A DNA stretch of 64,000 bases from Ceratothoa steindachneri (lineage: Eukaryota; Arthropoda; Malacostraca; Isopoda; Cymothoidae). Below are positions 1-64,000 of the stretch, one piece after another. The notes below the pieces were generated by a model that worked only from the letters and a program-made list of their open reading frames with translations, was not told the DNA's origin and did no database searches. Every line of letters begins with the position of its first letter. The stretch's first letter is position 1. Both the position numbers and the translations under genes were made by a program. The DNA is taken from the NCBI GenBank assembly GCA_963969495.1, contig OZ018321.1, forward strand, positions 106,254,066-106,318,065, in the 5' to 3' direction.

Positions 1-102
1 GTTCATTTTGTATAATTTGTAGGGGTGCGAAGATGTATAAGAGAAAAACATCCCTCCAAAAGCGAGAATATAAATAGCCCATTAAATTACCAAGTCAAGA
101 CG

Positions 103-176
103 GACTTCGCCGTAGCGTAATGGTAGAGTGCTAGCCTCGGGATTCAAAAGACCCAAGATCGAACCCAAAAATCCAC
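103..176 (+). repeat. tRNA-like Pol III promoter block, probably a SINE head or decayed tRNA
   Basis: An A-box-like element (113-123, TAGCGTAATGG) is followed 44 nt later by a B-box-like GATCGAACC (157-165) that fits GWTCRANNC. The spacing is that of a tRNA gene. The anticodon and acceptor stems do not pair well, so I read it as a tRNA-derived retroposon head or a tRNA pseudogene, not a functional tRNA. No clear SINE body or tail is visible downstream. Confidence 0.45.
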
Positions 177-634
177 AATTTTTACAAAGAAAATTCTCGA
201 AGAAAACGGAGACCACGAAAAACGCTTTATGGACAACTCATGAAATCGACTCATGAGAAAAACCACTGTCAAGGAAAACGGAAAGAAAACGACTTCAAAG
301 GCTAACTCATCTCAACTCATCTTATCCCATCAAAATCGTCAAAAAGCATCAAGAAGTCATCACGTCAAGATAATTGGAAGTAATATGAAGATTACATCAA
401 CAAGAATTACGAAGATCAAGTACTAACCCAGCCAATAAGAATAAGAAGAGTCAGATAAATGCAAGATAAATGGAAGATTCATCAAGGAAGAAAGAATACT
501 AAGAGTCAGATACTAGGAGTCAATGTTTCGAGGGGCAATTACAGTCAAGAAATAAATAAATATAAGAAGCCCCCCTCCCCCATAAATTAAATTCAAATTC
601 AATGAATATAATTTCAAATATGTTCCATTCTTGT

Positions 635-637
<3 letters not shown>

Positions 638-705
<68 letters not shown>
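638..705. repeat. (TA)n microsatellite
   Basis: An almost uninterrupted run of about 33 TA units. Confidence 0.97.
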
Positions 706-713
<8 letters not shown>

Positions 714-1285
714 TGTACTATCCTCGTTGTATTTCATCCATTCTTTAATGATTTCGTGTTCAACAATTAAGAGTAACTTCGCCATAAGCTTAGCCGCTCG
801 AGCCTTTTTACGATTCAATAACTCTCCTCAAAATCTTATAGATATAGGTTTGTTATGAAGTATCTATCTAGGTTAATACCACGATGGCTTTATATCTATA
901 TACCCAACGCACCTTTCAGAACACGGACTTCACCTTTTCTGCTAAAGGAACATAGTTGTCCGACTTTGACCTATAAAAGCACCAAAGAACGAAAATCAAT
1001 TTCATTTTTCGCTGCTGATGACCAGCAATGAGCTACAACACCAGTAAAGGAGGCTAAACCAAAGGAAACAGCAAATCAACGCAGCCTCAACAATAATGAA
1101 GACTTGCATCTTAAGATGCCTTAAGAAAGGCGAAAGCTCAAAGCCAAAACTCAAATTAGTTGTAAAAAATAAAATGGATCTTCCTTAACTAATATTTAAT
1201 CACCAACCAGATACAAAAAAACTGCATTCGCCAGTTGGAACGTTCCAAAATAAAATTGATAAAATCAAAATACAACCTGGTCTTT

Positions 1286-1397
<112 letters not shown>

Positions 1398-2060
1398 GTA
1401 AAAAAAAAAACCGTCTCTAACGCAAGAAATCACCAGGGAAGAAGTAGGAGAGGCACGGATAAATTCACTCTATGATTTAGATATAGTAGGTAGCAAGGAC
1501 AAACCGAGAAGCAAAAATGGTCAAGAACAGAGCCAATGGGGTTCAAACGATTAAAGGAAAAGGACAGACACGAGGAGAAAGCAGCTACGTTGGGGAAGGG
1601 GGGCAAGGAGCGAGAGGGAAAGTAATACAATAATAGTAATACAAAGCCAATGAGATAATTAAATTCACAATTCGGTTACCTATAAGAATGAGGATTGCAA
1701 ACAAAACTAAGAACATATACAAGGTGTCCCAGAAAAAAGTTAACCGTACTTTGAATTAGTATAACTCAAAATCTATTAGAGATTTTCAAGTCCTTCAAAA
1801 CGAATCAAATTTAACAACTATTTATCGGTCGATTCTGGAAATTTCATTAAATTCCCCTCTACGATATTGATACACTAATAGGTTTAGTGGAGGCTATCAA
1901 AATTATGTTTGCGCAAGGAAGTAAAATAATGAAACTTCGAAGTTTAAAATCAAAAAATATATTTTAATCCATTTTAAACAAAAACACCTCTTTTCTAAGC
2001 ACCGTTTCCTTCTACATGTCCTCCATTTCTTTCCAAGCTCATTTGCCCCTTTGATCGCAT

Positions 2061-3100
2061 TCATTGAACAACTCTTTTGATTAACTTGTGAGTTTCTTTA
2101 AGTCTATTGACTTCACGTGTGACACTATCTCTTAACTGGTTGATGCTTTGTGGTGGAATAGAATACACTTTATTCTTTAGATATCCCCATAAGAAATAAT
2201 CGCACGGTGTTGGGTCAGGGGATCTTAGGGGCCATTCAATTGCATGATTTAGCGCGACAATGCGGTTGTCAAACGTTTCTCTTAGTTTTGTTCTTACAGC
2301 AAGCTGTCTATGAGCTGATGCGCCATCCTGAATCCACCAAAGTCTATTGAATTGATTGCCGTAAATCTGGTGGAGTTCCGGGAAGATCCTTTCGTTGATC
2401 ATGCTCCGGTAGGCAGCGCCATTCAAGTTATTCTCGTAAAACAAAGCCATTCCCGCATATTCCGATCCACAGAGACACTTTCTGCTGACAAATACGTGTT
2501 TCAAAGTTGAATGCTGGGGCGGGGGGGGGGGGGAGTGTCAGCGGCGCATACTGCCGAATGTTATGGCTATTTACCTTTCCATTCATGAAAAAGGCTGCTT
2601 CGTCACCAATCACAATGTTTTCCAAGAAACGAGCAGGTTTATGGAGAAACCATTCGACCAATTGTCTACGACGAGGAAAATCAGTTTCAAGAAACTGGTG
2701 TCTCTCATGCATCTTATAGGGATGCCATTTTAAGTCATGTTTAAGAATGCAGTTAATTTATGACTTTGACAATTGTAACCCATTCTTTCTGACTGATACA
2801 TGTGGATTTTGAAGAAGTGTCATCTGAATATTTTCGATATTTTCTGTTATTCTCATACGACCCGAACGACCTTTGTTTAGATTTAAGCATGTTCCTTCAT
2901 GTTGGTATTTGCGAACATTTTTCCAAATTGTGGGCTTGCTTGGTGGGTGCCTACCTGGAAAACGTTGTTCAAATGAATCTTGTACTTGTTTAATACTGCC
3001 AGTCTTAATAAAGTTTGTGACTACAAAAACGCGTCGATCTTTTGTTAACTATCCAAGTAAACTTTCACACAGACACGCTTTGATTTGCTCAGTAAGCAAT
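2061..3100 (-). pseudogene. mariner-type transposase, DD41D, broken
   Basis: This is a cut-and-paste transposase relic. The N-terminal helix-turn-helix region is readable on the minus strand at about 3010-2770, with FPGRHPPSKPTIWKNV-like text. It is followed by the joint 'LKWHPYKMHERHQFLETDFP' and the catalytic core. The first Asp is in IVIGDEAAFFMNG (about 2600), the second in WWIQDGASAH (about 2335) and the third in SPDPTPCDYFLWGYL (about 2210). The second and third Asp are separated by 41 residues, which places it in the DD41D (rosa-like) group. A frameshift at the poly-G tract near 2520 splits the core, and stops separate the core from the N-terminal part. It cannot make a complete protein. 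The family is clear and the subgroup rests on residue spacing. Confidence 0.82.
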
Positions 3101-3444
3101 AATGACGAGACTATACATCAGCGTGGTGAAAACCCACTGTAAAATGGCCTAGGTTTTGCTTGAAGAATCGCACAGTGACTTAGGCTACCTAGGCTCCCTA
3201 CGCTTCTCTTGGAAGTGCAAAATGGCCTAGCCTTCCTAGGCTTCGTTTCATTATTTTACTTCCTTACGCAAACATATTTTTGATAGCCTCCACTAAACCC
3301 ATTAGTGTATCAATATAATTCAGGGGAATTTAATGAAATTTCCAGAATCGACAGATAAATAGTTGGTAAATTAAACACCTTTTGCAGGACCCAAAAGTCT
3401 CTAATAGTTTTTGAGTTATACTCATTCAAATTACGGTTAACTTT

Positions 3445-4489
3445 GGTAAACATGTAGACGAGCGGCCCCGCCGGAAAAAAATATTTTTGTATAAATATTA
3501 TCGTTCACCCGTGTTTGAATATTCATGCGCGTTAGAGTTGTCTTCGAATGATAGCTGCCGCCATTTTTTGTATTAAAAAAATTCCTGAAAGTAAACAAAC
3601 CGAAAACGTTGTTTACGTAGGCCATTTTTTTTTTTTACAAAATTGCCCGAATAAAAACAAACGAAACACGCTGTTTCCGTACTAATTGCAGTGGTTATAC
3701 TTCCAAAATAGCAAATAGGAAAGCCTATCTATTTTGCGCGTCTGCGTCCTTTTCGAAATCTAGCTGACTTGAATCAAGTTATATGTTCGAGCATCTAAAT
3801 TCAAAGTTAGGCTTCACATCTAATGCTCGGCCACAAATGTCGCATTCGCTTTTAATTCGCACTAAATTATGAACATCCAAAAAGGTGTTTAATTTATCTT
3901 TATCAGAAACTAGGGTTAATAATTCCGCAATAGACGACGGACAAAGTTCACAATTCGATGATTATTTTCAAATTGTGTAAAAGGGGAATGTTTGACACCC
4001 AAACTGCTAAAAAACAAGTAGTTCCTTGAAATGATCTAGCTAATTACATTTAAATGTATAAAAGAAGGTAATAAAATTAGTAAAATGGGAAAAAATATAT
4101 TGATAAATAAAAATGACTCCGAATGAGGATAATAAAAAGCTATTAAGTAGGAAAAAAATTGAAATCAAGCATTTCTGACGTCATACCCCTCGCCCCCCCA
4201 ATTAATATTATAATTCGCAAAACGATTAAAGACGCTGACATGATGTAGTTAAAGCATTCACCTGTGTAAACGTCAGAACATTATAACAATTAGGATTATA
4301 TACTGGGGGGCTGTGCCCCCCAGACCCCCCCCAATTTAATGAAACTCAGGATATTCATAGTGTGGTCCCCCCCTTGTGTTTACCCCCACACGAGCCGTCT
4401 CCTTAAATGTACTCCAAAAACGTGAAACATTTTAACACGGACGAAAATAGTACGTTTTATCGGCCGGGCCGCCCGTCTACATATTTACC
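3445..4489. mobile_element. 1,045-bp non-autonomous DNA transposon inserted in the mariner
   Basis: It begins GGTAAACATGTAGACGAGCG and ends with the near-exact inverted copy (4466-4489), giving terminal inverted repeats of about 24 bp. The host mariner sequence TTAACTTT is duplicated exactly at 3437-3444 and 4490-4497. An 8-bp duplication is typical of hAT, Merlin and some other superfamilies, and the ends alone do not decide which. No transposase is visible. The interior holds a perfect GGGGGGCTGTGCCCCCC-type palindrome at about 4304-4321. Confidence 0.85.
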
Positions 4490-4538
4490 TTAACTTTTAG
4501 CTTAACTTTTTTTCTGTGACACCCGGTATACGAGTAAG

Positions 4539-5300
4539 TCAAAAGTATATAATTTCTTTAAGAATAAGATTTTTTATAACAGCATCAATTCTGAAAAGGC
4601 CAGGGGAAATGTTAAAGTTATCAAATTGACTTATACATGAACATTCAACGATGTTTCTTTTAATAGCGTCATTTGAGCGAAAATTAAAGTTTGCTGAATT
4701 GCAATTAATTAAGTGATCATTTTCAGACATATGAAGACAAAATGCATTGTTTTTTTCATATCTCCTAACATTGTTTTAAGGCTGATTAATACGGACAGAT
4801 AATTGCTTTCCTGCCTGTCCAAATTATTTACTTGGACAAACAGAACATTCGACTGAATAGACTCCACCAATATTATTACAATTATTGTGAACCAGTATAT
4901 TCTCAATAGTCGACTCGTATTTGAAAGCAACAAAAATGTTAAAGGTTTTTAAAAGACTGGGAAGGTCAATGAAACAATCATTGGAGGGTAAAACCAGAAT
5001 GTTTTTAGCATTAAAAGAGATAACAGGAACTGTATTAGAGAACGTCTTTTTTGCAGAGGAAAGACAATTTAAAGAAAGGGATCGGGGTAACATAATTTAT
5101 TGCCAATTTCAAAGGTATTGGAGAATTCCAAATCCATGTATCAATATACCTGTACCACACAAGAAGGAACTTAAGGATAGTAGGGAGGAGTCTTTCAATG
5201 CCTTTCACCTGTTCTTTCTAACTCAAATATGGAGTTCTTTGAAACAAACTTCTCCCTACTATCCTTGACTGCCCTCTTGTGTGATACAGGAATATTGATG
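4539..5300 (-). pseudogene. Penelope-like retroelement 3' fragment with GIY-YIG domain
   Basis: On the minus strand from about 5093 one frame reads through a cysteine-containing GIY-YIG start (GGVYSVECSVCPSK), a stop where the YIG tyrosine should be, then FGQAGKQLSVRINQP, a second stop, and a typical C-terminal tail down to 4539. GIY-YIG endonucleases fused to reverse transcriptase define Penelope-like elements. The RT core is missing. Upstream, about 5140-5200 and about 5240-5300 form an imperfect inverted repeat of one coding segment (NIPVPHKKELKDSRE against NIPVSHKRAVKDSRE), suggesting opposed copies. Two in-frame stops make it a pseudogene. Confidence 0.68.
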
Positions 5301-5559
5301 ATGTCATTTGCCTGTGGCCTAATTCTTAATATGTTAATAGCTTTCTTACCAAACTTAATTCACTCGTCCGTTCCATTAAATTTACCCATGAGATTGAAGA
5401 TAATATATCCCTTCCCTTTCTCGATTTTTTAATTTATAGAACCCAGACGGGTTTCAAATAATCAATATATCGTAAACCTACTAATTCAAACTCTTATATT
5501 CATTTTTACTCAGCGCATAGTTCTGTTGTCTTCAATGTTTGTATGGGCTTTGCGAATTG
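5301..5559. other. no recognisable feature
   Basis: AT-rich sequence. I see no coding frame or repeat beyond the Penelope-like fragment to its left. Confidence 0.4.
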
Positions 5560-5616
5560 TTAGCTAGTGATTTTTTACAGGGAGATATCGTATTCATTGA
5601 TGATATTCTCCATATT
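5560..5616 (-). repeat. short hAT transposase scrap
   Basis: Minus-strand translation gives NMENIINEYDISL followed by a stop and KITS. This matches the segment HMENIINEYDIPLQKITS of the hAT relic at 21015-22245. Only about 55 bp survive, directly adjoining the first 190-bp repeat copy. Confidence 0.65.
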
Positions 5617-5802
5617 GTAGATAGAGGGGAGTAGGAAAAGGGGCGAAGAAAAAAACAATAGCGTAGGCGAGTTGCGAACAGCTTCCTTCGTTGCTGGACC
5701 ACTGTTAGCAGGTGGCGAATCCACTCGGCCATTCTGAGTCTCAAAAAAAGACTCATTCAAACGAAGCTTTTAAGTCGCTCACCTGCACTTCTCGTACGCT
5801 AT
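5614..5802. repeat. 190-bp dispersed repeat, copy 1
   Basis: It is nearly identical to 5909-6098 in the same orientation, from 'attgtagatag' to 'cttctcgtacgctat'. The unit contains the self-complementary stretch gagtctcaaaaaaagactc. It looks like the non-coding part of a small DNA transposon. Confidence 0.8.
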
Positions 5803-5908
5803 ACAACCCACCTCCTAGAAGTGGAGCGTATTTTGAAAAATGAGGAGAGCCCGTTTGGAAATGTTATCCAAGGGCTAACGCTCCCCCTCCTGGGTCTGGG
5901 TGGGTACC

Positions 5909-6098
5909 ATTGTAGATAGGGGAGAGGAGGAAAAGGGGCAAATAATTAATAATAGCGTGGGCGAGTTTGCGAACAGCTTCCCGCGTCGCTGGACCACTGT
6001 TAGCAGGTGGCGAATCCACTCGGCCAACCTGAGTCTCAAAAAAAGACTAATTCAAACGAAGCTTTTAAGCCGCTCACCTGCACTTCTCGTACGCTATA
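5909..6098. repeat. 190-bp dispersed repeat, copy 2
   Basis: Direct duplicate of 5614-5802 with scattered substitutions, about 100 bp downstream of it. Confidence 0.8.
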
Positions 6099-6261
6099 AT
6101 ATGTTCAGCAATCTTGATGTAGTTATGTTTTCCTTTGAAGCGACAGCATGCCAATACTCCACTATGGCGGGAAAGAGTAGCTTCCTAAAGTTGAAAAAAA
6201 AAAATGAAATAACAGTCCAATGTTTGTCTCATAAATGTTTTCATAAATTTTACACATTAAT

Positions 6262-6660
6262 ACCAGGCAATTGGCTTCACCCCTTTTCCTGTAGTGCGCT
6301 TCGCTACTAAGATTAAAATTTAATATCTAAAAAGAGGCAGCCATGGTTAAATTTTTATAAATTATCTGAACTTCGCCAATTATAATAATTTTAAAAGGGA
6401 ACTCTAAACTAAATTTCCCCCCTTTCAAAATATCACGTTGCTAAAATATAGAAGAAGAATAAAAGAAGAGGAAGATATATAAAAAATAAATTTTCTGAAC
6501 TTCACCATTTGTAATTCTTTGGGTTTAAAAAAATCACAAAATTTCGATACTTATATTTATTTCTGAACTTCGGCATTTTGTTTTGTTTTATATTATAAAA
6601 GAATTATTAGAAATAACTTTGATAAAAAATGTCATAACCAAACTAAGATGAAATTATTAT
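6262..6660 (+). repeat. 'cttcgcc' dispersed repeat, copy 1
   Basis: Shares a long collinear stretch with 6680-7146: aggcaat-ggctt, gcgcttcgct, a 'taagattaaaattta' block, 'ttctgaacttcacc' and 'atttcgatacttatattta'. A third copy lies inverted at 19629-20030. It is non-coding and AT-rich, with repeated short 'gaacttcgcc' words, and resembles a MITE- or Helitron-derived family. Confidence 0.75.
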
Positions 6661-6679
6661 TCAAATACTAAAAAAAAAC

Positions 6680-7146
6680 AGGCAATGGCTTCTCCACTCC
6701 CTCCTATGGGGGAGCTTGCGCTTCGCTGCTAAGATTAAAATTTAAAATCTAAAAAATAAGCAGCTATGGTTAAATTTTTATACATTTTCCGAACTTTGCC
6801 AATTTTAATCATTTTAAAAAGGAACTCTAAATTAAAAGTTCTTCCCTTTTAACAATTCACGTTGATAAAATATAAATTTATAGAAGAAGAATAGTAGATA
6901 TATAAAAATAAATTTTCTGAACTTCACCATTTTTAATTCTTTGGGTTTTCAAAAATTCACAAAATTTCGATACTTATATTTATCTTTCATCACTAACTTT
7001 ATAATTTAAGAACGGGATTTTTTTGTGCAAAATAGTAAATCATTTATTTTTCTTAGTTTGGAAATGACTTGGTGTATTTTGTGGATTAAAAAAAAAATGA
7101 GATAACAAGAGCAGGGCTTCGCCACTCCTCATTACAGAAGGTGAAG
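6680..7146 (+). repeat. 'cttcgcc' dispersed repeat, copy 2 (target of the LINE insertion)
   Basis: Collinear with copy 1. It is broken at 7146 by the LINE; the last 18 bp, 7129-7146, are duplicated at 19611-19628. Confidence 0.78.
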
Positions 7147-7371
7147 CACCGCAGTCCAGAGAATCTCCGTTATGCGGATCCGCTGTTTTTAAAACGACAG
7201 TGGGAGCCGGGGGGCGGGTTACCCCGTTTGGGCTGTATGGGCGCTCTTTGGACTTACGATGACAATTTGGTGAATGCCCTCGGCTCCAGGGTCAGCCCCA
7301 AATAAAATATATAATTATATGGGTAAATTTAACAAACATAACAGAGACCGCAGGTCTCTGGTCATCGTGCC

Positions 7372-8914
7372 TTGGACCCTGACGGTAGACGCTTTGATCC
7401 TTTTGGGTCAGAAGTCGACCCTGAGTTGGTTTATGACCGATTTTTAGTCTTGAAGGCGAACGATAGTCCTCTTAGTAAGGCTGACATCTTCGACGTCTAC
7501 GAGGATTTTGTTGATGAATGTGGCAAACCTGCCCAAATGTGGCCACGTAATGATGGCGGATTGATATTCGAGGCGAAATCAAGCGATCAGTATCAGCAGA
7601 TTAAGACCCTACAGTCTTTAGCTTCTGTAGACATGTCCTCTGTTTCACACCCGACATTTAACACCAGTAAACGTGTTATCCGATTGGGAGAGTTAATAGA
7701 TTACGATGTTGACAGGCTGGTATCAAAACTTACTAATCAGAAGGTTGTAAGTGCCCACCGCATTTCCAGGTTTGTGAATGGCGCTAGGTTACCTACCGCC
7801 ACTATAATCCTGACCTTCAACAGATTGGAACCGCCCAAGTACATTAAGGCTGGCTATCTTAACACCCCAGTCAAGCCTTACGTTGAAAACCCACGACAAT
7901 GCTTCCATTGTCAACGCTTTGGCCATGTAAGCCCTGTTATCAACAGCCTTGCTGCCCTAACTGTGGTGGAGCACACCCTGCAACATCACAGCAATGCACT
8001 TTCTTCCTCTATGAGAGAGAAGTAATTGCCATTAATAACAAGTTTAGGGTCAGTTTTTAAAGAGGCCAGAAAAAGAGTAAAGGAGATGTATGTCTAACCT
8101 GGTTTAAGCTTTTCTGATGCTCTGCGTTCTACCGGGTCAAAGAAAGGGAGAAGTCAGAGGCCTCCTACTGGTTCTCCTGTGCCTGGGCAGGTAAAAATTC
8201 CTCCACGTCCTAAACGTACATCTCCTCGTGATGAACACTCTTGGTCAGCGCCTAACAGTGCTTCTGAGGTTACCAACAAGAAGAGGAACCTTCTATCCTC
8301 TCCTGGTTCCCCAAGGGTGGTTAAGCACCTTGCTACCGCTCTAAAACATGTAGATGTTGATCGTGTTGGTCCTCAGGTGATATCCATTCTACTTCTGGAC
8401 ATTCACCCTTCCCCTAAAGGACCAAGCTCTTCTTCAGCTCCAAAGCCAGTTATCACTTCCCCACCCTCTTGTCGATACTGCTTTGGAATTCCTTCGATTC
8501 CTGAATGAGAAGGAACCAACCTTTGCTCCTTCCCAGGAGCCAGCTGTTGTGGAGGTTACCCCCTCATATCAGGATGACTCTATGTCCTTGCCACCACCAT
8601 CGCCTCTACCATCCCAAACAATACCACCAGCTGTGTCAACATCGTCTGTTCCCTCGACACCTGAACTGACCCCTGGAGTTGCTTCCATCTCTTCTTCTCC
8701 AGTGAAGACAATTCTCTCTTACAGCCACTTATCAAAATCTGATGCGTCACCTCTTAAAGAAAAACCAAAGGCAAAAATCAAGCTTCGGATGACTCCTTTG
8801 CCATACTCCAAGCCTAAGGCTAGTATGACGCGAACTACTTCCGCTGGTAGTTCAAATCCAAAATCTCCTACCCCTAAGGGTAGAAAGAAATCTACCGTTA
8901 TGCTTAAACGGTAA
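7372..8914 (+). pseudogene. LINE ORF1, gag-like nucleic-acid-binding protein with CCHC knuckles, broken
   Basis: ORF1 proteins coat the element RNA and act as chaperones. The first frame (7372-8025) holds an RRM-like region and then a CCHC knuckle start, CFHCQRFGH (about 7900-7925), after which a frameshift scrambles the remaining knuckles. Proline/serine-rich segments follow in other frames (8179-8508, 8483-8914), typical of the C-terminal tail in this group. The original start is uncertain because 7372 is not ATG. The last frame ends at TAA 8912-8914, only 2 nt before the ATG of ORF2 at 8917. This spacing would suit termination-reinitiation. At least three lesions are present. Confidence 0.75.
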
Positions 8915-8916
8915 CA

Positions 8917-11900
8917 ATGTTTCCAATTATTCATTGGAACCTCGAAGGTCTCTTCCCTAAAGGGGAAGAGTTCAAGCTCCTGCTCAATGATTATAATCCC
9001 GATTGTATTGCTTTACAGGAGACTTGCTTGGGTACTCGCAAAGTACCCAACATTTCGGGGTTTGTGGCATATTATAAGAACCCCGGAGAACCAATTCATG
9101 GTTCTGCTGTTTTTGTTCACAACAGGGTTCCCCACAACCAGCTCTCTCTTAACACAGACCTGCAGGCGGTTGCTGTCCGCCTGTTTTCTAGTCGCCATTA
9201 TTCGATCTGTTCGCTGTATCTTCCTCCTAACGAGGAAAGAGATACAGCTGTTTTTGTTACAAAGTTAGCTAGTTTAATTTCTTAACTCCCTCCTCCCTTT
9301 TTATTGATTGGTAACTTTAATGTTCGACACCCTCTTTAGTGGGACCATGATAAGAACCCTAGAGGAAATATGATTGAGAGATTTCTGGGCACTAATGATG
9401 TCTGCTTCTTAACGATGGCAGCCACACATCATTTCTCACCCGACGAACAGCTTTACATGCCTGGACTTCTATCTCTGTTCACTAAGCTGCAGAGCTTATT
9501 TTGACTGGGTAGTGGATCCTGACTTGCGAGGCAGTGATCACTTCCCCATTGTATTAACGCCATGTACAGGTAGTCCTCCTCCACCGCCTAGCAAAAGATG
9601 ACAAAAAAAGCAAACTGGCCTAAGTTCAGGCACCTCTCAAGCCTTGATGGGTTCTTCCCTCATGAAGATATTGAAGTGGCTATTGATGATCTTCTAGCCC
9701 ACGTCAATCATGCAGATAATTCCTCCATCCCACTCTCCGGCTCAACTGCTCGTGGACCACAATTGCCCTAGTGGTCTGCTGAGTGCTCGATAGTTGTCAC
9801 TGAATGTAAACAGGCATACCAACGTTACCATCGTTGACCCACGATGGTAAAGAAACTTGCTCGTAACCGAGCAAGGGCAGCACAGCGACACACCCTTCGA
9901 CGAGCTCGAAAGACCTCGTTAAATGGTTACATCGCATCGATATGTTGGCAGACCCCTGTAGACAAAATCTGGGAGAGGGTCAAAAAGCTATTGGGGAAAT
10001 CCAATGACTTTACAGCTTCGAATATTGTTCAGGTCGGAAAACTGTTGGGAGACTTGTCCCATATTCCCGATGTTTTGGCCGGATCGTTTGCTAATATTTC
10101 AAGCCCAGACAATTATTCCATCCAATTCCAGCGCTTTAGGCTCGAACGGTAGCAGCATCCTATCAACTTTATGGAGCCTAACATGGATAATGAGACTTAT
10201 AACCGGCTCTTTTCTATCCATGAGCTCCATAATGCCCTGAAGAACTGTGGATCCACTGCACCCGGATCAGATGGCATTTCCTATGATATGATTAGGAATA
10301 TGCATACATCCCTCCTCTCACATTTGCTGGACATCTATAACTTTATCTTGATTAGGGGCTGCTTCCCTTCTATGTGGAGGGAGACTGTGGTTTTACCTTT
10401 CCGAAAACCAGGAAAGGATGGGCCGGAACCCACCCATAACCGCCAATTGCCCTTAATAGTTGTCCATGTAAATTGTTTGAGAGGATGATAAATACAAGAC
10501 TCGTCTGGTTTTTGGAGACAAACCATCTTATATCTCCCTCTCAATCAGGGTTCAGAAAAAAAAACAGTACTATCGACTTGCTTGTTAGAATGGAGTCTTA
10601 TATAAGAGATGCTTTTTCAAAGAGGCAGCATTCTGTTGCTGTTTCATTTGATATTTAGAAAGCATATGATACCACTTGGAGGCGTGGTATCCTTAAGCAA
10701 CTCCATCATTGGGACCTGCGAGGATTTTCCCCCAGGTTTGTCAAGCAATTCCTCATGTGGCGCACACTATGTGTAAAAGTTGGAAATGCCCTATCAGAGC
10801 CCGTAAAGCAAGTTGAGAGTGTGCCAAAGGGAAGTGTCCTCAGTGTCACCTGCTTCTCTGTGGCCATCAATAGCATTATCGCAAATCTCCCAGCTGAGAT
10901 TTCCTCAACTCTATATGTGGATGACTTAGCGCTTATTGTTTCATCGCCAAGACTTCCATTTGTCATCCGCAAGCTACAGCGGGTTATTAATAACGTAGCT
11001 GATAATGCTTCTTCCAAGGGCTTCCACTTTTCCGCAGTAAAGAGCAAAGCTGTCCACTTTTACAGTGATAGATCGGTGACATGGGATCCTCCCCACTATA
11101 TGGTCACTATATGGTGTTCCTGTACCCTTTGAACCCCATTTCAGATTTCTAGGGGGTGATCTTTGATTCGAGGCTTTCTTGGAGGCTTCATTTGGACGCT
11201 TTGAAAAGGTCTTGTCTGAAGAGAATGGACATAATGAAATTAGTGTCACACACTTCTTGGAGAAGTGATCAACGCACCGTGCGGCTTATGTATTCAGCAT
11301 TGGTCCAGTCAAAGCTGGACTATGGGTCACAAGTGTACTCCTCCGCCTCCCTGTCCGTCCTTGAAAAATTAAATACTGTGCGTAACCAGGGTGTGTGCCT
11401 GGCTTCAGGGCCTTCAAGTCCTCCCCTGTGTGGAGTCTCTATGCAGAGAACGGAGCTCTTCCTCTTCCTTTTCACAGGCTCAAGTCTAACCTCAAATATC
11501 TTTTTAGACTTGAGCAATTACCATGGTCGCCAGTATAAGAGTGCACGTTCAATTTGCAAACAGTGGCCTCATATGATAGATTTCCATCCCTGGCTCGCCC
11601 CTTTGCTCTGCGCATGGCCGAGCACACAAGAGGTCTAAGGGAGTTTTCTGTGATTCAAGTTTTCAATACTAAAGATTTCCCTATGGCTCATACCACCTGT
11701 AGTGGTATGCAAAGGGCTTACTGTTAGGCCCAAGGATCAGTTTTTGCCTGTAGCCTTGAAAACCATGTATGATCAACACTTCCCCCACCATCGGCCTAGC
11801 AGCTTTGTGTTCACCGACAGGTCCAAGTCATCGGATGGAATTGGAGCTGCTGATGTCTTCCCATCTCAGACAGCATTGGTTCGCTTACCAAGTGCAGCTT

Positions 11901-12590
11901 CTATTTTCATAGCAGAACTTGTTGCCATTCTTGCTACACTCTTTGTTATTGCTCCTATGCCATCTGGTTGTCTTACGATTTTCTCTGACTCCCTTAGTTC
12001 TCTAGAGGCACTGAGTGCTTTTGGTTCTAGCCATCTGTTAGTTTCCAAGATCCAGCGTTGGCCTTTTACCTTTCTTCTATTTATAAGATTTCTTTTTGCT
12101 GGGTGCCCAGTCACATGATAATCCCAGGTAATGAAAGGGTGGATGCTTCGGTCAAGGAGACGGCGTCATTGAGGACACCCCCATCAGCCCCAATCCCACT
12201 TCGTGATGTCTATCCCTTCATCACCGAATATGTAGTCGGCTTATGGCAGAATATATGGGATGAGCTTCCTCCCACCAGGCTCCATTCCATAAAAGCTTCA
12301 GTCCTCCCATGGCCACGTACCATGAGACCACATAGACTAGAGGTTATTCTGTGCTGACTGAGGATAGGCCATTGCCGCCTCACTCATGGGCACTTGATGA
12401 ATGGGCAGCACCCACCTTTGTGCATCCTGTGCGGGGTGCAGCTATCCATCCTTCACATCTTTGCCGAGTTTTCCCTTTCGAGAAATCTTTGGAGAATGGT
12501 CTACCCTTTCATTACTGGGCAGATGGCCCCCCCTAACAGGTTCTGCGTGGCATTTTGTCTGAGACTCATGTCTCTTTTAGTGTGAATAGA
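8917..12590 (+). pseudogene. LINE ORF2: APE endonuclease, reverse transcriptase and RNase H, broken
   Basis: The endonuclease starts at ATG 8917 (FPIIHWNLEGL, then CIALQET). The RT core spans about 10170-11130, with TAPGSDGISYDMI, PSQSGFRKKNSTIDLL and the catalytic YVDD in STLYVDDLALIV (about 10910). RNase H follows at about 11790-12160, with FTDRSKSSDG, IAELVAIL, FSDSLSSLEAL and CWVPSHMIIPGNERVD. The presence of RNase H together with a CCHC ORF1 favours the I group over Jockey proper. The frame is broken many times (for example near 9285, 9480, 9830, 10480, 10660, 11100 and 11640), so it is long inactive. It forms one element with ORF1. Confidence 0.85.
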
Positions 12591-12860
12591 ATTTTTAATT
12601 TTTTAGAAGAATCTACTCTTTTAACCAAAATTTAATATTTTTTTATGATTTTATATTCCTTGTTCTTGTATCTATTGTTGATCCATCTACAGCAGTGGTT
12701 CTCAACCTTTTTTTACCCATGGACCCTTTTCCTTTAAAAAGAATTTCGTGGCCCCAAAGCCCTCAAAATTTTCACTAATAAAAAAACAAAGGAATTGTAT
12801 CAATAAATAAAAAAATAGTAAATAATTATGCTTATTTTGAAGAAAAACTTTAAGTTTAAA

Positions 12861-13152
12861 CTAATACAAATAAATTATTTAATAGTTAAGTTTTATGGAG
12901 TATTTATGTACATTTGTAAATAATTCATAATATACCTTTAAAAGATAAGTGAGTAATTAAATAAAAAATGTAGATTTATTCGATGAGATCCCTGCGACTA
13001 ATGTTGCTAATACAAATAAATTATTTAATAGTTAAATTCTATGGAGCATTTATGTACATTAGTAAATAATTCATAATATACCTTTAAAAGATAAGTGAGT
13101 AATTAAATAAAAAATGTAGATTTATTCAATGAAATCCCAGTAACTGATGTTG
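12861..13152. repeat. tandem duplication, 2 x 146 bp, in the hAT
   Basis: 'ctaatacaaataaattattt' starts at 12861 and again at 13007, and each 146-bp unit runs to 'gatgttgct'. The copies differ at few positions. The duplication lies between the left terminus and the 3' end of the transposase gene. Confidence 0.92.
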
Positions 13153-13164
13153 CTCAGCGAGTTT

Positions 13165-14836
13165 TTTTATATTCGGCTCCATCGATGTCAATGATAGTCG
13201 AGTCTATTACGAGCTTTTGACAATAAGTGAGAAACACGACTAAATCCTGATTCAACAAGGTAAGATGATGGAAAAGCAATGGCGTAGAGTTGTGCTTTTA
13301 TTCCAGAGTAGTGGATACTTTTTAGCAGCTTCATTTGTTTTCCATATATCATGCTTCCCATCTTTAAATTTTGCCTGCAATATTTCATCACTTTGTAATT
13401 CAATGAGGGTTTCCTGTAAAGAAATGTCTATATCGGCAACATTAACTTCGAAAGGAATTGTCACCCAAGTTGGTATATCCATCATGAGTAACTCACTAAA
13501 CCAAGCTTGCATATCTTTGTGTAAATTTTCCAAATATTCACCATACAATGCAAGATCTTCATCGTGCAGATCGCTGTTAATTGAGGGCAAACAAGGAAAC
13601 TGTTCAAATGCACGACGTTTGATATTAATCTTGTACAACTGTAACTTTTTCAGGAGAGCAGTAATTGCACCTTTACTGAATATGAGATCAGAATTTTTTC
13701 CTTAGAGCTGTTTATTAAGTAAATCGATTTTTTCAAATATATCTGATAAGTAAAATACATCACATTTAGTTGCAAGCAGTTGTTCTCCAAGATGGGTGTT
13801 GGCCAGAAATAAGACAATAGAATCCCAAAGTGCAATATTACGATGAAGACAATTCTCCTTTGACAACTATCTCACCTCTGTATGCATTACAAGACGTTCA
13901 GACTCTTCTCCATTTTCACTACAGAATTCACGAAATAGGCGGTCTCTTAGAAAATTTGATTTAATATGGTTAACTACTTTTATCACAACACTAAGGGCAT
14001 CATGTAGGCGTCCACCCAATTTATTAGCATCTAAGTGTTGACGGTGTATCACACAGTGTATGCAAAATACTCCAGGGACAGCTTGTTTCAAGTGTGCAAT
14101 AAAACCTTTGTATCTGCCAGTCATGGATGATGCACCATCAGTAGCACATGCCATTATGTTTTTAAGTGGAATATTGCTTTCCTTGAAACATGTAACAACT
14201 TCATTAATAATTGTTTCACATCTTGTGTCTGTCTTAAGACTTCTGGCGAAAAAGCATTTGCTCTCTGGGTCCTTGATCATCCATAAATCTAACATATGTT
14301 AGTAGAATTACTTTATTAACTCTTAATGTTGATTCATCAAGCTGAAGAGCAAACTGTTTTACTTGCAAATTAGCTATTAATTGCTTTTCAACATCCTCTG
14401 CCATTTCATCAATGCGTCGTGACACAGATGAGTTGCTTAACGGGATGGAATTAGTGATTTTACTTGCACTTTGTTTCAGAACTGATGAAATTATAGCAGA
14501 CACTGCTGGCAAAATTACTGTTTCACCAATATTATGTGGTTTTCCAGCCTTTGCTATTATCTTACTAATTTCATAAGATGCCAATAAACCATCATTTAGT
14601 TTGCTTACTTGGCTGTTAAACACTTGAACCACTGTTTTTCTTGTTTGAAAACCATCGCGGAATTTTCTAAAGTATTCTACTGGTTTGTCTTTCTTTTCAT
14701 TGTGCTTTGTTTCCAGATGTATTTTAAGTTTATAAGGCTTCATGCTTGCATTTGAAAGTACATCCATGCATATGAGGCAGATTGGTTTCGATGCATTCTG
14801 TGGTGATTGGAATAAATCAGTAAGACAAATATTCAA
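13165..14836 (-). pseudogene. hAT transposase (Buster/ZBED5-like group), broken
   Basis: It reads from a Met at 14836. A BED-type finger comes first (CLICMDV...HLETKH, about residues 19-45), then an all-helical region. The RNase H-fold core follows: a first acidic residue in FALQLDEST, a second in CATDGASSMTGR (about 14140) and CIHCVIHRQ (about 14060). The hAT dimerisation tail is at the low-coordinate end (FPSSYLVESGFSRVSHLLSKARNRLDY, about 13270-13190). Frames change near 14290, 13860 and 13400, and stops occur at about 13700. The sequence resembles the transposase family from which vertebrate ZBED5/FAM200-type genes derive. It would have moved this element but is now inactive. Confidence 0.85.
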
Positions 14837-15054
14837 CAGAATACTGTCGACACTTCTTCTTTGTTAGCGCCGCCATGGGTTATCAGTAAAACTATATCAG
14901 AAGCTGTTATAGCATATATTACAGTTTATAGTTAAGAATTATATGTAATTTGTTAACAAAACTAAAAGATAAATTTGCAACAAAATACACACCTATTTCA
15001 CCTATTTAAGGTGAAATAGGTATGATAATTTGGTCACTTTTTGCTTAAAGTACA

Positions 15055-15133
<79 letters not shown>

Positions 15134-16435
15134 AAAGAAAGAGAGAGAGAGAAAGAGAGAGAGGGAGAGGGAGATGGAGAGAGAAGACATTTTAAGATAA
15201 ACCATTGCAATTATATGGCGTGAAGAGGCCAATAATCGTGAGTAATTTAACTAAACATCCAAGTTAACATAGTTAACTTTGCGGTACTTCAAGTACAATA
15301 TATTGGGCACTATTACCATTTCTCTGGATCAGAATGTACGTCACGAATTATGTTTCAGTGTGTGCCTGTGTGTGTGTGTGAGGGAGGGAGTGTATTGAAT
15401 ATTAATTTCACACGTACGTGTTGAGATTTGTGACATAACATAGCATAACATGTCATATCATGACACAACGTAAAGTAACATAATATCATATGACATAGCT
15501 CAACATCATTATGATATATGATATAATATATGATATAATATTTGATGCAATACGATGATATACGGGATGATACGATAATTATGATACGCTATATTACACC
15601 ATAATACGCTACAATATAATACAAGAGAACATATAATAGTATAAAATGGTACAATATAATAATTTAGTAAATCCAGGAGTCAATAATTACTCCTCGCTTT
15701 GATTCAAATCTAATCTGATGGAGTTCATTATTATAATCAATTGGAAGGAAGGTTTCCAGGCTTATTAAGTTTGCGAAGAACTTCCTAGGAATGATATTAT
15801 TTTGATACATTTAATCCCATCTCTAATAATTAAAGTACATAGTAATGATATTATAATAACTTACTCATTAAACACCAAAACACGTTTTAAGAACAATTAA
15901 AACTTAAAAAAATTCACATCAATTCTCCATGAGTTCACACTGTGTATCTGTATGAGTTGTACCCGGAGGCGAGAGCTTGCCAAATAATGTTTTCTATGAA
16001 GAGCAATAATAGAAATTAAAAATTGATACTAATAAATAATTTGAAAGAAAATGATATATATATAAAATATATGAAAAAAATGGTGTTAGAAAATTTCATT
16101 TTTTTTTTTTCTGCTCATAAATTACACTGGTCTGCGTCAAAAATGTACCTTAGGTTTTCTATAGTGTTTCTTAATAAAATTGACCTCCTAAATCCGAATC
16201 TGTCATCTGTTTTTCTCTATCACCTCCAGTTTTTTGCGATACAGGGGGTGATAATAATTTTATAGTTTATACATCTCCTATATTACATCAAATTTCAATA
16301 GTTTTTGCACTGCTCTATTCGCAGTAAATTTTGTGTACATTTTAAGTAATTATGCAAATAGGTTTATAATTTGCAGGTTAAAAATTGCTTAGCATTATAA
16401 TAATAAGAATAATAATAATAGTGGTTGGGTTAAAA
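14837..16435. other. intergenic region between the two divergent genes of the hAT
   Basis: Non-coding and very AT-rich. It holds the (TA)n/(GA)n tract and, at about 15420-15660, a run of short degenerate words (catgacata, tgatatgata, gatacgataa). Promoters for both genes should lie here, but I cannot identify them. Confidence 0.5.
15052..15180. repeat. compound (TA)n-(GA)n microsatellite
   Basis: About 40 TA units to 15131, followed by an imperfect GA-rich stretch to about 15180. Confidence 0.96.
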
Positions 16436-18757
16436 ATGAACAGAAAATGTAAGAATAGCTCCGACAGATTTTGCTATGTTTGCGGCAAAGTGACTTTTCC
16501 CGAGCAGCAAAGTACAATCCCTCCTGTAATTAAATCTTTGTATCATGCATATTTTGGAGTAAGGCTAAGAGATCAAGATAAAAGTTTTGCACCACATATC
16601 TGATGCAAGGGATGCTATATAAGTTTAAGACGCTGGAGTCAGGGCAAACAGAAGTCCCTCTCTTTTGGTGTTCCCATGGTGTGGAGAGATGGCAAGGACC
16701 ACACTACGGACTGCTATTTTGGCATGACAAATCTTAAAGGTGAGCATTGTATCAAGTATTTAAGCTTTCTGTATTATACTGGCTCCTGAAAATGTCATTA
16801 TTATGCAAAGACTTAGCATAAAATTAAAAACTAACATAGTTCCCTTCAGCATGAACATATCCTTTACTAAACATTTATGTACTATCTGCAACTCCAAATC
16901 AATTCCTTTATGTAATATGCAATTATATTTTCCACAGGTATAAATAAGAAGAATAAACATAGTGTGGCATATCCGGATGTTCTTTCTGCCATCAAACCTC
17001 TGCCCCATGGCCCAGGAATTCCTATACCTTCTCCCCCTGAACATATAGAGGTACATGAAGAGATTAATATAGAAGTTGACCAAGATTATGACACATCTGA
17101 GTCTTATTAGGTTTTGACACATGATATGGTCGCAAGACCATTCACTCAAGTTCAGTTAAATGACCTAACCAGGGATCTGGGAGTTTCTAAGGCGAATACA
17201 CAACTTCTTGGCTCTCGACTTCGTGAAAGTAATCTTCTCGCTTAAGAAACAACATTTAGGGGGGTACAGAAATAGAGAACAAGAGTTTCGAAGCTATTTT
17301 TTACAGCATTCTTCCAGCTCTTTAGTATACTGCGCCAATATTAAAGGACTTGTTCAGGCCCTTGGAATTCCCTACAACCCATCAGAATGGAGACTGTTCA
17401 TAGATTCCTCCAGTAGAAGTTTAAAAGCTGTGTTACTGAATATTGGTAACAAGATAGCTTCCGTTCCTATAGGCCATTCAATCCAACTTACTGAAAGTTA
17501 TGAAAATATGAAAAAATTGCTGGATGCAATAAATTACTCTAGCTATAAGTGGAGGATATGTGGTGACTTAAAGGTAAGATCATTTTACACTTGGCATTTC
17601 TAAGCTTTTTGATATTGACATTTTCATTTTTAATTGTTAATACTTGTATACACCTTTTGGTCAACTTACATTTTACAAGAATGCAAATCGGGAAATCATG
17701 AGTCATTTTTGAGTTATATTTTTTGTTGAAGTGTGTCCCTATAGGTTAATGCATCCTATTGGGTTAATGGGGAACTTATCCTAATTGAGAAGGTATACAA
17801 CACAACTCAATAAACTCAAAATGAGATATACATATATCCAATTAGTTCCAATACGATGATTTAATGCATCGGCATACAGGATTTTTCAGTACATATTCAT
17901 ATTTTTATTGTTTTAAGAAATATTACTTTGAATTTGTTTTTAGAAATATTACACTGAATTTACATACCGTGCTAAATTTTTTTCAGGTAGGGTCTCTTAC
18001 GCTTGGGACGCAAACAGGCTACACGAAGCATCCCTTTTTCCTATGTTTATGGGACAGTCGTGCAGATAGTATGCACTATGAGAAGAAGGTTTGGCCTCCA
18101 CGACAAGCATTTAGAATTAGATCAAACAATATGATAGCTGAACCTTTAGTGCCTCCTCAAAAAATACTCCTCCCTCCACTGCATATAAAGCTTGGCATAA
18201 TGAAAAATTATGTCAAAACCCTTAATAAAGTAGGCCAAGCTTTTAAATTTCTTCTTCAAAAATTTCCACAAATCAGTGACGCTAAGCTCCATGGGGGAAT
18301 TTTTGATGGACTTCAAATCAGGAACTTGATCAGCAATTTGATGCATCAATGAAGAACATAGAAAAAGATGCCTGGAAAGCTTTTAAAGCTCTAGTTAACA
18401 ATTTTCTAGGCAATAAAAGAAGCCTAGAAGAATATGTTGCCCTGGTCAATCAGCTCTTAACAAGTCTCAAACATTTGGGAGCTCGAATGTCTATAAAGAT
18501 ACACTTTTTACAGTCCCATCTGGATTATTTTCCCGACAACTGCGGGGATTACAGTAAAGAACAGGGGCAAAGATTCCACCAGAACATAAAAACAATGGAA
18601 TCCAGGTACCAGTGTAAATGGAACGGAAACATGCTTGCTGACTACTGTTGGTGTTTGAAGCGTGATGCACCAGATGACAGGCACAAACGAAAATCGTCAA
18701 GGGCGTCTGTTCTTCGAAATTATAATTATTTTCTTTATTATGTTGCATTCTTTTATT
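16436..18757 (+). pseudogene. spliced gene of an uncharacterised cysteine-rich family carried inside the hAT, broken
   Basis: Three exons with GT-AG borders: 16436-16739 (donor AAAG|GTGAGC), 16938-17573 (acceptor TTTTCCACAG, donor AAG|GTAAGA) and 17987 to about 18757 (acceptor TTTTTTTCAG). The N-terminus reads RFCYVCGKVTF, then FAPHI and CKGC, a Cys-rich probable zinc finger. Later conserved-looking blocks are WRLFIDSSSRSLKAVLLN, FFLCLWDSRAD, ILLPPLHIKLGIMKNYVK, SHLDYFPDNCGDYSKEQG and MLADYCWCLKRD. I recognise this layout from uncharacterised proteins abundant in arthropods; its biochemical role is unknown to me. Lesions: TGA replacing a likely Cys codon at about 16602, TAG at about 17108, TAA plus a frameshift at about 17245-17260, and a frameshift near 18325. 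The C-terminal limit is uncertain. Confidence 0.72.
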
Positions 18758-18810
18758 TTTTGTTTATTAAAAGAATTATAGTTTACATACGTGTATTCCT
18801 GTTTATATGA

Positions 18811-19129
18811 TATAATAGTAATAATGCATTATTAGATAGAGAAAGTTTTTGTTTTTTTTAATTCAGAAAAAATGAGGTAATCTCAAGGAAAATGGTGTAT
18901 GCTGTACTGAGAAAATCTGGCCTGATTGAACAAATATACATTCATTTTTGAGCTCAGGAGGTTGGATTCATTAAGAAACCACAAAGAAATCCTGGGGAAC
19001 ATAAAGAAAAAAAATCAAACGCAGGCCTGTGTTATCAATGGCAAAAGTTAATATTTGAAAACGCAAATTGGCATCCAACAGTAATTCATGAATACGCGTT
19101 ACCATCCTCCCTCCTTCACCTCTCCCCCC
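18811..19129. other. right subterminal part of the hAT, no gene
   Basis: AT-rich; no coding resemblance or repeat structure seen. Confidence 0.4.
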
Positions 19130-19210
19130 CCTCTCTCTCTCTCTTTCTTTTTCTCTCTCTCTTCCTCTCTCTCTCTCTTTCTTTTTTCCTCTCTCTTTCT
19201 CTCTCTCCAT
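19130..19210. repeat. (CT)n-rich microsatellite
   Basis: Imperfect CT-rich tract with TTTC interruptions, near the right end of the hAT. Confidence 0.9.
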
Positions 19211-19369
19211 TCTCAGTAATAATAACAGTTCTGAAGTAGAATTGCTCTATGGCCAACCAAAATATCCCCGTAGACCCGAATTCGTTATTTTATGTGTGTG
19301 GACCCCTAGTAATGTTACATGACCCCCTAGGGGCCATGTGGTCCACGGTTGAGAACCAATGATCTACAG

Positions 19370-19610
19370 TGTATGTTTTTATCCTTTGTCGAGTTCTCAA
19401 TAGTTTATTTTTTATATCCTTTTACACCCCTTGATGGTTTTAAATTCCTGTACTTCCATTCTATTGATCTTAATTTCATAGTTATATTTTTGTATATTCT
19501 CCAGATGTCTATATTTTTATTGAGAACACTCATGCAAATTACTCGTCCTTGAATTTGAGTGCGGGCTAGTCCGTTTGGGCTTTGCAGCATTTATTTTCGG
19601 CACTATTCAT
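19370..19610 (+). mobile_element. 3' UTR remainder of the I/Jockey-group LINE
   Basis: Continues the LINE 3' UTR after the hAT, starting just after the hAT target duplicate, and ends at 'cactattca' before the 18-bp target duplicate at 19611-19628. It is AT-rich and non-coding. Confidence 0.82.
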
Positions 19611-19628
19611 TCATTACAGAAGGTGAAG

Positions 19629-20030
19629 TTCAGAAAATTTATTTTTATATATCTTCTATTCTTCTTCTATAACTATATTTTAGCAACGTGATATTTTGAA
19701 AGGGAGGGAAATTTAGTTTAGCGTTCCTTTTTAAAATTATTATAATTGGCGAAGTTCAGAAAATTTATAATAATTTAACCATGGCTGCTTTTTTTTAGAT
19801 TTTAAATTTTAACCTTAGTAGCGAATTTCAAGCTCCCACAGGGAAAGTGGCGAAGCCATTGCCTGGTTGATATTATAAAATAATTATTAGAAATAACTTT
19901 TGATAAAAAAAACATAAGTCATAACAAAACTATGATGAAATTATTATTCAAATACTCAAATAAATCCCCTTCTTAAGTTATAGAGTTAGTGATCCCCTTC
20001 TTATAAATTATAGATTTAGTGATGAATAAT
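19629..20030 (-). repeat. 'cttcgcc' dispersed repeat, inverted copy 3
   Basis: Reverse complement of the 6262-7146 type. 'ttcagaaaatttatttttat' and 'tagcaacgtgatattt' match the complement of copies 1 and 2, as do 'aattggcgaagttcag' and 'gtggcgaagccattgcct'. Before the LINE inserted, copies 2 and 3 faced each other as a palindrome. Confidence 0.76.
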
Positions 20031-20751
20031 CGAGATAAATTCCACCAACAAATAGGTCTGCTTTCAGCCAAGAGCTGATAACTCCCTAACTGTAAAGACA
20101 TTTTCAATTTCGTATTTCATAAAGAGCAAAATCTTAACATACCCAATGAACTGTAACGCCCAAAAAACTCCGGTGACGAGTTGATCAAATATCTGCAATA
20201 AGACATAAGAGGTTTTGTCTAATTGATTCTTCAGTGGAGCTTTTGTCACTTTCTTTTCTTCTATAAGATTTCGGCCTAGCGTCGGCCTTGAAATGACATC
20301 AACCTAGGAATTTAGACCTGCGGTAGTGGAATGTGTGATTATTGTGAGTGGAATTGATTTTCACAGTGAAATACAAATATATGGCATACATATAAAATTT
20401 TATATATAAAATGTACCTATATGAATATCCTATAGCTATATAGGACTGGTACATTAATTCATAAATATATTATTAGTCCTTCATATTCAGAATTACATAG
20501 TAAAATATTAATTTTCAGTATTGTTAAGAATATATAAATTATCAAGCTTTATTTCCTACATTTTTGACGGGCGGTCATGCTAATTTTGACATAATGATAT
20601 ACATGTATTGCTACTATAACGAAATTCATCGTTATAGGAATTCATCTAATAACTACATATAATCGATCAATAATTGTACTAATTATTCATGGAAATTTTT
20701 TATTCAATAATATCTTCAAGTAAATGATAGCGCGCTTTAAGAATATATGTA
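20031..20751. other. AT-rich DNA, no established gene
   Basis: No family resemblance seen. One minus-strand segment (20143-20192) is bounded by splice-like signals and is discussed as a weak exon candidate. Confidence 0.4.
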
Positions 20752-22495
20752 TAGGTGGGCAGTATTTAAATACTTTGTATTTAAATACTGTATTTAAATT
20801 CATTTATGTATTTAAAAATGTAGCTGTAAATACATTTGAAATCATGTATTTAAATACTTTTGAAAGTATTTAAATATAGTGTATTTAAATACTTTTTGCA
20901 AATACCTTACTGATAATAAGTTTATATAGCTGTTAAGAATGTGTAATGCATGTTTTAATATGTATAATAATATGTAAAATATATGGAAACATTGGACTGT
21001 TATTTCATTTTTTGCAGCTTGGGGAAGCTGCTCTTGTCCATTACAGTGAAGTATTGGCATGGTGTCGCTTCAAAGGAGAACATAACTACATCAAGTGTGA
21101 TAAACATATGGAGAATATCATCAATGAATACGATATCCCCCTGCAGAAAATCACGAGCACCGTCACTGAAAACAGGTCTAATTTTGTTAAAGCGTTTACG
21201 GGATTTGCAGCTACTGCTGCAAATGTGTCCACAGATTTAGAAGGTGAAGAAGATCAGGGTGAGCACGAGCGGGATGATGGTTTCTTAATGAGAAGTGCCT
21301 TAGATCAGGACGAAGACTTTTCGTCTGACCCATGCAGCTTCAGCCTACCTAAGCATGTGCGCTGTGCTTCACACACAATCAGTCTCTTCCCCACAACTAG
21401 TGCAAAACAGGCACTGAAAATATCTTCTTTTGCAAATCTCAATCATGCTGCGATGGGGAAATGCTCATGATTATGGAACAAAAGCGGTCGTCCAAAATCA
21501 GCAGAGATTATCAAAACTTATCAACTGTTCATGACGTCCTTTGAACTTCCAGTATTCAGAAGTCACGAAATTGAATTTCTTGGGAGTATGTCTTAGTTTT
21601 GGCTTCTATTGCAGTGGCAATTGATCGCCTACAGGGAGAACAATACTGTCTTTATGGAGAAATGCTCCCTGTCTTGCTCACTGTGGAGAACCAGCTGTAG
21701 AGCCCTCAGTTAGGTTCTCTAAAATTTTGCCAACCTTTTATAAGTGCAGTCACTAAGGGCTCTGGAAAGTGCTACCATTCTTATTTGACCTTGGTAAATG
21801 AAGCCAGCGTTACAGATGCCTTTATTACATCAACAAGCCATCCATTATTCAAACTCCGTTTGTTCGATATCAGAATTTCATGGGACAGTTCAAGCCACCA
21901 AGACTCTGATAAAAATATTATGATTCAAGTGATTGAGAATTTATCAAAGGGACCTGAAGCTAAATCATTCAGTGGTGTATCGGACAGTGACGATTATTTT
22001 GGATTTACAAAACTCACTCAAACACGATCAACCGACGATTTAGAATTGTTCAGTTACATTCAGGATTCAAATAAAACACTTCAAAGTTCAGATAGATATC
22101 CAAACATAAAAAAGTTATTTATTAAATACACCACCACCCTTCCGTCGTCAGCTCCTGTGGAACGGCTCTTCTATTTAGGAGGATTGACCTTATCGTTTCT
22201 TTATCTGACGAAATATTTCAGCAACTGATATTACTTAAATGTAATGTTGATATAAATAGCTAACTGAAATTTCATCCTATGGAACTTTCCTTTATTTTTT
22301 GTAGTACCTAAGTCCAATTGTCATCAAATCCTACATTAATAATTATAATATACAATTTCATTTTAATGGATATTTTTTGTTGTGATACCAATTGTCATTA
22401 TATATCATGTATTTGAATGTATTTAAAAATGTGTCTAAATACATTTTCCTCATGTATTTAATATGTAAATACATTAAATGTATTTAGTGCCCCCT
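20752..22495 (+). mobile_element. second hAT element, decayed
   Basis: The left end TAGGTGGGCAGTATTTAAAT and the right end, which reads TAGGGGGCACTAAATAC on the minus strand, form imperfect inverted termini. Both subterminal regions (20760-20900, 22405-22485) are packed with GTATTTAAATAC-type words, probably transposase-binding repeats. A hAT transposase relic lies between. I find no convincing 8-bp target duplication, so the ends are approximate. Confidence 0.72.
21015..22245 (+). pseudogene. hAT transposase relic with dimerisation domain
   Basis: Readable blocks in order: LGEAALVHYSEVLAW, HMENIINEYDIPLQKITS and NRSNFVKAF (about 21020-21190), LPKHVRCASHTISL (about 21350-21390), and the C-terminal dimerisation region (about 22090-22245). 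The last reads YPNIKKLFIKYTTTLPSSAP, then VERLF, GGLTLS and, after a one-base frameshift, LSD-like residues and LLKCNV. The order fits the hAT catalytic fold, but the acidic residues cannot be placed with confidence. Frame changes near 21470, 21590, 21780 and 22190 make it inactive. It is a different lineage from the transposase at 13165-14836. Confidence 0.78.
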
Positions 22496-23738
<1,243 letters not shown>

Positions 23739-23796
23739 GAGAGAAAGAGAAAGAAAGAAAGAGAAAGAGAGAGAAAGAGAAAGAAGGAGAGAGTGT
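23739..23796. repeat. (GA)n-rich tract at the 3' end of LINE B1
   Basis: Imperfect GA/GAAA run. It reads (TC)n on the strand of the flanking LINE and is the first of the (GA)n separators of the array. Confidence 0.9.
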
Positions 23797-23814
23797 GTGT
23801 TACATTGGGTTAGG

Positions 23815-23853
23815 GTACCTCAAAAGACATTTCTGCCCATATCGAGGAGGTAC
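23815..23853 (-). other. conserved 3' UTR hairpin of B1 (GAAA tetraloop)
   Basis: On the element strand the outer stem is GTACCTC/GAGGTAC. The inner stem GGCA/UGUC closes a GAAA loop. Position and size (39 nt) match the hairpins of the other copies. Confidence 0.7.
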
Positions 23854-24129
23854 TTACTTTAGAAAAGCCCTATCTACAACTTTGAGACAAGTATAGAACA
23901 GATCAAGGCTCTCCCTACCCACCTCTCCCACCCGAAACTTCTAGCAAGGAAAAATTTAAAAGATACCTGATTGTTCTAGGGATGGAAGAACACAGTCAGG
24001 ATTTCTTTATAGTAAAGCTGAAGTCTATCTATTTAGTGGTTTTATTTTCACTAAGCGGTACTCTTTTCAGCTGCTTGTGTACGCAAACCTTTCGATTGTA
24101 ACATTAATTAACACTTGTGATATGGCGTT

Positions 24130-26960
24130 TCAATACTTTAAGTTTCTAATAACTTTGTTTAATCTTTTTTTAAAAGTTTCTACAGTTTTGCTCGACACTA
24201 TTTCTTCCGTCAGCTGATTCCACACTTTAGCTATTCTATATAAAAAAAAAGTTTCCGCATAGGGTTGTTCTAAATGGTTTGGGAAAGGGCTCCAGGCCAT
24301 TGTTAGGAGTATAATTTCTATTTAGTTCAAACCAGATAGAGTGGTTGACATTTTCTATTCCTCTCAAACTTTCTATACCTGATTAATTGACCTCTAATGC
24401 GTCTTGTTTCCAGGCTGAATAGGTTTAACTTTTCCAGTCGCTTTTTGTAATTGTAATTTTTTTAAATTTGGAATTAATTTTGTCGCTCTGGCTTGGATGC
24501 TCCTCAATCTCTCAATCTCTTTTTTCAAATATGGCGACCAAACATGCCTACATTACTCCAATTGTGGTCTTACTAAGGCATTATACGTATTCAAGATTAT
24601 TGTTTCTTTTTTGTAGCTAAATTGTCTTTTAATATAACTAAGTATCTTTAAATTTTTTTCTCCACCTCTACACATTGCTGAGATAATTTGAGATCACTGG
24701 TTACGTAAATGCCTAGATCTTTTTTCTTTTCTGTGCATGTCATTGGTCTATCAAATATCTTATATTCAGCTTTGGGATTTTTATTACCTATATGCATTAT
24801 TTTTGCATTTATCTAGGTTCAAAGGCAAATCCCACTTTATCGACCAGCGCGAAATTTGATCAATATCTTCCCGAAAGTCTTTGATGTCATCTTCACTAAT
24901 TATACATTTACTCAATTTATACTAAAGCAAATTTTGAAATCTTTGATACCAATCCGATGCCAATATCGTTTACATATATAATGAAGAGTAATGGTCCAAA
25001 CACTGACTCCTGTGGAACTCCACTACTAACAGATGTCCAATCTGATGCTTGACCATTAATTACAACTATCTGCCTACGATTTGTGAGCCATTTCTCAATC
25101 CAATTTGAAACTTCTCCGATTATTCCTAATGTTCTAATTTTTGTCATTAACTTTCCGTGTGGTACACTATCAAAGGCCTTCTGAAAATCTAAATACAAAA
25201 TGTCAACTGACCTTTCTGTGTCATAAATTGAATTTATGTGGTGGAAGAATTCCAAGAGATTAGTCAGACACGATCTCTGTTTTCTGAAACCATGTTGAGA
25301 GTCACGTAATAATTCATTCGCTTCGATATGTTCAACTATTATTTCTGCTATAAAGGGCTCGAGCATTTTTCCCACCACCGATGTTAAGCTTATAGGGCGG
25401 TAATTGTTGGCTGACCTTTTGCATCCTTTCTTAAATATTGGAGTTATATTAGCCAATTTCCAATCTTCTGAGACACATCCTCTTTCGAGAGAAAGATTAA
25501 AAATTTGTGTTATATGTTCGGCTATGAAATCTTTAACTTCTTTTATGACCCTTGGGAAGATCATGTCCGAACCAGGCGATTTAAATCTATTCATTTTGTC
25601 GATGAGTCTCTTAACATCATTAACTGAACACTCTATTGATTTTAGAAGATTATTACCAGAATATATGTTGTTAGGTGTTAGAATAAAGTCGGAATCATCC
25701 TTGGTGAATACCGTTGCAAAGTATTCGTTTAAAACATTTGCTATTTTTACATCGTTGTATTGCAAAACAGTATTCTTGTCTTTGATGGGTCCTATACTAT
25801 TGTTTATTGGTTTCCTACTATTTACCAGTGCGAAGAATTCTTTGGGGTTCTGTCTTACAGTTTAAGGCCACTCTAATCTCTTCATTTTGCTTGGCTCTTT
25901 TAATTTCCCTTTTAACTTTTCTTTTCAGTTGGATATATTTTTCTTTGATGCTGCCCGAGTTTTTATTTTTAAGTAGCATATATGCTCTGTCTTTGTACCT
26001 AATACTTTTCTTAATTTCTTTTGTCAACCATTTTGGTTGTTTGACACTACCAACTTCCCATGATTTTGATGGAATGAAATGCGATTGCTTGTTCATCAGA
26101 TTTTCTTTAAAATTTATCCAGATTTCATTTATATGGCCAAAACTTAGTTTGTAATGACACAAGCTCTCTTTTAACCCCTCCATTTTAGCTCTTTTAAAAT
26201 CTAGCTTAGTAATGCTTAATTTTCTTTTGATGCATGGTACGTTAACATTAAAATAGATTACATTGTGGTCACTATTACCAAACATATTTCCTACGCTCAG
26301 ATTTGAAATCAAATCATCGTCGCTAGTAAAAACTATATCTAAGATATTAAGACCTCTTGTGGCTTCGTTCACCCACTGGGTTAGTAAGTTATCGTCAATA
26401 AAATTAATTAATCTGTATCCTTCCGCGTCAGAGGTTTTTGTAGACCAGTCTACTCGTCCACAGTTGAAATCGCCAATAATTAAAAAATAATTTGTTGTTA
26501 ATCTCATTTGTGAAACAGTCGTAGAATCTTTGATCTAAATCCATTGTTTGATGAGGGCTTCTGTATGTTAAATATATATACAGACTTCTTTCAAGATTTA
26601 ACTTGACTCCTATAAGTTCGAAGTCGGAGCATACATTGCAGTCTGTTGGATAAAGAGTATTTCGTTAATATAAAATCACTTCTCCACCCTCCGTTCCTAC
26701 TCTCTCTTTATGGAACACTTTAAAACCTTCTAATTGAAATTCACCACTGAAATCTCTTGAGTGACAATGAATCCAGCTCTCTGTACTGCCTATTATATCA
26801 TATGTTTCTACTGCTACAAATGCTTTAAGCTCTGCTAATTTATTCCTAATAGACCTGGCATTTAATTTAGCAGCTTTTAAATATTTCACCTGTTTACTTG
26901 TGCTTCCGGGGTTGAACCGTTTCCCGAGGTCGTAAGTGAAGTATTATCAGAGGGATTCTT
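24130..26960 (-). pseudogene. B1 ORF2: APE endonuclease and reverse transcriptase, broken
   Basis: The endonuclease is readable at 26960-25818: KLNARSIRNKLAELKAF, YDIIGSTESWIH, LIIGDFNCGRVDW and FGNSDHNVIYF. The RT follows at 25765-24917: [64 protein letters not shown] and SGVPQ. The catalytic FADD box has become FALV followed by a stop at about 24920, so polymerase activity is lost. The C-terminal part continues in broken frames to about 24130. The N-terminus overlaps ORF1 in the -1 frame, with GGGAAAC at 26919-26925. Confidence 0.85.
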
Positions 26961-27933
26961 TTCGAGAGTATAATATAAACTCAAGTTAATTAAATCACCA
27001 TATTTTGTTACCCTTTTTGCTAAGATGGGTTCCGTCATGAGCGAAACATTCTTTGTTGTTAATGAACCTCATCCAAAAGTCGACGAAGTCAACCTTCTCC
27101 CGTTCACATATCCCTTGCAGGCGTTCGTTTGTTCCAATTGCCCTACTGATGGTTTCATTTTTCTCATTTAATCTTGGTAATATGCCGACAATTATTCCAT
27201 GATCCGTTTTTTATTTGATTTTCGCAACTATTTCGGTATAGTCATTATTCAATTAGTCTGTTCCAGAAAAAGGTTTTACCACGGAAAACATCGTTTGTTC
27301 CAACATGAGCAATTACAGGGGATTATTTGTTCTTTTGGTTTAAATTGCCGATTTTTTCAGTCACTTTCTTGATTCCTGGCCCTGGGTAACACCTGAATTT
27401 CCGCTTTTTGATGTTTTTCGCACCAAAGTGATCTATTTGATTTCTTGTTATAGAGTCTCCAATTAGGTATGTGTCATCTTCTGCTTCGGACAAAGCTAAA
27501 AAGCTATTATGCGTCTTTATTTCAATCGGTTCAGTAAGTTTAGGTCCAGATGGATGTTTATTTCTGACAAGCAAAAAATCGTTGCCATTTTTGTCTTTCT
27601 GATCCACTTTATTCCCTATAATTCAACAGACTGTTCTAATCTGACTACCTTGCTATTAATGTTTATTAATCTGCTCTCGTTGACTTTACAATCATTCTTT
27701 TTGTTCTCAAGCGTTAATTCTGTTTTCCAAGGTAGTGATCATGTTCATAAGTTCATAATATCTTTATCATGTCGTTCAGCAAGTTTACAGAATAAGTAAA
27801 CACTTAAGGCTGTGATTCTCTGGTAACATTGTTCTGAAAAATCTGTACACCACTTCACTGACTTACACTTGGAACATAAGGTTTTTAAACTCTCTGCCCC
27901 TCGTATTTTTAATTCGAAATTTGTGGTTGTCAA
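26885..27933 (-). pseudogene. B1 ORF1: PHD-like finger and SGNH esterase, broken
   Basis: From 27933 the N-terminal cysteine pattern LCSKCKSVKWCTDF is readable, then a short helical segment. After breaks comes the esterase GDS block (YLIGDSITRNQIDHF, about 27460). Fragments to about 27000 match the end of B2 ORF1. Esterase plus PHD-like finger is the known ORF1 architecture of CR1-like LINEs. The frame in phase with the end of ORF1 closes at a TGA (about 26890) overlapping the ORF2 coding sequence. Several frameshifts. Confidence 0.72.
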
Positions 27934-28519
27934 ACAATATGGCGCGGATCGAATTTAGCCCATTCGGTGTTAAACTGACTATTAAGTATCACTCACCTCA
28001 AAATAATTAAGATCTATCTACGAATAATGTAATATGTAAATAAGTGTGAAATTTGGAAGAAAAAAGTTAATTAAAACAGTATTTTATAAGAATAATTGTA
28101 AAACACTTACTAACGGTTTTCTTCGTTTGAGACCCAAATGGCGCCGGACAGATAATTTAAATCATAACCAACCTGATCGCTGATTGGTCGAATTCACTTG
28201 GGAGAAATAAGCTAATCGGTGATTGGCTGAAAATTCTGGCGTCACTTGTCTTGGGAGGATTCTGATTGTTCCTTTTCTTTTAGGGGTTAATATGGTGACA
28301 ATGTCAAAATTTACAGGTTAATGATAATTTATAAATAATTAACTAAATGTAATAACTTTAGAAACTATTTATATTCTCAAAAAAGGCAATTATAAAAGAA
28401 AGGAATTAATCAACCATTAGAAAAACACTTTTCAATACAAAAATTGATGAATTGTAATCACTTTATAAATCAAATAGCGAGAGCAACACTGCACGCACAT
28501 CCGAACGGGATAATGGCTC

Positions 28520-28522
<3 letters not shown>

Positions 28523-28615
<93 letters not shown>
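28523..28615. repeat. (GA)n separator between B1 and A1
   Basis: Over 40 GA units with two GAT interruptions. It joins the 5' end of B1 to the 3' end of A1. Confidence 0.96.
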
Positions 28616-28639
28616 TACAATGAGCTACAAGGAAAAGAA

Positions 28640-28678
28640 GTACCCTAGGAGACCTTACGGTCTATTCAAAGAGGGTAC
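28640..28678 (-). other. conserved 3' UTR hairpin of A1 (GUAA tetraloop)
   Basis: Outer stem GTACCCT/AGGGTAC; inner stem AGACC/GGUCU closing GUAA on the element strand. Confidence 0.75.
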
Positions 28679-28719
28679 CTTTGGGCTAACAGTTGAGCAG
28701 GCACAGTTCTGCACAACTA

Positions 28720-29363
28720 CTTAAGCACTCAAACGGCCACTTTTCAAGACTTTGTCCAGTCTTGATTTGAACTGATTAACAGAATTGCTGTTGACAACTT
28801 CAACTGGAAGTGCGTTCCAGCTAACGAAGATGCCGTATGTGAAAAATTTACCACACAGATCACGGTTCTAACGCTTCAGTTCAAGTTTGTAGCCGTGATT
28901 TCTCGTTCTGCCCACACTAAGTTGGAAAATATCCGTTTAGTTTACATTATCAAAGCCTCGAAGTATTTTAAATACTTCGATAAGCTGACTACTCAGTCTA
29001 CGGGTTTCCAACGAGAACAGATCTAATTTCCTTAATCAATCATCGTAACTTTTGTATCTGATAGAGGGAATCAGTTTGGTTGCCCTGGCTTGCACACTTT
29101 TCAATCTCACAATATCCTTTCGAAACGAAGGACTCCAAAATTGTACGGCATACTCCAGGTGCGGTCAGACAAGTGAGTTGTACAAACACAGTACTATCTC
29201 CTTGTTCCGATATCCAAATTGTCGCTTTATGTAGCCTAGCGTCCTTTGTGCCTTTTTCTTCGCCCCAATGCACTGTTTCGAGAACTTGAGGTCACTAGTA
29301 ATTGTTACACCCTAGTCCTTCTCAGTGTCCGTGGATTCAAGAGCAGTGTCTTTAAGGATATAC
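28720..29363 (-). pseudogene. A1 ORF2, C-terminal part
   Basis: Minus-strand remnants of the family-A ORF2 tail downstream of the RT palm: the segments equivalent to LVRPHLEYAVQFWSPSLRKDI, LETRRLRGQLIEVFKILRGF and SVDQFKSRLDKVLKSG. Premature stops occur and no complete frame is left. Confidence 0.75.
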
Positions 29364-30628
29364 TGATTATAGGGGAATCGTCACTCCCCCGTTCTCTCTC
29401 AGTGGATTCACGGGACGGTAACCGCAAGAACATCCGGGCCAGGCAACGTGGGTCAAGCTCGTAACGACAGCCCCGCGCCACTCGTCTCTATGGAAAGCCG
29501 AATGGTTTTAAACTGCAAGATCTCCCCTACGGGAGTATATTCAATTTCACCTCAAGTAAGAATTTGGAAACGCGTTTCTCTCAAGCTCGAAACACAGCGT
29601 GAACCGAGCTTAAGACTTGCTGAAAAAACCGTTGGAATAAGAACCCTCCTACGGCCCGACCACAAGCTCTCCCCCCCCCTCTTACCCCTACCCCAGTGGG
29701 GTGACGAGGTATAAATAACAAACACTTAGGAAAAACGAGGTAGAATACGTGAGTCTCCAGGCTACGAAGTCCCCGGATTGAGGCCGGGCTACCAAGACTG
29801 GACAGGTAGAATACGCAAGTCTCCAGGCTAAGAAGTCCCCGGATTGAGGCTGGGCTACCAAGAATGGAAAGGTAGAATACATGAGTCGCCAGACTACGAA
29901 GTCCCCTGCAAGAGAGGCAGGGCTACCAGGGAGGCTAAGAAGTAGCTCATCCTCGAGCTAGTCCCTGGTTATCAAGCCGAACGTTAAGTTAACTTGTTCA
30001 AGTTCAACTTATTCTCATCAGAGAAACCTTCCCCTCCTCTATACTCGCCCTTGAAGAAGACCCCCCCCCATCTCGAATACAGTCCTCGCCCATGAGGAAT
30101 TACATAACGAAGGAGAAAAAGCTTCCCCTCGAGCCCGTTACCCGGTGGTCACACCGAACTCTAAGTTAATTTGGTTTAAGAACCAAGTTCAACTTACTCT
30201 CGCCAGAGAGACCCCGCCTACCCTCGTGCCTCCTAAAGCACCGTGATTGTTCTCGCCCTTGAAGACCCCCCCCCCATTGAATACCGTGTAGACCCCCATC
30301 TGCTACACTCGCCCAGGTACCTTGTGATCTCGACCGCCTCCCACAATCTGGTCGAAGCACGCGTCAAAGGCCCTTCCAGATTCCTGTGGTGTCTGGGGCT
30401 CATTGAGTTCAAGGTCAAACTCGAACCCGCCGCCAGAGCAACCAAGGTATTTAAACTCCAGTTGAGACAATTAGCCTATTTCTTGTATATTGAAGTGAGT
30501 AGCGAATTAGCCAATATTAAAGGGTCAAGATTATTGAAGTCTTTTTTTTGTGTATTTTAAAATTCGTAGTATTTCTGTGGTTTATGTTTTGTTTTTGTGT
30601 AGTAAATTAAGGGGCATTATACTACACT
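29364..30628. mobile_element. 1.26-kb insertion in A1 with internal structured tandem repeats
   Basis: The sequence is foreign to the LINE and more GC-rich than its neighbours. It sits exactly where the family-A sequence is interrupted. 'actga' occurs on both sides, suggesting a target duplication of about 5 bp. It holds three 66-bp tandem units (29738-29935). It also holds a second pair of related segments (about 29966-30072 and 30149-30282) sharing 'ttaagtta', 'aagttcaactta', 'cgcccttgaaga' and a poly-C run. No protein or terminal inverted repeat is recognised, so the class is unknown. Confidence 0.65.
29738..29935. repeat. 3 x 66-bp tandem repeat, each unit able to fold
   Basis: Units start at 29738, 29804 and 29870 (aggtagaatac). 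Each begins GGTAG and ends CTACC. Each contains a stem with a 7-nt loop: CCCGG/CCGGG, CCCGG/CTGGG and CCCTGC/GCAGGG respectively. Confidence 0.85.
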
Positions 30629-31360
30629 GAGATTGGGTTTTCGGTGGCCGATATGCATCACTTTGCATTTGTTAATGTTAAAAGGCATTTGCCACGTGTC
30701 TGACAATCTTCACAAGATCATCTTGAATGCGGGCAGTATTTCCTTCCTTTGCGACGTTCATAACAAGCTTGGTATCATCGGCAAATTTAGAAATCTTGAC
30801 AACCATGTCACCGAACATGTCGTTGGCGTAGATGATGAGCAATAGTAGTCCCAGGAAAAAACCTTGAAGAACACTGCTAGTAACGGGCACCCACTCAGAA
30901 GCCTGTCCACTCAACACTACTCGTTGCTGCCTGCCACTTAGCTGGTTCTCTATCCAACTTGCCCACATTTCCGTCTATTCCCAGAGCACGCACTTTCCGG
31001 AGGAGGTGGCGGTGTGGTAAGTTATCGAAGGTTTTTTGAAAGTCTAAGTACACCACATCCACCGCCTTATCCCGGTCGTGTTCACTGAAAACGAAGTGGA
31101 AGAATTCCAGGAGATTCGTTCAGCATGACCGTTGCCTTCGAAACCCGTACTGAGAACTCCTCAATCGCAAGTTGGATTCTAAATATGACGTAATTTTGTC
31201 CACCATGATGCTTTCCATTAGTTTACTGACTACTGAGGTTAAGCTAATAGGTCGGAGGTTTGACGGCTGGCTAGGGTATCCTTTCTTGAAGATAAGAGTC
31301 ACCAACGCTTCACGCCAGTCTCTAGGAAAACATCCAGTCCGGATTGACATGTTGAAGAGA
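30629..31360 (-). pseudogene. A1 ORF2, reverse transcriptase part
   Basis: Contains [27 protein letters not shown], the YLDFQK region, WIENQLSGRQQRVV and [14 protein letters not shown]. These are RT motifs of the CR1 clade. The SGVPQG box has become SSVLQG, and frameshifts near 30968 and 31120 break the frame. Confidence 0.8.
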
Positions 31361-31410
31361 TAAAGAAAAAGAGAAAGAGAGAGAAAGGGAGAGAAAGTGA
31401 GAGAAAGAGA
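31361..31410. repeat. (GA)n-rich separator between A1 and A2
   Basis: Imperfect GA/GAAA tract at the 5' truncation point of A1. Confidence 0.9.
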
Positions 31411-32306
31411 GTTTCTGTTGACAACTTCCACTGGAAGTGCGTACCAATGGCCGCTGATGCTATATGTGAAAGATTTCCCACACATATCACGCTGGTAACG
31501 CTTCAGTTCAAGGTTGTAGCCGTGATTTCTTGTTTTACTCTGGCTAAGCTGGAAAATATCCCTATGGTCTACAATGTCAAAGTCTCGAAGTATTTTGAAA
31601 ACTTCGATAAGCTGACCACTCAGTCTCCGGGTCTCCAGCGAGAACAAGTCTAATTCCTGTAATCTATATTCATAACTCTTGTGTCTCATAGAGGAAATCA
31701 GTTTGGTTGCTCTGGCTTGTTTGCGTTCTAATCTTGAGATATCCTTTCGAAGCAAAGGACTCCAAAATTGTACGGCATACTCCAGGTGCGGTCCGATTAG
31801 GGAGTTATACAAACACAGCACTATCTTCTTGTTCCGATATCCGAACTGTCACTTTATATAACCTAGCATCTTTTGGGCTTTCTTCTCCGCCTCAATACAA
31901 TGCCTCGAGAACTTGAGATCACTATTTATAGTTAGAGCAAAATCCTTCTCAGTGTGGCTGGAATCAAGACCAGTGCCCTTTAGGATATAGTGAGATTGGT
32001 GGTTTCGGTGGCCGAGTGAGCGGTCCGTGTTGGACCTCTCCTCGGGAGCATCCCGACCACAACACGCATGTGGGTTTTCAGCCCACAGTCGTCCACGGAG
32101 CCCATGACTGTGTGGAGGATTTTATCCGTAGGGCCTACCCTACCTCCTCTCAGGTAGAGGTCGTTGCCACAACCCATCAGAGCAACGACTGAGCTCTCAG
32201 AAATCTGAGATTTCTCTACCTCTACTCTGGTGTGGGGGTTACTCCGTCCTGTCAGGCAATCTACCTTCACATTAGTGCGAAGGCGAGTGCTAGCAGGGGC
32301 TGCAGA
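31411..32306 (-). mobile_element. CR1-clade LINE, family A, copy A2, chimeric with internal deletion
   Basis: It begins inside the ORF2 C-terminus (SVDQ region) without the normal 3' UTR. It runs to about 32014 (the MHIGHRN-equivalent region), then jumps directly into the ORF1 esterase region (VVVGMLPRRGPTRTAHS, GNDLYLRGG), ending at 32306 next to (GA)n. About 3 kb between the ORF2 tail and ORF1 is missing. Confidence 0.82.
31415..32300 (-). pseudogene. A2 fused remnants of ORF2 C-terminus and ORF1 esterase
   Basis: The ORF2-derived part (about 31415-32014) encodes LVRPHLEYAVQFWSP-like and ETRRLSGQLIEVFKILRDF segments. The ORF1-derived part (32015-32300) encodes VEVEKSQISESSVVALM, GNDLYLRGG with an intact esterase GND box, and VDDCGLKTHMRVVVGMLP. 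The junction at about 32014 sits in 'ggtggccgagtgagcgg'. Not a functional gene. Confidence 0.78.
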
Positions 32307-32351
32307 CGAGAGAGAGAGAGAGAGAGATAGAAAGAGAGAGAGAAAGAGAGA
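32307..32351. repeat. (GA)n separator between A2 and C1
   Basis: GA run with GAT and GAAA interruptions. Confidence 0.93.
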
Positions 32352-32377
32352 GTTATAAGGAGTTACAAGGAAAAGAA

Positions 32378-32415
32378 GTACCTCAAAGGCCTTGCAGCCC
32401 ATGTCGAGGAGGCAC
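32378..32415 (-). other. conserved 3' UTR hairpin of C1 (GCAA tetraloop)
   Basis: Outer stem GTGCCTC/GAGGTAC (one G-U pair); inner stem GGCU/GGCC closing GCAA on the element strand. Confidence 0.72.
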
Positions 32416-32469
32416 TTTTTGAGGTTTCCATTCTTAGCACGTACTAATTACTTGCTATGGGATCATCAA

Positions 32470-35250
32470 TTTTTCAAATATAATTTGTCAAGTCTACTCT
32501 CTAACTGCTCGACACTTCTACTCTCAACAACTCCCGCTGGTAGTTTATTCCATGTGTTGCAAATGTCAGATGTGAATGACTTACCCACCGGAATAGTATT
32601 AAATCTGGGCAGGTCCACCTTCCATACGTGATTTCGAGTCATATTCCGGTTGAGGGTAAAGAACTTGGTGGAGTCAACATTTTCAAATCCTTTCAAGATT
32701 TTAAAAGTCTCTATTAGACGACCGCGCAGTCTTCGAGTCTCTAACGAATAGAGATCGAGCTCTTGCAGTCTTTCTTGGTATGACTTGTTCCTTAGCGATG
32801 GGATCAGTATTGTGGCCCTGGCTTGCACCTTTTCCAGACGATCAATGTCTTTTCGATGATGAGGAGACCAGAACTGAACAGCGTACTTTAGGTGAGGCCT
32901 CACCAGCGAGTTGTTCAAAGGCAAAACAACCTCTTTTGTTCAAAAGCTGAATTGCCTCTTGATGTAACCCAAAAGGCGATGAGACTTTTTCTCCACCTGT
33001 AAGCACTGCTTTGAGAATTTTAGATCGCTGCTAATTAGTCCTTCTCGACATCAGTAGACTCAAGACGCATACCTTGCAGCTCGTAGCCTGACCGGGGGTT
33101 CGCATACCCGATGTGCATCACCTTACACTTGTCTAAGTCGAAAGGCATCTGCCACTTGTCAGCCCACTCGCCGATCATCCGTAGGTCATCTCTCAACATC
33201 TCGATGTTTTCGGGATTCGCTACGTTAGCTCCAAGTTTTGTGTTGTCGGCAAATTTCGCTAGACGACTCACCAGTCCTTCATCTATATCGTTGATGTAGA
33301 TGATGAATAATAGAGGGCCTAGCACGGAACCCTAAGGGACTCCGCTCGTTATTGACGACCACCGAGAGGTATGGCCTCCGATGGTAACCCTCTGCACCTG
33401 TCCGATAATTAACTTTCTAACCATTTTTTGACCTTTCCTCTTATTCCCAGGGCACGTACTTTCGCGATCAGTCGGCGGTGGGGGACTTTATCAAAAGTCT
33501 TCGGAAATCCAAATAAAGTATGTCCACCGCTCGACTTCTGTCAAACTCACTTATTATCCCGTGGAAGAATTCAAGCAAGTTCGTGAGGCACGAGCGCTTT
33601 CTTCGAAAGCCATGCTGTGTGTCTCTCAACAGGTCGTGAGACTCTAAATTATTCATTATCCCATCCCCTATGATGCCTTCTAGTACTTTGCCCACGATTG
33701 AAGTGAGACTTATTGGTCGGTAGTTTCCTGCGGTGCCACGGTCCCCCTTTTTTGGGATTGGGGTGACATTAGCCATACGCCAGTCTGCAGGTACTTCGCC
33801 ACTGTCGAGCGATGAGTTGAAGATCTCAGAAAGATGAGGGCTCACCTGATCTTTCACCTCACGCAGCACTGTTCGCAGGAAGCCGTCAGGACCTGGAGAT
33901 TTATACGCATTTAACTGATCTAGCCTCCTAGCAACCTCTTCGGAAGTTGTAGTTATTGCTTCTAGCGATTCTAACTCACGATCTATCACTATCGGCGGTC
34001 TGGGTATCTCTCCGCCCCTTTCCCTCGTGAAAACCGAGGAGAAGTAGTCGTTAAGTATGCCAGCTATTTCCTCATATGAATCATGGAGAACGCCGTCCGC
34101 GTCCCTCAGGGGACCGATGCGTTGGCGTACTTGTTTTCGGCTGTTCATGTACGCGAAGAACTCCTTGGGGCTCTTTTTGGAGAGAGAGGCTACACAAATT
34201 TCTTCGTTACGCTTAGCCGTGCGCACTAGTACCTTAACCGTTCTACTATGGGTCACATAGGCTTCATGGTGCAACACACTACTATTCCTCTTCCATGCTC
34301 TGTGCGCTGTCTTTCTAGCTCTAATAGCACTAGCGATTTCTTGAGAAAACGACCTAGGCTGAATGCTCGCTAGTCTGACAGCCTTCGTGGGAACGCTCTC
34401 GGCCTGACGCTCCATAAAACGATTCTTGAAGTTGTTCCATTTGGAATTTGTCCCGCCTTCGTTAGTTGGTTGCATCTGGCCAAGTGCCCCCCGAAGCCCA
34501 TCGAAGTCTGCACGTCTGAAATCCAATATACGTGCTCGTTCATTAGTACCTCGAGTACAAGGAGCACTTACTCCAAACCTTACCATGTTATGGTCACTAC
34601 CACCTAGGTATTCATCCACTGACAGGTCAGAGTCGAGGTCATCTTCAGTGATAAATACTAGATCTAGAACGTTGCCTCCTCGGGTAGGCTCGCCAACCAA
34701 CTGAGTCAGAAAGTTGCTGTCAGCAAAGTCTACAAGCCAGAATGCCTCTGCGTCGACCGTTCGGTCACACCAGTCGACTCGGCAATTGAAGTCCCCTAGC
34801 AGCACCGAGGGAGGGCCGTCTAAGACACTGGACAGTTTTTGGTACAGGTCTATATCAACCTCTATCATCCGATTAGGATGTCGATAGGCCACTATGAACC
34901 TGTACATTGTATTGTCGATATTGATGTCCACTCCTACCACCCCATGTTTTGGGACAGTTCTGCATTCGATGGGAGATAGATGGACCCGTACATACACCAG
35001 AACTCCACCCCCTTCACGGTCAGCGCGATCCTTATGGAAGGTCGCGTAACTGGGTACTCCAAACTCACCTATGAAGTCCCTGGTGTCTGCACGAATCCAC
35101 GCCTCCGTGACGGCCACTATGTCAAGCTTCTCTGATGTCATTAGTGCTCTAAGCTCACAGAACTTGTTCCTTAGTGAGCGGACATTTAATAGAAGAACTC
35201 TTAGGGGGCGTCCGCTAGCCTTACTGCCCCCTCCACTTCTCCGTTTTCCG
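32470..35250 (-). pseudogene. C1 ORF2: APE endonuclease and reverse transcriptase, broken
   Basis: The longest endonuclease-RT frame of the window, 35141-33468, has ordered motifs: [84 protein letters not shown] and DILYLDF. A frameshift follows at about 33500, just after RT motif A. The catalytic box is FADNTKLG (about 33250): the second Asp of FADD is Asn. The C-terminal region (32924-32466) is open. The N-terminus extends upstream in the -1 frame of ORF1 (GKRRSGGG). One or two frameshifts plus the active-site change make it inactive. Confidence 0.86.
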
Positions 35251-36575
35251 ACGGTTCGTCGTGCGTGTTCCCCTCCGAAGCTGGATTCGGAGGCTGACCA
35301 TCACCCACTTCCGCCCCCTCCTCTGTATCGATGGAAGGATTGGGTGCTGAGTGCTTGATCTCGGTTGCCGAGGGCACTACTTCGTGGGATTCTCCCACTG
35401 GGGTCTCAGTCATACTTCTCCCTACATCGGACTTCTTTACCCAATATAAACTGCGGCGGATGAGCTCACACAGCACACCGCTTCCACGGACAGACAGGTG
35501 AGTGCCATCATCACTAAACAGCCCTGACCGAACGTAGAATTCGTCAAAAGGGTTGACGAAACATACGCCCATTCCTGATAGGATTTCACCTAGCCTCCAA
35601 TTTATGCTCAGAGCCTTTTGGTTGGCCAAGGCACCCCCGGAGTGCCTCGGTATGATCCCAACGACGATTGTTTTTGATGTTATTTCTTTCAACGAGGCTG
35701 CTAAACTTCTGATGCGCTCAGTAAAGCCTGCAGAGCATCCCCGTAGGAACAGGTCGTTTCCACTGGCTTGGGCTACTACCGGCGTCTCTTGCTGTTCTAT
35801 GTAGTCTAATATTTTTAACTTCCTTTATGATTTTTCGCGTCTTCTTACGTACGTAAGTGCCACATTTCCTTGCGCATCCTGTTTGGCCGATTCGTCAGGC
35901 CCATTTCTTGAGAGTATCCGATAACGATTGGAGACTCCCGGCCCGAGTCCAGGGGAGCAAATCTATTTTATGTTGAGAATGGCGTCGGTATCAAAACCTC
36001 TCTCGGTTTATGGGCTCCCCTTCTGACAGGAGTGAAACCATCATGATTTACTCCTTCGGCAACGGCTACGCCAGAACCATCATTTTTTCGGGGGAAGTGA
36101 ACGATTACAATTGTTTTTCTTTTTCTTCACTTGCCAACTCGTCTCTCCGGACACGGCCGATGCAGCGTTGCCATTTTGATTGAGTGGCTCTGCGCCAGAA
36201 GCACCGTCAGTTTGGAATTGACCGGGTCGCTAATCTTGCGGCCAATTCTGCGACCCTATCCTCGAGGCGGCTAAGCTTGCGCGCGTGCTGTGACTCAATA
36301 GTCTCTATTTACATTTAGAGTGCTTGAGCACTCTCCTCCAAAGCTCTGTAGAGATCTTGTAAATCACTACAATAGGCTACTGCTTCTTGGACCTCACCCT
36401 TCAGGATGCAAGCGGTGCAGACACTGTCCGGGTGGCATTTCAAAACACACCCCTCCAGGAAATCCACACACCACTTATTCTTCTGGCACGTTGCGCATGT
36501 ATATTTTAGAGGACCTGGTCCTCTCTTTCCTGCCACTCTGAAAGCTTTATACTTAATCACTTTACGACCAATCAA
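35201..36575 (-). pseudogene. C1 ORF1: PHD-like finger, coiled coil and SGNH esterase, broken
   Basis: The N-terminus (36575-36315) carries the PHD-like pattern YTCATCQKNKWCVDF, GCVLKCHPDSVCTAC and then a helical segment. After frameshifts the esterase GDS block reads SPIVIGYSQ near 35925, with D changed to Y. The C-terminal esterase half is open (35692-35201) and has VVGIIPRHSGG, GVCFVNPFDEFY and the DxxH block DGTHLSVRGSG. The stop TAA is at 35201-35203. In CR1 LINEs this protein binds RNA and has an acetyl-esterase-like fold. Confidence 0.78.
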
Positions 36576-36989
36576 TTAGAAAATTATGGGGTTGGTGAGT
36601 TCTCCCCGCGTGAGTCGCTCCAGCCTATCGATCGGAGACGTTTCGGATCTTTCAGAAGGCACTCTCCATGTGCTGCTGTTCGTCCGATGGAGTCGTCAAA
36701 CCTCGGCGTGCCGTGGCTCCCAACCAAGCAGCACTGAAGGGCCCCGAAACGGCCATCGATTTCTCACCAGGTGAACAACGGATCAGGCCCCGTACTAAAA
36801 TCCTACTAGTTCCCTTCACAACGGCCAAGATCTCGCAGCAGCGTTCAATGGATATCCCACCACAGCAAGAGACTCAACCCAAGGCTTTTTATTGGCCTGG
36901 CAACCAACCTGGGAACAATGGGCCGTCATCTCGGGCTGATGCTACCAGAGGCACCCATCAACGGTCACTGGCAATGGTTAATAATTGAC

Positions 36990-37739
36990 GAACCCTGCAA
37001 AGTCTGCTCTTCTCAAATCCAGTTTCCTCGATTTGCTAGTTGCAAGCCCTGCCTTCGGGACTTTGACTACAAATCTAATTAGTCGGTAGTTACTGCCAGC
37101 GAGCTCTTCGCCAACATAGAGGTCCTCAACATATCATCCTCAGAGGTGAAAACCAAGTCGATGATATTTTCTCCTCTAGTTTGTTCTCTCACCCATTGAG
37201 TAAGGAACTCGTTGCTCGCGAACTCTAGGAGTAGTGCGTTCTCGCCACAGGATTCTCTGGTTTCCCAGTCAACTTGTGTGTTGAAATCACCTATGACGAT
37301 ACACACTCTGTCTTCGACAAGTTCTCCTAGCAGCTGGTACAGATCTCTGTCCTTTTCAATGAGTTGGGCAGGAGGTCTATAAAGCACCAGGGTCCTGTAT
37401 TTGGCAGGACCGATCTAGTTCAACTCCTAGTAGTTCATGGTCGGATACGATGTTTCAATCCGTCGAGTTTAGAGTATCCTTGACATACAACATCACACCG
37501 CCACCCTCTCTGTCAGGCCTATCTTTCAGGAGGAACTGGTAACCAGTAATCGAGAATTCACATTCAAAATCTCGGCTTGAGGTTTTTATCCACGACTCCC
37601 TTATGGCCATCATCTCAGGTTCTTCTGTTGTTACAAGGCCACGAAGTTCAAAAATCTTTTTTCTAGTAGACCTCGCATTAAACAGAACAACTTTGAAGGA
37701 GTCCCCGACTGTAAGACTCCCTACGCTCTTCTGTTTCCC
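36990..37739 (-). pseudogene. A3 ORF2, endonuclease N-terminal part
   Basis: Minus-strand frames give LYRPPAQLIEKDRDLYQLL, CIVIGDFNTQVDWETRE, FLTQWVREQTRGENIIDLVF and EPEMMAIRESWI-like text. These are APE endonuclease motifs (GDFN, catalytic Asp-Asn) shared with A5 (50469-51374). Several frameshifts; the SDH block is degraded (AVTTD). Confidence 0.78.
37696..37739 (-). promoter_or_regulatory. candidate -1 frameshift signal, copy A3
   Basis: The slippery heptamer GGGAAAC (37733-37739 on the minus strand, in ORF1 phase G GGA AAC) is followed after 9 nt by an imperfect version of the family hairpin (37696-37723). Confidence 0.65.
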
Positions 37740-39010
37740 GTCTCACTTGTCTCTCTGTTCTCTTTGGGTGGTATGGTGGCACACTTTCGAGCGACCTCCA
37801 CGAAGGTCGTTCCAGGGGTGACTTTAGCGTACTGGCGCACGTCCGCCCTCACTCTGGACCAGACCGTCCTTTGAGTCCACAGAACGACATCTTGTATTAG
37901 GTTTGAGAGTACAGCCTTTCCTTTAAAGGAAAGGTGCACCCCATCTCTTTGGTAGAGATCATTGCTACCATAAAAGATGCGGTAGGAGTCGACAAAAAAC
38001 ACCTCTTCCGCCGTACATAAATCTCCTAGTCGTCGGTTCAATGCGACGTTCCTCGAGTGAGCGATCCGGCTTGGACCTCTTCTCGGGAGCATTCCGACCA
38101 CGACACGTCTGCAGATTTTCAACTCACAGTCATCCACAGCCCCCATGACCGTCTGAAGGATCTCGCCTGTAGGGCATACCCTACCTCCTCTGAGGTAGAG
38201 GTCATTGACACTTACCATCAGGACAACGACTGAACTCTCAGAAATATAAGATTTCTCAGCTTCTATTCTTATATGGTGGTTCCCACGTCCTGGGAGGCAG
38301 CTTATCCTCAAACTGGTGCGAAGGCGTGCCGCAGCATAGGTTGCAGATCCCTCGATTGAGAATCACCGATAAGGACGACCCTCGCAGAGGACAGAGTCTT
38401 TCCCTTTCGGAAGCGACTTCTCTGTTTCCTTTTTATTCTTCATATTTTTCTTCTTCTTTCTTTTTTCTTATCTTCCTCTGGTTTAACTTCTGTTTGTGTT
38501 TTCTCTTCTTCTGATTCTACCTGCTCTTCCTTTTTCTTTCTTCTCTTCTTTCTCTTTTTTTGGCCCGTTGAGCCAGTCCCGCAGCAACTGACTCCAGCTC
38601 TAGGACATTGGAAGGCTGGCGTGGCACTGCCGATGCAGTGCTCGCTTCTTGGGAGAGGGTCTCGTTGGCAGATACACCCATGTCGGTGACAGATGTATCG
38701 GTAGCCGAATGGACCTCTAGTCTTGAGGACAACTCGACGATCCTATCCTCGAGACGGCGAAGCTGACGCGCGTGTTCAGACTCTAAGTTCTGCAGCTTCG
38801 TCTCCAATTCTTTAGATTTATGCGAGATGATCTATATTGATCCTTGAGCTCTTGCACTTCTCCTTTAAGGACACAGTCAGTGCAGATACTTGCCGGGTGG
38901 TATTTGGAGTAACACCCCTCCGGAAAGTCCAGGCACCACTTGTCCTTCTTGCACACTGAACATGTGTATTTAAGAGCAGACGGTCCTTTCTTTCCAGTCA
39001 TGCTGAACAC
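37721..39010 (-). pseudogene. A3 ORF1: PHD-like finger, coiled coil and esterase, broken
   Basis: From Met 39010: MTGKKGPSALKYTCSVC, KDKWCLDFPEGCYSKYH, CTDC (one finger Cys changed to Tyr), then a coiled coil (METKLQNLESEHARQLRRL). A Lys/Arg-rich linker is followed by the esterase half (38311-37721) with VVLMVSVNDLYLRGG and DGVHLSFKGKAVLSN. The esterase GND box has become VND. Frameshifts lie near 38800 and 38320-38500. It ends RETSETGNRRA at TAG 37721-37723. Confidence 0.8.
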
Positions 39011-39919
39011 TTTATATATCTGAATACTTTGTGACCACTCAATAAAAAAGAAGGGGGCGTGGTGAGTTCGCCCCGCGTGAGTCGCTCCCGCCTATCCATC
39101 GAAGACGTTTCGGATCTTTCAAAAGGCATACTCCATGTGCTGCTGTTCGTCCGACCGAGTCATGAAACCTCGGCGTGCCGTGGCTCCCAACCAAGCAACA
39201 CTGACAGTCCCCGAAGGGGAAATCGATTTCTCACCAGGTGAACAGCGGAGCACGCCCCGTACTAAACTCCTACTAGTTCCCTTCACGACGGCCAAGATCT
39301 CGGAGTAGCGTTCAATGGATATCCCGCCACAGCAAGAGACTCGACTTAAAGCTTTTTATTGGCCTGGCAACCAGCCTGGGAACAAAGGGCCGTCACCTCG
39401 GACCGATGCTACCAGAGGCCCCCGTCAACGGGCACTGGAAATAGTCAATAATTACGCACCAGGGAAGGGGTTAACGAGGCACTACCCTCATCCCATTCAT
39501 CGTGCCCCAACGCCTAGGAAACTTGTAGTCCTAGTCTCTCGCAACCAGCGAGCGTCGATTGGCGTTGTTTATAGAGGTTCCAAAGCCTCTCTTCTGACGC
39601 ATGAGGTAGCTGCCAGGTCCTTATATGTAGAAAGAGGGAAAAAAGGGTAAGCGTGACAGGATAGGAGCAGGGTTTTTTTTCTTTTTATATAATAAGTGGA
39701 AGAGATAGAATAAAAGTGAAAAAGGAGAAGGTTAGAGTAGAAAATGGAAGGAATGACGCACTTAGTCTGGAACCTCGTGTCCGTCCAAATCGACAAGGAA
39801 AGCCCTGTCAGGGGTGTCCAGAAGATAGGTACCCCCGCCGACATAGCTCGAAAAGTCAAAGGTGCACACAAGCTCTCTTCCCGCGACAAGGGGGCGTCAC
39901 CTCTCCCTCTACTTTCTTC
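39011..39919 (-). promoter_or_regulatory. 5' UTR with probable internal promoter of A3
   Basis: About 900 bp conserved with 49308-50204 and 57646-58575. On the element strand the shared blocks include a TATA-like CATATAAGGACC (about 39619-39630), CCAAT boxes (ATTGG at about 39359 and 39559 on the plus strand) and GGTTGCCAGGCCAATAAAAA. The extreme 5' end is purine-rich, the complement of 'ctctccctctactttctt'. Promoter function is inferred. Confidence 0.6.
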
Positions 39920-39954
<35 letters not shown>

Positions 39955-39972
39955 TGTGTGTGTGTGTGTGTG
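39920..39972. repeat. (GA)n-(GT)n separator between A3 and B2
   Basis: GA run to about 39951, then GT run. Confidence 0.95.
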
Positions 39973-40629
39973 TCAAAAGGAGTCACAAGTAAAGCAAACA
40001 CATTAAAAGACCTATCCTAAAAACTTAAGATCCTAAAATATACATAAAGAAAAAAATAACTAGGAGTTGGAGACAAGTGGACAGTAAACTTAAAGGCTCT
40101 CCCCACCCTTCTCTCCCACCCGCCACGCGTGTACGGAAACTGAAATGATACCTGGTTCAGTTGATATATAGTGCTTAACCAGGAATTTTTATAGTAAAAG
40201 TTTTGAAACCTACCTAGTTAAAGAATCACAATATGAAAATTATCATCAGACACCTAAACAAAATTAGGATCCAAATAATCATTGTTTTACTTTTTTGAAA
40301 TAATTGTTTTATTTTCTGATAGTTGAAATCTCGTTATTTAACTATATACACCTATATATCTATATTTCGATCCTGAGAATCTTTTATTTTCTGATAGTTG
40401 CAATATCGTCATTTAACTTATATACACCTACATTTAAGTTATATATACATACATTTAACTTATATACACCTACAGAATATTGATTTCCTTTTTGACTTCA
40501 TTTGAATATCTGCACTCTGGTTCTGAGAATCTTGTCATTATACTTATTTCTATTTTACATGCACATTTATCGATCCCATTTTATCTATAAATTAATAACC
40601 GAGTGTGTGTATGATTTTGTCTAGTTTTT

Positions 40630-43370
40630 TCTTAAAGTATCAACAGTTTTACTAGATATTACTTCTCGTGGTAGCTTATTCCATATGTTGACAATTTTGT
40701 ATGAAAAAAATTTCCAGTTTGATTTGTTCTATACTGCAATGGTACCAGCTTCATTCGGTTGTTCCTTCTCTCACAGTCATTTAACTTAAATCATATCTCA
40801 GCTTCTACATTTTCTATCTTATTTAATATCTTAAACGTTTTATGAGTTGGCCTCGCATTCGCCGCGTTTCCAGTCTGAAGAGATTTAGTCTTTCTAATCT
40901 AGTTTCATAGTTGTGTTTTCTTAACGATGGTATTAGTTTTGTTGCTGTTTCTTGAACTTTCTCAAGCCTTTAGATATCCTTCCTCAAATTTGGGGACTAG
41001 AATTGTACACAATATTCCAGATGTGGGCGAACTAATTCATTATATTAATTCAGTACTATGGTTTCGTTTCTGCATTTAAATTGTCGTTTGATGTATCCTA
41101 GGATCCTGGAAGCTTTTTTTTCATTTCTATACATTGCAGACTAAACTTAAGATTATTCGATATATATACTCCTAAATCTTTCTCGACTTTTGTTTCTGTT
41201 AATTCCGAGCCGAACAATGTATATACAGCTTGTGGATTTCTGCTTCCAATATGCATTACTTTACTCTTGCCTAGGTTTATTGGCAGTTTCCATTCTCTTG
41301 GCCATTCTTCTATACAATCAATATCTCTCTGAAGTTCTTCTGCTTCTTCTTTATTACATAACCCTTTTCCAATTTTGGCGTCATCTGCAAATTTAACAAT
41401 TTTTGACATGAGACCTATGTCCAAATCATTGATATAAATTATGAATAGTAGGGGGCCCAACACAGAACCCTGAGGTACCCCACTTGACACTTTTGTCCAT
41501 TCAGAGGCAGATCCATTGATTACTACTCTGTGATATCTATTTGTAAGCCAATCTTCAATCCAGTCTCCTACGTTTCCTTTGATTTCGAATGCCATAAGTT
41601 TTGCCATCAGTAATTTATGGGGGACTTTGTCGAACGCTTTCGATCGACTTCTCATCATCATATTGCTCGAATACATATTAGAAGAAGTTTAACAAATTCG
41701 TTAGGCAAGATTTATTTCTTCTGAATCCATGTTGGGAATCTCTAAGAAGCTCTTTTGATTCAAGATGTAATATAATTTTCTTGGAGATGAATGATTTTAA
41801 AAGTTTTCCAATCACTGACGTCAAACTGATCGGTTGATAGTTTTTCACTAGTTCTCTGCAACAATTTTTAAAAATTGGCGTTACATTTGCATATTTCCAG
41901 TCATTGGGAACAACTCCACTGCCTAATGATTGAGTAAAAATGTGTGCTAAATGTTTGCTAACAACCTCTTTCACTTCTTTCAGAACTCTGGGATAAAACA
42001 TATCCGGTCCAGGTGATTTGTTGGCATTCATTTTATTTATCAAATTTATAACATCTTCGGCGGTACAGCTAGCATTTTCTAATGAGTCATTGCCTGTATA
42101 TACAATATTTAGCTCAGGTATATGAGAGGTTTCTTCATTAGTAAAAACAGTTAGGAAATAATTATTCAGTACACAAGCTATATCATAGTTATTGAATTTT
42201 AAAATACCATCAATATTTCTCAGTGGTCCAATATTGTTCTTTATAGGCTTCCTATTGTTCACAAGAGCATAAAATTCCTTTGGATTCACTTTACAATTTT
42301 GTACTACTCTAATCTCTTCTTCTCTTTTGGCTTTTTTAATTTCTCTTTTTATTTATCGCCTTAGGATATCGTATTGTGCTGTTAACTGTTGGGACGGCTT
42401 GATTTTTAGCATTTTATACGTTCTTTTCCTATCTCTTATCATGCTTTTTATTTCCTTGCTTAACCACGTCAAATCTTGATTAATAAGTGAATTTTTAGTT
42501 TTGAAGGGGACATATTCTGTTTGTTGTTTCATAAAAAATCCTTAAAAGATATCCATGCATTGTTTGGTCCTTCATTATTTGTAACATATCCTGCTAGGTT
42601 TGCTCTCATGGCTTCATAATTTCCACTGCTAAAGTGGGTCTGTGTATATTTTTCATTATTTTCCATGTCGATATTTGGATATCGAACTCTATTAAATTGT
42701 GATCACTACCTTCGAATTTTTCGCAGACGTAAATATTTGAGAGTAAGTTGCTTTTAGTAGACAATATAAGGTTTAGTATATTGTTACCTCTTGTTGTTTT
42801 ACTGACCCACTGAGTTAAGAAATTATCCTTAATAAAATCCAGAAGTCTCTGCCATTCTTTATCCTCTTGTTTTTTTATCCCAGAACTAACGCAAGCTTCT
42901 TATCTATTTGTTTTGTCAGTACATCATAGAGTATTACACAAGATCCGGTGACTGGTGCGGTTTTCTGTATATTAGATAAATGCATATATTTATTTTATCT
43001 AAATTAGCTTCACTCCTATCATTTCTAGGGTCGTATCCAAGGTAATTTCTGTTGGGTAAAGATATTCGGGTATATATAATAACACTTCCACCCGAATTTG
43101 ATCTTTTCTATCTTTATTGAACATTTTGTAGTTTTTTAACTCAAATTCACCTCTAAAATCTCTGGAGTTCAAATTTATCCATAATTCTGTAATTGCAATT
43201 ATGTCATACTTCTCTATAGTTACCATAGCTCTGAATTCGAACAATTTGTTTCTGATCAAACGTGTATTTAGAAGAATCACTCTCATGGGTTTGTTGCACT
43301 TCCTGGAGGAGATTCGTTTCCCGAAACGGGGGTCTCCACAATGACTGGGGTTGTTGTGGTTTTGCAAATA
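40630..43370 (-). pseudogene. B2 ORF2: APE endonuclease and reverse transcriptase, broken
   Basis: The N-terminus (43367-42999) reads FGKRISSRKC, MRVILLNTRLIRNKLFEF, YDIIAITELWIN and DFRGEFELKNYKMF. The middle endonuclease (43000-42300) is heavily frameshifted. RT (42289-41678) has MNANKSPGPDMFYPRVLKEV, NYQPISLTSVIGKL and QHGFRRNKSCLTNLL. It continues at 41676-41098 with [25 protein letters not shown] and an intact FADDAKIG catalytic box. C-terminal pieces reach about 40630. Frameshifts at about 41677 and 42300 inactivate it. Confidence 0.84.
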
Positions 43371-44415
43371 TTGCTTTGGCTAGTACATTCGAAGAGATTA
43401 AATACGTTAACGTTCAATAATTCGCCGTATTTCTTTTTGCCTTAAAAAAGTACTCTTCTCTATCGATGAAACTTCGCCAAAAATTAGCGAATTTAATTCC
43501 CTTTATCTCACACATTCTTTTAAGTCTAAAATTGATTCCAATAGTTTTGCTTACTGCCTCTTTTGATACATTTATTCTTGGCAAAATACCTACCATAATA
43601 TCTTTGTCCGTTTTTTCTTTGATTTTGTTCGTTAACGACTCGAATTGTGAAATGACCTCCTCGGTTTCGACTATTTTATCTTTAGCGTAAGTGTCATTGG
43701 ATCCAACATGCACTATTACTGTACTGTCTTCGTTGTCCACTTGTAGTTTTGAAATCTCTTCGTTAATTTTCTTAATAGTAGCACCTGGATAGCAAAAAGT
43801 CTTCCTATTCTTTTTTTCGTTAAATCCAAAATAATCACTTTGATTTCTTACTAACGAGTCACCGATCAGGAAAGTCTGCTTTTCTTTCTTGGAATTTAAT
43901 GAATTTTTGTTATTTCTACTAGGTTTTGAGGAACTATCATACGTTTCTGGTTGCGAGTTGTGTGATATATTTACGTCTACTGTTGGTTTACTCGTCGCGA
44001 ATGTAAAAACACCATCATTCCCTTCTATTTTATTCTCTATGATCGCAACTGCTTGTTCACGACGAATAACCTTCTCACTTAACCTGGCATTCCTCTCTGT
44101 AATATTTTCGTTAATTGACTCGAGGAAGGCTATCTTTTTTTCTAATTCATCAACTGTGGTCTCAATATTTTTCAGAACAGAGTTTTTTGCAGTACAGTTA
44201 CAATTGCTTAACTCTAGAGCCGAGATTCTATTTTCCATGTCGCCAATTATTCTTAACAATTCGTGTTTTTCAATGGTATGGTTTTCCTCTATTTTGAAGA
44301 AGAGACAAATGCTGAGAGAAGTAATGTTATGATAGGTTTGCTCCGGAAAATTTACGCACCACTTCACTGTCTTACACTTAAAGCAGAAGACTTTCAATTT
44401 CTCTGCACCAGGCAT
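43285..44415 (-). pseudogene. B2 ORF1: PHD-like finger, coiled coil and SGNH esterase (nearly intact)
   Basis: A 333-codon frame starts at Met 44415 with the finger (FCFKCKTVKWCVNFPEQ). A long coiled coil covers about residues 55-125. The esterase shows block I (FLIGDSLVRNQSDYFG, about residue 185), block III (VIVHVGSNDTYAKD, about residue 235) and VGILPRINVS. The frame stops at 43414. The phase matching the slippery site continues to a TGA overlapping an ATG (ATGA, about 43285), so one downstream frameshift probably separates the true C-terminus. It is the least damaged family-B ORF1 here. Confidence 0.8.
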
Positions 44416-45015
44416 ACTGAATTATTGTATAAGATAAATGAGTCTAATAATAAAGAGAAATCATGTTTGTTTTCCTCGATGTATTATATTAGACTAATAC
44501 GGAGATCAGATACAGAGTTGAATCTATATATGGCCTCTAATTATTTGAAAAATAACTTACCAGTTATCTTCTAATAATTTATCACTGAAACAATCTCACT
44601 TACCTTTATGGGGTTGCAATCCAAGATGGGGCCGGGTAGTTAAGTTAAAAGACAAACTATTCACTGATTGGTTGATTCCTTTGGCGCGGCGTGACGTGGG
44701 AAAATACTGGTTGTTGATTAGCTAAGAAACTTTACATCTCTTTTAAAGAACTAACTCTTATTGGTGGTTTGGTTTTGGCGAAAGATGATGGTTAGATGAT
44801 TAATATTAGACAATTACCGATTAGTTTTATTAACAAACAATTATTAAAATAAACCACTACTAAGAACGGACAATAAATGAATAATATAATGCTTCTATTT
44901 AAAATAGAATTGAATATACAAAAGTATTAAAGAAAGCCCTTTGTATATCTCGTAGCGAGAGCAAAGTTAGCACATCTGAACACAGGAGTAGCTGAATGCA
45001 GACTGAGGAATAGCT
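44416..45015 (-). promoter_or_regulatory. 5' UTR of B2
   Basis: Non-coding. The outer 90 bp align with the 5' end of B1. ATTGG on the plus strand (CCAAT on the element strand) at about 44663 and 44760 is a possible promoter element. Confidence 0.5.
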
Positions 45016-45030
45016 AGAGAGAGAGAGAGA

Positions 45031-45076
<46 letters not shown>
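45016..45076. repeat. (GA)n separator between B2 and A4
   Basis: GA run with GAAGG and GAAA interruptions. Confidence 0.95.
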
Positions 45077-45077
<1 letters not shown>

Positions 45078-45102
45078 TTACAAGGAGTTACAAGGAAAGA
45101 AT

Positions 45103-45141
45103 GTACCCTAGGAGACCTTAAGGTCCATTCAAAGAGGGTAC
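45103..45141 (-). other. conserved 3' UTR hairpin of A4 (UUAA loop variant)
   Basis: Same stems as the other A copies, but the loop reads UUAA instead of GUAA, one substitution from the GNRA form. Confidence 0.7.
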
Positions 45142-45175
45142 CTTTGGACTAGCCATCGAGCGGGCACATGGCTGC

Positions 45176-47975
45176 TCAATTGTTTTGCGTCCCTAAACGG
45201 CCACTTTTCAAGCCTTTGTCTAGTCTTGACTTGAACTGGTCAACAGATTCACTGTTGACAACTTCCACTGGAAGTGCGTTCCACTTACCGCAGATACTGT
45301 AGGTGAAAAAATTTCCACACAGATTGCGGTTGTAACGCTTCAGTTCAAGTTTGAAGCCGTGATTGCGCGTTATGTTCTCACTCAGTGTGAAAATATTTGG
45401 GTAGTCAACATTGTCGAACCCTCGAAGTATTTTGAAAACTTCGATGAGCTGACCACGAAGTCTACGGGTTTCCAGCGAGAACAGATCTAATTCCCTTAGT
45501 CTATCCTCATAAATTTTATGTCGGATAGAGGGAATCAGTTTGGTTGCCCTAGCTTGTACGCGTTCCAACCTTGCGATGTCCTTTCAAAACGAAGGACTCC
45601 AAAATTGTACGGCATACTCCAGGTGCGGCCGAACGAGGGAGTTGTACAGACAAAGTACTATCGCCTTGTTACGCTATCCAAACTAGCTGGCGCTTTATGT
45701 AGCCTAACATCCTTTGGGCTTTCTTCTCTGCCTCGATGCACTGTTTCGAGAACTTGAGGTCGCTCGTGATAGTTACACCAAAGTCCTTCTCACTGTCACT
45801 CGATTCGAGAGCAGTGTCCTTAAGGATATAATGAGATTGGGGGTTTCTGCGGCCGATATGCATCACTTTGCATTTCCCCACGTTAAAAGGCATTTGCCAC
45901 GTGTCCAACCACTCCCCAATCTTCCCAAGATCTTACTGCAGGTGGGCAGTATTTCCATCCTTTGCAACGTTCATACCAAGCTTGGTATCGTCGGCAAATT
46001 TGGAAATCTTGGCAACCATGTCACCGTCCATGTCGTTGAAGTAGATGATGAATAGTAGTGGTCCCTGGACAGAACCTTGAGGCACCCCGCTAGTAACGGG
46101 CACCAATTCAGAAGCCTGTCCATTTACCACCACCCGTTGCCATCGGCCACTTAGCCAGTTCTCGATGCAGCCGGCTACTTTTCCGTTTATTCCCATGACT
46201 CGCACTTTCCGGAGAAGGTGGCGGTGTGGTACCTTATCAAAGGCTTTTTGAAAGTCTAAGTACACCACATACACCGCCTTGTCCCGATCGTGCTCACTGA
46301 ACACGAAGTGGAAGAATTCCACAAGGTTCGTCAGGCATGACCGTTGCCTTCGGAAGCCGTGCTGGGAACTCCTCAGTAGCAGGTTTGACTCTAAATACGA
46401 CGTTATTTTCTCCACCATGATGCTTTCCATGAGTTTACCGACTATCGAAGTCAGACTGATAGGTCGGTAGTTTGACGGATGGCTGGGGTCTCCTTTCTTG
46501 AAGATCAGAGTCACTTCCACCTCACGCCAGTCTCTAGGAACGCATCCGGTCCGGATTGACATGTTAAAGATAGCGCACAGATGTCGTGATACTTCATCGC
46601 ACACTTCCTTCAACACCTTGGATAGAAACCCGTCCGGTCCAGGGGATTTATTCGTCTTTAGGTCAGCGATCTTTTTCTTTATTTAACATTCGGTGAAGTC
46701 CATTGCCTCCAGCTTTTCCCCCGAGTAGGAATCCATAGGCTAGGGGATGGGACCACACTCTTCAGTAAACACTGAAGAGAAGTAGTCGTTGAGGAGGTTA
46801 GCATTTTCTGCATCTGACTGAGTTAATGCACCCTCCTCGTCCACTAAGGGCCCAATCCTACGATGGATTGGTTTACGGGTATTTACATAGGCGAAGAACT
46901 CCTTGGGATTCTCCTTGCAGAGTCTCGCCACTCGGAGTTCCTCAGACAGCTTAGCCGCCCTTATGCTGGACTTCACTCTCCTGGCTAGCCTCCGGTACTC
47001 GTCAAAGGCTCCGAGATCTTCGATCGCCGGTACGCATTTCTCTTCTCCCTAAGCAGTTGGCCGATTTCTCGATTAAACCACTTTGGTTGAACAGAAGACC
47101 GACGAGGGCATTTCAGAGGGATGCAACTTGATTGAAGACTCATGAACTTATTTTTGAAATTGTTCCACGAATCCTCAACCTCTTCGCATACCGCTAGCCT
47201 TACATCAGTCAGCCCTGCACGAAGGCTTGCAAAGTCTGCTCTTCTCAATTCAAGTTTCCTTGATTGACTAGCAACAGACCTTACCTTCGGGATCTTGACG
47301 GTAAATCTAACTAGCTGGTGATCACTGCCACCGAGCTCTTCGCCTACAGCGACATCTTCAACGATATCATCCTCAGAGGTGAAGACCAAGTCGAGGATAT
47401 TGTCTCCTCTCGTCGGTTCTCTGACCCATTGAGTGAGGAACTCGTTGTTGGCGAACTCCAGGAGTAGCGCGCTCTCGCCAACAGGATTCTCTGGTTTCCC
47501 AGTCAACTTGTCTGTTGAAGTCGCCCATAACGATGCACACTCTGCCTTGAACAAGCTCATTCAGCAGCTGGTACAGTTCCCTGTCCTTTTCAACGGGGTG
47601 GGAAGGGGGTCTGTAAAGCACCAGGGTCCTGTATCTGACAGGACCTATCTCTAGGTCAACGCCTAGGAGCTCATGATCGGATATAATTTTGGAGTTCGTA
47701 GATTTGATTGTATCCTTGACATACAACATTACACCGCCACCCTCTCTGTCTGGCCTATCTTTGTGGAAGAGTTGGTAGCCAGGAACCGTGAATTCGCCTT
47801 CAAAGTCTCGGTTTGACGTTTTTATCCACGATTCTGTTATGGCTACCATTTCGGGTTCTTCCGTCGCTACGAGGCCACGGAGCTCAGGAAAGTTGTTCCA
47901 GATTGACCTCGCATTGAACAGAAGAACTTTCAGGGAGTCCCCGACTGTAGGACTCCCTACGCTCTTCCGTTTCCC
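45176..47975 (-). pseudogene. A4 ORF2: APE endonuclease and reverse transcriptase, broken
   Basis: Endonuclease motifs (47849-46985): MVAITESWIKTSNRDF, DREGGGVMLYV, CIVMGDFNRQVDW and LGGSDHQLVRF. RT (46976-45669): NPKEFFAYVNTRKP, a stop in the EGEIKKK segment near 46684, [44 protein letters not shown] and [11 protein letters not shown]. The tail (45568-45176) has MERVQARATKLIPSIRH and SVDQFKSRLDKGLKSG. Frameshifts at about 47500, 46980, 45930 and 45660 separate the frames. Confidence 0.87.
47931..47975 (-). promoter_or_regulatory. candidate -1 frameshift signal, copy A4
   Basis: GGGAAAC (47969-47975, minus strand), a 9-nt spacer, then a hairpin with 9 bp perfect plus one G-U pair (47931-47959). 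The ORF1 stop TAG lies at the hairpin base. Confidence 0.72.
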
Positions 47976-49307
47976 GCCTTGTTTTTTGGTGAGGCACCCC
48001 TTTTTGCGACCTCTGAGAAGGTCGTTCCTGGAGTGACACGGGCGTACTGGCGTACGTCCGCCCTCACTCTGGCCCAGATACTCCTTTCAGTACTCTCTAC
48101 AACATCCTGTATCATGTTCGACAGAAAGGCCTTTACTTTAAAGGAAAGATGTACCTCATCCCTTTGGTAGAGATCATTTCTACCATAAAAGGTGCGGTAC
48201 GGGTCCACAAAAAAGACCCCCTCTGCCGTACACAAATCTGCAGGCGCCGGTTAAAAGAGACATTCATCGAGTGAGCGGTCCGTGTTAGACCTCTCCTCGG
48301 GAGCATCCCGACTACAACACGCTTGCGGGATTTCAGCCCACAGTCGTCCAAGGCACCCATGACCGTGTAGAGGGTTTATCTGTAGGGCCTACCCTACCTC
48401 CTCTCAGGTAGAGGTCGTTTCCACTGACCATCAGAGCAACGACTGAGCTCTCAGAAATCTGTGATTTCTCAGCCTCTACTCTGATGTGGTGGTTACCCCA
48501 TCCTGGCAGGCAGCTTACCTTCACACTAGTGCGAAGGCGGGCCGCTAGCAGGGACTGCAGGCCCCGTGCTTGAGAATCACCAATAAGGGTGACTCTTGCA
48601 CATTTGTAAGCAGGCGACTTATTCTTTCCTCTCGGAAGCGACCTGCCGCTTTCCTCTTGTATCTCTGGATTTTTCTTTTTTTTCTTCTTTATCTTATTTT
48701 TCTTGTCTTCATTTGTTTTCTCTTCTTCCGTTTCTCATTTCTCTTCTTCCGTTTCTCTTTTCTCTTCCTCTCTTTCCACTTTCCCTTGCGCACCAGTAGC
48801 TCTCGAATCCTCTACACTGGGGTGAGCTGCATTATGGTCATTTTTCTTCTTTTTCTTTTTCTTCTTCTCATTGGCTCCGCATGGCAGAACTGGGACTGTC
48901 AATGCAGTTTCACCTCCTTGGGCTGGAGTAACATCCGCGGAACCACCCAAGTCAGTGGGACTTTCGTCTCGAGCTTGAGCCGACTGGGCCTGTAGTTTAG
49001 AGGCTAGCTCTAGGATTTTTTCCTCGAGACGCCGAATCTGAAGCGCGTGCTGTGTTTCTAGGGTCTGAATTTTATTTTCCAGCGCCCTAGATTTTTCTTC
49101 AGAGGTTGTGAAGAGATCCTTGAGTTCATTGCAGCATGCCACTGCCTCTCGGATCTCTCCTTTAAGGATGCAGTCGGTGCATATACTTCCCAGGTGGCAT
49201 TTCGAAAAACATCCTTCCGGGAAGTCCACGCACCACTTATCCTTCTGGCATATCGCACATGTATATTTAAGTGCAGCTGGACCTTTTTTCCCTGTCATTT
49301 TAAACAC
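47957..49307 (-). pseudogene. A4 ORF1: PHD-like finger, coiled coil and SGNH esterase, broken
   Basis: From Met 49307: MTGKKGPAALKYTCAIC, KDKWCVDFPEGCFSKCH, CTDC (complete finger), then a coiled coil (about residues 60-100) and a Lys-rich linker (runs of K and E at about residues 145-190). The esterase half is in three frames (48524-47957): VALMVSGNDLYLRGG (GND intact), KRVVVGMLPRRG and DEVHLSFKVK (DxxH block). Frameshifts near 48730, 48350 and 48200. Confidence 0.82.
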
Positions 49308-50204
49308 TTTCTCTCTTTCAAAACTTTGTGACCAATCAATAGAAAAAAGGGGGTTGGTGAGTTCTCCCAGCGTGAGTCGCTCCCGCCTATCGATCGGAGA
49401 CGTTTCGGATCTTTCAGAAGGTACGCTCCATGTGCTGCTGTTCGTCCGACCGAGTCGTCAAGTCTCGGCGTGCCGTGGCTCCCAACCAAGCAGCACAGAC
49501 AGTCCCCGAAGGGGCCATCGATTTGTCACCAGGTGAACAACAACGAAGCACGCCCCTTACTAAACTCCTACTAGTTCCCTTCACAACGGCCAGGATCTCG
49601 GAGCAGCGTTCAATGGATATCCCGCCCCACCAAGAGACTCGACCCAAGGCTTTTTATTGGCCTGGCAACCAACCTGGGAACAAAAGGCCGTCACCTCGGA
49701 CCAAGGCTACCATAAGCATCCGTCAACGGGCACTGGGAACGGTCAATAATTACGCGCCAGGGAAGGGGTTACCGGGGCACTACCCTCATCCCATTCATCG
49801 TGCCCCAACGCCTAGGACACCTCTAGTCCTAGTCTCTCGCAACCAGTGAGCGTCGATTGGCGTTGTTTATAGAGGTTCCAAAGCCTCTCTTCTGACGCAT
49901 GAGGGAGCTGCCAGGTCCTTATATGTAGATAGAGAAAGAAAAGGGAAAGAGGGACATGAAAGGAGTAGTTTTTTTTTGTTTTTTTTCTTTTTGTATAAGT
50001 GGGAGAGATAGAATAAAAGTAAAAAAGGAGAAGGATAGAGTAAAAAAAAGGAAGGAATGACGCTCTTAGTCTGGAATCTCGTTTTAGACCAAATCGACAA
50101 GGTAAGCCCTACCAGGGGTACCCAGAAGAGGTACCCCCGCCGGCATAGCTCGAAAAGTCAAAGGTACACACAAGCTCTCTTCCCGCGACAAGGGGGCGTC
50201 ACCT
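49308..50204 (-). promoter_or_regulatory. 5' UTR with probable internal promoter of A4
   Basis: Collinear with the A3 and A6 5' UTRs; includes the TATA-like block at 49917-49928 and CCAAT at about 49660. Confidence 0.6.
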
Positions 50205-50205
50205 G

Positions 50206-50424
50206 TACAAAAGGGACGGAGTACATCTTTCCTTTAAAGGGAAAGCTGCACTCGCAAACATGATCCAGGATGTTGTGGAGCGGACCCAAAGAAGTGTCAG
50301 ACCCCGAGTAAAGGAGGACGTACGCCAGTACACCCGTGTTACTCCAGGAACGACCTTTTCTGAAGTCACAAAGAGTGGAGTGATCCCGCCACAGAGAAAG
50401 AAAGCGGGAAACGGAAGAGCGTAG
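50206..50424 (+). pseudogene. A5 ORF1, C-terminal remnant
   Basis: In frame it reads DGVHLSFKGK-like residues, then NMIQDVVERTQRSVRPRVKE, DVRQYTRVTPGTTFSEVTKS and ...GNGRA, ending at TAG 50422-50424. The N-terminal two thirds are missing through 5' truncation. Confidence 0.8.
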
Positions 50425-50450
50425 GGAGTCCTACAGTCGGGGACTCCCTA
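50406..50450 (+). promoter_or_regulatory. candidate -1 frameshift signal, copy A5 (clearest example)
   Basis: GGGAAAC at 50406-50412 in ORF1 phase (G GGA AAC), spacer 50413-50421 (9 nt), stem TAGGGAGTCC (50422-50431), loop 50432-50440, perfect complement GGACTCCCTA (50441-50450). ORF1 stops at 50422; the -1 frame is open into ORF2. Confidence 0.75.
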
Positions 50451-53201
50451 AAAGTTCTTCTGTTTAATGTGAGGTCTATCAGAAACAAGTTTCTAGAGCT
50501 TCGTGGCCACGTAGCAACAGAAGAACCGGAGATGCTGGCCATAACGGAGTCGTGGATAAAAACCTCAAGCCGAGATTTTGAAGGTGAATTCACGATTCCC
50601 GGTTACCAGCTCTTCTTGAAAGATAGGCCAGACAGAGAGGGTGGCGGTGTGATGTTGTATGTCAAGGATACTCTCAACTCGACGGATTGCAACATCGTAT
50701 CCGACCATGAACTACTAGGTGTTGACCTAGAGATAGGTCCTGCCAAATACAGGACCCTGGTGCTTTATAGACCTCCTGCCCAACTCGTTGAAAAGGACAG
50801 AGATCTGTACCAGCTACTAGGAGAACTTGTCGAAGACAGAATGTGTATCGTCATGGGTGATTTCAACACACAAGTTGACTGGGAAACCAGAGAACCCTGT
50901 GGCGAGAACGCACTACTCCTGGAGTTCACGAACAACGAGTTCCTCACTCAATGGGTGAGAGAGCCAACGAGAGGAGACAATATCCTCGACTTGGTTTTCA
51001 CCTCTGAGGATGACATCGTTGAGGACCTCTCTGTTGGCGAAGAGCTCGGTGGCAGTGACCACCGACTAATTAGATTTGTAGTCAAAGTCCCCAAGGCAGA
51101 GCCTGCAACTATTAAATCAAGGAAACTGGATTTAAGAAGAGCAGACTTTGCAGGTCTACGCGCGGGACTGACTGACGCGAGGCTAGAAGAGTGCGAGGCT
51201 GTTGAAGACTCTTGGAACAGTTTCAAAACCACATTCATGAGTCTTCAATCGCGTTTTATCCCTCTGAAATGCCCCCGTCGGTCTTCTGTTCAACCAAAGT
51301 GGTTTAATCGAGAAATCGGGCAACTGCTGAAGGGAGAAGAGAAATGTGTACCGGCAATCGAAGATCTCGGGTGACTTTGACGAATACCGGAGGCTAGCCA
51401 GGAGAGTGAAGTCCAGCATAAGGGCGGCTAAGCTGTCTGAGGAACTCCGAGTGGCGAGACTCTGTAAAGAGAATCCCAAGGAGTTTTTTGGATATGTGAA
51501 CAGCCGTAAACCAATCCGTCGAACGATTGGCCCTTTGAGGAATGAGGAGGGGACATTAAAGCATTCAGATGCAGAAAATGCTAACCTCCTCAACGACTAC
51601 TTCTCTTCAGTGTTTACTGAAGAGTGTGGTCCCATTCCCCAGCCGACGGATTCCTACTCGGGAGAAAAGCTGGAGGCAATGGACTTCACCGAAGGAGAAA
51701 TAAAGAAAAAGATCGCTGCCCTAAAGACGAATAAGTCCCCTGGACCGGACGGGTTGCTACCTAAAGTGTTGAAGGAAGTGTGCGATGAAGTATCACGACA
51801 TCTGTGCGCTATCTTTAACATGTCAATCCGGACCAAATGCGTTCCTAGAGACTGGCGTGAGGCGGAGGTGACTCCTATCTTCAAGAAAGAAGACCGTAAC
51901 CAACCGTCGAACTACCGACCTATCAGTCTGACTTCGATAGTCGGTAAACTCATGGAAAGCATGATGGTGGACAAAGTGACGTCGTATTTAGAGTCAAACC
52001 TGCTACTGGGGAGTTCCCAGCACGGCTTTCGAAGGCAACTGTCATGCCTGACGAACCTTGTAGAATTCTTCCACTTCGTTTTCAGTGAGCACGATCGGGA
52101 CAAGGCGGTGGATGTGGACTACCTAGACTTTTAGAAAGCCTTTGATAAGGTACCACACCGCCGCCTTCTCCGGAAAGTGAGAGCGCTTGGCATAAACGGA
52201 AAGGTAGCCGGCTGGATCGAGAACTGACTAAGTGGCAGATGACAACGGGTGGTGGTAAATGACAGTCTTCTGAGTGGGTGCCCGTTACTAGCGGGGTGCC
52301 TCAAGGTTCTGTCCTGGGACCACTACTATTCATCATCTACGTCAACGACATGGACGGTGAAATGGTTGCCAAGATTTCCAAATTTGCCGACGATACCAAG
52401 CTTGGTATGAACGTTGCAAAGGATGGAAATACTGCCCACCTGCAGGCAGATCTTGGGAAGATTGGGAAGTGGTCGGACACGTGGCAAATGCCTTTTAACG
52501 TGTGCAAATGCAAAGTGAAGCATATCGGCCACAGAAACCACCAATCTCAGTATATCCTTAAGGGCACTGCTCTTGAATCGAGTGACACTGAGAAGGACTT
52601 GGGTGTTACTATCACTAGTGCCCTTAAGTTCTCGAAACAGTGCATTAAGGCGGAGAAAAAGGCCCAAAGGATGCTAGGCTATATTAAGCGCCAGTTTGGT
52701 TATCGGAACCAGGAGATTGTACTGTTCCTGTACAACTCACTTGTCCGACCGCACCTGGAGTATGCCGTACAATTTTGGAGTCCTTCATTGCGAAAGGACA
52801 TCACGAGATTGGAACGCGTACAAGCCAGGGCAACCAAGCTGATTCCCTCTATCCGACATAAAAGTTATAAGGATAGACTAAGGGAATTAGATCTGTTCTC
52901 GCTGGAAACCCGTAGACAGCGTGGTCAGCTCATCGAAGTTTTCAAAATACTTCGAGGGTTCGACAATGCTGACTACCAGGATATTTTCACACTGAGTGAG
53001 AACAGAACGCGCAATCACGGCTTCAAACTTGAACTGAAGCGTTACAACCGCAACCTGTGTGGACATTTTTTCACTTACAGTATCTGCGGTATGTGGAACG
53101 CACTACCAGTGGAAGTTGTCAACAATGAATCTGTTGACCAGTTCAAGTCAAGACTAGACAAAGTCTTGAAAAGTGGCCGTTTAGGGACGCAAAACAATTG
53201 A
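50407..53201 (+). pseudogene. A5 ORF2: APE endonuclease and reverse transcriptase, broken
   Basis: The -1 frame opens upstream of the ORF1 stop (GKRKSVGSPTVGDSLKVLLF) with no nearby ATG. The endonuclease (50469-51374) is complete: MLAITESWIKTSSRDFEG, GGGVMLYVKD, CIVMGDFNTQVDW and LGGSDHRLIRFVVKVPK. RT follows after a frameshift near 51345: [34 protein letters not shown] and YLDF, then TAG at 52132. The 52278-53201 frame has [25 protein letters not shown] and the C-terminal tail to FKSRLDKVLKSGRLGTQNN. About 930 codons originally; at least three inactivating lesions. Confidence 0.88.
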
Positions 53202-53235
53202 AAAGCCTTGTGCCCGCTCGATTGCTAGTCCAAAG

Positions 53236-53274
53236 GTACCCTCTTTGAATGGACCGTAAGGTCTCCTAGGGTAC
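53236..53274 (+). other. conserved 3' UTR hairpin of A5 (GUAA tetraloop)
   Basis: GTACCCT/AGGGTAC outer stem; GACC/GGUC inner stem with GUAA, read directly on the plus strand. Confidence 0.76.
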
Positions 53275-53291
53275 CTTCTTTCCTTGTTGTT

Positions 53292-53311
53292 ACCTCTCCC
53301 TCTACATTCTT
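53292..53311 (-). mobile_element. displaced 5' end of A4
   Basis: 'acctctccctctacattctt' equals the outermost 5' bases seen at A3 (39900-39919), in the minus orientation. It is the rest of A4 beyond the A5 insertion. Confidence 0.75.
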
Positions 53312-53527
<216 letters not shown>

Positions 53528-53564
53528 TAACAACAACAAGGAGTAACAACAACAAGGAAAGAAG

Positions 53565-53603
53565 GTACCCTAGGAGACCTTACGGTCCATTCAAAGAGGG
53601 TAC
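53565..53603 (-). other. conserved 3' UTR hairpin of A6 (GUAA tetraloop)
   Basis: Identical in stems and loop to A5. Confidence 0.76.
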
Positions 53604-53637
53604 CTTTGGACTAGCAATCGAGCGGGCACAAGGCTGC

Positions 53638-56431
53638 TCAATTGTTTTGCGTCTCTAAACGGCCACTTTTCAAGACTTTGTCTAGTCTTGACTTGAACTG
53701 GTCAACAGATTCACTGTTGACAACTTCCACTGGAAGTGCGTTCCACATACCGCAGATACTGTAAGTGAAAAAATTTCCACACAGATTGCGGTGGTAACGC
53801 TTCAGTTCAAGTTTGAAGCCGTGATTGCGCGTTCTGTTCTCACTCAGTGAGAAAATATCCCAGTAGTCAACATTGTCGAACCCTCGAAGTATTTTGAAAA
53901 CTTCGATGAGCTGACCACGCTGTCTACGGGTTTCCAGCGATAACAGATCTAATTCCCTTAGTCTATCCTCATAACTTTTATATCGGATAGAGGGAATCAG
54001 CTTGGTTGCCCTGGCTTGTACGCGTTCCAATCTCGCGATGTCCTTCCGCAATGAAGGACTCCAAAATTGTACGGCATACTCCAGGTGCGGTCGGACAAGT
54101 GAGTTGTACAGGCACAGTACAATCTCCTGGTTCCGATAACCAAACTGGCGTTTAATATAGCCTAGCATCCTTTGGGCCTTTTTCTCCGCCTCAATGCACT
54201 GTTTGGAGAACTTGAGGTCACTAGTGATAGTAACACCCAAGTCCTTCTCAGTGTTGGTGGATTCAATAGCAGTGCCCTTAAGGATATACTGAGATTGAGG
54301 GTTTCTGTGGTTGATATGCATCACTTTGCATTTGCCCACGTTAAAAGGCATTTGCCACGTGTACGACCACTCCCCAATCTTCCCAAGATCTTCCTGCAGG
54401 GTGCAGTATTTCCATCCTTTGCAACGTTCATACCAAGCTTGGTATCATCGGCAAATTTGGAAATCTTGGCAACCATGTCACCGTCCATGTCGTTGACGTA
54501 AATGATGAATAGTAGTGGTCCCAGGACAGAACCTTGAGGCACCCCGCTAGTAACGGGCACCCACTCGGAAGACTGTCCATTTACCACCACCCGTTGCCGT
54601 CTGCCACTTAGCCAGTTCTCGATCCAGCCGGCTACCTTTCCGTCTATGCCAAGCGCTCGCACTTTCCGGAGAAGGCGGCGGTGTGGTACCTTATCAAAGA
54701 CTTTCTGAAAGTCTAGGTAGACCACATCCACCGCCTTGTCCCGATCGTGCTCACTGAAAACGAAGTGGAAGAATTCTACAAGGTTCGTCAGGCATGACCG
54801 TTGCCATCGGAAGCCGTGCTGGGAACTCCTCAGTAGCAGGTTTAACTCTAAATACGACGTCACTTTGTCCACCATGATGCTTTCCATGAGTTTACCGACT
54901 ATCGAAGTGAGACTGATAGGTCGGTAGTTCGACGGTTGGTTACGGTCTCCTTTCTTGAAGATAGGAATCACCTCCGCCTCACGCCAGTCTCTAGGAACGC
55001 ATTTGGTCCGGATTGACATGTTAAAGATAGCGCACAGATGTCGTGATACTTCATCGCACACTTCCTTCAACACTTTAGGTAGAAACCCGTCCGGTCCAGG
55101 GGACTTATTCGTCTTTAGGTCAGCGATCTTTTTCTTTATTTCTCCTTCGGTGAAGTCCATTGCCTCAAGCTTTTCCCCCGAGTAGAAATCCGTCGGCTGG
55201 GGAATGGGACCACACTCTTCAGTAAACACTGAAGAGAAGTAGTCGTTTAGGAGGTTGGCATTTTCTGCATCTGAATGCTTTAATGTCCCCTCCTCATTCC
55301 TCAAAGGGCCAATCGTTCGACGGATTGGTTTACGGATGTTCACATATCCAAAAAACTCCTTGGGATTCTCTTTACAGAGTCTCGCCACTCGGAGTTCCTC
55401 AGACCGCTTAGCCGCCCTTATGCTGGACTTCACTCTCCTGGCTAGCCTCCGGTATTCGTCAAAGTCACCCGAGATCTTCGATTGCCGGTACACATTTCTC
55501 TTCTCCCCAAGCAGTTGCCCGATTTCTCGATTAAACCACTTTGGTTAAACAGAAGACCGACGAGGGCATTTCAGAGGGATAAAACGCGATTGAAGACTCA
55601 TGAATGTGGTTTTGAAACTGTTCCAAGAGTATTCAACAGCATCGCACTCCTCTAGCCTCGCGTCAGTCAGTCCCGCGCGTAGACCTGCAAAGTCTGCTCT
55701 TCTCAAATCCAGTTTCCTTGATTTACTAGTTGCAGGCTCTGCCTTGGGGACTTTGACTACAAATCTAATTAGTCGGTGGTCACTGCCACCGAGCTCTTCG
55801 CCAACAGAGAGGTTCTCAAGGATGTCATCCTCAGAGGTGAAAACCAAGTCGAGGATATTGTCTCCTCTCGTTGGCTCTCTCACCCATTTGTGAGGAACTC
55901 GTTGTTCGTGAACTCCAGGAGTAGTGCGTTCTCGCCACAGGGTTCTCTGGTTTCCCAGTCAACTTGTGTGTTGAAATCACCCATGACGATACACACTCTG
56001 TCTTCGACAAGTTATCCTAGTAGCTGGTACAGATCTCTGTCCTTTTCAACGAGTTGGGCAGAAGGTCTATAAAGCACCAGGGTCCTGTATTTGGCAGGAC
56101 CTATCTCTAGGTCAACACCTAGTAGTTCATGGTCGGATACGATGTTGCAATCCGTCGAGTTGAGAGTATCCTTGACATACAACATCACACCGCCACCCTC
56201 TCTGTCTGGCCTATCTCTCAAGAAGAGCTGGTAACCGGAAATCGTGAATTCCACTTCAAAATCTCGGCTTGAGGTTTTTATTCACGACTCCGTTATGGCT
56301 ACCATCTCCGGTTCTTCTGTTGCTACGAGGCCACGAAGTTCTAGAAACTTGTTTTTGATAGACCTCGCATTAAACAGAAGAACTTTTAGGGAGTCCCCGA
56401 CTTTAGGACTCCCTAGGCTCTTCCGTTTCCC
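53638..56431 (-). pseudogene. A6 ORF2: APE endonuclease and reverse transcriptase, few lesions
   Basis: The N-terminal endonuclease frame has a stop near 56280 (GTYPWI-equivalent region) and breaks near 56012 and 55883 (around GDFNTQVDW). The second endonuclease half (55883-55545) is intact, with LGGSDHRLIRFVVKVPK, and has a stop at 55545. RT (55493-54321) is continuous for 390 codons: [85 protein letters not shown] and [11 protein letters not shown]. After one frameshift near 54350 the tail (54351-53638) is complete. Not functional as it stands. Confidence 0.88.
56387..56431 (-). promoter_or_regulatory. candidate -1 frameshift signal, copy A6
   Basis: GGGAAAC (56425-56431, minus strand), 9-nt spacer, perfect 10-bp hairpin (56387-56415) whose 5' arm contains the ORF1 stop TAG. 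Confidence 0.75.
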
Positions 56432-57645
56432 GCTTTCTTTCTGTGTGGCGGGATCACTCCACTCTTTGTGACTTCAGAAAAGGTCGTTCCTGGAGTAACA
56501 CGGGTGTACTGGCGTACGTCCTCCTTTACTTGGGGTCTGACACTTCTTTGGGTCCGCTCCACAACATCCTGGATCATGTTTGCGAGTGCAGCTTTCCCTT
56601 TAAAGGAAAGATGCACTCCGTCCCTTTTGTACAGGTCATTTCTCCCGTAAAAAGTGCGGTAGGGGTCTACAAAAAAGACTCCTTCCGCCGTACAAAGATC
56701 TCCCAGGCGTTGGTTAATGGAGACGTTCCTCGCGTGAGCATTGCGGGATGGACCTCGTTTTGGGAGTATCCCGACCACGACACGTCTGCGGGTTTTTAGC
56801 CCACAGTCGTCAACTCCTCCCATAACCGTGGTTAGGATCTTCCCGCTGGCGCCTACATTGCCTCCTCGTAGGTAGAGATAGTTGCCACTTGCCATGAGGG
56901 CAACTACTGAGTTCTCAGAGATGTGAGATTTCTCAGCCTCCACCCTTATTTCTCCGTTCCCCTTTCCTGGAAGGCAGCTTACCTTCACACTGGTGCGAAG
57001 GCGGGCCGCTAGCAAGGGTTGTAGATCCCGCGCTTGGGAGTCACCGATCACGATGACCCTCGCGCATTTGGCTTCAGATGACAGAGGCTTCCCTTTCAGT
57101 ATGGGCTCTTTCTTCCCCACTTTTTGGGGGTTTTTCTTCTTTGTCTTCTTCGTTTTTTCTCCCGTTTCTACTTTCTCTTCTGTTTTTCCTTTCTTACTCT
57201 TCCTTTTCTTCTTTTTGACGCCCTGAGTAACTCCAGCAGCTGCTGGCTCTAGGACGTCGGATGGTTGGCCTATCTCTATCGACGCGGTGCATGAGGGCCC
57301 GACAGAGGAGCCATCCGCGTCGTTGGGAGTTTCTTGTTGCTGTTGCTGTCCATTGGTGGCTTTAATCTCTGAAATGATGGCTTCGAGATGACGGATTTGA
57401 GTCACATGCTCAGACTCGAGGATTTTCACCTTTTCTTCCAGCCGTCGTGTTTTTTCCTCAGAAGATTTAAAAAGTTCCTTAAGCTCCAGAAGTTCTGCCC
57501 TAAGGACGCAGTCCGTGCAGATACTTCCAGGGTGGCATTTTGAGAAACACCCCTCCGGAAAATCTACGCACCACTTGTCCTTTTGGCATGTCGAGCAGGT
57601 ATACTTTAACGCACCAGGTCCTTTCTTTCCAGTCATGCTGAACAC
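56413..57645 (-). CDS. A6 ORF1 protein: PHD-like finger, coiled coil, basic linker and SGNH esterase (410 aa, uninterrupted)
   Basis: The start is Met 57645 (MFSMTGKKGPG; Met-4 is also possible). Residues 16-46 form the finger (CSTCQKDKWCVDF, CFSKCHPGSICTDC). Residues about 50-95 are a Leu/Glu/Lys coiled coil. Residues about 140-185 are a Lys-rich linker. The SGNH esterase begins near 197 with VIVIGDSQARDLQPLL (nucleophile Ser in GDS), then ASGNYLYLRGG, VVVGILPKRG and DGVHLSFKGK (Asp/His dyad) near 345. The GND box of relatives is GNY here, so hydrolase activity may be impaired. The PHD plus esterase combination is established for CR1-like ORF1. It ends at TAG 56413-56415 inside the hairpin, with ORF2 following in the -1 frame. 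Confidence 0.88.
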   Translation of the reverse strand: MFSMTGKKGPGALKYTCSTCQKDKWCVDFPEGCFSKCHPGSICTDCVLRAELLELKELFKSSEEKTRRLEEKVKILESEHVTQIRHLEAIISEIKATNGQQQQQETPNDADGSSVGPSCTASIEIGQPSDVLEPAAAGVTQGVKKKKRKSKKGKTEEKVETGEKTKKTKKKNPQKVGKKEPILKGKPLSSEAKCARVIVIGDSQARDLQPLLAARLRTSVKVSCLPGKGNGEIRVEAEKSHISENSVVALMASGNYLYLRGGNVGASGKILTTVMGGVDDCGLKTRRRVVVGILPKRGPSRNAHARNVSINQRLGDLCTAEGVFFVDPYRTFYGRNDLYKRDGVHLSFKGKAALANMIQDVVERTQRSVRPQVKEDVRQYTRVTPGTTFSEVTKSGVIPPHRKKAGNGRA

Positions 57646-58575
57646 TTTATAACTCTGAATACTTTGTGACCACTCAATAAAAAAGAAAGGGGGTGGTGAG
57701 TTCGCCCCGCGTGAGTCGCTCCTGCCTATCGATCAGAGAGGTTTCGGATCTTTCAGAAGGCACGCTCCTTGTGCTGCTGTTCGTCCGACCGAGTCGTCAA
57801 ACCTAGGCATGCCGTGGCTCCCAACCAAGCAGCACTGACGGTCCCCGAAGGGTCCATCGATTTCTCACCAGGTAAACAACGGAGCACACCCCGTACTAAA
57901 CTCCTACTAGTTCCCTTCACGACGGCCAAGATCTCGGAGCAGCGTTCAGTGGATATCCCGCCACACCAAGAGACTCGACCCAAGGCTTTTTATTGGCCTG
58001 GCAACCAACATGGGAACAAAGGGCCGTCACCACGGACCAATGCTACCAGAGGCACCCGTCAACGGTCACTGGGAATGGTCAATAATTATGCGCCAGGAAA
58101 GGGGTTACCGGGGCACTACCCTCATCCCATTCATCGTGCCCCAACGCCTAAGACCCCTCAAGTCCTAGTCTCTCGCAACCAGTGAGCGTCGATTGGCGTT
58201 GTTTATAGAGGTTCCAAAGCCTCTCTTCTGACGCGTGAGGTAGCTGCCAGGTCCTTATATGTAGATAGATGAAAAAAGGGTTAGTGACATAATAGGTATA
58301 GGGGTTGTTTTTTGTTGTTTTTTTCTTTTGGTATAAGTAGAAGAAATAGGATTAATTTTTAAAGAAAGATGAAGGATAGAGTAGGATAAAAAAAAGAAAA
58401 GACGCACTTAGTCTGGAACCTAATTTCCGACCAAATCGACAAGGGAAACCCTGCCAGGGGTGCCAGAAGATAGGTACCCCCGCCGACATAGCTCGAAAAG
58501 TCAAGGGTACGCACAAGCTCTCTTCCCGCGACAAGGGGGCGTCACCTCTCTCTACTTTCTCTTCTGTTCTTAAGT
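57646..58575 (-). promoter_or_regulatory. 5' UTR with probable internal promoter of A6
   Basis: Contains, on the element strand, a TATA-like CATATAAGGACC (58252-58265), CCAAT within GGTTGCCAGGCCAATA (about 57992) and GC-rich blocks. The outer end is 'cacctctctctactttctc' on the plus strand. Confidence 0.6.
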
Positions 58576-58582
58576 AAGGAGA

Positions 58583-58661
<79 letters not shown>
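58576..58661. repeat. (GA)n separator between A6 and A7
   Basis: GA run of about 85 bp. Confidence 0.97.
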
Positions 58662-58663
<2 letters not shown>

Positions 58664-58698
58664 ACAACAACAAGGAGTAACAACAACAAGGAAAGAAG

Positions 58699-58737
58699 GT
58701 ACCCTAGGAGACCTTACGGTCCATTCAAAGAGGGTAC
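58699..58737 (-). other. conserved 3' UTR hairpin of A7 (GUAA tetraloop)
   Basis: Same as A5 and A6. Confidence 0.76.
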
Positions 58738-58769
58738 CTTTATACTAGCAATCGAGCGGGCACAAGGCT

Positions 58770-61122
58770 GCTCAATTGTTTTGCGTCCCTAAACAACCAC
58801 TTTTCAAGAGTTTGTCTAGTCTTGACTTGAACTGGTCAACAGATTCACTGTTGACAACTTCCACTGGAAGTGCGTTCCACATACCGCAGATACTGTAAGT
58901 GAAAAAATTTGCACACAGATTGCGGTTGTAACGCTTCAGTTCAAGTTTGAAGCCGTGATTGCGCGTTCTGTTCTCACTCAGTGTGAAAATATCCCGTTAG
59001 TTAACATTGTCGAACCCTCGAAGTATTTTGAAAATTTCGATTAGCTGACCACGCTGTCTACGGGTTTCCAGCGAGAACAGATCTAATTCCCTTAGTCTAT
59101 CCTCATAACTTTTATGTCGGATAGAGGGAATCAGCTTGGTTGCCCTGGCTTGTACGCGTTCCAATCTCGCGATGTCCTTTCGCACTGAAGGACTTCAAAA
59201 TTGTACGGCATACTCCAGGTGCGGTCGGACAAGTGAGTTGTACAGGCACAGTACAATCTCCTGGTTCCGATAACCAAACTGGCGCTTAATATAGCCTAGC
59301 ATCCTTTGGGCCTTTTTCTCCGCCTCAATGCACTGTTTCGAGAACTTGAGGTCACTAGTGATAGTAACACCCAAGTCCTTCTCAGTGTCGGTGGATTCAA
59401 TAGCAGTGCCCTTAAGGATATACTGAGATTGGTGGTTTCTGTGGCCGATATGCATCACTTTGCATTTGCCCACGTTAAAAGGCATTTGCCACGTGACGGA
59501 CCACTCCCCAATCTTCCCAAGATCTTCCTGCAGGCGGGCAGTATTTCCATCCTTTGCAACGTTCATACCAAGCTTGGTATCGTCGGCAAATTTGGAAATC
59601 TTGGCAACCATGTCACCGTCCATGTCGTTGACGTAGATGATGAATAGTAGTGGTCCCAGGACAGAACCTTGAGGCACCCCGCTAGTAACGGGCACCCACT
59701 CAGAAGACTGTCCATTTACCACCACCCGTTGCCGTCTGCCACTTAGCCAGTTCTCGATCCAGCCGGCTACCTTTCCGTCTATGCCAAGCGCTCGCACTTT
59801 CCGGAGAAGGCGGCGGTGTGGTACCTTATCAAAGACTTTCTGAAAGTCTAGGTAGACCACATCCACCGCCTTGTCCCGATCGTGCTCACTGAAAACGAAG
59901 TGGAAGAATTCTACAAGGTTCGTCAGGCATGACCGTTGCCTTCGAAAGCCGTGCTGGGAACTCCTCAGTAGCAGGTTTGACTCTAAATACGACGTCACTT
60001 TGTCCACCATGATGCTTCTCATGAGTTTACCGACTATCGAAGTCAGACTGATAGGTCGGTAGTTCGACGGTTGGTTACGGTCTCCTTTCTTGAAGATAGG
60101 AGTCGCCTCCGCCTCACGCCAGTCTCTAGGAGCGCATTTGGTCCGGATTGACATGTTAAAGATAGCGCACAGATGTCGTGATACTTCATCGCACACTTCC
60201 TTCAACACTTTAGGTAGAAACCCGTCCGGTCCAGGGGACTTATTCGTCTTTAGGTCAGCGATCTTTTTCTTTATTTCTCCTTCGGTGAAGTCCATTGCCT
60301 CCAGCTTTTCCCCCGAGTAGGAATCCGTCGGCTGGGGAATGGGACCATACTCTCCAGTAAACACTGAAGAGAAGTAGTCGTTGAGGAGGTTGGCATTTTT
60401 TGCATCTGAATGCTTTAATGTCCCCTCCTCATTCCTCAAAGGGCCAATCGTTCGACGGTTTGGTTGTACGGTTGTTCACATATCCAAAAATCTCCTTGGG
60501 ATTCTTTTTACAGAGTCTCAACTCGGAGTTCCTCAGACCGCTTAGCCGCCCTTATACTGGACTTCACTCTCCTGGCTAGCCTCCGGTATTCGTCAAAGTC
60601 ACCCGAGATCTTCGATTGCCGGTTCACAATTCTCTTCTCACTAAGCAGTTGGCCAATTTCTCGATTAAACCACTTTGGTTGAACAGAAGACCGACGGGGG
60701 CATTTCAGAGGGATAAAACGCGATTGAAGACTCATGAATGTGGTTTTGAAACTGTTCCAAGAGTCTTCAACACCATCGCACTCCTCTAGCCTCGCGTCAG
60801 TCAGTCCCGCGCGTAGACCTGCAAAGTCTGCTCTTCTCAAATCCAGTTTCCCTTGATTTACTAGTTGCAGGCTCTGCCTTGGGGACTTTGACTACAAATC
60901 TAATTAGTCGGTGATCACTGCCACCGAGCTCTTCGCCAAAAAGAGAGGTCCTCAAGGATGTCATCCTCAGAGGTGAAAACCAAGTCGAGGATATTGTCTC
61001 CTCTCGTTGGCTCTCTCACCCATTGAGTGAGGAACTCGTTGTTCGTGAACTCCAGGAGTAGTGCGTTCTCGCCACAGGGTTTCTCTGGTTTCCCAGTCAA
61101 CTTGTGTGTTGAAATCACCCAT
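58770..61122 (-). pseudogene. A7 ORF2, endonuclease C-part and reverse transcriptase
   Basis: Endonuclease remnants (61118-60508) include FLTQWVREPTRGDNILDLVF and LTDARLEECDGVEDSWNSF; a frameshift destroys the SDH block near 60945. RT (60439-59195) is open for 414 codons: [75 protein letters not shown] and [11 protein letters not shown], continuing to LVRPHLEYAVQF. A stop at 59195 and others near 58997 break the tail. Confidence 0.86.
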
Positions 61123-61241
<119 letters not shown>

Positions 61242-61266
61242 TTACAAGGAGTTACAAGGAAAGATA

Positions 61267-61306
61267 GTACCTCAGAAGACTAAGTTAGTCCATACCGAGG
61301 AGGTAC
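61267..61306 (-). other. conserved 3' UTR hairpin of B3
   Basis: Outer stem GTACCTC/GAGGTAC as in B1. The inner stem is GACUA/UAGUC with a 3-nt loop, so not a GNRA form. Confidence 0.7.
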
Positions 61307-61544
61307 TCATTTAATATTGATATTCAATCTACTCGTCATAGAAATAATATAGTAAAGTTCAATGCTCTCCCCTCCCACCTCTCCCGCCCGATCTTTCGGG
61401 CAATGAAAGATGAAAAGATACCCGCTGTGCTAGAAAAAAAGTACACAAACAGGAATTTCCACAGGATAGCAGAAATGCATTTCTACATTATTATTTTTAT
61501 TTTAATATTCTTAATCTAATTATTTTCAGTGTAATCTTATGTTT

Positions 61545-61763
61545 TTAGTATGTAAGCGTATTTATGATTTTATCTAACCTCCTTTTAAACGCCTCGACAC
61601 TGGGGCTCGAAACGACCTCTTCCGTTAACTGATTCCAAATATTTACTATTTTATACGAAAAGAAATTACCGCATACATTCAATTTGTATTTCGGAGGGAT
61701 TAGCTTCATACTGTTATTCCTTGTTACATTTCTGTTGAACTCGAACCAGATTGAGTAATCCAC
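61545..61763 (-). pseudogene. B3 ORF2 C-terminal remnant
   Basis: It encodes the post-RT tail typical of the clade, with FSYKIVNIWNQLTEEVVSSP followed by VEAFKRRLDKIINTL. The frame is open to its stop, but only this piece was copied. Confidence 0.78.
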
Positions 61764-61946
<183 letters not shown>

Positions 61947-62010
61947 GTTACAAGGAGTTACAAGGAAAGATAGTACCTCAGAAGACTAAGTTAGTCCATA
62001 CCAAGGAGGT
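61947..62010 (-). mobile_element. minimal 64-bp LINE insertion B4 (3' terminal units plus hairpin only)
   Basis: Nearly identical to the first 60 bp of B3: two GTTACAAGGA units and the hairpin up to 'ccaaggaggt'. It is cut off directly after the hairpin, with (GA)n on both sides. Confidence 0.8.
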
Positions 62011-62034
62011 AGAGAGAGAGAGAGAGAGAGAGAG
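62011..62034. repeat. (GA)n separator between B4 and A8
   Basis: Twelve GA units. Confidence 0.95.
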
Positions 62035-62065
62035 TAACAACAACGAGTAACAACAAGGAAAGAAG

Positions 62066-62104
62066 GTACCCTAGGAGACCTTACGGTCCATTCAAAGAGG
62101 GTAC
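62066..62104 (-). other. conserved 3' UTR hairpin of A8 (GUAA tetraloop)
   Basis: Same stems and loop as A5-A7. Confidence 0.76.
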
Positions 62105-62139
62105 CATTGGACTTGCAATCGAGCGGGCACAAGGCTGCT

Positions 62140-64000
62140 CAATTGTTTTGCGTCCCTAAACGGCCACTTTTCAAGACCTTGTCTAGTCTTGACTTGAACT
62201 GGTCAACAGATTCACTGTTGACAACTTCCACTGGAAGTGCGTTCCACATACCGCAGATACTGTAAGTGAAAAAATTTGCACACAGATTGCGGTTGTAACG
62301 CTTCAGTTCAAGTTTGAAGCCGTGATTGCGCGTTCTGTTCTCACTCAGTGTGAAAATATCCCGGTAGTCAACATTGTCGAACCCTCGAAGTATTTTGAAA
62401 ACTTCGATGATCTGACCACGCAGTCTACGGGTTTCCAGTGAGACAGATCTAACTCCCTTAGTCTATCCTCATAACTTTTATGTCGGATAGAGGGAATCAG
62501 CTTGGTTGCCCTGGCTTATACGCGTTCCAATCTCGCGATGTCCTTTCGCAATGAAGGACTCCAAAATTGTACGGCATACTCCAGGTGCGGTCGGACAAGT
62601 GAGTTGTACAGGCACAGTACAATCTCCTGGTTCCAATAACCAAACTGGCGCTTAATATAGCCTAGCATCCTTTGGGCCTTTTTCTCCGCCTCAATGCACT
62701 GTTTCGAGAACTTGAGGTCACTAGTGATTGTTACACCCAAGTCCTTCTCAGTGTCACTCGATTCAATAGCAGTGCCCTTAAGGATATACTGGGATTGGGG
62801 GTTTCTGTGGCCGATATGCATCACTTTGCATTTGCCCACGTTAAAAGGCATTTGCCACGTGTCCGACCACTTCCCAATCTTCCCAAGATCTTCCTGCAGG
62901 CGGGCAGTATTTCCATCCTTTGCAACGTTCATACCAAGCTTGGTATCGTCGGCAAATTTGGAAATCTTGGCAACCATGTCACCGTCCATGTCGTTGACGT
63001 AGATGATGAATAGTAGTGGTCCCAGGACAGAACCTTGAGGCACCCCGCTAGTAACGGGCACCCACTCAGAAGACTGTCCATTCACCACCACCCGTTGCCG
63101 TCTGCCACTTAGCCAGTTCTCGATCCAGCCGGCTACCTTTCCGTCTATGCCAAGCGCTCGCACTTTCCGGAGAAGGCGGCGGTGTGGTACCTTATCAAAG
63201 GCTTTCTGAAAGTCTAGGTAGACCACATCCACCGCCTTGTCCCGATCGTGCTCGCTGAAAACGAAGTGGAAGAATTCTACAAGGTTCGTTAGGCATGACC
63301 GTTGCCTTCGGAAGCCGTGCTGGGAACTCCTCAGTAGCAGGTTTGACTCTAAATACGACGTCACTTTGTCCACCATGATGCTTTCCATGAGTTTACCGAC
63401 TATCGAAGTCAGACTGATAGGTCGGTAGTTCGACGGTTGGTTACGGTCTCCTTTCTTGAAGATCGGAGTCACCTCCGCCTCACGCCAGTCTCTAGGAACG
63501 CATTTGGTCCGGATTGACATGTTAAAGATAGCGCACAGATGTCGTGATACTTCATCGCACACTTCCTTCAACACCTTGGATAGAAACCCGTCCGGTCCAG
63601 GGGACTTATTCGTCTTTAGGTCAGCGATCTTTTTCTTTATTTCTCCTTCAGTGAAGTCCATTGCCTCCAGCTTTTCCCCCGAGTAGGAATCCGTCGGCTG
63701 GGGAATGGGACCACACTCTTCAGTAAACACTGAAGAGAAGTAGTCGTTGAGGAGGTTAGCATTTTCTGCATCTGAATGCTTTAATGTCCCTTCCTCATTC
63801 CTCAAAGGGCCAATCCTTCGACGGATTGGTTTACGGCTGTTCACATATCCAAAAAACTCCTTGGGATTCTCTCTACAGAGTCTCGCCACTCGGAGTTCCT
63901 CAGACCGCTTAGCCGCCCGTATGCTGGACTTCACTCTTCTGGATAGCCTCCGGTATTCGTCAAAGTCACCCGAGATCTTCGATTGCCGGTACACATTTCT
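62140..64000 (-). pseudogene. A8 ORF2: reverse transcriptase, long intact stretch, broken tail
   Basis: A 492-codon frame (63994-62516) covers [92 protein letters not shown] and the catalytic [11 protein letters not shown] (near residue 345), then the thumb to DIARLERV. A TAA replaces the Gln codon after LERV (62515), and a one-base deletion near 62440 shifts the last part. The endonuclease lies beyond the window. The RT domain is the best preserved of the window. The start is not a true ORF start. Confidence 0.88.

Follow-up and report, generated by a model that had tools for sequence, protein, structure and literature searches.

Judged from its sequence, the junction between the two open reading frames (ORFs) of a LINE family in the isopod Ceratothoa steindachneri is very probably (about nine chances in ten) a -1 programmed ribosomal frameshift signal that would give an ORF1-ORF2 fusion. 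An earlier note on this DNA had proposed -1 frameshifting at this site, and three lines of evidence now support it: the slippery heptamer GGGAAAC is present in 58 of 58 copies with an open ORF2, it is conserved across five families, and the corresponding motif closes 28 of 29 complete ORF1 relatives from other assemblies. The window, by which we mean the whole stretch of 64,000 nt that was analyzed, belongs to an assembly of 3.93 Gb in 529 contigs. It contains members of family A (with subfamilies comprising a 985-codon class, a 941-codon class and L047) and of families B, C and D; family E consists of L029 and its relatives. The features of the junction and of its sibling copies in the window are as follows.

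50406..50412, + strand: slippery heptamer G GGA AAC in ORF1 phase, family A; invariant across five families
50413..50421, + strand: spacer, 9 nt
50422..50424, + strand: ORF1 stop codon TAG, at the stem base
50422..50431, + strand: 5′ arm of the stem; compensatory changes relative to family E
50441..50450, + strand: 3′ arm of the stem; compensatory changes relative to family E
50203..50421, + strand: ORF1 remnant, residues 338-410 of 410, 100% identical to the ORF1 of L009
50406..53198, + strand: ORF2, with endonuclease and reverse transcriptase, in the -1 frame; interrupted here, giving the pieces 50406-51332, 51319-52299 and 52263-53198
50532..50534, + strand: earliest ATG in the ORF2 frame, at codon 43 counted from the heptamer and beyond the FNVRSIRNK motif
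47931..47975, - strand: copy A4, with heptamer, spacer, stop and stem
37696..37739, - strand: copy A3, with heptamer, spacer, stop and an imperfect stem
56387..56431, - strand: copy A6, with heptamer, spacer, stop and stem; ORF1 open upstream (56416-57636), ORF2 broken
35243..35249, - strand: family B copy, GGAAAAC at the place of the heptamer; stem intact, ORF1 stop 3′ of the stem
26919..26925, - strand: family C copy, GGGAAAC in ORF1 phase; stem not convincing
43316..43322, - strand: family D copy, GGGAAAC in ORF1 phase; ORF1 stop TGA overlaps an in-frame ATG; stem not convincing

The layout at 50406-50450 is the one that the earlier note had read there: GGGAAAC in ORF1 phase, a 9-nt spacer, the ORF1 stop at the base of a 10-bp stem, and ORF2 in the -1 frame. 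Its companion observations also held, with the same heptamer and spacing in A3, A4 and A6, an imperfect stem in A3, and no ATG near the start of ORF2. Within the window the combination of heptamer, spacer and TAG was counted 4 times, where 0.29 would be expected, and at least 4 occurrences were obtained in 0 of 100 shuffles. The family A copy at 50406 is itself a dead element. We predict that ribosomes translating ORF1 would arrive at G GGA AAC, where the Gly and Asn tRNAs would re-pair with GGG and AAA as the ribosome meets the downstream stem. A minority of ribosomes would then continue in the -1 frame to give a fusion of ORF1 (finger, esterase) with ORF2 (endonuclease, reverse transcriptase), and the others would stop at the ORF1 stop codon, giving a ratio like that of Gag to Gag-Pol. 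ORF2 is open in the -1 frame across the heptamer in the intact copies and in the loci read. Two further routes were considered and rejected: readthrough of the ORF1 stop continues in the ORF1 frame, not the ORF2 frame, and a +1 shift leads into the third frame, which is closed by stops.

Retention of the heptamer was assessed among other copies in the assembly. Twenty copies were fetched among the 40 best-scored matches to a query that itself contained the heptamer, so this set is uninformative on retention; among them, L009 and L010 have both ORFs intact (an ORF1 of 410 aa from Met and an ORF2 of 945 codons), and L013, L018 and L028 have a full ORF2 only. In the intact elements the ORF2 frame is open from 14 codons 5′ of the heptamer. 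The retention set was therefore taken from protein searches, which are independent of the junction, and was chosen on the ORF2 frame alone (a listed open frame of at least 900 codons with no listed stop). It comprises 58 distinct copies, part of a longer list of matches: 15 from the first protein search (L031, L036, L037, L039, L040, L041, L044, L045, L046, L048, L049, L050, L053, L057 and L058), 18 from the 20 loci L091-L110 (L091 is the L057 element and L092 the L036 element), 10 from L111-L120, 12 from family B (L059-L062, L064 and L121-L127), and L069, L078 and L087. L077, with no recognisable junction, and L090, with no endonuclease start, were left out of all counts. The earlier note had held that loss of the heptamer from copies with intact ORFs would speak against frameshifting; GGGAAAC is kept in all 58 of these ORF2-open copies, a number that overstates their independence, as they include many young copies of few lineages. 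An intact heptamer is missing from nine copies (L029, L030, L033, L081, L083, L084, L085, L133 and the window copy of family B). The listed open frames of L029, L030 and L033 are 300, 407 and 415, the ORF of the window B copy is 557 aa, and the ORF2 frame of L133, which reads GGGAAAA at the place of the heptamer, is interrupted by a stop within the slice; these five are the frames that were looked at, and an open ORF2 was shown in none of the nine. Because nine copies are without an intact heptamer, the site is not a mutational cold spot.

The heptamer was also compared with its flanks across families, as the earlier note had suggested. The amino acid identity of ORF2 to family A is 49% for family B (residues 1-583), 43% for family C (1-146) and 32% for family D (4-228). 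In an ungapped alignment of one copy per family, anchored on the heptamer, mean pairwise identity across the five families is 1.0 for the heptamer, 0.225 for positions -27 to -4 and 0.303 for positions +7 to +39, so that the flanks agree at about chance level. Single flanking columns are conserved, including the base immediately 5′ of the heptamer, and fully conserved seven-base windows clear of the heptamer are absent. Unlike the window copy of family B, the family B loci L059-L076 keep GGGAAAC. The view that family E lacks the heptamer, taken from L029 alone, was rejected, as L079, L080 and L082 carry it and L029, L081 and L083 do not.

Protein evidence from other assemblies extends this pattern. 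Two protein searches with ORF1, in the second of which scoring was limited to the top 7999 candidates, found 31 distinct relatives, of which 29 are complete (P0039 and P0065, whose C-termini are missing, were left out). All but one of these end in xGNxxx-stop; the exception, P0049, has the C-terminus SRNGLC. Gly is preceded by S (22), Q (2), T (2), P or A, all of them residues with a G-ending codon. The relatives free of the exception make up 15 of 16 clusters at 70% identity and 4 of 5 at 60%, and there is a single cluster at 50%; no residue at positions -30 to -7 is common to more than three of five cluster representatives. Such conservation could in principle come from the peptides, if Ser-Gly-Asn in ORF1 and Gly-Lys-Arg in the ORF2 frame jointly forced TCGGGAAACG and the slippery appearance were a by-product. 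The same bases would be fixed if both peptides were constrained together; several families carry SGN and GKR, and database relatives repeatedly have SGNG at the end of ORF1. We nevertheless regard this explanation as extremely improbable: neighboring residues are not similarly conserved, the distance to the ORF1 stop varies among families, and in the loci read the ORF2-frame peptide lies 5′ of any AUG, so that its own translation would need a frameshift or a non-AUG start. Since the ORF2-frame Gly-Lys is not decoded in tandem slippage, and its decoding needs upstream entry where there is no AUG, selection on the slippery site is the simplest account.

How ORF2 might otherwise be entered was judged from the positions of its Met codons. 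An ORF2 start 5′ of the heptamer was rejected, as the 6-55 open ORF2-frame codons there lack Met in 17 of 17 loci. Downstream, counting from the heptamer, 15 of 15 A-type loci have their first ORF2-frame Met at codon 43, beyond FNARSIRNK, and L087 (family C) has it at codon 30, where the endonuclease motif has already begun; in L059 (family B) none was found in the 31 codons covered after the heptamer. Because the first Met lies past the start of the endonuclease motif, a complete endonuclease in families A and C requires either frameshifting or initiation at a codon other than AUG. If ORF2 were initiated internally or otherwise without an AUG, and without dependence on ORF1 translation, this would fit the lack of a usable AUG in A and C, and unconventional initiation has been proposed for L1 ORF2 in passages of PMC2881922 and PMC5009743. 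Such initiation would leave unexplained the phase of the heptamer, its distance to the stem and stop, and the -1 frame relation, and we consider it very unlikely.

A different possibility is termination-reinitiation, in which a ribosome ending ORF1 would restart on ORF2 at an overlapping AUG or near-cognate codon, aided by the stem as in SART1. In families A and E the base of the stem is indeed where the ORF1 stop lies, and the structure that SART1 needs is likewise downstream of its stop-start site (as described in part of PMC5972666). In family D, 5 of 7 copies (the window copy, L129, L130, L131 and L133) have ATGA at the junction, at the start of ORF2. Database relatives of ORF2 (P0002-P0005 and P0007-P0009) have a Met start shortly 5′ of the endonuclease, and these starts may be real; P0009 opens with MIGSPAVGDS at the place of the in-frame VGSPTVGDS of family A, and P0002 opens with MGSL, so that a start codon may be present at this point in relatives. 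For P0002, P0003 and P0009, known from proteins alone, the Met may be either real or the choice of a gene caller. Against reinitiation, an AUG overlapping the ORF1 stop is absent from the A, B, C and E loci read, which are without an AUG near the junction, and a slippery heptamer in ORF1 phase is not something that this route requires. Moreover, GGGAAAC is kept in 6 of 7 family D copies, including L132 and L134, which are closely alike at the junction and have lost the AUG (ATAA) yet keep the heptamer. Family B is informative in the same sense: its ORF1 stop lies 3′ of the 3′ arm of the stem, whereas in A and E the stop is at the 5′ arm, and the heptamer did not move along with the stop. Here the heptamer, its spacing and a stem of other sequence were kept while the stop moved behind the stem. 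Taken together, we rate reinitiation as unlikely for the lineage, and family D may use both routes, now or formerly. In one family B copy, L127 (G000:C39:3063980-3064220), the ORF1 stop TAA behind the stem reads TCA; the heptamer and stem are kept, and an ORF2 of 901 codons is listed.

The earlier note had included the stem in the cassette, and this stands for families A and E, where compensatory changes were found, and is likely for B; in C and D no convincing stem was seen. Over the 45 nt after the heptamer (1000 shuffles each), folding gave z-scores of -4.6 for family A, -4.1 for the 985 class, -2.0 for the 941 class, -2.4 for L047, -2.35 for family E and -1.3 (p 0.105), a weak value, for family B; the values for C (+0.6) and for two D copies (-1.0 and -0.1) point to no convincing stem, and no structure was found in C and D within 95 nt after the heptamer. 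Other slices gave -5.5 for A and -1.9 for B, and longer slices of the A subfamilies were weak (985 class, -1.15; 941 class, -0.99). Covariation was scored in 15 A and E junctions, 13 of them distinct. In this set 95.2% of cells are paired, versus 37-68% with one arm slid, and between A and E, 2 of 8 pairs are changed on both sides (G-C to A-U and U-A to C-G), each of which may be a single event. The covariation score, the cells paired and the cells changed on both sides all lie above 500 of 500 shuffles; two of the five measures do not exceed the shuffles, namely the number of pairs with changes on both sides (442 of 500) and that of additional pair types (500 of 500). All 9 stem pairs are formed in 5 of 5 copies of the first fetched set (that of L009 and L010), in 14 of 15 copies of the first protein search (8 of 9 in the remaining copy) and in 30 of 30 of L091-L120, two of which are duplicates. 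The family B stem, AGGGGGC/GCCCCCT, differs in sequence from the A/E stem and forms 7 of 7 pairs in 12 of 12 copies, under a search pattern that required most of the 3′ arm; L128 has a short ORF2. A candidate stimulatory structure downstream of the heptamer is thus present in A and E, likely in B, and was not found in C and D. At 50413-50463 of the window, the spacer can pair with GTTCTTCT behind the stem to form a longer family A hairpin, and B is similar. L087 of family C has a possible 8-bp stem, CAACGCGG/CTGTGTTG, 5 nt after the heptamer with a 32-nt loop, which is absent in the window C copy.

The domains place these elements among LINEs with an esterase (type IV) ORF1, having SGNH/GDSL in ORF1 and an APE-like endonuclease and reverse transcriptase in ORF2, the latter two above cut-off. 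ORF1 consists of a cysteine-rich finger, seen by eye, followed by a GDSL/SGNH esterase. Lipase_GDSL_2 was matched by 18 of 18 ORF1 members at E <= 0.01, with the ORF1 of family A itself scoring 18.5 bits, under the curated cut-off of 32.9 bits; the ORF1 of family D matched OSK above cut-off. No match to ORF1 was found among PDB sequences, and no relatives were found in IMG/VR and GTDB contigs. One named endonuclease match, at 59% across 64% of the query, belongs to a crab, Scylla paramamosain. Three ORF2 matches lie inside far longer open frames (G000:C1:75756293, G000:C8:123401912 and G000:C9:135278113, of 3208, 2932 and 2542 codons). In the window, long (AG)n/(GA)n microsatellites (45016-45077, 53312-53527, 58579-58661 and 61764-61947) stand within about 100-200 nt of the ORF2 3′ ends of several minus-strand family A copies, as if they were an element tail.

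The kind of signal is well known; the comparisons that follow draw on individual passages of the cited papers. With mammalian ribosomes, G_GGA_AAC ranks with the heptamers most prone to shifting (PMC5009743), and GGGAAAC is the shift site of PEG10, MPMV, SRV-1, FIV and others (PMC2800197, PMC3835772). The retroviral gag-pro and gag-pol signals (MPMV, SRV-1, FIV) and PEG10 share with the present junction GGGAAAC in 0-frame phase, a short spacer, a downstream RNA structure and a structural ORF followed by a -1 polymerase ORF (PMC3835772, PMC2800197). In the table rows consulted, their stimulators are pseudoknots with spacers of 4-7 nt (5 nt in PEG10), whereas here a simple hairpin stands 9-10 nt away; the stem moreover has another sequence in B and is not convincing in C and D, and the signal sits in a LINE rather than in an LTR element. 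Among LINEs, SART1 of Bombyx also has a downstream RNA structure at its ORF1/ORF2 junction (PMC5972666), but with an overlapping stop-start site, for which families A, B, C and E lack the AUG. Mammalian L1 likewise expresses its second ORF unconventionally and tied to ORF1 (PMC2881922), but its ORFs are 63 nt apart (PMC5972666), whereas those of the present elements overlap, with ORF2 in the -1 frame. HeT-A and TART of Drosophila are non-LTR elements for which recoding has been discussed (PMC5009743); HeT-A differs in that it has no reverse transcriptase of its own and needs the frameshift for gag (PMC5009743), and TART in that the following ORF lies in the +1 frame and has its own start codon, preceded by a 37-nt spacer. 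CR1 and L2 elements with an esterase (type IV) ORF1, such as ZfL2-1, have the same GDSL/SGNH esterase-like ORF1 (PMC3905857, PMC4120745), and in a term search the word frameshift was absent from the main text of both papers. The routes to LINE ORF2 described so far are reinitiation or ORF1 dependence, stop-start coupling and unconventional initiation (PMC2881922, PMC5972666, PMC5009743); in addition, 2A-type StopGo is described in trypanosome and sea-urchin elements (PMC5972666), and in Zorro3 the ATG is needed (PMC1965478). We found no -1 signal at a LINE ORF1/ORF2 junction in the passages of open-licence literature that were searched, and an earlier mention elsewhere is possible; its use at this position thus appears to be new.

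We infer slippage itself, its rate and the fusion as the working form of ORF2 from sequence features of this kind. On this basis we think it probable that an ancient esterase-ORF1 LINE lineage, with at least five families here and ORF1 relatives elsewhere, would make its reverse transcriptase only as a -1 fusion to the ORF1 protein, in the manner of Gag-Pol. The reverse transcriptase would then carry the esterase and finger in cis, slippage would set the ratio of ORF1 protein to reverse transcriptase, the stem would have been rebuilt around a fixed heptamer (A/E versus B), and in some families a strong stem may be dispensable for shifting. The ORF1 C-terminal xGNxxx-stop offers a cheap signature for finding such elements in transcriptomes. 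If true, a conserved -1 signal in a LINE lineage would add a further route to the ORF2 protein, LTR and non-LTR elements would have converged on the same heptamer, and a fusion of esterase, endonuclease and reverse transcriptase would be predicted.
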